Of a stretch of 28,189 nt of DNA, positions 1 through 28,189 are shown one piece after another (within the stretch, counting starts at the first letter, position 1; each line of letters opens with the position of its first letter). The notes beneath the pieces are model-generated. The model worked only from the letters and a program-made list of their open reading frames with translations. It made no database searches and was not told the origin of the DNA. Position numbers and translations under genes: made by a program. The DNA comes from a virus. The stretch lies in IMG/VR virus record IMGVR_UViG_3300007611_000006, positions 1 to 28,189 of that record, one strand, 5' to 3'.

Positions 1-633
1 ATCAATTTCTTCGTCTGGACTGCGGTCAATGATCTGCTGTAGCTTTTCGGGGATTTTTGCATCCGGCCACTGGCGCGAAATTGCCTCACAACGAATACGC
101 ATTTTGCGGTAGACGTTATCGACCGTGCCGTGCGGGCCTTCTTCAAGCGATACCAAATACTGGGGCACTGGCACAAACCGCACCGGGGATTCTTCGTCGC
201 CCGGTTGAATAAGCATGACAGCGGTGCCAACACAAAGATCGAGCAAGAACTCTGACATTGCTAAGTCAAAGTTGGTCTGACGAATAACGTCAAACATCTG
301 GTCGGTATAAATTTCTAGGGCTTCACGGATTTCGGCTTTGCGGTCATCAGGAATCTTGTTGCCAGGCGTTAGGTTGCACCAAGCCCGGTACGGAGGGAAC
401 AACGCAGACTGAATGCGGTTGGCAAAGCGCTGGGTTGAGTTAACAGCAGTCGCGTCAAACACGCGGCCCATCTTGTTTTGGCCGGGCGTCTTGCCTTCGT
501 AGTAACCGTCGTACAAGTTGCGCTGCGGCAGGGCAAACTCATAGCACTCTTCGTAAATAGTGCGCCACTCTTCCTTGCGGGCCTCGGCTTTGTTCTTCCG
601 CTTAATAATCTCTTCTGGCTTAATGCGTGCCAT
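1..633 (-). CDS. Head-tail connector (portal) protein, N-terminal part, runs off left edge
   Basis: The first 211 codons are visible and stay open to the window edge; the C-terminal part lies outside. The protein begins MARIKPEEIIKRKNKAEARK and continues with a W-R-x-I-Y-E-E-C-Y-E-F-A-L-P stretch, then a region ending NRIQSALFPPYRAW. This is the usual start of T7 gp8-like head-tail connectors (Head-tail_con family): a charged N-terminal helix, the 'ALP' segment, then 'DATAVNSTQRFANRIQSALFPP'. Family knowledge: twelve copies form the ring through which DNA is packaged and ejected. It is the last visible gene of the leftward TerS-TerL block, and its ATG follows the stop of a 43-aa gene by five bases. 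The identification rests on overall pattern, not on a search. Confidence 0.88.
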   Translation of the reverse strand, partial: MARIKPEEIIKRKNKAEARKEEWRTIYEECYEFALPQRNLYDGYYEGKTPGQNKMGRVFDATAVNSTQRFANRIQSALFPPYRAWCNLTPGNKIPDDRKAEIREALEIYTDQMFDVIRQTNFDLAMSEFLLDLCVGTAVMLIQPGDEESPVRFVPVPQYLVSLEEGPHGTVDNVYRKMRIRCEAISRQWPDAKIPEKLQQIIDRSPDEEID

Positions 634-638
634 ATTAA

Positions 639-770
639 TTAACCTTTGCGCTCAACACCCTTGATGGTGCCTTTTTGTTTTGAGGCATAAAACACCTCTT
701 CGCCTTTCTTCTTCCCGTATTTCTTTTTCATAGCCCGCATAATCTTAGAGCCTTTCTCGGTCATTGGCAT
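639..770 (-). CDS. Small basic phage protein (43 aa)
   Basis: A 43-residue ORF starting MPMTEKGSKIMRAMKKKYG, very rich in Lys, ending VERKG. It starts one base after the stop of the DUF6321-like gene and ends five bases before the portal start, so it fills the gap exactly as an operon member. Short proteins with 'KKYG-KKGEEVFYASK' are, from memory, common beside portal genes of marine phages. The function is unknown. The charge suggests nucleic-acid or capsid-interior binding, but that is inference only. A second in-frame ATG two codons later is an alternative start. Confidence 0.7.
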   Translation of the reverse strand: MPMTEKGSKIMRAMKKKYGKKKGEEVFYASKQKGTIKGVERKG

Positions 771-771
771 T

Positions 772-1041
772 TTAAGACTCCTTGTTTTTCTTGGCAAAAG
801 CCCGTGCTTCTGCCGGAGAACTAAAACCCCAACGCTTTAGCGCCAGCGCGTAGCGAGTAGGCTCACCTTTGTCGTTTTTCATCTTAGCGTCCATGCCAGC
901 AAAGCGAGCAGCAAAAGATACCCGGCGCGGATTGTCTCCAGACTTAACAGGGCGCTTTAAGTCACCGCCGTCTTTTTTCTCAAAATGCTTACGGCCTTTT
1001 TCCGTAAGACCGCCTTTTGGGTTTTTGTGTTCTTTACGCAT
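772..1041 (-). CDS. DUF6321-like small basic protein (89 aa)
   Basis: 89 residues, starting MRKEHKNPKGGLTEKGRKHF. The pattern 'NPKGGLTxKGRKxF…LKRPVKSGDNPRRVSFAARF…GEPTRYALALKRWGFSSPAEARAFAKK' is what I associate with the DUF6321 family, found in phages and related mobile elements. Its role is unknown; no catalytic residues are evident, and the high Lys/Arg content suggests binding to nucleic acid or a virion component. It overlaps the stop of the upstream DUF5872-like gene by 8 nt and is packed tightly among five other tiny genes, so it is very probably translated as part of the leftward morphogenesis operon. Confidence 0.8.
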   Translation of the reverse strand: MRKEHKNPKGGLTEKGRKHFEKKDGGDLKRPVKSGDNPRRVSFAARFAGMDAKMKNDKGEPTRYALALKRWGFSSPAEARAFAKKNKES

Positions 1042-1270
1042 TGCGGTACTTCTTCGTTTTCTTGGCTATCTTTTTAGGCTGGGGGACTGTGCTGCCAGTG
1101 CCGCCGCCTTTACGTTTAGCCCGAGTTGTTGCGGCGTATTCTTTGTCAGAAAGATTCTCAATCGCTTTCTTAGGCAAGTAACGCTCACCCGTTTCGCTCG
1201 ATGGCTTACCGCTTTTGGTTTGCCATTTCTGTTTGCCCCAATTCAAAAGCGACTTCTGTGGTTTCTTCAT
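1034..1270 (-). CDS. DUF5872-like small protein (78 aa)
   Basis: 78 residues from the ATG at 1270, whose ATGA overlaps the stop of the upstream gene; a longer reading from further upstream is less likely. The sequence shows 'NWGKQKWQTKSGKPSSETGE', then 'RYLPKKAIENLSDKEYAATT', then a Lys-rich tail with PKKIAKKTKKY. This ordered pattern is that of DUF5872 proteins, which occur in phages and in large eukaryotic viruses. The biochemical function is unknown. It may be a virion or nucleic-acid associated protein, given its charge and its position next to the portal and DUF6321-like genes (inference). Confidence 0.8.
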   Translation of the reverse strand: MKKPQKSLLNWGKQKWQTKSGKPSSETGERYLPKKAIENLSDKEYAATTRAKRKGGGTGSTVPQPKKIAKKTKKYRNA

Positions 1271-1446
1271 GACGTATAGCCGCCACCTTTTTCTTTGTAT
1301 TTCTTGGCTAATAGCTGGGCTTTGCGGGCTGACCATTTGCCAGCCGCAGTGCCTTGCACGTTGTCGCCTTTAATCTGATTGAAAAGGCGTTTGCGCATTT
1401 TAGGCTTGGTATAATTGCCAGCCTCGTTAACTTTGCTCTTAGCCAT
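1267..1446 (-). CDS. Small basic phage protein (59 aa)
   Basis: A 59-aa ORF from the ATG at 1446. It begins MAKSKVNEAGNYTKPKMRKR, continues 'LFNQIKGDNVQGTAAGKWSARKAQLLAKKYKEKGGGYTS', and ends in an ATGA overlap with the DUF5872-like gene. Its own start overlaps the last base of the upstream gene's stop codon. The 'KWSARKAQLLAKKYKxxGGGY' ending is a recurring signature of short proteins beside DUF5872/DUF6321 genes in marine phages (recalled, not searched). No enzymatic motif is visible and the function is unknown. The exact stop-start overlaps on both sides support a real gene. Confidence 0.72.
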   Translation of the reverse strand: MAKSKVNEAGNYTKPKMRKRLFNQIKGDNVQGTAAGKWSARKAQLLAKKYKEKGGGYTS

Positions 1447-1649
1447 TACTGACCGCTAAGTTTATCTGACAACCCTGAAACAGCGTCTTGCCGTGACGGC
1501 GAAAGCAACGACCGAACACCACCGCGACGACGGCGAGCGCGCATGGCGCCAGCTTCTTCGCGTGCAGTGCGAGTGGCTTTTTCCGGCTCAGGTGGCTTTT
1601 CCGGTTCCGGCTCTGGTTTTGGTGCTGGTCTTGATGGCCCGCCGCCCAT
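1446..1649 (-). CDS. Small Pro-rich virion-associated-type protein, paralogue of next gene
   Basis: 67 residues. The N-terminal half is a Pro/Glu/Lys repeat (PKPEPEPEKPPEPEK); the C-terminal half contains 'RRRRGGVRSLLSPSRQDAVSGLSDKLSG'. The C-terminal half matches that of the neighbouring 73-aa protein almost position by position, so the two are tandem paralogues with different N-terminal halves. Arg-rich 'RGG-RSLL' proteins with a Gly/Pro start are often found beside gp13-like and portal genes of T7-like marine phages. The role is unknown but a minor virion or scaffold-associated function is plausible. Confidence 0.7.
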   Translation of the reverse strand: MGGGPSRPAPKPEPEPEKPPEPEKATRTAREEAGAMRARRRRGGVRSLLSPSRQDAVSGLSDKLSGQ

Positions 1650-1651
1650 AA

Positions 1652-1873
1652 TTATTCACCACTTAGTTTAGTTGGAAGACCTGAGCGTGCGTCTTTACGG
1701 TCAGGGGATAGTAGAGAGCGAACGCCACCAGTGCGGCGTGCTTTCATCTGAGCGCGCAGTTTGCGCTGCTCTTCTGCTTCCTGACGCTTAGTCCGCGCCT
1801 CTTGCTTTTCCTGCATTTCTTCCTGTTTGGAAGTGTCTGGTGCAGGAGAGCTGCTGCCAAATAGTCCACCCAT
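1652..1873 (-). CDS. Small Arg-rich protein with coiled-coil N-terminal half, paralogue of previous gene
   Basis: 73 residues starting MGGLFGSSSPAPDTSKQEEM. Residues 16-45 are a heptad-like Glu/Lys/Arg/Gln run that should form a helix or coiled coil. The tail 'RRTGGVRSLLSPDRKDARSGLPTKLSG' is shared with the 67-aa neighbour. The start is supported by GAGGA five or six bases upstream and by a one-base overlap (TAATG) with the stop of the gp13-like gene. The function is unknown; its position among virion genes suggests a minor structural or assembly role. Confidence 0.72.
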   Translation of the reverse strand: MGGLFGSSSPAPDTSKQEEMQEKQEARTKRQEAEEQRKLRAQMKARRTGGVRSLLSPDRKDARSGLPTKLSGE

Positions 1874-2358
1874 TAGTAAGTCCTCGCATACATGTAGTAA
1901 TCATCGCCTTCAGGGCCGTAGTTTGACATTAAACCTTCTCGATTAAATCTCAAAAACTCTGCCCAGCGAATTGCTGGTTCGTGATTGACATTTACCACAA
2001 TTTGCATTCGCCGTAAATTTAAGCGCTCTCCGATTTTATCAAAAAACCGACGAGCACCACGGCTTAAAAGCGTTCCGTGTTTTAACGCTACGTCACTGGG
2101 CACAATCCACGCTTCGTAATTAGTTGGGTACTTGTATTCCATTCCCATTACTAAAGCTGCTTCGTATCGGTAATTAAGCGTCCATGCACACCGCTGTTGA
2201 CTGACAGCCTCTAAACGCTGGCGCAGATCGGGCAATGACTCAAAAATGCGACGATCAACAGGGTTGGTTACAATGCTATCCATGTGGCGCGGGCTAAATG
2301 GCAGAACCACAACGCCAGGCACTTGAACCATGCCCTGTATTTCTGAGGCCGTTACCAT
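1873..2358 (-). CDS. T7 gp13-like internal virion protein (GNAT fold)
   Basis: 161 residues. The C-terminal half reads 'RRMQIVVNVNHEPAIRWAEFLRF-NREGLMSNYGPEGDDYYMYARTY', the typical ending of the T7 gp13-like / DUF2833 family, which resembles GNAT acetyltransferases ('xxWAExLGFxREGxMRxYGPdG'). In T7, gp13 is needed for virion assembly and is found with internal virion proteins; whether it has acyltransferase activity is not established. The ATG used overlaps the terL stop by 7 nt (ATGGTAA). An internal ATG at residue 26 is an alternative start. Confident in family, less so in activity. Confidence 0.8.
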   Translation of the reverse strand: MVTASEIQGMVQVPGVVVLPFSPRHMDSIVTNPVDRRIFESLPDLRQRLEAVSQQRCAWTLNYRYEAALVMGMEYKYPTNYEAWIVPSDVALKHGTLLSRGARRFFDKIGERLNLRRMQIVVNVNHEPAIRWAEFLRFNREGLMSNYGPEGDDYYMYARTY

Positions 2359-3938
2359 ATGCTGAAGTCCGTGTTGGCTTGGAACTGTTGGGACGGGCCG
2401 GCAGCGCCGTACTTACCGCCGTGGCCTCGGGTCATCGCCCTGTGTTCACCACCACCGAGCATAATGTAGCCAAAAGCGTCACCAACGTGGGAGTGTTCGT
2501 TTTTGTTAGGCGCATCGCGGAAGCGCTCAGTGCCGCCACCAACCGATACCCGCTTGAAGTGATAGCCCCCGGCCAGCGATTTGCGCAGGCGGTTGCAGCT
2601 TTTGTGGATTTGCAGCCCCGGCTTGCGGTCGATAAACCGATTCATCGGCATCGCACCTGCCTCACGGCGTACTTGGAAGTCGTTGCTCGCGGTAGGGCGC
2701 GCATTAAGTCCTAGCGTTCTCAAATGGTCGAAGGCCGTAACCTCGAATATCTCGTCGCGCTTAGAACCCGCTGGGTCGCCCCAGATCAACACGTCCATGC
2801 CTGGGTAGTTAACGTTTATTTCGTTTAGCAGGATTAACCCGAACCGCTCAAGGCCCATGTCATCGGTGACAATCTCTTTCAAAATGTGCCACGCGCCAGC
2901 CTTGGTTCGCTGCCCAAACACAGCGGCGGGGGTCAAACCAAAGTCCAGCCCGATGTGTAGCGGCAGGTTGGTGTCTACCGCAACCTCGTCAGAGGCCATC
3001 ATCGAGTCGTCGTACTCAGGCCAAACCGGGCGACCCTCTTGCACGAAGACATACTGACCACCTGCGTAACAGCGTATCCAGTCTAGGTTCTTACCACCCA
3101 ACTGCTGGTGGTAATACCCAGGTGGCAGGTTGTTAATGTTCTCTGCGTCGGGGTTTACCTTCCAGAATTTATTGGCAGCTGGGACGGCCTCGGTGTCATC
3201 GCGTCCTGTTTCAATTACACCACCAGGCTGGCGGAAGAACTCCCACTTGTACTTGCCGCGGACGGGTTCTTTCTCAGACAGCCTGTACCACCAGTGGTCA
3301 TCGTCCATGGGGTTAGTGTCCATCCAAATCCCACGCCACGGGCAGCCACCGTTAGATTTTGTGGGGTAGCGGCCAACGCGGTGGGTTAGACCCTGCACCA
3401 CGGCCAGTGGCAACTCACGCGCCTCGTTTACCCACGCACCCGTTAACTCCAAAGACAACAGCTTCCTGACGTCCTTGGGTTGGTCAAGGGCCATAAAGAT
3501 AACCTCACAATCAATCCCCGCCGCGTCTCCACGCGATGGCAGCTTAATGTGATGGGTAATAGGAGGCGACCAACGCATCGGCCCCCAGATATTCTCAGGA
3601 AACAACTCATGCCAAGTCTTGATGGTCGTGGTACGCAGCTCAGGGTAAGAGTTACGCACAATCACAAACCGCGAGTACCGCACCCCGTCTACAGGGCTTG
3701 GGGGTTGCTTAACCGCACGCAGCATAATCTCAGCCGCGCAGCCGTAGGACTTACCAGACCCCACCGGCCCCATCAGCCCGCGCACAAACGAATCGTCGTG
3801 CAGGAACTCCCAAGTCGTAGGCGCCCCAGAAAAATCCAGGTTCAGCTTGCCGAGGGCTTCCTCAGCGCTGGTGTCAGTCTGGCGACGCTTGCGACTCGTC
3901 CGCTTGCTCTGATCGCTCGCCTGTTTCGCTCTCGCCAT
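2352..3938 (-). CDS. terL: Terminase large subunit
   Basis: 528 residues with all the expected parts of a packaging motor. Walker A GPVGSGKS is at 57-64, a Walker B-type segment LTGAWVNEA at 165-173 carries the catalytic Glu, and the coupling motif MDTNP is near 206-210. The C-terminal RNase H-like nuclease has acidic residues in GLDFG (D332), GDPAG (D388) and HSHVGDAFGY (D487). The length is normal for podoviral TerL. The ATG is preceded by GAGGTAAAGG, and the gene starts inside the 3' end of terS, which suggests translational coupling. It docks on the portal, cuts concatemeric DNA and translocates it into the prohead using ATP. Confidence 0.97.
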   Translation of the reverse strand: MARAKQASDQSKRTSRKRRQTDTSAEEALGKLNLDFSGAPTTWEFLHDDSFVRGLMGPVGSGKSYGCAAEIMLRAVKQPPSPVDGVRYSRFVIVRNSYPELRTTTIKTWHELFPENIWGPMRWSPPITHHIKLPSRGDAAGIDCEVIFMALDQPKDVRKLLSLELTGAWVNEARELPLAVVQGLTHRVGRYPTKSNGGCPWRGIWMDTNPMDDDHWWYRLSEKEPVRGKYKWEFFRQPGGVIETGRDDTEAVPAANKFWKVNPDAENINNLPPGYYHQQLGGKNLDWIRCYAGGQYVFVQEGRPVWPEYDDSMMASDEVAVDTNLPLHIGLDFGLTPAAVFGQRTKAGAWHILKEIVTDDMGLERFGLILLNEINVNYPGMDVLIWGDPAGSKRDEIFEVTAFDHLRTLGLNARPTASNDFQVRREAGAMPMNRFIDRKPGLQIHKSCNRLRKSLAGGYHFKRVSVGGGTERFRDAPNKNEHSHVGDAFGYIMLGGGEHRAMTRGHGGKYGAAGPSQQFQANTDFSIW

Positions 3939-4317
3939 CCTTTACCTCATAAGTCGTTACCGCTGGCCCCTTCAGGTTAATACCCAAAATACTCGGCCGC
4001 GTATCACTGTCACTGTTTGGCTCCATCAACCCATAATGCTTAGCCAACACCCGAAGGGCCGAGAGCTTATCGTGCATCTCAACCTCAATCGCATTCCCGT
4101 GCTGACCCGGAGTCACCTTTACCTTCTTAATACCCTTCTGAACATGCTCAGGAAGGGCGTCAGACGCTTTTAGCGATATAGCACCATCAGCATCCCACTG
4201 CAGCACATCGGTAACGTTAGACGCCCCAATAGCCTGCAGCTCCTGTTTAACCGCTTCCTTCTCATCGCCAGTGCCAATGGCTAGCTTCTTGCGTGCTTGG
4301 CGAACCGTCATATTCAT
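3874..4317 (-). CDS. terS: Terminase small subunit
   Basis: 147 residues. The segment 'ALPEHVQKGIKKVKV…NAIEVEMHDKLSALRVLAKHYGLME' (about 54-99) is the oligomerisation and C-terminal signature of Terminase_2-type small subunits. It lies directly upstream of and overlaps terL by 65 nt. What is missing is notable: the usual N-terminal helix-turn-helix with a clear recognition helix is not obvious, as only about 40 residues precede the conserved part. Start: the ATG at 4317 or the in-frame ATG two codons later, both just after GGGTGAAAC. It would recognise the packaging site and recruit TerL. Confidence 0.85.
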   Translation of the reverse strand: MNMTVRQARKKLAIGTGDEKEAVKQELQAIGASNVTDVLQWDADGAISLKASDALPEHVQKGIKKVKVTPGQHGNAIEVEMHDKLSALRVLAKHYGLMEPNSDSDTRPSILGINLKGPAVTTYEVKDGESETGERSEQADESQASPD

Positions 4318-4344
4318 GTTTCACCCAAATTCAGGAAAATTTTG

Positions 4345-4357
4345 AGGGGTGGCCCCT
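4345..4357 (-). terminator. Small GC-rich hairpin between winged-helix gene and terS (weak terminator candidate)
   Basis: AGGGG-TGG-CCCCT is a perfect 5-bp stem with a 3-base loop. Read on the minus strand it is followed by CAAAATTTTCC, only a partial U-tract. It lies in the 95-base gap (4318-4412) between the winged-helix gene and terS. It could attenuate readthrough, but the stem is short and the call is weak. The rest of the gap is G/C-run-rich with no recognisable gene. Confidence 0.25.
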
Positions 4358-4412
4358 ATATAGATACACACCCCACCGGGGGGCAAGGGTGTCCTTTCTG
4401 CGAACCCCTTCC

Positions 4413-5144
4413 CTAACCCAGCCCTGCCCACCGTGCTACCTGTGCCAATACCTTGGGCGATGACCGCCCGCTCTTTAGGCAGTCTCGGCATAGGGCACGG
4501 GTGCTGTCTGTTACCTGTGCCGCGGTTACCCCATTGGCCGCCAGTGATCGTGCAGTCTCTAGGCTGTGTGAAGCGACGCGGGGCTGGCCTGTGATTGATT
4601 CCACGGCTTTGGTAAATGCAGATGCCAATACTTCAGCATTCTTATTTCCATCCCCCAGTCCCCCTGATCTTTTATCCTTGCCGGGTTGGTCTGTCATTCC
4701 CTGCGTCTGTACCTGTGCATCACTCTCTACTGGTGTATCCACTATGCGGGGACGAGGAGCTTCAAATTGCTCTTTGGTCGGCAGTGGGTCATGCCCTTTA
4801 AAAAGCACCTGATAGCGATTGGTAATGCCCCTGGACTTGCGCTTGATATGCATCGGGTATGCTTTGCGCTCTAGCTTTCGGACATACCCCGCCTTTATCA
4901 GTTTCTGGACATGCCGGCTTACTGTCTCTGGCCTTACGTGGATATGCCGCGCCAATGTCAGCAACGATGGCCATGCTATGCCGTGCGCATTGGTATGAAT
5001 GCAGATCGCGCCTAACACTCGCAGCGTGGTTGGCTTTATCTCTCCATCCTGTATGGCACGCGCTGGCATCACTGAGTAAGTGCGAGTGGCTGGCTTTTCC
5101 TTTGGAAAGTCTTTGACACTCATGTGCCGATGACCATGCCCCAT
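4413..5144 (-). CDS. Winged helix-turn-helix DNA-binding protein
   Basis: 243 residues from the ATG at 5144, which shares a base with the upstream stop (TGATG) and has GAGGGG eight bases before it. Residues about 35-110 look like a winged helix: 'IKPTTLRVLGAICIHTNAHGIAWPSLLTLARHIHVRPETVSRHVQKLIKAGYVRKLER', with the recognition helix around 'RPETVSRHVQKL' and a basic wing. A hydrophilic linker follows, then a C-terminal domain near 170-243 ('AEVLASAFTKAVESITG…VLAQVARWAGLG') that I do not recognise. It could be a regulator of the leftward late block or an initiator-type protein. Sitting upstream of a TerS that seems to lack an HTH, it might also take part in packaging-site recognition (inference). 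Confidence 0.75.
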   Translation of the reverse strand: MGHGHRHMSVKDFPKEKPATRTYSVMPARAIQDGEIKPTTLRVLGAICIHTNAHGIAWPSLLTLARHIHVRPETVSRHVQKLIKAGYVRKLERKAYPMHIKRKSRGITNRYQVLFKGHDPLPTKEQFEAPRPRIVDTPVESDAQVQTQGMTDQPGKDKRSGGLGDGNKNAEVLASAFTKAVESITGQPRVASHSLETARSLAANGVTAAQVTDSTRALCRDCLKSGRSSPKVLAQVARWAGLG

Positions 5145-5449
5145 CAATTTTGCCCCTCAGCCAATACGCGCTCGATATACCAAACAGCCTTGCGCAGAGA
5201 TTCATCCCCGCCCTTGTGGCGGTAGCGCCATAAGTATTTGATTGCATTCAGTATGCGGAAGTCATGCCCGTCAGCTGCCAGCTGTTCTTGGACTTCGATG
5301 CACTCTATCCCGCCCTGAGTGTAATGCGGCGGATGGTCTACGCTCTCATGCCCCGCGATTTCCGCGTATGCCTCATCGAGCATGCCCCTCAGCATTCGCT
5401 CAGCCTCAGCGGCCCTGGCCTCGCTTTCTTCAATCTGCAGATGGTGCAT
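5144..5449 (-). CDS. DUF3310-like protein
   Basis: 101 residues from the ATG at 5449, chosen because GAGGGC lies five bases upstream; longer in-frame readings back to 5611 have no ribosome site and run into the divergent promoter region. The conserved core 'VDHPPHYTQGGIECIEVQEQL…FRILNAIKYLWRYRHKGGDESLRKAVWYIERVL' is diagnostic of DUF3310, a family widespread in phages and often labelled 'nucleotide kinase' without firm proof. Residues 1-45 form an Ala/Glu-rich helix. It is the first gene of the leftward left-hand block, divergent from ardC. Confidence 0.85.
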   Translation of the reverse strand: MHHLQIEESEARAAEAERMLRGMLDEAYAEIAGHESVDHPPHYTQGGIECIEVQEQLAADGHDFRILNAIKYLWRYRHKGGDESLRKAVWYIERVLAEGQN

Positions 5450-5517
5450 TGCTTGCCCTCGCCTTGCTTGCCATGGCGTCAATGTTACACCCGATGCAAT
5501 TATTTTTGCGCTAACGC

Positions 5518-5544
5518 TTGACATACTCAAAACGGCGTTATACC
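5518..5544 (+). promoter_or_regulatory. Candidate sigma70-type promoter for the rightward early block
   Basis: TTGACA (5518-5523) is a perfect -35 box, followed after 15 bases by TATACC (5539-5544). It lies in the roughly 140-base divergent gap between the DUF3310-like gene and ardC. The 15-base spacer is shorter than the ideal 17, so strength is uncertain. No convincing promoter for the opposite strand was found in the gap. Confidence 0.35.
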
Positions 5545-5590
5545 TTGCACTCGCACTAACCGAAACTTGGAAGCAAAAGGGGAAGCAATC

Positions 5591-6514
5591 ATGAAAACCG
5601 ACGTATACCAAAACATCACCGACCAGATCATCGCCGACATCGAATCAGGCAGCGCCAAGGGCTCCGATTGGGTTATGCCCTGGCATCGTGACGGCAAGGG
5701 CGGCGCGGGGTTTCCTGTCTCGCTATCTACTGGCAAGCCATACCGGGGCGTAAATGTTATTGCCCTTTGGTGCAGCGCCAGCCGCCAAGGTTTCGATTCC
5801 AGCCTTTGGGGCACGTTTAAACAGTGGAAAGCGCAGGGCGCCAGCGTTCGCAAAGGCGAAAAGGGCACTAAGGTGGTTTTCTGGAAACAGCTGCGCATTG
5901 AGGATAAGGAAAAGGGCGAGGATGGCGAGCGCGTCATTCCCCTGCTAAAGCAATTCACTGTGTTCAACGCCGATCAGGTTGACGGGTTCGAGGGCGAGGT
6001 TAAGCCAGATTCTGACATTGGCGCAGACCGCGAGGGCGAGGCCGATGTTATCGAAACGGCTGAAGCTATCATCGAGCAAACTGGCGCGGTGATTAACTAC
6101 GGCGGCGATCGGGCTTGCTATGTTCCGGGCATCGATCAGATTTTCATGCCCCAACGCGAGCAATTCACGGCAACCGATACCAGCACGGCAACCGAACGCT
6201 TTTACAGCACGGCTTTTCACGAATTGGCCCATTGGACAGGCGCCGATCATCGCCTGGCACGCGGCAAGGGCAACAAGTTTGGCAGCACTGATTATGCTTT
6301 CGAGGAATTGGTCGCCGAATTGGGCGCCGCGTTTACCTGTGCAATCGTTGGCGTGTCATCCGCGCCCCGTGCCGATCATGCCCAATACATCGCTAACTGG
6401 CTCGAAAAGCTGAAGTCTGACAAGCGCTTCATCTTTGAGGCCGCCAAGCATGCCACCAAAGCCGCCGATATGATTACCGGCGAACAGGCCGAGCAGGAAC
6501 GCAAGGCCGCCTAA
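5591..6514 (+). CDS. ardC: ArdC-like antirestriction protein with zincin-type metallopeptidase domain
   Basis: 307 residues from the ATG at 5591, preceded by AGGGGAAGCAATC. The N-terminal domain (about 1-130), 'VYQNITDQIIADIESG…WVMPWH…PYRGVNVIALW…WKAQGASVRKGEKGT', is the ArdC ssDNA-binding domain. The C-terminal half carries the zinc-binding HELAHWTGADH motif (His210, Glu211, His214), followed by 'YAFEELVAELGAAF' with Glu238/239 as likely third ligand. Family knowledge: ArdC proteins of plasmids and phages protect incoming DNA from restriction enzymes. It is the first gene of the rightward block, where early expression would matter most. The stop codon lies inside the 5' arm of the ribozyme candidate described separately. 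Confidence 0.93.
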   Translation: MKTDVYQNITDQIIADIESGSAKGSDWVMPWHRDGKGGAGFPVSLSTGKPYRGVNVIALWCSASRQGFDSSLWGTFKQWKAQGASVRKGEKGTKVVFWKQLRIEDKEKGEDGERVIPLLKQFTVFNADQVDGFEGEVKPDSDIGADREGEADVIETAEAIIEQTGAVINYGGDRACYVPGIDQIFMPQREQFTATDTSTATERFYSTAFHELAHWTGADHRLARGKGNKFGSTDYAFEELVAELGAAFTCAIVGVSSAPRADHAQYIANWLEKLKSDKRFIFEAAKHATKAADMITGEQAEQERKAA

Positions 6515-6584
6515 AGCCGAAACGCCCTTCGGGGCGTCCGTCGGGGATAGTCTCCCGGCGCTGATGATGGCAGACAACGCAAGG
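6507..6584 (+). ncRNA. Candidate type II hammerhead self-cleaving ribozyme
   Basis: Reading 5' to 3': GAAA at 6519-6522 (G12 A13 A14 A15.1). Stem III is ACGCCC (6522-6527), a TTCG tetraloop, then GGGCGT (6532-6537), with A15.1 pairing U16.1. The cleavage triplet is GTC, with C17 at 6538. Stem I is 6539-6546 paired with 6553-6560 around loop ATAGTC (six Watson-Crick pairs, two wobbles). Immediately after it comes the core CTGATGA at 6561-6567. Stem II is closed by GCC (6516-6518) with GGC (6569-6571), extended beyond an internal loop by GC (6509-6510) with GC (6579-6580). The one irregularity is an extra U at 6568 between the core and stem II. Predicted cut is after 6538, between ardC and the next gene. 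Confidence 0.72.
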
Positions 6585-6592
6585 GGAAGATG

Positions 6593-6853
6593 ATGGCTAA
6601 GGTTGAAACAATGGAAGTAATTGCGCCCGCACGATGGGCAACCGCGCTGGTCTACGGGGATTTTTCCGGGATAGAGGATGACGCGGAATGTGAGCGCGTG
6701 GAGGCGTTCATGCGTGAATTACTTGGCCCGGTGGTGGATGCTATAGGCGAACCGGAATTCCGCGCCGCACTCGGCACTGATACGCCGCATGAATTGGCGG
6801 GCGATTATCTGAAATACACGGTTTTAGTTACTAGGGGCGGGAACGATGATTGA
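6593..6853 (+). CDS. Small phage protein, DUF6926-like
   Basis: 86 residues from the second of two adjacent ATGs (6590 and 6593); AAGGGG six bases before the second is the better spacing. The protein reads 'VIAPARWATALVYGDFSGIEDDAECERVEAFMRELL…', ending 'LAGDYLKYTVLV'. The 'ALxYGDxSGLxDxE' start followed by an F/Y-rich tail resembles DUF6926 phage proteins (from memory, moderate confidence). The function is unknown. It is the first gene after the ribozyme candidate and overlaps the next gene by 8 nt. Confidence 0.7.
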   Translation: MAKVETMEVIAPARWATALVYGDFSGIEDDAECERVEAFMRELLGPVVDAIGEPEFRAALGTDTPHELAGDYLKYTVLVTRGGNDD

Positions 6854-7031
6854 GCGATTACTTATGGGCGCTATCGTTGCCGCCTGCCTAGCTGGCTTAT
6901 ACCTGACCAGCGGCGGCCCGAGTGAGGCGGAACGGGAACGGGCGCAGTATTGCGAAATGGTAGACGCATGGCACGACACTAACGGCGAAGCCGGATGGCC
7001 GCCTTACAAGGGAGAATGCGACGATGAGTGA
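6846..7031 (+). CDS. Small membrane-anchored protein (61 aa), paralogue of the gene at 7430
   Basis: Residues about 4-22 (RLLMGAIVAACLAGLYLT) form a single N-terminal membrane segment or signal anchor. The soluble part contains 'YCEMVDAWHDTNGEAGWPPYKG'. The same layout and the core 'YCEMV…WHDTNGExGWPPYKGE' recur in the gene at 7430. Proteins with a 'YCEMV…GWPxYKG' tail are common small early proteins in Pseudomonas and related phages; none has a function I know. The gene overlaps both neighbours by 8 nt. Confidence 0.75.
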   Translation: MIERLLMGAIVAACLAGLYLTSGGPSEAERERAQYCEMVDAWHDTNGEAGWPPYKGECDDE

Positions 7032-7236
7032 TCCGAAAATTATTTTCAACAATGGCGAACCCTTACGGTCTATTTATTCTGAGAGCATAGGCTTTCCCGT
7101 TTCTATGGCAAGCGAGGGGTTCTATATGGCGAAGGTTGAGCAAAACAGAATGCAAGGCGAAGTTTGGCACCCTATAGACGGGCGGCAAATCGAAAAATTG
7201 GTTCGGCGAAAGTTAAAAGCGAGGGCTGAACGATGA
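7024..7236 (+). CDS. Hypothetical small protein (70 aa)
   Basis: 70 residues: an N-terminal 'DPKIIFNNGEPLRSIYSESIGFPVSMASEGFYMAKVEQ' and a basic C-terminal helix 'EKLVRRKLKARAER'. GGGAG lies upstream of the ATG, and the gene overlaps both neighbours (8 nt before, ATGA after). I do not recognise the family. It sits between the two paralogous membrane proteins and probably belongs to the early host-takeover set. Confidence 0.6.
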   Translation: MSDPKIIFNNGEPLRSIYSESIGFPVSMASEGFYMAKVEQNRMQGEVWHPIDGRQIEKLVRRKLKARAER

Positions 7237-7433
7237 CAAGCGAAAAGAACACGAAACGAGCGCGGTTGATCGGCTCGCTGGTCAGTCGGTGGCAGTTGTT
7301 CGCAATCGACCCCCTAGGCCGTCCCGTTGCATATCGCGGCGGGGTTGCGGCTGACGGTGAGCCGGCAAGGGTAAACCAAGTCTTTCCGGTTTTTATGCTC
7401 AGACACTTTATAGATAGCGGGGGTGTGAAATGA
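7233..7433 (+). CDS. Hypothetical small protein (66 aa)
   Basis: 66 residues, basic at the start (TSEKNTKRARL), then 'SRWQLFAIDPLGRPVAYRGGVAADGEPARVNQVFPVFML'. The start is an ATGA overlap with the upstream stop, and the end is an ATGA overlap with the next gene, so it is tightly coupled. No known motif was seen. It is in the early operon of small accessory genes. Confidence 0.6.
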   Translation: MTSEKNTKRARLIGSLVSRWQLFAIDPLGRPVAYRGGVAADGEPARVNQVFPVFMLRHFIDSGGVK

Positions 7434-7612
7434 TCGAGCGGGTATTGATTGGCGCAACCTTGGCCGCGCTGTTAGCCGGCCTTTACCTTACCAGCGGTGA
7501 CCAGAGTGAAGCCGAGCGGCAGTTTGAGCAGTATTGCGAAATGGTGCAGATATGGCACGACACTAACGGCGAGTCAGGTTGGCCGCCATACAAAGGGGAA
7601 GATCAATGCTAG
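7430..7612 (+). CDS. Small membrane-anchored protein (60 aa), paralogue of the gene at 6846
   Basis: A membrane segment at residues about 4-22 (RVLIGATLAALLAGLYLT) is followed by 'YCEMVQIWHDTNGESGWPPYKGE'. About half of the residues are identical to the 6846 gene over the whole length, and several 15-20 base blocks are identical in DNA (such as cagtattgcgaaatggt). The two genes are therefore a diverged duplication separated by two unrelated genes. The function is unknown. It overlaps the zinc-finger gene by 7 nt. Confidence 0.75.
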   Translation: MIERVLIGATLAALLAGLYLTSGDQSEAERQFEQYCEMVQIWHDTNGESGWPPYKGEDQC

Positions 7613-7794
7613 ATAAGCGAATTGAGGCCGCCGAGCGCGGGGATATTGTGTACACAGGCACGACCTGCCGATCATGCGGCAGCGCCGAGCGATACGTCAG
7701 CAGCAACGCATGCGTGGCATGCCAGAGAACACACACACGCACGCACCGGAAGAAGGCACGGGAAGCGATCAACCGGGCGAGGGCTGGGCAATGA
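7606..7794 (+). CDS. Small zinc-ribbon protein (62 aa)
   Basis: 62 residues from the ATG at 7606 (GGGGAAG upstream). The core 'TGTTCRSCGSAERYVSSNACVACQR' gives two CxxC pairs (about Cys29, 32 and 44, 47) that can bind one zinc, followed by a strongly basic tail 'THTRTHRKKAREAINRARAG'. This 'CxxCGxxERYxSSxxCVxC' pattern is a frequent small phage zinc ribbon, seen alone or fused to HNH nucleases. It likely binds nucleic acid. It overlaps the initiator gene by ATGA and so may be co-translated with the replication proteins. Confidence 0.75.
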   Translation: MLDKRIEAAERGDIVYTGTTCRSCGSAERYVSSNACVACQRTHTRTHRKKAREAINRARAGQ

Positions 7795-8432
7795 AAAAAC
7801 TTTGGTTTAGGGCGTACACCGAAATGGTAGACGACGAAAAACTGCGCCTTTTGGCATTTGAAGATCGCTGGCATTTTGTGGCGCTTTTGTGCTGCAAGTC
7901 GGGGGGCATCTTAGACGATGGTTCAGAGCCTGAATTACTGCGCAGAAAACTGGCTGTAAAACTGGGTGTTCAGTCACGCGAGTTGGACGAAATTGCGCGG
8001 CGGTTGGCTGAGGTTGGCCTGGTCGATTTTGACACCCTGCAACCTCTCAACTGGGGGTCACGTCAGTTCGAGTCAGACTCGAGCGCAGAGCGAACAAAGC
8101 GCTATCGGGAAAACCTGAAAAAACAGGAGGTTAAAGATACGAAACGTCACTGTGACGTCACTGTGACGCCCCCAGAGACAGATACAGAGACAGATACAGA
8201 AGCAGATAAGAAGAAGATTGGGGCAAAACCGAAACGGTTTGTGCCACCCACACCCAAGGAAGTTCAGGAGTATTGCGAGCAACGTGGCAACAACGTGCAG
8301 CCCGCAAAGTTTTGCAATTTTTACGAAGCCAAGGGCTGGATGGTTGGCAAAAACAAAATGAAGGATTGGAAGGCGGCGGTTAGGACTTGGGAACAGTCCG
8401 AGCAGCCAACACGTAAGAGGAAGATGCTATGA
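7791..8432 (+). CDS. O-like replication initiator / helicase-loader type protein
   Basis: 213 residues from the ATG at 7791 (ATGA overlap with the previous stop). The N-terminal part 'KLWFRAYTEMVDDEKLRLLAFEDRWHFVALLCCKSGGILDDGSEPELLRRKLAVKLGV…EIARRLAEVGLVD' is the winged-helix domain of phage replisome organiser (O-like) proteins. A hydrophilic Thr/Asp/Glu linker is encoded by the tandem repeats at 8145-8208. The C-terminal 'PPTPKEVQEYCEQRG…FYEAKGWMVGKNKMKDWKAAVRTWE' is the module that typically contacts DnaB-type helicase. It lies immediately upstream of the helicase gene (ATGA overlap), the classic initiator-helicase pair. Confidence 0.85.
   Translation: MKKLWFRAYTEMVDDEKLRLLAFEDRWHFVALLCCKSGGILDDGSEPELLRRKLAVKLGVQSRELDEIARRLAEVGLVDFDTLQPLNWGSRQFESDSSAERTKRYRENLKKQEVKDTKRHCDVTVTPPETDTETDTEADKKKIGAKPKRFVPPTPKEVQEYCEQRGNNVQPAKFCNFYEAKGWMVGKNKMKDWKAAVRTWEQSEQPTRKRKML
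8145..8208 (+). repeat. Tandem iteron-like repeats inside the initiator gene (candidate replication origin)
   Basis: CGTCACTGTGA occurs twice back to back (8145-8155 and 8156-8166); each copy contains the GTCAC-T-GTGAC inverted repeat. Six bases later CAGAGACAGATA occurs at 8173-8184 and 8185-8196, with a third, two-mismatch copy at 8197-8208. They encode the linker of the O-like protein. In lambda the origin lies as iterons in the middle of gene O, so a similar role is plausible. The repeats could also be only a low-complexity linker. Confidence 0.5.
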
Positions 8433-9667
8433 ACGAAATCGAGAAAGCTTTGATAGTGGCCGGGGTGATGAACCCGGACGGGGCAGCGTCAACACAAGTC
8501 ACTGCCGACCACTTCAGCACGGCACATGGGGCAGCGGTGTGGAGCCAGATTCTGCGACAGATCGCCGCAGGCGAATCAGTCGACGGCGTTACATTGCAGA
8601 ACAAACTTTCCGGGCCAGACTTGGCGGCATTTGCCGACGCAATGACCACTTCAGCGTCGCCTGGGAACATTGAGGCCTATGCTAAACAGGTAATTCGTGC
8701 CTCAGACCTCCGCAGCCTTTGCTCACTGGCCGATCAGGTCAAGACTAGGGCCAAGGTAGCGGGGCCAGAAGAAATCGCCGCAGAACTCCTCACAGGAGCT
8801 CTGAGCATTGGGAAGTCAGATAAGCAGACTGAGTTTTCTGCTCGTCAGCTCATGGCTGACACCGTAGAGCGGGTTGACGCTGCATCAACTGGTCAGCAGC
8901 TGGGGCTGAAGACAGGGTGGAGAGCTTTCGATAAAAAACTGGGGGGATGGCATGCGGGTGATTTAACGATCATTGCCGGGCGGCCTGGTATGGGCAAAAG
9001 CGCAATCGGGGTGGGTGCAGCGATCAACGCAGCCAAGCTAGGCGCTAATGTTGGGTTTATCTCGAGCGAGATGGATGCAGTGAGCTTGGGCATGCGCATG
9101 GCCGCAACCGAGGCCAACGTGAGTGTCAGTCACTTGCGGTTGGGGACTTTGCCCGAGCGAGACTTCGCCCGATTTGCAAAGGCTACTGCTGCCATTGCCA
9201 AGCTACCGCTGCGGGTGCTCGACGCGCCGGGTTGGTCGATGAAACAGATCGTGCGCCAGTGCCATGCTTGGTCACGGACGGGGCTCGACATGGTAGTGAT
9301 CGATTACCTGCAGCGGGTTCAGCCGGACACCAAAACAGACCGCCATGACTTGGCGATTGGCGAGATGGCGAAAGACTGCAAGACGATGGCCAGCACCCTG
9401 CAGATACCTGTTCTACTGCTCTCGCAGCTATCACGACAGGTTGAGCAGAGACAGGACAAGCGACCTGGGATGTCCGACTTGCGCGAGAGCGGTCAAATAG
9501 AGCAGGAAGCAGACAACATCCTGATGTTGTATCGCCCGGCTGTATACGATGACCTGGCAGACTCCCGCGAGGGCGAGGTGTTGGTAGAAAAGCAGCGCCA
9601 AGGCCCGGTTGGTATCATCCCGATGCTATGGGACGGCGAGCAGACAAGATGGGTTGACCCCAGCTGA
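8429..9667 (+). CDS. DnaB-type replicative helicase
   Basis: 412 residues. The N-terminal domain (1-130) is a DnaB-like helical part. The RecA-type core has 'LKTGWRAFDKKLGGWHAGDLTIIAGRPGMGKS' with Walker A at 184-191, 'ISSEM' at 211-215, Walker B 'DMVVIDYLQ' at 287-295, the SQLSR motif near 332-336, 'MSDLRESGQIEQEADNILML' at 348-367, and an arginine-finger-like 'VEKQRQGPVG' at 386-395. It is slightly short for DnaB (usually about 450-470), mainly in the N-terminal domain. It would encircle the lagging strand and unwind the fork, loaded by the O-like protein encoded just upstream. Confidence 0.94.
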   Translation: MNEIEKALIVAGVMNPDGAASTQVTADHFSTAHGAAVWSQILRQIAAGESVDGVTLQNKLSGPDLAAFADAMTTSASPGNIEAYAKQVIRASDLRSLCSLADQVKTRAKVAGPEEIAAELLTGALSIGKSDKQTEFSARQLMADTVERVDAASTGQQLGLKTGWRAFDKKLGGWHAGDLTIIAGRPGMGKSAIGVGAAINAAKLGANVGFISSEMDAVSLGMRMAATEANVSVSHLRLGTLPERDFARFAKATAAIAKLPLRVLDAPGWSMKQIVRQCHAWSRTGLDMVVIDYLQRVQPDTKTDRHDLAIGEMAKDCKTMASTLQIPVLLLSQLSRQVEQRQDKRPGMSDLRESGQIEQEADNILMLYRPAVYDDLADSREGEVLVEKQRQGPVGIIPMLWDGEQTRWVDPS

Positions 9668-9681
9668 TCGCTTAATATATA
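9654..9681 (+). promoter_or_regulatory. Candidate sigma70-type promoter upstream of the 96-aa gene
   Basis: TTGACC (9654-9659), 16 bases, then TATATA (9676-9681), with TATAAA also available two bases later. It straddles the helicase stop and could give the downstream gene separate transcription. The gap 9668-9711 is AT-rich in an otherwise GC-balanced region. Confidence 0.4.
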
Positions 9682-9711
9682 AACCACGACACGCAACAAG
9701 AGGAAGCAACG

Positions 9712-10002
9712 ATGCGTAACTTAGACCAAGAAAACTACGACGACATGATCGCCGAGATTAAAGTCGCACGAGAGCACGTTTTTGAGTGGCTTGAGCAGCA
9801 AGACCAGCTCGGAAAAGAGCGAGACGAGGTTCACGCTGCCTATGATCACTTGGATCGAGCGGTCACGGCAATGGGAATTGCTAAGGAAGCGAATCACGTC
9901 AAAGACGAGCAAGACATGCGGGAACTAATCAACCGCGTGGAGACTGGCGCCAGCACAAGGATGGATGGAACCGTGCTCCGGCGTGTTCTGCAACTTAGCT
10001 AA
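9712..10002 (+). CDS. Hypothetical acidic helical protein (96 aa)
   Basis: 96 residues starting MRNLDQENYDDMIAEIKVAR, mostly charged and helix-forming ('KVAREHVFEWLEQQDQLGKERDEVHAAYDHLDRAVTAMG'), probably a coiled coil or helical hairpin. AAGAGGAAG lies upstream of the ATG. Its TAA shares two bases with the stop codon of rusA on the other strand (tail-to-tail), and a GC-rich hairpin follows. I do not recognise a family. It is the last gene of the rightward replication block. Confidence 0.65.
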   Translation: MRNLDQENYDDMIAEIKVAREHVFEWLEQQDQLGKERDEVHAAYDHLDRAVTAMGIAKEANHVKDEQDMRELINRVETGASTRMDGTVLRRVLQLS

Positions 10003-10406
10003 AGCGTTTCCAAAAACACGAATGCGCCCGCTTCTTTGCGGGCGTATTGCTTTGTAATACTCAGACTTACAATTTGCGAGTCATCCAGATAAGCCACCCC
10101 GTTCAGCCCATCCATAATTGACTTTAAGTAATTATCAAGATCAGGCCGGGTAGTGGGCTTGATCATGCCCATGGCCGCCTCAGAGGTTTTGGTTTTTGAC
10201 CACGACTGCGGGATCAGTAGATACATATTGATTTTTAGATCAAGCGGCCCGTCGATTGGCGTTTCAATCGGGCAGGCGCCAGCAACTACTTTTTCAAAGT
10301 CAGCGCTTTTCTTTGGTGTGTACGCCCTGGGCTTGTTGCCCCGCATGGTGACCCGTGGGCGAGCCTTGGCAACGATAGGGCCGGGGACGTAGAAGTTATA
10401 TTTCAT
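9999..10406 (-). CDS. rusA: RusA-like Holliday junction resolvase
   Basis: 135 residues. 'YVPGPIVAKARPRVTMRGNKPRAYTPKKSADFEKVV' is the N-terminal RusA part, followed by 'TTRPDLDNYLKSIMDGLNGVAYLDDSQIVSLSITKQY'. By analogy with E. coli RusA, Asp89 and Asp91 (PDLDN) and Asp108/109 (LDDSQ) form the metal site. The length is typical (about 120-140). RusA dimers cut four-way junctions symmetrically, which fits a phage with its own recombination genes. It starts inside the Ref-like gene and is the last gene of the leftward four-gene cassette. Confidence 0.93.
   Translation of the reverse strand: MKYNFYVPGPIVAKARPRVTMRGNKPRAYTPKKSADFEKVVAGACPIETPIDGPLDLKINMYLLIPQSWSKTKTSEAAMGMIKPTTRPDLDNYLKSIMDGLNGVAYLDDSQIVSLSITKQYARKEAGAFVFLETL
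10021..10048 (+). terminator. Hairpin between convergent operons, likely bidirectional terminator
   Basis: AATGCGCCCGC (10021-10031), loop TTCTTT, then GCGGGCGTATT (10038-10048): an 11-bp stem with one G-T pair. It starts 19 bases after the stop of the rightward 96-aa gene and is followed by ATTGCTTTG, a weak U-tract. On the minus strand it is followed by GTGTTTTTGG. It overlaps the last codons of rusA, so the stem has to be compatible with protein coding. Position and strength fit termination of rightward replication transcripts. Confidence 0.6.
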
Positions 10407-10683
10407 TGTTCACTTGCTCTAGTAGATCAGCCTGCGAGCCATAGCGCTCCTCAAACTGACGCGGCGATTGGTGATAACCAATGTCCACCGGGCCGCCGTG
10501 GCGGTGGTGTACAGGACACAGCGGGATGGTGTGTTGGTGGCTGGCGCGTTTACCCATGCCAGACCAGCGATGGCCTTTTAGGTGGTGGATTTCCGTGTCC
10601 ACAAACCCGCGCCCCTCGTTGCGGCAGACCACGCAGCCCAACTCCGAAAGTTTATTTAGTCTTTCGCGGTCGGCCTTAATCAT
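10396..10683 (-). CDS. Ref-like HNH nuclease
   Basis: 95 residues with 'LGCVVCRNEGRG…TEIHHLKGHRW…RASHQHTIPLCPVHHRHG…YHQSPRQFEERYGSQADLL'. The CxxC (Cys17, 20), HH (33-34), and CPxHH (56-60) give a zinc-supported HNH fold. The ending 'SPRQFEERYGSxxDLL' is typical of the RecA-dependent nuclease family named after phage P1 Ref. P1 Ref is much longer; this is the core domain alone. Ref cuts DNA at RecA-made D-loops, so it would fit with ERF and RusA. The start overlaps the DUF1367-like gene by 8 nt. Confidence 0.82.
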   Translation of the reverse strand: MIKADRERLNKLSELGCVVCRNEGRGFVDTEIHHLKGHRWSGMGKRASHQHTIPLCPVHHRHGGPVDIGYHQSPRQFEERYGSQADLLEQVNNEI

Positions 10684-11128
10684 TGGTGGCTATCTCAGCC
10701 ATGCGCTCGACTTGTTTGGCATCGAGTGTGGGCCAGTAAACCGTGGCAAGGTGTCGGCAGATCGCTTCGAATACGTCGTGAAACTCCACGTCATCCATGT
10801 CAGAGAAAGACAAGCTTTTCGGGAACCTCACCACAGCATCGCCAACTTCGGGGACGTGGGCGTGTATTTCCTCGCACCCGGCGCCGGATTCGTATTGCAG
10901 ACGCTTGATTGCCTGGTGGCCGTCGAGTCCCTCGAACCCGTCGAGATTCTCAACGCACATCCGGCCAAGCCGATGCACCATCCGGTTGAACTTTGGGTTG
11001 CGGGGCTTGCTGATCTTGACGTTGACCATCTCGCCGATGCGCAGGCCATACCGCCGCAGCTTTTCTTTGGTTTCGTCGTCAGGTGGTAGAAAACAACCTT
11101 TACCGACGCATAATTGGACGCTTCCCAC
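10676..11128 (-). CDS. DUF1367-like phage protein
   Basis: 150 residues from a GTG start at 11128, chosen because AAGGAGGGTAGC lies directly upstream (strong Shine-Dalgarno, five-base spacer). The segments 'LPPDDETKEKLRRYGLRIGEMVNVKISKPRNPKFNRMVHRLGRM' and 'VRFPKSLSFSDMDDVEFHDVFEAICRHLATVYWP' match the layout of DUF1367 proteins, found near recombination genes in many phages. The function is not established. The neighbours (Ref-like nuclease, RusA) point to DNA recombination or repair. Confidence 0.75.
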   Translation of the reverse strand: MGSVQLCVGKGCFLPPDDETKEKLRRYGLRIGEMVNVKISKPRNPKFNRMVHRLGRMCVENLDGFEGLDGHQAIKRLQYESGAGCEEIHAHVPEVGDAVVRFPKSLSFSDMDDVEFHDVFEAICRHLATVYWPTLDAKQVERMAEIATND

Positions 11129-11288
11129 GCGCTACCCTCCTTGCGTTTGCTTTGATGGCAAAAAATGTTTCGACGTGGCGCTTTACTTCACCGCGCAATG
11201 ACTCCGGCACCTCAGCCAGACGCTCACGTCGCTGCTCCCTAGTGGAGCCGCTTACAACGTAGCCTTTCCATTCGCCTGGACTTGTCAT
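11100..11288 (-). CDS. Hypothetical basic protein (62 aa)
   Basis: 62 residues from the ATG at 11288: 'MTSPGEWKGYVVSGSTREQR', then 'RERLAEVPESLRGEVKRHVETFFAIKANARRVARGKR'. The 'STREQRRERLAEVPExLRxxVxxHV' pattern recurs in small proteins upstream of phage nuclease genes, but I cannot name the family with certainty. An upstream in-frame extension to 11417 would cross the divergent promoter region and is unlikely. It is the first gene of the leftward cassette and overlaps the DUF1367-like gene by 29 nt. Confidence 0.6.
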   Translation of the reverse strand: MTSPGEWKGYVVSGSTREQRRERLAEVPESLRGEVKRHVETFFAIKANARRVARGKRPIMRR

Positions 11289-11294
11289 GAGTGC

Positions 11295-11338
11295 AGTATA
11301 CCTAAAGGGGTTGCAATCGCTATCCGGTGTGATACATT
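11295..11338. promoter_or_regulatory. Divergent promoter region between the leftward and rightward recombination cassettes
   Basis: On the minus strand TATACT (11300-11295) is a good -10 box close to the leftward start, though its -35 is poor. On the plus strand TTGCAA (11311-11316) and TACATT (11333-11338) are spaced by 16 bases. Both are acceptable rather than strong sigma70 elements. The adjacent palindrome would overlap the rightward start site. Confidence 0.4.
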
Positions 11339-11352
11339 GGACTCGAGTCCAA
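11337..11352. promoter_or_regulatory. Perfect 16-bp palindrome, candidate operator
   Basis: TTGGACTCGAGTCCAA is a perfect inverted repeat (8+8, no spacer) in the gap between divergent genes starting at 11288 and 11367. It lies just upstream of the GGGAGG ribosome site, where the rightward transcript should start. No other exact copy was noticed in the window. A dimeric repressor, for instance the winged-helix protein or the HTH protein at 13477, could bind here (inference). Confidence 0.5.
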
Positions 11353-11366
11353 CGGGAGGCACTCAA

Positions 11367-11555
11367 GTGGAAGCAATACAGATGACCGATCACGAGATTC
11401 GCATTGCCGCGAGTCAATCCATGACGCTCGAGCTGGCTGTTGAGATCATCCTGCGCGGCGGGTTTTCCGATACGCTCAGGGCGGCGGCTTTGCGTGAATA
11501 TGACGAGCAGATGCTCGAGGAAGAATTGTTACTGCAACAGTGGGAGGCAGCATGA
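11367..11555 (+). CDS. Hypothetical acidic protein (62 aa)
   Basis: 62 residues from a GTG at 11367, preceded by GGGAGG at seven bases. An ATG 15 bases later would leave the ribosome site too far away. 'MTDHEIRIAASQSMTLELAVEIILRGGFSDTLRAAALREYDEQMLEEELLLQQWE' is acidic and helical. I do not recognise it. It is the first gene of the ERF/exonuclease operon, and its stop overlaps the erf-like start. Confidence 0.6.
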   Translation: MEAIQMTDHEIRIAASQSMTLELAVEIILRGGFSDTLRAAALREYDEQMLEEELLLQQWEAA

Positions 11556-12103
11556 CAGTAGAAAACCAGAAAATATCCGCAGCGTTCGTTGCAGCACAGA
11601 AGGGCTTTAGCCCTGCCATTAAGGACGCAACCAACCCGCACTTTCGCAGCAAATACGCAGACCTCGCGGCTTGTGTTAATGCGGTGATTGATGCGCTCAA
11701 CGAAAACGGTATCGCTTTGGTGCAGCGCACGCATGAGTCTGACAGCGGCGTGACTGTTAGCACCATGTTTGTACATGAGTCAGGCGAGACAATGGACACG
11801 GGCAAGTTACACGTCCCGGCGGCTAAGCAAGACCCGCAGGGCTACGGCGCGGCGCTTACTTATGCACGACGCTACAGCCTGATGTCAGCGTGTGGCATTG
11901 CGCCGGAAGATGATGACGGCAACGCGGCTAGCAAGACTGTTAGCCAAGAGCAGGCCGCTAACATTAAGGCGCTGGCTGAGGAGGTTGGCAAACCAGTCAA
12001 GGACATCACCGAATACTTTGCGGTTAAGAGCCTAGACAAAATCCCGGCTGCGCAATACCAGTCGATTATTAAAAGTCTTGAAAAGCGGAGGGAGCAATCA
12101 TGA
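11552..12103 (+). CDS. ERF-family single-strand annealing protein
   Basis: 183 residues from the ATG at 11552 (GGGAGG upstream). The body 'NQKISAAFVAAQKGFSPAIKDATNPHFRSKYADLAACVNAVIDALNENGIALVQ' followed by 'YGAALTYARRYSLMSACGIAPEDDDGN' is the ERF signature, including the GYGAAxTYARRYxL block near residues 97-110. Family knowledge: ERF proteins (P22 Erf) form rings that anneal complementary single strands during recombination and genome circularisation. The nuclease encoded next, with an ATGA overlap, would create the single strands. Confidence 0.93.
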   Translation: MTVENQKISAAFVAAQKGFSPAIKDATNPHFRSKYADLAACVNAVIDALNENGIALVQRTHESDSGVTVSTMFVHESGETMDTGKLHVPAAKQDPQGYGAALTYARRYSLMSACGIAPEDDDGNAASKTVSQEQAANIKALAEEVGKPVKDITEYFAVKSLDKIPAAQYQSIIKSLEKRREQS

Positions 12104-12933
12104 AACGCGTAGATTTAGAACAAGGTTCAGATCAGTGGTTGGCATGGCGGCGTGACAAAGCCATGGCTAGCGAGACTGCGGCGATCATGGGCATTAGCCC
12201 GTACCAGTCAGCAGAAAAAATCCGCAAGCTAAAACGTGGCATTGATAACACTTATGTCACCAACGCCATGCAGTACGGCACCGATGAAGAACCCAAGGCC
12301 CGCGAGGCATACGAAGAAGCGGTGGGCGAGCCATTTGTGGCCGCATGTTTTGAGGCTGATGGCTACGGCGCCAGCGTTGATGGCATTGATATGTCTGGTG
12401 ACACGCTTTTGGAGATCAAATGCCCCGTTAAGGGTAAAGAGTCTGAGCGCTGGCAGACCGTGGCTGAGGATGGAATCGACGACCACGATTACGTTCAGGT
12501 TCAGCACCAGATGATGGTGACGGGTGCCAAGCAAACCCGGTTTCTGGTTTGGGATGGGTCAGAGTATGTAGTCACCACCGTGCCTGCTAACCCGGAGTTT
12601 TGGGAGAAAATCCACGAGGCATGGGACGCATTCTGGCCGACTGTACAGCAGCGTGATGACGAGGAATGGCAACAAGCAGCCGAAATGTACAGGAAGGCTA
12701 AGCAAATCGCGGAAGAAGCAAACTCCGCACTCGACGAAGCCAAAGCTAACCTGGTGCGATTGACTGGCGGTAGCTACAGCAGCGGCCACGGGGTCGAGGT
12801 TCTGAAGGTTGAGCGCAAAGGGTCTGTTGACTGGAAGAAGGTGCAGAAAGAACACCTGCCTGACGTAGACCTTGAGCCATACCGCAAGGATGGCAGTGAG
12901 TTTTACCAAGTCAAGGAGAGCAAGGATGAATAA
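12100..12933 (+). CDS. YqaJ / lambda-exonuclease-type recombination nuclease
   Basis: 277 residues. 'QWLAWRRDKAMASETAAIMGISPYQSAEKI' is the typical YqaJ start. The PD-(D/E)xK core follows: Asp94 in ASVDGID, Glu105-x-Lys107 in LEIKCP, and Gln136 in VQVQHQMMVTG. A C-terminal helical region (200-240) may add the DNA clamp or partner contact. It resects duplex ends 5' to 3' to give the single strands used by the ERF protein, and the two genes overlap by ATGA. The same operon continues into small genes. Confidence 0.9.
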   Translation: MKRVDLEQGSDQWLAWRRDKAMASETAAIMGISPYQSAEKIRKLKRGIDNTYVTNAMQYGTDEEPKAREAYEEAVGEPFVAACFEADGYGASVDGIDMSGDTLLEIKCPVKGKESERWQTVAEDGIDDHDYVQVQHQMMVTGAKQTRFLVWDGSEYVVTTVPANPEFWEKIHEAWDAFWPTVQQRDDEEWQQAAEMYRKAKQIAEEANSALDEAKANLVRLTGGSYSSGHGVEVLKVERKGSVDWKKVQKEHLPDVDLEPYRKDGSEFYQVKESKDE

Positions 12934-13210
12934 GCACACGCCTGGGCCATGGCTGGCGCAGAAAACAGACGGAGGCTACGTTGTCTGCGAGTTAACAGAG
13001 GGCTGGAGCGTAGTCGCTTTAGAAGAAGGCCCAAACAAATACAGCGCTGAGGCTGACGCTATATTGATTGCTTCCGCTCCGAAAATGGAAGCAAGCCTTA
13101 ATAGAATCCACAGGCTGTCGCTAGAAAACATGGAGCCGGATGACCTGCTGGAGTTAATCAGAATCGAAGCGGTTAATACTTTGCGCGGCGCTAAAGGAGA
13201 TCAGGAATAA
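12926..13210 (+). CDS. Small phage protein with HTPGPW start (94 aa)
   Basis: 94 residues from the ATG at 12926 (AAGGAG upstream), overlapping the nuclease stop by 8 nt. It starts MNKHTPGPW and contains 'GWSVVALEEG…EADAILIASAPKMEASLNRI'. 'KHTPGPW…NARLIAAAPDLLEAL' is a very common small-protein pattern in phages and prophages, usually beside recombination genes. The function is unknown. Here the second half, usually 'AAPELLEAL', reads 'ASAPKMEASL', so it is a typical family member. Confidence 0.75.
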   Translation: MNKHTPGPWLAQKTDGGYVVCELTEGWSVVALEEGPNKYSAEADAILIASAPKMEASLNRIHRLSLENMEPDDLLELIRIEAVNTLRGAKGDQE

Positions 13211-13229
13211 ACACAAGCAACTTTCACTA

Positions 13230-13246
13230 TGCGCAAGTTTTGCGCA
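13230..13246 (+). promoter_or_regulatory. Hairpin just upstream of a ribosome site
   Basis: TGCGCAA-GTT-TTGCGCA is a perfect 7-bp stem with a 3-base loop in the 54-base gap before the gene at 13265, ten bases before its GGAGG. It has no U-tract, so it is more likely a translation-control or processing element, or a small inverted repeat, than a terminator. Confidence 0.35.
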
Positions 13247-13264
13247 GCATTTAGCGGAGGCAAC

Positions 13265-13480
13265 ATGAGCAACGTCACACAATTCCCTGGCAAAGACAGT
13301 GAGTGGGATGTCGTCACTGACATAATCCACGACGGCAAAGTCAAATCAATGGCAATCGCCGTGCGCTACGAGGATGACACGGTTGAGACGATGTGGTTTG
13401 ACGCCACCAAAGCAGACATTGCGTATTTTATTCAGGCATTTCAAAAAGACTTGCACGAGTGGATGGAGGAAATCGAATGA
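13265..13480 (+). CDS. Hypothetical acidic protein (71 aa)
   Basis: 71 residues from the ATG at 13265 with GGAGG four bases upstream; an in-frame ATG at 13229 lies inside the upstream hairpin and lacks a ribosome site. It reads 'MSNVTQFPGKDSEWDVVTDI', then 'IHDGKVKSMAIAVRYEDDTVETMWFDATKADIAYFIQAFQKDL'. The first half looks like a beta sheet and the second like a helix. It is a common shape among small phage proteins, with no function I can assign. Its stop overlaps the next start (ATGA). Confidence 0.62.
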   Translation: MSNVTQFPGKDSEWDVVTDIIHDGKVKSMAIAVRYEDDTVETMWFDATKADIAYFIQAFQKDLHEWMEEIE

Positions 13481-13683
13481 GTCAGAACGAACAGGTGCTG
13501 CAAGCACTACAGCAAGGCCCTGTCACAGCCATGGATGCCATCGAGTTTGGATGTTTCCGTTTGGCAGCTAGGGTAAAAAATTTACGAGAGCAAGGACACA
13601 ACATTCACACAGAATTGTGCGTCAGTAATGACGGCAAGCGGTTTGCGCGGTATACACTGCGCAAGCAATCCAAAGCAGCCTAG
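13477..13683 (+). CDS. Small helix-turn-helix protein (HTH_39-like)
   Basis: 68 residues from the ATG at 13477. 'NEQVLQALQQGPVTAMDAIEFGCFRLAARVKNLREQGHNIHTE' is the pattern of small winged-helix proteins of the HTH_39 type: helix 1 (VLQALQQG), 'TAMDAIEFG', recognition helix 'RLAARVKNLREQG', then a wing with 'FARYTLRKQ'. It probably binds DNA, as a regulator or a replication accessory. It is one candidate to bind the 16-bp palindrome upstream of this operon (inference). Confidence 0.75.
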   Translation: MSQNEQVLQALQQGPVTAMDAIEFGCFRLAARVKNLREQGHNIHTELCVSNDGKRFARYTLRKQSKAA

Positions 13684-13692
13684 GAGATTAAG

Positions 13693-13926
13693 ATGGAAAG
13701 CAAAGACAACAGCGGCGCATTGTTTAAAAATGATCGCAAAGAAAAAGACACCCACCCAGATTATCGTGGCGAAGCCGTAATCAACGGCCACGCTTACTGG
13801 CTGAGTGCTTGGCTAAACGAGAGCAAGAACGGCAAGAAGTACATGGGCCTGAAGATGCAACTAAAAGAAGATGCCCCGCAGGCCCAGCCGGTCAATCAAG
13901 ACCCTGATGACGCACTTCCGTTCTGA
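13693..13926 (+). CDS. Small protein with SSB-like acidic C-terminal tip
   Basis: 77 residues: '[54 protein letters not shown]' forms beta-strand-like segments, then a Pro/Gln linker, ending DPDDALPF. The tail imitates the DDxIPF tip by which bacterial SSB recruits host repair and replication proteins. The body pattern 'GxLFKNxxKxxxxHPDYxGxxxxxGxxYWxSxWxxxxxxGxxYxSLxx' is common in phage recombination operons. Whether it binds ssDNA is not known. No other SSB gene is visible in the window. A modest GAGATTAAG lies upstream of the ATG. Confidence 0.72.
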
Positions 13927-13934
13927 GGTAAACA

Positions 13935-14255
13935 ATGTCCACAGATAAATTACTGATGGACGACTACAAACGGCGGATGGGGTTCCCGAACACGACTTAT
14001 TCCAAGGCGGTTCGGGCCATCGCCTCAAAGTTTGGCACGTCGTCGAAGAGAGTAAAGGAAGCGATTGCACGACTATCCCCTGCAGATAGCAGCGATGCGG
14101 TCGACTACAAAATACTTGCCGGGCAATATAAGGGTATGAGAAAGGTGGTAGTTAACATACGGAACGAGGTGGTTACATGGCACACGACAGCGAACGACGA
14201 GGAAATAGAGGGGAAGATACAAAAGCTAAGAGAGCGTCTTATTTCAGACGTGTAA
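13935..14255 (+). CDS. Hypothetical protein (106 aa)
   Basis: 106 residues with TGAGGTAAACA before the ATG. The N-terminal half is basic and helical ('DDYKRRMGFPNTTYSKAVRAIASKFGTSSKRVKEAIARLS') and could be a helix-turn-helix. The C-terminal half is beta then helix ('YKGMRKVVVNIRNEVVTWHTTANDEEIEGKIQKLRERL'). I do not recognise the family. It overlaps the next gene, in another frame, by 79 nt. Confidence 0.6.
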   Translation: MSTDKLLMDDYKRRMGFPNTTYSKAVRAIASKFGTSSKRVKEAIARLSPADSSDAVDYKILAGQYKGMRKVVVNIRNEVVTWHTTANDEEIEGKIQKLRERLISDV

Positions 14256-14419
14256 AAGGGCTGTCCAAGGCGTGGCGCAACGACAGCAGAGACGATGAAG
14301 AGTGGCTGTTGCTGCAAAACTTATGCGAGATGGGGCGCAGCAGGCGCCCCGAGCATATCGAACAAGTAAGCAGCTGGTGGGAGCGTACCCGAAATAAACT
14401 TTTTGGTAAGCCGGAATAA
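14177..14419 (+). CDS. Hypothetical protein (80 aa), last gene of the rightward block
   Basis: 80 residues, basic ('SERRGNRGEDTKAKRASYFRRVKGLSKAWRNDSRDDEEWLLLQNLCEMG', ending 'HIEQVSSWWERTRNKLFGKPE'). GAGGTGGTTAC precedes the ATG, a good ribosome site lying inside the upstream gene. The 79-nt overlap with the previous gene is unusually long, so either the first 25 codons are read in two frames or one start is wrong. No family was recognised. Confidence 0.55.
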   Translation: MAHDSERRGNRGEDTKAKRASYFRRVKGLSKAWRNDSRDDEEWLLLQNLCEMGRSRRPEHIEQVSSWWERTRNKLFGKPE

Positions 14420-14441
14420 AAAAGCCCTGCATAAGCAGGGC
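14418..14441 (-). terminator. Rho-independent terminator for the leftward late block
   Basis: On the minus strand GCCCTGC-TTAT-GCAGGGC (14441-14424) is followed directly by TTTTTT (14423-14418). It has a 7-bp GC-rich perfect stem, a four-base loop and a clean U-tract. It lies 85 bases past the stop of the last leftward gene and touches the end of the rightward block, so it should stop late transcripts before they run antisense through the recombination genes. In the rightward direction there is no U-tract. Confidence 0.85.
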
Positions 14442-14526
14442 AACGGAGGAGAGTTAGTGGCTACTGCCCGCCTTTACTTGGGTAGCCGCCAAGTGGGAAG
14501 CATAAGCGACGGGCTGCTTAGGGGGA

Positions 14527-14646
14527 TTACTTCTTGCCTTTCTTCATGCCGCCTGACTTTGACTTGCTCATCCCAGACTTGCTCGACTTCATACCGCCTG
14601 ACTTCATACCGCCAGACTTGCTACCGTAACCCATACCTTTAGGCAT
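14527..14646 (-). CDS. Tiny low-complexity Gly/Ser/Lys/Met protein (39 aa)
   Basis: 39 residues, MPKGMGYGSKSGGMKSGG onward, made of degenerate 'K-S-G-G-M-K' units and ending MKKGKK. A good AAGGA lies eight bases upstream of the ATG, and the start comes one base after the upstream stop (TGATATG). Similar 'MPKG.GYG..' tiny proteins occur in many marine phages; the function is unknown. The repeats in DNA (acttcataccgcc and similar) may make this gene prone to length change. Confidence 0.6.
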   Translation of the reverse strand: MPKGMGYGSKSGGMKSGGMKSSKSGMSKSKSGGMKKGKK

Positions 14647-14647
14647 A

Positions 14648-15802
14648 TCATTTTCCTTCAAGTTGCTCAGGTGTAAGGACGATTCTACCAACGTCCCCAT
14701 GATTCTCATGATACGTTATCACCTGCGCTTGTCTAGCAGATTTCCACCCGTGGCGACTGGCGTAGGCATCCCTGGCCGACAGTGTGCTGTGCTGCTCTAC
14801 GGTCATTAACTCACTCTCTTTGACGATGTGGTGATGCAGGTGACCAACGTGGCAGTAACTATTTTTAGTGCGCCCAAATACCTCTCGGAACTCAGCGGTG
14901 ATGGCCCGGTCGATCTGGTCTATTTTCTTTAGGTGGCCGTGATGGAAGAACAGCGACGTGCTGCCATGCTCGATGGCATAAAACGGGGCGGGCGACTGGT
15001 CTATAAATAATCGCGGCTGGTTGCGGTATCGGTCAGCAAAAGATTCTCGCAGCCATATCTCGCTCACGGGGTCATGATTTCCGTCAGCCATTACCACGTC
15101 TACCAGCGGGTATTTAGCCAGCAGCATCTCGATGATCTGCCTTGTGACCCTAATTCCCACACGCACCAGCTTGGCAAAGCGCGTGTCAGTATCTAGCTGA
15201 TGGCCGCTTGTTGGCGTCACGCTCTCAATGCCATCGTAGTGCAGGAAATCACCCATCTGTGCGAACACCGCGCGCTGCGCTTTGGGAGCTCGTTCAATAG
15301 CAGCAACAAAATACTTGAGGATCATTTCCTCAGCTAACTTGGTGTCCCAATCTGTGCCTGTCTCCTCTCCCCACGCCAGCATGCCAATGTGGGCATCGGT
15401 CAGGATGAATAGATTAAGAAGTTTATTTTCGGCAACGGAGGGTTTGGGGATTTTAGGGACTGCCGGGATGTCTTCCTTCAGAGCATCTATGGCTTTTTTC
15501 ATTGCCTCGTACTGGGCCTGTTTGTCGCGGTCAGTCTTGTACCACTCTAGCTTTTGCTCGCCGGTTGCAGGATTCCACAATACTGACCGGCCCTTAAATA
15601 TCTCATCATTGCGCTGCTGAAACTGCTGCAAAGCTTGGGCTTTCTGCTCTACGCTAGTGCCTTGCTTAATATGTTTCAGCCTGCGCTGCAGGGTGCGTGA
15701 GTTGATTCCAAGAAAGGCCGCTGCCCCAGCCTGAGTCCCAGTCTGCTCAATAGCAGCTAAAATTTGAGAGTCTGTTACGCCCTTAGGCCCAAACATGCTC
15801 AT
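14648..15802 (-). CDS. Metallophosphoesterase with N-terminal helix-turn-helix
   Basis: 384 residues. Residues 10-46 ('TDSQILAAIEQTGTQAGAAAFLGINSRTLQRRLKHIK') are a Fis-like helix-turn-helix. A charged linker follows, then a calcineurin-like phosphoesterase domain: DAHIG (136-140), GDFLHYDG (184-191), GNHD (241-244), HHGH (287-290) and GHLHHH (320-325), all metal ligands in order. Related phage proteins are often labelled DNA repair exonuclease or phosphoesterase. It probably acts on DNA or RNA, with the HTH guiding it; the substrate is unknown. It lies between the holin and the terminal tiny gene of the leftward late block. Confidence 0.88.
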   Translation of the reverse strand: MSMFGPKGVTDSQILAAIEQTGTQAGAAAFLGINSRTLQRRLKHIKQGTSVEQKAQALQQFQQRNDEIFKGRSVLWNPATGEQKLEWYKTDRDKQAQYEAMKKAIDALKEDIPAVPKIPKPSVAENKLLNLFILTDAHIGMLAWGEETGTDWDTKLAEEMILKYFVAAIERAPKAQRAVFAQMGDFLHYDGIESVTPTSGHQLDTDTRFAKLVRVGIRVTRQIIEMLLAKYPLVDVVMADGNHDPVSEIWLRESFADRYRNQPRLFIDQSPAPFYAIEHGSTSLFFHHGHLKKIDQIDRAITAEFREVFGRTKNSYCHVGHLHHHIVKESELMTVEQHSTLSARDAYASRHGWKSARQAQVITYHENHGDVGRIVLTPEQLEGK

Positions 15803-15804
15803 TT

Positions 15805-16209
15805 TTACCCCTTTTTGCGCACTTCCCTCGCAATTTTTTCACCGCTTCTGCCTAAGACGTACCCGCCAAGGCCGATGCTAAGTAGGCTCCATGCCTGGTC
15901 GGGCATGTCAAACATTACGCTTGTTCCAAGTATCGCGTCTAAGTATGGGGCAATAATATAATTGTTTGCAATCATCACCGCAAACATCAACATAACGATG
16001 GGCCGCCAAGCGCTGGTTATCCAATGCCCTGACTTGGCCTCTGCCACCACCACATCACGCGCCAGCTCGTTTGCGGTTTTCTCGTGCGCCAGCATCGCAA
16101 GACGTAATTCCTGCGCAGCCTGCGCGGCCTGGTCTTTGTCCTCGAAGAATCGACCAAGAACTTTGTCTACGGCTTGGCCCATCCCTGCTGCTAGTAGCTG
16201 CTGTATCAT
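15805..16209 (-). CDS. Holin of the GTA 3-TM type
   Basis: 134 residues. The N-terminal half is a soluble helix ('DKVLGRFFEDKDQAAQAAQELRLAMLAHEKTANELARD'), then 'WITSAWRPIVMLMFAVMIANNYIIAPYLDAI' and 'QAWSLLSIGLGGYVLGRSGEKI', which give two to three membrane segments. The 'W+PxxML' and 'IGLGGYVxGRSGEK' motifs are the signature of the GTA holin 3-TM family. It would permeabilise the inner membrane at lysis. It overlaps the lysozyme stop by ATGA and sits in a compact lysis region. Confidence 0.88.
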   Translation of the reverse strand: MIQQLLAAGMGQAVDKVLGRFFEDKDQAAQAAQELRLAMLAHEKTANELARDVVVAEAKSGHWITSAWRPIVMLMFAVMIANNYIIAPYLDAILGTSVMFDMPDQAWSLLSIGLGGYVLGRSGEKIAREVRKKG

Positions 16210-16625
16210 GACGCGCTCCGTATCATTTCCGATACTTCATGAGCCCGCTCTGGTGTCTGCTCTGCCCAAGAAGAATCCATAGCCTCGTCGGCGGCTTTAT
16301 CAAAGTCACGCTCGCGCAGTGCGGCCCACATTTTGGTGAAGTTCATCACGCCGTTATGGCCTAGCTGAAAAGCCATGTTAACCAAAGCTTCTTTTACTGA
16401 GTCAGGAAACCCCGTAAAGCCCTGTTCATGGCGCAAACCATTAACCACGCGTGCAATGTCAGCATCAAGCAAAAACATAGCCTCGTCTTCTGTAATGCCG
16501 CCACCACGGCGCTTGTCAATCAGTCGCCCAACGCCAATGGTCAAGTAGCCAAGGTGATCTTCGTAGGCGTGCAGGACACAGCCCTCGTTCTTTAATAGCT
16601 GGTCGCGGATAGTGTTTAGGTTCAT
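16206..16625 (-). CDS. T4-type lysozyme (endolysin, GH24)
   Basis: 139 residues. The catalytic triad is in the classic spacing: Glu14 in LLKNEGC, Asp23 in AYEDHLGY, Thr29 in LTIGVG (E-8-D-5-T). 'DIARVVNGL…FPDSVKEALVNMAFQLGHNGVMNF-TKMWAALRERDFDKAADEAMDSSWAEQTPERAHEVSEMIRS' is the normal C-terminal part. No signal peptide or SAR anchor is visible, so export should depend on the holin. It hydrolyses peptidoglycan beta-1,4 bonds. It overlaps the upstream gene by ATGA and the holin downstream. Confidence 0.94.
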   Translation of the reverse strand: MNLNTIRDQLLKNEGCVLHAYEDHLGYLTIGVGRLIDKRRGGGITEDEAMFLLDADIARVVNGLRHEQGFTGFPDSVKEALVNMAFQLGHNGVMNFTKMWAALRERDFDKAADEAMDSSWAEQTPERAHEVSEMIRSAS

Positions 16626-17338
16626 GTGTCTTCCTCTAGTAATACAGCCCCGATGTATACCGAAAGCTCGTTTGAGTTGCTGCTCGACTTGGCTTCAATA
16701 GTAAAGTCAGTCTTGGGTGGCACCCGAAACGGCACGGTCACGTCAAAGCGAATGTCTTGTTGAAACGTAGACTCCCAAAAATGCAAAGTACGCCCGTTGC
16801 TGCTGACTTGGCACGCGCGGCTAAACAAAAACTTGTTTCCGTTTACAGTGCCAGACGTAAAGTTAGCCGTAGAAACATACAGCGAGTGGTTGGCGCGGGT
16901 TGTGTACACAATGCCCTGGCTGCTGCCCAGTGTTTCCTCAATGTAGGCATACGTTGTGCCGTCATTGGTAACGCTGATGTCCCCAGCATTCTCTCCAGCC
17001 AGTATCACGGCGTTGTTAATCCGAAAGAACGGAATGTTGCTGGTTACTGCGGTCGTTCCGTCTAGCGTAACAATGTCGTCTATAGGCTCGTAGCTGGCGT
17101 CTAAGCCCTGCAAAAGCACGGGCATGGTGTCACTAGCGCTGGTCGAAGAAAGGCTCATGGTGAGCGGCTGAGTAGGGAATGTGTAAATGCCCCCGCCGTT
17201 GTTCCACACCGTCTCGTAGGCAGTCTCGATGTTACGGTTAAACCCAAACAACTGAACCTGCTGCGCTCCTGCTATGCGGCGGTGCGCAATCTCAAGCATC
17301 GCATCCGGCGATGTTATGTCGTGCTTAAAGTAACCCAT
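16622..17338 (-). CDS. Putative virion structural protein
   Basis: 238 residues. 'EIAHRRIAGAQQVQLFGFNRNIETAYETVWNNGGGIYTFPTQPLTMSLSSTSASDTMPVLLQGLDASYEPI', followed by beta-rich repeats and 'HFWESTFQQDIRFDVTVPFRVPPKTDFTIEAKSSSN', is a protein type I recall from marine podo- and myoviruses, where it is called a virion structural protein. Composition (Ser/Thr/Asn, beta-strand rich, no Cys pairs) fits a tail or capsid decoration protein. It is located between two lysis genes. The family is not formally named, so the product is an inference. Confidence 0.65.
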   Translation of the reverse strand: MGYFKHDITSPDAMLEIAHRRIAGAQQVQLFGFNRNIETAYETVWNNGGGIYTFPTQPLTMSLSSTSASDTMPVLLQGLDASYEPIDDIVTLDGTTAVTSNIPFFRINNAVILAGENAGDISVTNDGTTYAYIEETLGSSQGIVYTTRANHSLYVSTANFTSGTVNGNKFLFSRACQVSSNGRTLHFWESTFQQDIRFDVTVPFRVPPKTDFTIEAKSSSNSNELSVYIGAVLLEEDT

Positions 17339-17341
17339 AGT

Positions 17342-17545
17342 TTATGTCCGTTCGCAGGCAGGGCTAATTGTGACGTGGTATAGCCTGTCTTGAATGCGGG
17401 CCTTAAACTCAGCCGGCTCTGCCCCAGCCGACTCAGGCTCAACGTCGCAGATGTTAACGACGGTCATGGTTTGCGTTTCAAAAGACGTGCAACGAGCCTC
17501 GCCTGTAGTGCAGGTTAGCAGCGCTGCAAGTACGATAATGTTCAT
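17342..17545 (-). CDS. Small exported Cys-containing protein (67 aa)
   Basis: 67 residues. The N-terminus MNIIVLAALLTCTTGEARC looks like a short signal peptide with cleavage near Ala17. Cysteines at about 12, 19, 33 and 64 would let the mature part form a disulphide in the periplasm. It overlaps the XhlA-like gene (ATGA) and precedes the virion-like and lysozyme genes. It could be a spanin-type or other lysis accessory, but there is no lipobox (LLTC is a poor match) and no known family was recognised. Confidence 0.55.
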   Translation of the reverse strand: MNIIVLAALLTCTTGEARCTSFETQTMTVVNICDVEPESAGAEPAEFKARIQDRLYHVTISPACERT

Positions 17546-17757
17546 CCCGCAATTTTATGCTTGAGCATGTTCCAGAGGCCCAGCAAACCTGTCCAGATAA
17601 AACTGACTGTAACGAAAATACCAAGAACAATACCACGCCATGACGTGACTGCTTTTTTAATGTCCTTTAAGTCTTGGCGCATTTCCTGTAGCTGTTTGCT
17701 TAGCTGCTCGTGCTGAGTTTCTAGCACCGCTATGCGCTCCTGTTCGTTCTTAGTCAT
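17542..17757 (-). CDS. XhlA-like membrane protein (lysis accessory)
   Basis: 71 residues: a coiled coil ('ERIAVLETQHEQLSKQLQEMRQDLKDIKKAV', residues 7-37) followed by one membrane span ('GIVLGIFVTVSFIWTGLLGLW', 42-62) and a short basic tail. This is the layout of hemolysin XhlA-type phage proteins that work with holin and endolysin. It is the first gene of the lysis region in transcription order. It might act as the inner-membrane part of a spanin pair with the exported protein encoded next (inference). Confidence 0.7.
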   Translation of the reverse strand: MTKNEQERIAVLETQHEQLSKQLQEMRQDLKDIKKAVTSWRGIVLGIFVTVSFIWTGLLGLWNMLKHKIAG

Positions 17758-17764
17758 GATGCAC

Positions 17765-17914
17765 CTACTTTTTCTTTGCCGTCTTGGCAGACTTTTTAAA
17801 ATCTTTAGCCGTGGGGCGACCTGCCTCGCCTTTGCGTTTCATTCGTTCGCCCGACCCTGCTGCAATGCGTTTTTGTTTAGCATTAATGTTGGCATACAAA
17901 CCTTTGCTAGCCAT
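17765..17914 (-). CDS. Small basic protein of the KGLYANINAK type (49 aa)
   Basis: 49 residues from the ATG at 17914 (GGAGAAAAGTA upstream). It begins MASKGLYANINAKQKRIAAG and continues 'SGERMKRKGEAGRPTAKDFKKSAKTAKKK'. 'KGLYANIxAKRKRIxxGSGExMRKPGxxGAPTxxxFxxSAKTAK' is a very widespread tiny phage protein family in marine viromes (from memory); no function is known. Its charge suggests a nucleic-acid or virion-interior role. It ends seven bases before the XhlA-like gene. Confidence 0.75.
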   Translation of the reverse strand: MASKGLYANINAKQKRIAAGSGERMKRKGEAGRPTAKDFKKSAKTAKKK

Positions 17915-18017
17915 TACTTTTCTCCTAGTTTAGTCGGCAATGTAATCTTTGTAGTAAACCCAGTTTGCTGTGGCATTTCACAAATTGCCTGTCACAAATT
18001 AGACAGTGTTTGGTGGC

Positions 18018-18104
18018 CTACACCTGTAACAAAACCGTGACGTTAACAACAACGTCTCCGACATCGGAGAACGCTGCAGCGAAAAATGGAGACGAGCTGA
18101 ACAT
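18018..18104 (-). pseudogene. Short ORF (28 aa), possible remnant of a structural gene
   Basis: MFSSSPFFAAAFSDVGD followed by VVVNVTVLLQV and a TAG. AGAGG lies eight bases upstream of the ATG. The 'SPFaaAFSDvG…VxVTV' start is like the N-terminus of small virion proteins of marine phages ('GPFGSAPFAdxG…VTV'). Shortly after the stop, another frame reads VTGVGHQTLSNL and a third frame holds MPQQTGFTTKITLPTKLGEK up to the next gene at 17914. This looks like a truncated or multiply frameshifted gene, but it could be a genuine microprotein. The 17915-18132 gap contains no other gene I can support. Confidence 0.35.
18055..18070. repeat. Short inverted repeat in the 17915-18132 gap
   Basis: TCTCCGA-CA-TCGGAGA is a perfect 7-bp inverted repeat with a two-base centre, inside the 28-aa ORF. 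No U-tract follows on either strand, so it is not an obvious terminator; it could be an operator or a remnant of a recombination site. Confidence 0.3.
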
Positions 18105-18132
18105 TTATTTGCCTCTGTGCTTTTTTAAAACA

Positions 18133-18891
18133 CTAGTTTTCATGGGTTACTACTCTATTACGTAAAAGAGTTTTTACTTTTGTATAGTATTTTGACGTAA
18201 AAGAAAACCCATTACTTTTTTCTTGTAGCGTGTTAAATTTTTTTTCGTCATATATTGTATGCACTTTTATTTTTTTCTCAGTAAGCGGTACCAAATGCAG
18301 TATCGGAGTCCCGGCGTCTATATTAATAACTCGATTAGTAAATTTATTTATAAACATTTGGATGTGCGAAACGTGATTACCTTTGTAAAAATCAATGTAC
18401 CCATTCGGAATTAGCACTTCGTTATTCAGGCCGTTTAAATTCCAATGAGGCTGTAAGTACAAAAAGTCTAAATGTTCTTTTGTTTCGATTAGCCACGGAG
18501 AATTAAGTTTGTTATGAAACCAGTTGCTAGGGGGAAGAAACTCTCCTCTTTGAAAATCAGGATGAGGTTCAACTAAACTTTCATCTGCTACTGCGGTTGA
18601 CCACCCTTGGTCGTTAATGTTTTCGTCAACAATAATTTCGACGTCTGACCAAAGCGGCAACATCAAACCTTTTTTGTAGTACTCTATTAGCCCGGGGCAC
18701 CTTTTCATTGTAGGTTCTAAAAATCCTTTCGTTTTGTAAGGGGCCCCATCTTTATACTTTTTGTTAGGGATATTTTTCCACCAGTCAGGAATAAAATCTC
18801 TAGCTTGACGGATTGGAAAATACTCATAAGCATTAGCGTTTTTGGTGTAACAAAACACATCAACATACTTTTTTTTAAGTACTGAAAACAT
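18133..18891 (-). CDS. Unknown phage protein of the 'PLWSD' type (252 aa), paralogue A
   Basis: 252 residues. The ordered segments 'YFPIRQARDFIPDWWKNIPN', 'MKRCPGLIEYYKKGLMLPLWSDVEIIVDE', 'NSPWLIETKEHLDFLYLQPHWN' and 'INIDAGTPILHLVPLTEKKIKVH' recur in uncharacterised proteins of T4-like cyanophages and other marine phages. The 'AGTP…H-LVP' block also resembles DUF6065. No catalytic motif is visible; the segments suggest a mainly beta fold. The gene is clearly more AT-rich than its neighbours, and the downstream gap is disturbed, so it looks like a late-region insertion. The function is unknown. Confidence 0.7.
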   Translation of the reverse strand: MFSVLKKKYVDVFCYTKNANAYEYFPIRQARDFIPDWWKNIPNKKYKDGAPYKTKGFLEPTMKRCPGLIEYYKKGLMLPLWSDVEIIVDENINDQGWSTAVADESLVEPHPDFQRGEFLPPSNWFHNKLNSPWLIETKEHLDFLYLQPHWNLNGLNNEVLIPNGYIDFYKGNHVSHIQMFINKFTNRVINIDAGTPILHLVPLTEKKIKVHTIYDEKKFNTLQEKSNGFSFTSKYYTKVKTLLRNRVVTHEN

Positions 18892-18897
18892 TATACG

Positions 18898-19614
18898 TTA
18901 CCCACCAATGTTACTTTTGTGCCAAAATGACTGGCGGTATCCGTTTTTTATAGTAGTGCCAAGAACCGCTTGAGTTTTTTGCTGGCGAGTTTCATCTGTA
19001 GGCTCAATAGCGCAGTCGCCAAAATCTTCCCGTCGAAATGGTACTACTTGAACCAAGGGAGTCCCTTTTTTAATAAAAAATTCGCCGTCGCCGCCCGTCC
19101 AAATAAACGGAAAATTTATCGGGTTGTAGTAGTTGTCAGTGTCAACTACGCCGTCAACCAACTTAAACCTAGTCTCAAAATGATTCATGGGGGTAGTAAA
19201 CAAGCATGAGACGCCACTGGGGGTTTCTACCACCCACGGGTTTATAAATTTCAACAAATCTTTTCCGTACGCCAAATCGCTGGCTGGGTGCCCTTCTAGT
19301 TGTTGATATCCATGATGCCCTAGGCTTTCTTGCATAGGGAGGTTGTCTGGGAAAGACAAGTTTAACGCGCCGTCTTTAGCCACTACATATAAATCAGACC
19401 ATAAAGGAATTATAAACCCTGCAGTTATAGCCTCCATAAATGGCACACACCGCTTAGCAGTGCCTAATCTTGGGTCTTTCCCCGTTTCTACCTCAAGATT
19501 TTTGTAGTAGTCCGGCAGAAACTTACCTGCTTTCTTAGGTTCAGGGAACACTCCAAGTAAATGCTCAGGCAAAGAAAAAGTAATCACTTTTATACCGTTG
19601 GTTCTGTAGGCCAA
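18898..19614 (-). CDS. Unknown phage protein of the 'PLWSD' type (238 aa), paralogue B
   Basis: 238 residues. The same order of motifs as in paralogue A: 'KFLPDYYKNLEV', 'AKRCVPFMEAITAGFIIPLWSDLYVVAKDG', 'INPWVVETPSGVSCLFTTPMNHFETRF', 'VVDTDNYYNPINFPF' and 'FIKKGTPLVQVVPFRREDF'. The last two segments are especially like DUF6065 ('GVVDTD…GTPL-QVxPFRR'). It begins 25 bases inside the tail-assembly-chaperone-like gene and ends six bases before paralogue A. The function is unknown; the tandem pair suggests one gene duplicated and then diverged, or two related cargo genes. Confidence 0.72.
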   Translation of the reverse strand: MAYRTNGIKVITFSLPEHLLGVFPEPKKAGKFLPDYYKNLEVETGKDPRLGTAKRCVPFMEAITAGFIIPLWSDLYVVAKDGALNLSFPDNLPMQESLGHHGYQQLEGHPASDLAYGKDLLKFINPWVVETPSGVSCLFTTPMNHFETRFKLVDGVVDTDNYYNPINFPFIWTGGDGEFFIKKGTPLVQVVPFRREDFGDCAIEPTDETRQQKTQAVLGTTIKNGYRQSFWHKSNIGG

Positions 19615-20039
19615 TCAACATTGTCTGGAAACCCAGCTTGTTCCGTAATATCACGAAGTGCTTGGCGATAATCTGACCACTCTTGTGGGATGGACTGCCC
19701 AAGATCAACGTGTTTAATTACAATCCAATCAGTCGACGTAAGAAGACCGTTTCTTTCGGCCCGAACTTTCTCTTCTTTTGGGGGTTCGTTATCCAGCGCT
19801 TCCTGCGCTAAGCGGTCAATCTCGGCCTGACGGTCGCTTATAATGCTTTCAAAGGCAGAAAAATCTGTAATCTTTTTGTTGCGGTCATTGTACTCAACTT
19901 CACCGTGGTCTCCGTACCATTGAACAGCATGAATCGACAAGTCAAGATTAGTCGTAGGGACATTTTCTACGTTTTTACCGTTAAGGTTCACATCAACGGT
20001 TCCATCGTTGTTGTTGATAATGGTGATCTTATCACTCAT
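19590..20039 (-). CDS. Tail-assembly-chaperone-like protein
   Basis: 149 residues. The C-terminal segment 'RAERNGLLTSTDWIVIKHVDLGQSIPQEWSDYRQALRDITEQAGFPDNVDWPTEP' is the standard Phage_tail_APC ending ('RdxLLxxTDW…WxxYRQALRDIP…FPxxVxWPxxP') found next to tail fibre genes. The N-terminal half (1-65), 'ITIINNNDGTVDVNLNGKNVENV…IHAVQWYGDHGEVEYND', is a beta domain. It probably assists fibre folding or attachment. It overlaps both its upstream neighbour (8 nt) and the downstream unknown gene (25 nt). Confidence 0.78.
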   Translation of the reverse strand: MSDKITIINNNDGTVDVNLNGKNVENVPTTNLDLSIHAVQWYGDHGEVEYNDRNKKITDFSAFESIISDRQAEIDRLAQEALDNEPPKEEKVRAERNGLLTSTDWIVIKHVDLGQSIPQEWSDYRQALRDITEQAGFPDNVDWPTEPTV

Positions 20040-20370
20040 CTTCGTTGCCTCCAGTTTTTATGTCAAAGTATTTTTGAACGGGTTGATCGCTAGACTGAAC
20101 CTGCGCCATCGCTCGCATTAGATTCTGTGATGCATGATTCGCGTCTACCATTTCGTTCCTAAATGACTCGACTGCTGCTCCGGTCTGTTTGCTCTGTTGA
20201 GAGTTTTCAATCAAAAGCGTAGGCAACCATGCAACCGCGCAACCGTAGCTATCAATTTCTTTGCCAGTGTTAGGGTCAGTGCCACGAATCTGTGTATACC
20301 ATGCGCACTCAAACTTTTGGCACGGCTTAAATTTATTTAGAGGGCAGTTGTTTTTGATTTCAATAGTCAT
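20032..20370 (-). CDS. Hypothetical Cys-containing protein (112 aa)
   Basis: 112 residues. The N-terminal half is 'MTIEIKNNCPLNKFKPCQKFECAWYTQIRGTDPNTGKEIDSYGCAVAWLPTLLIENSQQ' with four cysteines (9, 17, 22, about 44) that could bind a metal. The C-terminal half is a helix ('GAAVESFRNEMVDANHASQNLMRAMAQVQSS'). I recall similar proteins beside tail fibre genes of marine phages, without a function. It lies between the collar-type protein and the chaperone-like protein, so a tail-tip role is likely. Confidence 0.62.
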   Translation of the reverse strand: MTIEIKNNCPLNKFKPCQKFECAWYTQIRGTDPNTGKEIDSYGCAVAWLPTLLIENSQQSKQTGAAVESFRNEMVDANHASQNLMRAMAQVQSSDQPVQKYFDIKTGGNEDE

Positions 20371-20372
20371 TG

Positions 20373-20981
20373 CTAGTCTTTTTCAGCAATAATAACGTCT
20401 TGGTAATTTACGTTGATTGACGCAGATGCGGATGAAAGAGAGCCCGACAAAGTACCTATGCTGGGTGAGCCAGAAATTGACCCGGATAAATTGTGCCCAG
20501 CATTGTGGCTGTGTGACCCTGACCCGCCGGTATTACCTGTATTTGTACCATTGCCACCGCCCCTTAGATTGGAGTTAGAGAAATTGGGAGCTGGCTCTAT
20601 GATTGTGTTACCGCCGCGAGGAGCGTTATGCCCATGACTTGGTATCTGATTCGTACTGAGTGTAGTCGAACCAATGTCCACATTGCCTGAGATGCTTGTT
20701 GAGAGGTTACCCGCTCCTGGATCACCGCTCAGCGATACAGAACCAGAAACTGAAGGTGTTCCAAGAGCCGATGCAAATCCTGCCGAACCACCAGAACCGG
20801 GAGTGCCGCTTACGACACGCAGTGCTGTATCGTTAATTGACGTGTCTTTAGTCCAACCGGTCGGGGCGGTCGAGTTATGAAAAAGCATGCGCGTACCAGA
20901 ATTAAACTCTGATACCGCACGAGTAGTTTGAGTAGTCCCATCAGGAAACTCTACGCCTGTAGCTTTTAGCTTTGTCGGCAT
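20373..20981 (-). CDS. Tail collar-type fibre protein
   Basis: 202 residues. The start 'LKATGVEFPDGTTQTTRA', then 'GTRMLFHNSTAPTGWTKDTSINDTALRVVSGTPGSGGS', is the typical opening of collar-type adhesins. A Gly/Ser/Asn-rich repetitive beta region follows, with 'STNQIPSHGHNAPRGG', 'SGSHSHNAGHNLSGSISG' and a terminal 'INVNYQDVIIAEKD'. The His-rich 'SHGH/SHSH' segments are typical of metal-coordinating tail-tip proteins. It lies six bases downstream of the main tail fibre and may form its tip or a second receptor-binding protein. Confidence 0.78.
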   Translation of the reverse strand: MPTKLKATGVEFPDGTTQTTRAVSEFNSGTRMLFHNSTAPTGWTKDTSINDTALRVVSGTPGSGGSAGFASALGTPSVSGSVSLSGDPGAGNLSTSISGNVDIGSTTLSTNQIPSHGHNAPRGGNTIIEPAPNFSNSNLRGGGNGTNTGNTGGSGSHSHNAGHNLSGSISGSPSIGTLSGSLSSASASINVNYQDVIIAEKD

Positions 20982-20986
20982 CGTTT

Positions 20987-23113
20987 TTACTCCTTAAGCT
21001 CTAGCTCAGCGACGCGAGCTTCAAGTTCTTTAATCGCTTCAATCAACATTGGCACCAGCTTCTCGTACTGCACCGTAAGGTACTTATCAGAAATCGGCGC
21101 AGGCTTGACCGCTTCTGGCAGTACGTTGTTTACAGATTGGGCCGAGACGCCAACTTGTTTGTTGCTCTCGTAACCTAGCTCAGCCGCCGTATCGTTGGGC
21201 TCGTAATAAAACCCATCCAGTGAGCAAACTTTTTTAAGCGCGTCTTCAATTTTTCCAAGGCGAGTCTTAAGTCGGTCGTCAGAAAAGTGCGCGGTAATGT
21301 CACCCGTCGCACGGATTTCACCAGATGCACCAGAAGCCGAAGTGCCGACGCCAAAAGAGTCAAATTGAACGCTATTTGTCGTTCCAAGATTAAGATTATC
21401 GCGCGCATCAGAAACGTTAGTTAGGTCTGATAAATTATTGGCGGCTACTAATGCGCCAGATAATGTTGCAAACGAAGTAAACCATTCATTACCGTCGTAT
21501 GTGTTAACCAAATTATCACTGGTATTAAAATATAAATCTCCAGCTTGTAAAGCAGACCCGTCATTTCGTAAAGTTGGATCAGAAGACTTGGGGCCTAAAT
21601 AAACGTCAGCAAAGTTTGTAACGTCTGCTACGTTTGTAGCCACAATAGATACATCATCAGAAACCCCCGCAACGGTGTTCACGCTGGTGATGTTTATTCC
21701 AACCGTGTTTACGTTTGCAATGTTATTAGCGACAACCTCAATTTCAGAAACTGCTTCGTTGAGGTCATTGGCAACGGTATTTACATTGGCAATGTCTGTT
21801 GAAACAGTATTAACGTCCGCGATGTTGTTAGCCACCGTTGTGACGTTGGTGTTATTGTCTGCAACAGACGTAACGTCCGTAGTAATGTTAGAAACTGCAG
21901 TAACGTCACTATCAATGTTGGCAACTGCGGTAACGTCCGCGTTAATCCCTGCAACGGTGTTAACGTTTGCGACATTGGCAGCGACCGTGTTTACGTCTGC
22001 AATGTTGGTGGCAACAGTCTCTACGTTGGAAATTTCCGCGGCCACCACCGTGACGTCTTGGCCCGCACCCAGCTCGCCGGCAACTGTGTTTACGTCAAGA
22101 ATTGAGTCAGCGACTGTGCCCACCGTATCTGTGCCGGAGAGGTCAGCAGCAACAACCGTAACGTCCTGACCAACGCCTAGCTCACCAGCTACGGTGTTGA
22201 CGCTAGCAATGTTGCTACCTGTAGCGTTGACGTTAGCAATCGAGCTTGCCACTGTGCCGACATTGTTGCTGCCCTCAAGGTCAGCAGCAACAACCGTAAC
22301 GTCTTGACCCGCGCCTAACTCACCAGCAACCGTGTTTACGCTGGCGATGCTGCCGCCAGTGGCGTTGACGTTAGCAATCGAGCCCGCAACCGTGCCGATT
22401 GTGTCTGAGCCGTTTAGGTTGGTAGCTACCGTGCCAATGTCGGCTTGGTCAGCGACAACGGCAGTGACGTCTGAGGAAATGCCCGAGACAGTGGTAATGT
22501 CTGCCGAAATGCTGGCCGCCGTCTGGATGGCGTCTGTGGCGTCGGTGCCGTCTTCAATGTCCGCCAGCGTCTTAATGTCTGTAGCAACCTCAGCCAGCGT
22601 GGTCACGTCATCTGAGGGAACCGCCGCCGAAATGTCGCCATTGGCATCAAACGCAACAAACGCATTAACGCGGTCTGACTGCTTGGGCAAGATCATGTTA
22701 ATGCCCGTTGGGTCAAACACAGGCGCCTTGACCGAGCGCTCGACTTCCTCGGCCACCTGCTGAACCATAATGGTCAGGGCATCAAGCTGCTCGTTAAGGG
22801 CCGTGGCCCGCAGATCACCCGCAGTAACAAAGTCTGTGGTGCGCTCAATGTCACGGGCGCCAACAATAACAACCAGATCATCAGCGTCAGGCGTTGTCGG
22901 TACGCCGCTGCCCGTAACCAAAGTAACTGAGCCGGTGCCGTTTGTGTTAACTGTAACCGTGTAGTCAGTGGTCTTGATTAACTCAGTCTCGTTAAAATAA
23001 ACCGCCACATCGTCTTCGGTTAAAACCTCAAACGGAAACGCATACGGCCCCACCCCGGCTGAGCCGGTGTAAGACACCTTTCGTGCTACTGCGTTAATAC
23101 TGTATTCGGCCAT
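20987..23113 (-). CDS. Tail fibre with T7-type N-terminal domain and S74 intramolecular chaperone
   Basis: 708 residues. Residues 1-150 ('MAEYSINAVARKVSYTGSAG', then 'VGPYAFPFEVLTEDDVAVYFNETEL…ALNEQLDALTIMVQQVAEEVERSVKAP') match the T7 gp17 anchoring domain that binds the tail. Residues about 165-480 are quasi-repeats of 'NVNTVA…DVTAV' units likely to form a trimeric coiled or beta-helical shaft. The end (611-708) is an S74 chaperone: SDDRLK with Ser611/Lys616 as the expected self-cleavage dyad, then 'KVCSLDGFYYEPN' and 'YEKLVPMLIEAIKELEARVAELE'. It would mediate host recognition. Confidence 0.92.
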   Translation of the reverse strand: MAEYSINAVARKVSYTGSAGVGPYAFPFEVLTEDDVAVYFNETELIKTTDYTVTVNTNGTGSVTLVTGSGVPTTPDADDLVVIVGARDIERTTDFVTAGDLRATALNEQLDALTIMVQQVAEEVERSVKAPVFDPTGINMILPKQSDRVNAFVAFDANGDISAAVPSDDVTTLAEVATDIKTLADIEDGTDATDAIQTAASISADITTVSGISSDVTAVVADQADIGTVATNLNGSDTIGTVAGSIANVNATGGSIASVNTVAGELGAGQDVTVVAADLEGSNNVGTVASSIANVNATGSNIASVNTVAGELGVGQDVTVVAADLSGTDTVGTVADSILDVNTVAGELGAGQDVTVVAAEISNVETVATNIADVNTVAANVANVNTVAGINADVTAVANIDSDVTAVSNITTDVTSVADNNTNVTTVANNIADVNTVSTDIANVNTVANDLNEAVSEIEVVANNIANVNTVGINITSVNTVAGVSDDVSIVATNVADVTNFADVYLGPKSSDPTLRNDGSALQAGDLYFNTSDNLVNTYDGNEWFTSFATLSGALVAANNLSDLTNVSDARDNLNLGTTNSVQFDSFGVGTSASGASGEIRATGDITAHFSDDRLKTRLGKIEDALKKVCSLDGFYYEPNDTAAELGYESNKQVGVSAQSVNNVLPEAVKPAPISDKYLTVQYEKLVPMLIEAIKELEARVAELELKE
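22040..22440 (-). repeat. Internal repeat modules of the tail fibre shaft
   Basis: The peptide VNTVAGELGxGQDVTVVAA occurs three times, with codon spacing of 46 and then 36, along with two copies of GTVAxSIANVNATGxxIAS. In DNA, blocks such as gtcagcagcaacaaccgtaa recur exactly. Weaker 'NVNTVA' and 'DVTAV' units continue down to about 21660. The repeats could promote unequal recombination and change fibre length. Confidence 0.8.
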
Positions 23114-23151
23114 TTTCTATTCCTATTATGCTGCTGCCATATATATCATTT

Positions 23152-25485
23152 TTACGGGGCTTCTTCTAGTGCGGTTCCAGCTTCTGGCCCGCGCCTTGGC
23201 GTTAACTCTCCTGGGCGCCACCAATACTCTTGGCCGTACTCTCTTTCACGTTTTCGCATTGTGCGATTAAATTTCTTTTCTGCCGATGGGTCAGCTAAAT
23301 TTTGCACTTGGTCAAACAATGCGCCTTTAATTAAATGAAGTTGCCAAGTGTCTGGCGTATACCGCTCTACAAATCGGGCGGTTTCTCCAAGCACATTTGT
23401 TTCTTCTTGTCTTACAGCCTCTTGAACGTTTCCAAGCGTCAAGGCAAACCCTTTGTCAATCAATTCGCCGGTTGGCCCAAATGCAGTAGAAACAACGCCG
23501 CCACCAAAACGGTTAACGTCCGAAAAAAGCAAATCTCCTACAATGCCAAGCCCGCCGCCTTGAACCAATGCGGCCGCAAAAAATTTGGGGTCTTTGGTAG
23601 AGCGTGGATCACGCCCCGCAGCTAAATCTTTTAACTGCAAAGACATTCCGCCTAATACCGTCGTTGTTGCGAGCAACGTTGCTGCATATTGCAATTTTTC
23701 ACCAGCAGTTGCTTGAAATGCAGCGCGGTAAAAATGCGTGCTAATAATTGTAATTGGGAACGATTTAAGCATCATGGCAGCGCGCCAAGCCTGCCCCTCA
23801 ATAGTGGCACGCCCTAGCCCGCCTGTAGTTATTGCGCGCACACGAGCGTCTGGTGTCGGCACTGCGTAATCAGTTTCTGACAAAACCATTTGGTGAAACT
23901 TTTTTCCACCGGGCTGCGTCATGTCAGCAAACTTAGCGCCTTCGTGGTTCATTGGGGCTGTTTTTCTAAACGTGTCCCAGTCAGCCTCACCAATTCCATA
24001 AGTTCTGAAAGCGCGTTTTAGGTTGTCGTCTAATTCACTTAAAGGTTTATTAAAGTTTTCCGCTAACATTGCCGCAAATTCCATACCAAACGCTTTACGC
24101 CCAGCATCTGTCCAAGGCGCTAAAAGCGAACCTCGCATTACGCCTTCTGCAACTTTTGCGGAAAGGCCTGTGCCATAGGTATCCGAAAAACGATTCGCGG
24201 CGTGTTGACGCTGTATCATGTTGTCAGCTACCAAGCCTAGCTTCACAGCTACAATACGGTCAGCCTCTTTAGACGGGCTCAACATGCTCATTTGACGCTG
24301 CAACACTTTTACAGCCGGTATATTGTTGTACCGAGACGTAATCGCCTGAAAGCCAACATCTGACAATGAAGATATAAAGGCCTTGCCAAGTGTCGATGCA
24401 GTTAACAAGTTACGGGTAGACTGCAACGTGTCGGCCACGCCAGTTAACTCGCCCTGGTTTGCTCTGCCTGTTGCTTGTTTGAACAAAGCATCGGCCATAA
24501 AGGCTCGGCGGCCTTCTAATCCTTCTGTTTTGCGAATGTTTGCGCGCAAGGCATCAAAGGTTGCCTGTGGGTTAGGGCCAAGCCGTTCCATCACCGCAAT
24601 GTCTTCGGACATTGAGTGAATGTAATCAGTTAAAGTTGTAAAAACATCTCCACGGCCAAATTCATTTTGGTACGAAAGCCAAGAATCTGCGTCCTTAAAA
24701 TACAAAAAGCGTCGCTCAGAATGACGACGAGATAATTTTTGCCCAAGCCTTGGCACGGAAAAGTCTTGTATTTTGTTCAGGCCGCCCGTTGTAATTGTTT
24801 CAAAAACAAAACCCAACGATTCCTCTAATTGCTCGTCTGTTAACTCACGACCCAAATCGTCTAGCATTTTGCTACGGTCTAGCATTGGAAGAATTTTATC
24901 TTTCCAATTATTAAACCCTGCTTTTTTAAGAATGTTGGCGTCATGGTGCTGTGGGAACAAAAAACTTTCGTTTTTGGTTATTGAGCCGCCCTTGCGGTTA
25001 AACTCAACGCGCATTTCCTCTGTGAGGCTTCTCCAATCTTTTGCAAATTGATTTATTTCTGCATCATCAACGGTTTCTCCGTAAACCGCCCGGACTAATT
25101 TATTAAGAGATTCGTTATCTTGCGCAAACCCTAGCTTACGAGTACGAAACCTAGAAAGAGCATCTGCAAACTTTGCATGGAAAATGCCTTCGTAATAATT
25201 TCCTAGATACTCTACGTTTGCATAACCAGCTTTCCCTCGCGGGTCTTTGGTCATAATTGCCTGAAGCCCTGCATATCTTCCATCGGGATGCGACTCCATA
25301 GCTTCTGCTGCTTGACCTAAACGAACGGCCTGAATTGCAGTTTCTCTGCGCACACGAGACATATCAGACAATAGATCATCAATCGCTTGTTCTGGATTTT
25401 GAGAATCAAGGATTTGTTTAGCTGTATCTTTTGATATAGCTTTATTGCGTACTGCTTTTTCTACACACTCTGCAAAACTAGGCAC
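23152..25485 (-). CDS. Internal virion (ejection) protein, large
   Basis: 777 residues, mainly helical, starting MPSFAECVEKAVRNKAISKD. It lacks an enzymatic signature, has hydrophobic segments near 600-680 ('LQYAATLLATTTVLGGMSLQL', 'AALVQGGGLGIVGDLLF') and a basic end ('KKFNRTMRKREREYGQEYWWRPG'). Such large helical proteins following 'DPVNLATLP'-type proteins in marine podoviruses are internal core proteins that leave the capsid during DNA ejection. It overlaps the stop of the previous gene by 8 nt. The identification is by context and pattern. Confidence 0.68.
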   Translation of the reverse strand: MPSFAECVEKAVRNKAISKDTAKQILDSQNPEQAIDDLLSDMSRVRRETAIQAVRLGQAAEAMESHPDGRYAGLQAIMTKDPRGKAGYANVEYLGNYYEGIFHAKFADALSRFRTRKLGFAQDNESLNKLVRAVYGETVDDAEINQFAKDWRSLTEEMRVEFNRKGGSITKNESFLFPQHHDANILKKAGFNNWKDKILPMLDRSKMLDDLGRELTDEQLEESLGFVFETITTGGLNKIQDFSVPRLGQKLSRRHSERRFLYFKDADSWLSYQNEFGRGDVFTTLTDYIHSMSEDIAVMERLGPNPQATFDALRANIRKTEGLEGRRAFMADALFKQATGRANQGELTGVADTLQSTRNLLTASTLGKAFISSLSDVGFQAITSRYNNIPAVKVLQRQMSMLSPSKEADRIVAVKLGLVADNMIQRQHAANRFSDTYGTGLSAKVAEGVMRGSLLAPWTDAGRKAFGMEFAAMLAENFNKPLSELDDNLKRAFRTYGIGEADWDTFRKTAPMNHEGAKFADMTQPGGKKFHQMVLSETDYAVPTPDARVRAITTGGLGRATIEGQAWRAAMMLKSFPITIISTHFYRAAFQATAGEKLQYAATLLATTTVLGGMSLQLKDLAAGRDPRSTKDPKFFAAALVQGGGLGIVGDLLFSDVNRFGGGVVSTAFGPTGELIDKGFALTLGNVQEAVRQEETNVLGETARFVERYTPDTWQLHLIKGALFDQVQNLADPSAEKKFNRTMRKREREYGQEYWWRPGELTPRRGPEAGTALEEAP

Positions 25486-27106
25486 CGACTGTACACCTCA
25501 ACACTTCGTTAATTCCCTCAATCTGTTCGTCTATTTCCTCAATAGCGTCATCGGGGTCAATTAGACGTTCAGATTGGCTGTCCCAAAGCTGCTTGTTTTC
25601 TGCTCTTGCATACTCTTCAAACGCTTGATCGTATTCATCAGCTAAGCCCATGTCTTCTAACAGCGCTCTTTCGCGCTCGTGTAATGTTTGCGGGCTAACT
25701 GTTTCTGGTGCGCGAGTAAAATACTTTTCTTGTGTTTTTGACGGACGATTCATTTGCAAACGGTTTTCTTCTAACTCGGTAAGCCGAGCCGCGTCACCGT
25801 CAATTTCTGCTTTTTGCGCTTCTTGAAAAACGCTAGTTAATTCGTCTTCATTGTCTGTTTCTAAACGCGATAAAGCATTTTGTATATCTGCTGCCTTCGC
25901 TGCCGCCTCTGGATTTGCCTCTGCTCCTGGCGCTTTAATCATTGACTGAACAAACTCAATTGCTGAATTTTCAGTAGTGGCACCAGCAGGCATCATGTTT
26001 GTTTCAATGAGTCGGGCGGCTAATTGCTCCGGGTTAAGACCAGCTTTTCTGCGAAATAAAGGTTTGCCTTTTGGCAATTGTTCGCGGAGCGTTCGCGCTG
26101 ATTTTATGTCATCGACGTCTAACCCAGCGTCTTTCCAAGCCTTTTCATTTAAGCCACCTTCGTCTGCAACCATGCGAGCAATCGTGACTTGATCTGACTG
26201 CGCTTGCGCTAAATCTGCCTGAAGACGTGACCTTGCGGCAGCGCGCACTTCTTCAATGCTGCTGTATTCTTCATTTATAAATTTGCCGTATTCTTCATCT
26301 AAGACTCTGGCCGCGCTTTCTGGACGAGTTTTGTCTAAATAATCCGCTGACTCGTCAAGCGAACGGTACTGCACGTCGTTTACTTCAGGGTCAACAAAAG
26401 GTTCTGATTTTGCCCTGACGCTTTTGAGGTATCCAGCAATCCCGCCTGACGCAAAGCCAAGCCCCGCTGAGCCAGTAGCGGCCAGTCCAATGTTTGCTAC
26501 GGCATCTCGCCAAGAATAAGGCGAGTCAATGTCAGACTTGTGCTGGTAAACAAGCGGCTGAATTGCTAATTCTGCGGCTGCCGACAACGCAGCCTCGCGC
26601 CGGGCAGTCAAAAGACCGCGCCCAACCCAAGACAATGAGCGAGCAGCGCCAACAGCAGAAGAAAAGGGCAGCGTGGCTAAGTTTACAGGGTCAAGAATAA
26701 ACGCTGACCCCATACCTGCAAATTGCGCTAAGCCAGACCCTCGCTCCATAACGTCTTGGTTTTGTTCTCTGCGCTGGCGCAAAAACTCTTTGCGTTCTTC
26801 GCGTAACTGTTCGTCACTTTTAACTGTTTCAAAATCTTGGGCCAAACGGTTGTAATCAAGACGACCGCGCGGATCTGCGTATTTATCTCGCTCTACCTGG
26901 CCGTCGTCTATTAAATTTTGGACTGCCTCAGACCGCTGGCGCCAGCCTTGCCGGTTAAGCACGCCTGAAATAGACATTTCTTCGTCAACAGCATATTGAA
27001 ATGCTGCTGAATACGCTTCAGCAAAAGAAGCAGGTTCCGGCAACTCTCTTGGCTGCGGAATCATCTGTTGCTGCTTACGCCTGTCTTGTTCGTACACAAA
27101 TGGCAT
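25478..27106 (-). CDS. Internal virion (ejection) protein with hydrophobic segments
   Basis: 542 residues. The early part is charged ('QLREERKEFLRQRREQNQDVME'), then comes a hydrophobic run 'GLAQFAGMGSAFILDPVNLATLPFSSAVGAARSL' (about 124-157) and a Gly/Ala-rich one 'AVANIGLAATGSAGLGFASGGIAGYL' (about 199-224), followed by a long acidic helical C-terminus. The 'GSAxxDPxNLxxxPF' segment followed by a Gly-rich membrane-like stretch is typical of podoviral internal virion proteins that form the transient channel across the host envelope. It lies two bases after the stop of the previous internal protein gene. Confidence 0.7.
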   Translation of the reverse strand: MPFVYEQDRRKQQQMIPQPRELPEPASFAEAYSAAFQYAVDEEMSISGVLNRQGWRQRSEAVQNLIDDGQVERDKYADPRGRLDYNRLAQDFETVKSDEQLREERKEFLRQRREQNQDVMERGSGLAQFAGMGSAFILDPVNLATLPFSSAVGAARSLSWVGRGLLTARREAALSAAAELAIQPLVYQHKSDIDSPYSWRDAVANIGLAATGSAGLGFASGGIAGYLKSVRAKSEPFVDPEVNDVQYRSLDESADYLDKTRPESAARVLDEEYGKFINEEYSSIEEVRAAARSRLQADLAQAQSDQVTIARMVADEGGLNEKAWKDAGLDVDDIKSARTLREQLPKGKPLFRRKAGLNPEQLAARLIETNMMPAGATTENSAIEFVQSMIKAPGAEANPEAAAKAADIQNALSRLETDNEDELTSVFQEAQKAEIDGDAARLTELEENRLQMNRPSKTQEKYFTRAPETVSPQTLHERERALLEDMGLADEYDQAFEEYARAENKQLWDSQSERLIDPDDAIEEIDEQIEGINEVLRCTVGA

Positions 27107-27108
27107 GT

Positions 27109-28189
27109 TTACTGCCCGCTGTCTCTTAGTTCGCGGCGACGCTGACCAGCGCTCTGCGGCTCATCGGCCTCTTGTGCCTCAGCAGCAGCGCCTTCAAATC
27201 GACTGGTTTGCTCTCGCCGCTCTCTGCGAGTTTCAATAGATTCATCATCCGCCATTTTCTGCGCAGCCGGACTCCAAACAACCACAAAAGGCTCGCCGCT
27301 GTTATTCATTACTGAAGCGCCCTCGCTTTGCAACACAACGTAACGATTGTCGCCAATGCTTTTAAATTGCAAATCACGAATTTGCTCTGCCGCTGACTCA
27401 GGGTCACGGTTCTGAACACCACCAAAGCGCTCAACCATAGCTGGCGTAAAGTTATTTACGAAAGTGTCGAATTGATCTTCGGTAGCCTGCCGAGGCAACT
27501 GAATTTTAACGCCGTTTATTTCTGCAATTCCGCCTGTAATTGCTTGGATGGCTGATTCAAATTGATCTTCATCAAACTCGTTTCGGTCTGTAGCGCTTGC
27601 GGCGTAATACGCTTTGGCTGCTGCAATCGTTGCTTCACGATCTCGGCCAGTGTAAACATCACCGGCCACGTTGTTGTAGACCTCAGTAAGCTCTGCTCGG
27701 TTAGGCATATCAACTAACTTGTCTCGAATTAAATCTTGGCCTTCAAACACCCGAGTAGCAATGTTTGTGTCCCCAATAGCAGACACCATTGCAAACACGC
27801 CTTGTTCTTTTTCTGCTAGCTGTTGCCAAAGCCCTGGCGGCATAGCATTCATACCAACTGCCAAATCCGCTTTTTCCAAAGAGTTCATTCTGTTGATCTC
27901 GTTAGAAATGCGACTTGCTTCTTCGTCGGTAAGGTATTTAGGCTCAACCCCGTAATGATTTGCAACTTGGTCGCCAATCTCAACGCGGTTTGAAATGCTT
28001 TCAGACATCTTTTCAAACGAAGAATAATTAAGCGGTGCAGGCTCAATTACACCTTGCTTGATGCCAAGCGAAATTGGGTCTCTGTCAGCCTCTGTGGTAA
28101 CGGTGGCAAGGGCTGACTCCGCGGCTTCTACTACCGCAACTTCAAATTCGTCAGTAATGCCTTCGCCACGCATGTTGTTTATTTCTTGC
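27109..28189 (-). CDS. Internal virion protein, C-terminal part, cut by right edge
   Basis: The reading frame stays open to the right edge (…QEINN before the first ATG at 28173), so this is the 3' part of a longer gene, about 359 residues visible. Contents: 'GIKQGVIEPAPLNYSSFEKMSESISNRVEIGDQVANHYGVEPKYLTDEEASRISNEI', 'GLWQQLAEKEQGVFAMVSAIGD', 'FESAIQAITGGIAEINGVKIQLP' and a Glu/Arg-rich tail. This is the pattern of the C-terminal region of large gp16-like internal proteins ('APLNYSSPxxxxxxLxxRxxxAxxVaxxyGv'), whose N-terminal part often carries a transglycosylase. That domain, if present, lies outside the window. Confidence 0.7.
   Translation of the reverse strand, partial: QEINNMRGEGITDEFEVAVVEAAESALATVTTEADRDPISLGIKQGVIEPAPLNYSSFEKMSESISNRVEIGDQVANHYGVEPKYLTDEEASRISNEINRMNSLEKADLAVGMNAMPPGLWQQLAEKEQGVFAMVSAIGDTNIATRVFEGQDLIRDKLVDMPNRAELTEVYNNVAGDVYTGRDREATIAAAKAYYAASATDRNEFDEDQFESAIQAITGGIAEINGVKIQLPRQATEDQFDTFVNNFTPAMVERFGGVQNRDPESAAEQIRDLQFKSIGDNRYVVLQSEGASVMNNSGEPFVVVWSPAAQKMADDESIETRRERREQTSRFEGAAAEAQEADEPQSAGQRRRELRDSGQ

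Follow-up and report, generated by a model that had tools for sequence, protein, structure and literature searches.

A predicted type II hammerhead ribozyme at the end of ardC in the early gene cluster of a small tailed phage

The ardC locus and its ribozyme

In the window analyzed here (the whole 28,189-nucleotide stretch of IMG/VR virus record IMGVR_UViG_3300007611_000006), ardC is the first gene of a rightward early cluster. Its product matches two Pfam domains, an N-terminal ArdcN domain (E=2.2e-41) and the zincin-like metallopeptidase domain MPTase-PolyVal (E=8.4e-46). The next gene (6590..6853) has no Pfam match, and scans for promoters and terminators near the site between the two genes returned nothing beyond chance level. 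The early cluster also contains two small paralogous membrane-protein-like ORFs at 6846-7031 and 7430-7612 (MIERxLxGAxxAxxLAGLYLTSG...GWPPYKGE), whose homologs are found in L005, G020, and G007. The terminase large subunit, encoded at 2352-3938 on the minus strand, has Methylophilales phage MEP301 as its nearest annotated phage (69.8%), and this similarity suggests that the window belongs to a related small tailed phage. The features of the ardC end and of the region following it are listed below.

5567..6514, plus strand: ardC, 315 aa (TTG start at 5567; in-frame alternative ATG at 5591)
6512..6514, plus strand: TAA stop codon of ardC, separated from stem II by a single base
6515..6579, plus strand: type II hammerhead ribozyme (Rfam RF02276, full length)
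6516..6518, plus strand: stem II 5' arm GCC, pairing with GGC 6569-6571
6519-6522, plus strand: GAAA core strand (GAA 6519-6521 plus stem III A6522), read from the sequence
6522..6537, plus strand: stem III hairpin ACGCCC-UUCG-GGGCGU (arms 6522-6527/6532-6537, loop UUCG 6528-6531)
6538, plus strand: predicted cleavage site, 3' of C17 of the GUC triplet, from its position in the hammerhead fold
6539..6560, plus strand: stem I hairpin (arms 6539-6545/6554-6560; 7 bp with one U-G, plus a possible G-U)
6550..6553, plus strand: pseudoknot strand GUCU in loop I, pairing with AGAC 6572-6575
6561..6567, plus strand: catalytic core CUGAUGA, read from the sequence
6568, plus strand: additional U separating the core from stem II, a common variant in relatives
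6569..6571, plus strand: stem II 3' arm GGC, pairing with 6516-6518
6572..6575, plus strand: pseudoknot 3' strand AGAC, pairing with loop I GUCU 6550-6553
6582..6587, plus strand: Shine-Dalgarno-like AGGGGA of the downstream gene (similar purine-rich stretch in L005, L006, and L068)
6590..6853, plus strand: downstream gene, 87 aa from ATG 6590 (86 aa from ATG 6593, the start common to the L068 homolog)

A search with the Rfam Hammerhead_II model (RF02276), which had been proposed in a preliminary description of this DNA, gave a match at 6515-6579 (+) that scores 62.6 bits, well above the gathering score of 37 (E=6e-11 when the whole window is searched). The alignment is full length (model positions 1-66) and is the single match in the record; besides Hammerhead_II, no RNA family reached its Rfam gathering score within the window. 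A chance origin of this match is ruled out for practical purposes. Of the features that define RF02276, CUGAUGA, GAAA, and C17 (NUH) are present, loops close stems I and III, and stem II is open; at the site of pair 10.1-11.1, where stem II would directly follow the core, one extra U (U6568) intervenes. The predicted cleavage site, C6538, lies 24 nt past the ardC stop codon. The core, stems I-III, cleavage after C6538, and U6568 had all been placed at these positions in the preliminary description, while two of its details have been revised. The outer two-pair helix assigned to stem II was dropped, as AGAC 6572-6575 is the partner of GUCU 6550-6553 from loop I in the known pseudoknot, which is supported in relatives; a pseudoknot between loop I and the 3' tail has been described for most type II hammerheads (PMC3088659). 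The ardC stop codon, previously assigned to an internal loop of stem II, is found just 5' of stem II and outside the fold.

Folded as a single sequence, the ribozyme has an energy that does not stand out (z=-0.5), and this score is uninformative. In the MFE fold, AGCC 6515-6518, containing the stem II 5' arm, pairs with GGCU 6595-6598 at the downstream start codon and not with the core-adjacent GGC; this pairing may represent an alternative, inactive fold.

Conservation of the fold in related phages

The ribozyme is kept at the ardC stop codon in two relatives, L005 (ArdC 99% identical) and L006 (83%). Rfam scores are 64.0 bits in L005, 48.5 bits in L006, and 63.4 bits in L068/G020. A comparison with relatives had been suggested in the preliminary description, and the stems do not lose pairing: GCC/GGC of stem II in the window becomes GUC/GAC in both L005 and L006, and several paired positions of stem I differ between the window and L005/L006 with pairing preserved, so that the changes in both stems are compensatory. 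The pseudoknot strands are retained in L005, L006, and L068 and are unchanged between the window and L005/L006. After the ardC gene of the more distant L007 (ArdC 65%), no such ribozyme was found; therefore, the ribozyme is not required for ardC.

A pattern scan of IMG/VR (GAAACGCCC..GGGCGTC..CUGAUGA) yielded at least 120 stretches, and a second stem III type likewise gave at least 120. Covariation was analyzed in 64 non-redundant phage type II hammerheads among the matches listed. Across these 64 listed sequences, 94.5% of the cells of the structure are paired, compared with 72.9% when shuffled and 36-44% when slid; 185 cells are changed on both sides (46 when shuffled), and the covariation score is 0.53 versus 0.11. 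In the same listed set, each of the six pairs of stem I and each of the three pairs of stem II shows two-sided changes, and 96.6% of the stem I cells are paired. Stem III is invariant in the 64 sequences because it was fixed by the search pattern, and stem III variants with pairing kept (CUCUC/GAGAG, GGGC/GCCC) were found in L023, L033, L046, and L028. At least four pseudoknot pairs can be formed by 96 of 128 ribozymes among the matches listed, against 58 with shuffled tails. Taken together, the Rfam match, the compensatory changes, and the pseudoknot strongly support the earlier proposal that a type II hammerhead separates ardC from the early genes that follow it.

U6568 had been considered the weak point of this proposal. 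It is off consensus and missing in L005, L006, and L068, which are the closest relatives, as would be expected of a decayed or inactive hammerhead in which the extra base disturbs the junction between core and stem II and prevents cutting. Against this, among the matches listed, about a quarter of the phage type II hammerheads (60 of 253, ~24%) carry an extra base before stem II, nearly always U (56 of the 60). The two stem III sets agree in this respect (30 of 130 and 30 of 123 listed relatives, with U in 28 of 30 each), and stem I is paired in 98-100% of the listed carriers, with pseudoknots kept. Since the extra base is frequent and is accompanied by an intact stem I and pseudoknot, U6568 is a common variant and probably no sign of decay. 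Given also the full-length 62.6-bit match, decay of the ribozyme appears very improbable. U6568 could slow cleavage, though it is common in relatives.

Stop codons, neighboring genes, and module junctions

The position of the ribozyme 5' edge was compared with the stop of the upstream ORF of at least 55 aa, where ORFs were defined mechanically and are not annotated genes. Among the matches listed, 190 of 247 ribozymes have their 5' edge within -7 to +1 nt of the upstream stop, whereas about 6 would be found there at random positions. For the first stem III type, 105 of 128 listed ribozymes fall within this range (2.8 at random; 104 of 126 in a rerun), and shifting the positions by 10 nt reduces this count to 0-5 of the 128. 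For the second type, the count is 86 of 121 among the matches listed (3.3 at random). The median distance from the core to the next start is 28 nt among the matches listed. When the next ORF start is at least 80 nt away, 15 of 20 listed ribozymes still abut the stop; therefore, the anchoring is not merely a consequence of compactness. The main text of PMC3088659 does not contain the terms 'stop codon', 'ribosome', or 'translation', and a description may exist elsewhere. Both the anchoring of the 5' edge to the stop codon and the gene-exchange junction presented below appear to be less described before.

Several hammerheads of this type were also seen in a single named phage. Streptomyces phage Puginator (PP978857.1, L002/L429) has ten predicted type II hammerheads above the gathering score in about 8 kb (about 42.0-50.1 kb), all on the coding strand and mostly one per gap between small genes. 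Their spacing from the stop codon is looser, up to about 46 nt. Two related Streptomyces phages, Paolo and Zainub, have matches to the window ribozyme in the corresponding location.

Hammerheads beside an antirestriction gene have been reported previously: they flank ardA in Agrobacterium tumefaciens and precede ardA in three Legionella strains, and mRNA processing was proposed for those flanking ardA (Perreault et al. 2011, PMC3088659). The preliminary description had regarded a tie between a ribozyme and an antirestriction gene as undescribed, which is not correct for this kind of arrangement, while ArdC as the neighbor seems unreported. Our literature search retrieved no paper pairing 'hammerhead ribozyme' with 'antirestriction', and the ardA case in PMC3088659 is described in other words.

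Antirestriction genes recur beside hammerheads, with ardA in A. tumefaciens and Legionella (PMC3088659), with matches to ArdA on both sides of sampled hammerheads, and with ArdC in the window. This recurrence could indicate a ribozyme that regulates ardC in particular, for instance by timing or switching off antirestriction in response to translation or a ligand. However, ArdC directly adjoins the hammerhead only in this lineage (the window, L005, and L006; 3 of 139 sampled hammerheads). Most sampled neighbors are other or unknown genes: ArdA was matched by 1 of 94 upstream and 1 of 98 downstream neighbor proteins, and the others include many unknowns, DNA-binding proteins, integrases, and a transposase. 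Moreover, none of 27 ArdC loci from bacterial genomes has a ribozyme. We thus consider a regulator dedicated to ardC quite unlikely. Among viral ArdC loci, 7 of 62 have a confident hammerhead anywhere, representing about three lineages; five of the seven are below the Rfam gathering score, and adjacency is limited to three contigs. A special partnership between ArdC and the hammerhead was rejected on this basis. Control loci based on terminase, which sample late genes, gave one match in 650 kb, namely the L006 record itself. ArdC is one of many unrelated neighbors and no special partner. In view of these diverse neighbors and the published ardA cases, the ardC arrangement is a new instance and not a new kind.

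Four of the ArdC loci (L023, L028, L033, and L046) have short-loop type II hammerheads, which were detected only by a model built in this analysis and are below the Rfam gathering score. In three of the four, a different small gene is located between ardC and the hammerhead.

Genes on either side of the ribozyme appear to have been exchanged. The window and L005/L006 have ardC and the ribozyme in common and differ in their downstream genes. The window and G020 (L307), which are otherwise distant (terminase 36% identical), have the ribozyme and the 87-aa downstream gene (83.5% identical) in common and differ in their upstream genes. L028, L033, and L046 have different upstream genes before similar ribozymes and the same downstream gene start. 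Such swaps on both sides place the ribozyme at module junctions. They also agree with an element acting mainly at the DNA level, as a conserved palindromic intergenic cassette for the exchange of phage modules with RNA cleavage being secondary. However, a DNA homology linker would keep its sequence and not its pairing, whereas here pairs co-vary while the sequence drifts, and between the window and L005 the ribozyme has diverged more than the gene (79% versus 94% DNA identity for ardC). A catalytic core and a pseudoknot would also have no reason to persist in such a linker, and it is improbable that recombination is the main role of the element.

Proposed function and significance

We favor a self-cleaving RNA at this locus, with a probability of about 0.8: the early transcript of this small tailed phage contains a genuine and probably active hammerhead, which would split the transcript into separate mRNAs. 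We read it as an ordinary phage type II hammerhead with probable activity, and separation of the ardC mRNA from that of the remaining early operon by cleavage is its most likely function. In this model, the early operon would be transcribed from ardC, and the RNA would fold into stems I-III and the pseudoknot between loop I and the 3' tail and then cut itself after C6538. The ardC mRNA would extend 24 nt past an intact stop codon and finish in the GC-rich UUCG hairpin of stem III, carrying a 2',3'-cyclic phosphate. At the start of the downstream mRNA, there would be a 5'-OH and the hairpin of stem I, and the ribosome-binding site of the next gene would come after this hairpin. End hairpins plausibly slow the decay of bacterial RNAs, and this may apply to both new ends. 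As cleavage would provide both new mRNA ends, it would stand in for a terminator plus a promoter, and a long phage transcript could be divided into separately stable mRNAs with no open reading frame broken.

With the ribozyme beginning at the stop codon, stem II and the GAAA strand should be masked by any ribosome that is completing ardC translation. Cleavage would thereby be delayed and may wait until the terminating ribosome departs. A more tentative and rather doubtful extension is that phage type II hammerheads in general are translation-gated processing sites as well as seams of early-module exchange, in which ribosome release at the anchored stop licenses cleavage.

Clustered prophage hammerheads self-cleave in vitro, and cleavage of the ardA cluster has been shown further (Perreault et al. 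2011, PMC3088659). The window ribozyme resembles the type II hammerheads of RF02276 (PMC3088659) in its core, permutation, short stem II, pseudoknot, and intergenic location on the coding strand of a phage, and differs from the consensus in the single added U ahead of stem II, which is frequent among relatives. Like the ardA clusters of A. tumefaciens and Legionella (PMC3088659), it is found beside an antirestriction gene in a phage-derived transcript. Unlike them, it is a single ribozyme, lies downstream of ardC, and belongs to a free phage contig; ardC and ardA differ in name and match different Pfam families. Theta ribozymes of gut phages (PMC10879173) are also self-cleaving ribozymes for phage RNA processing, but they have an HDV-like fold and trim the 3' ends of tRNAs, not mRNAs.

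What hammerheads do biologically in bacteria and phages has been a question since 2011, and the window offers a clean case, in which the ribozyme fits precisely between a named gene and the next ribosome-binding site and close relatives show compensatory changes. This case led to a general regularity, the anchoring to stop codons, and the interest lies there and in phages with multiple ribozymes, not in ArdC. As a named phage whose host is on record, Puginator is a possible experimental system for asking whether ribozymes are used instead of terminators and promoters. If translation gating is true, the upstream mRNA released by each cut could be translated in full, and a new downstream mRNA would arise at the same time.
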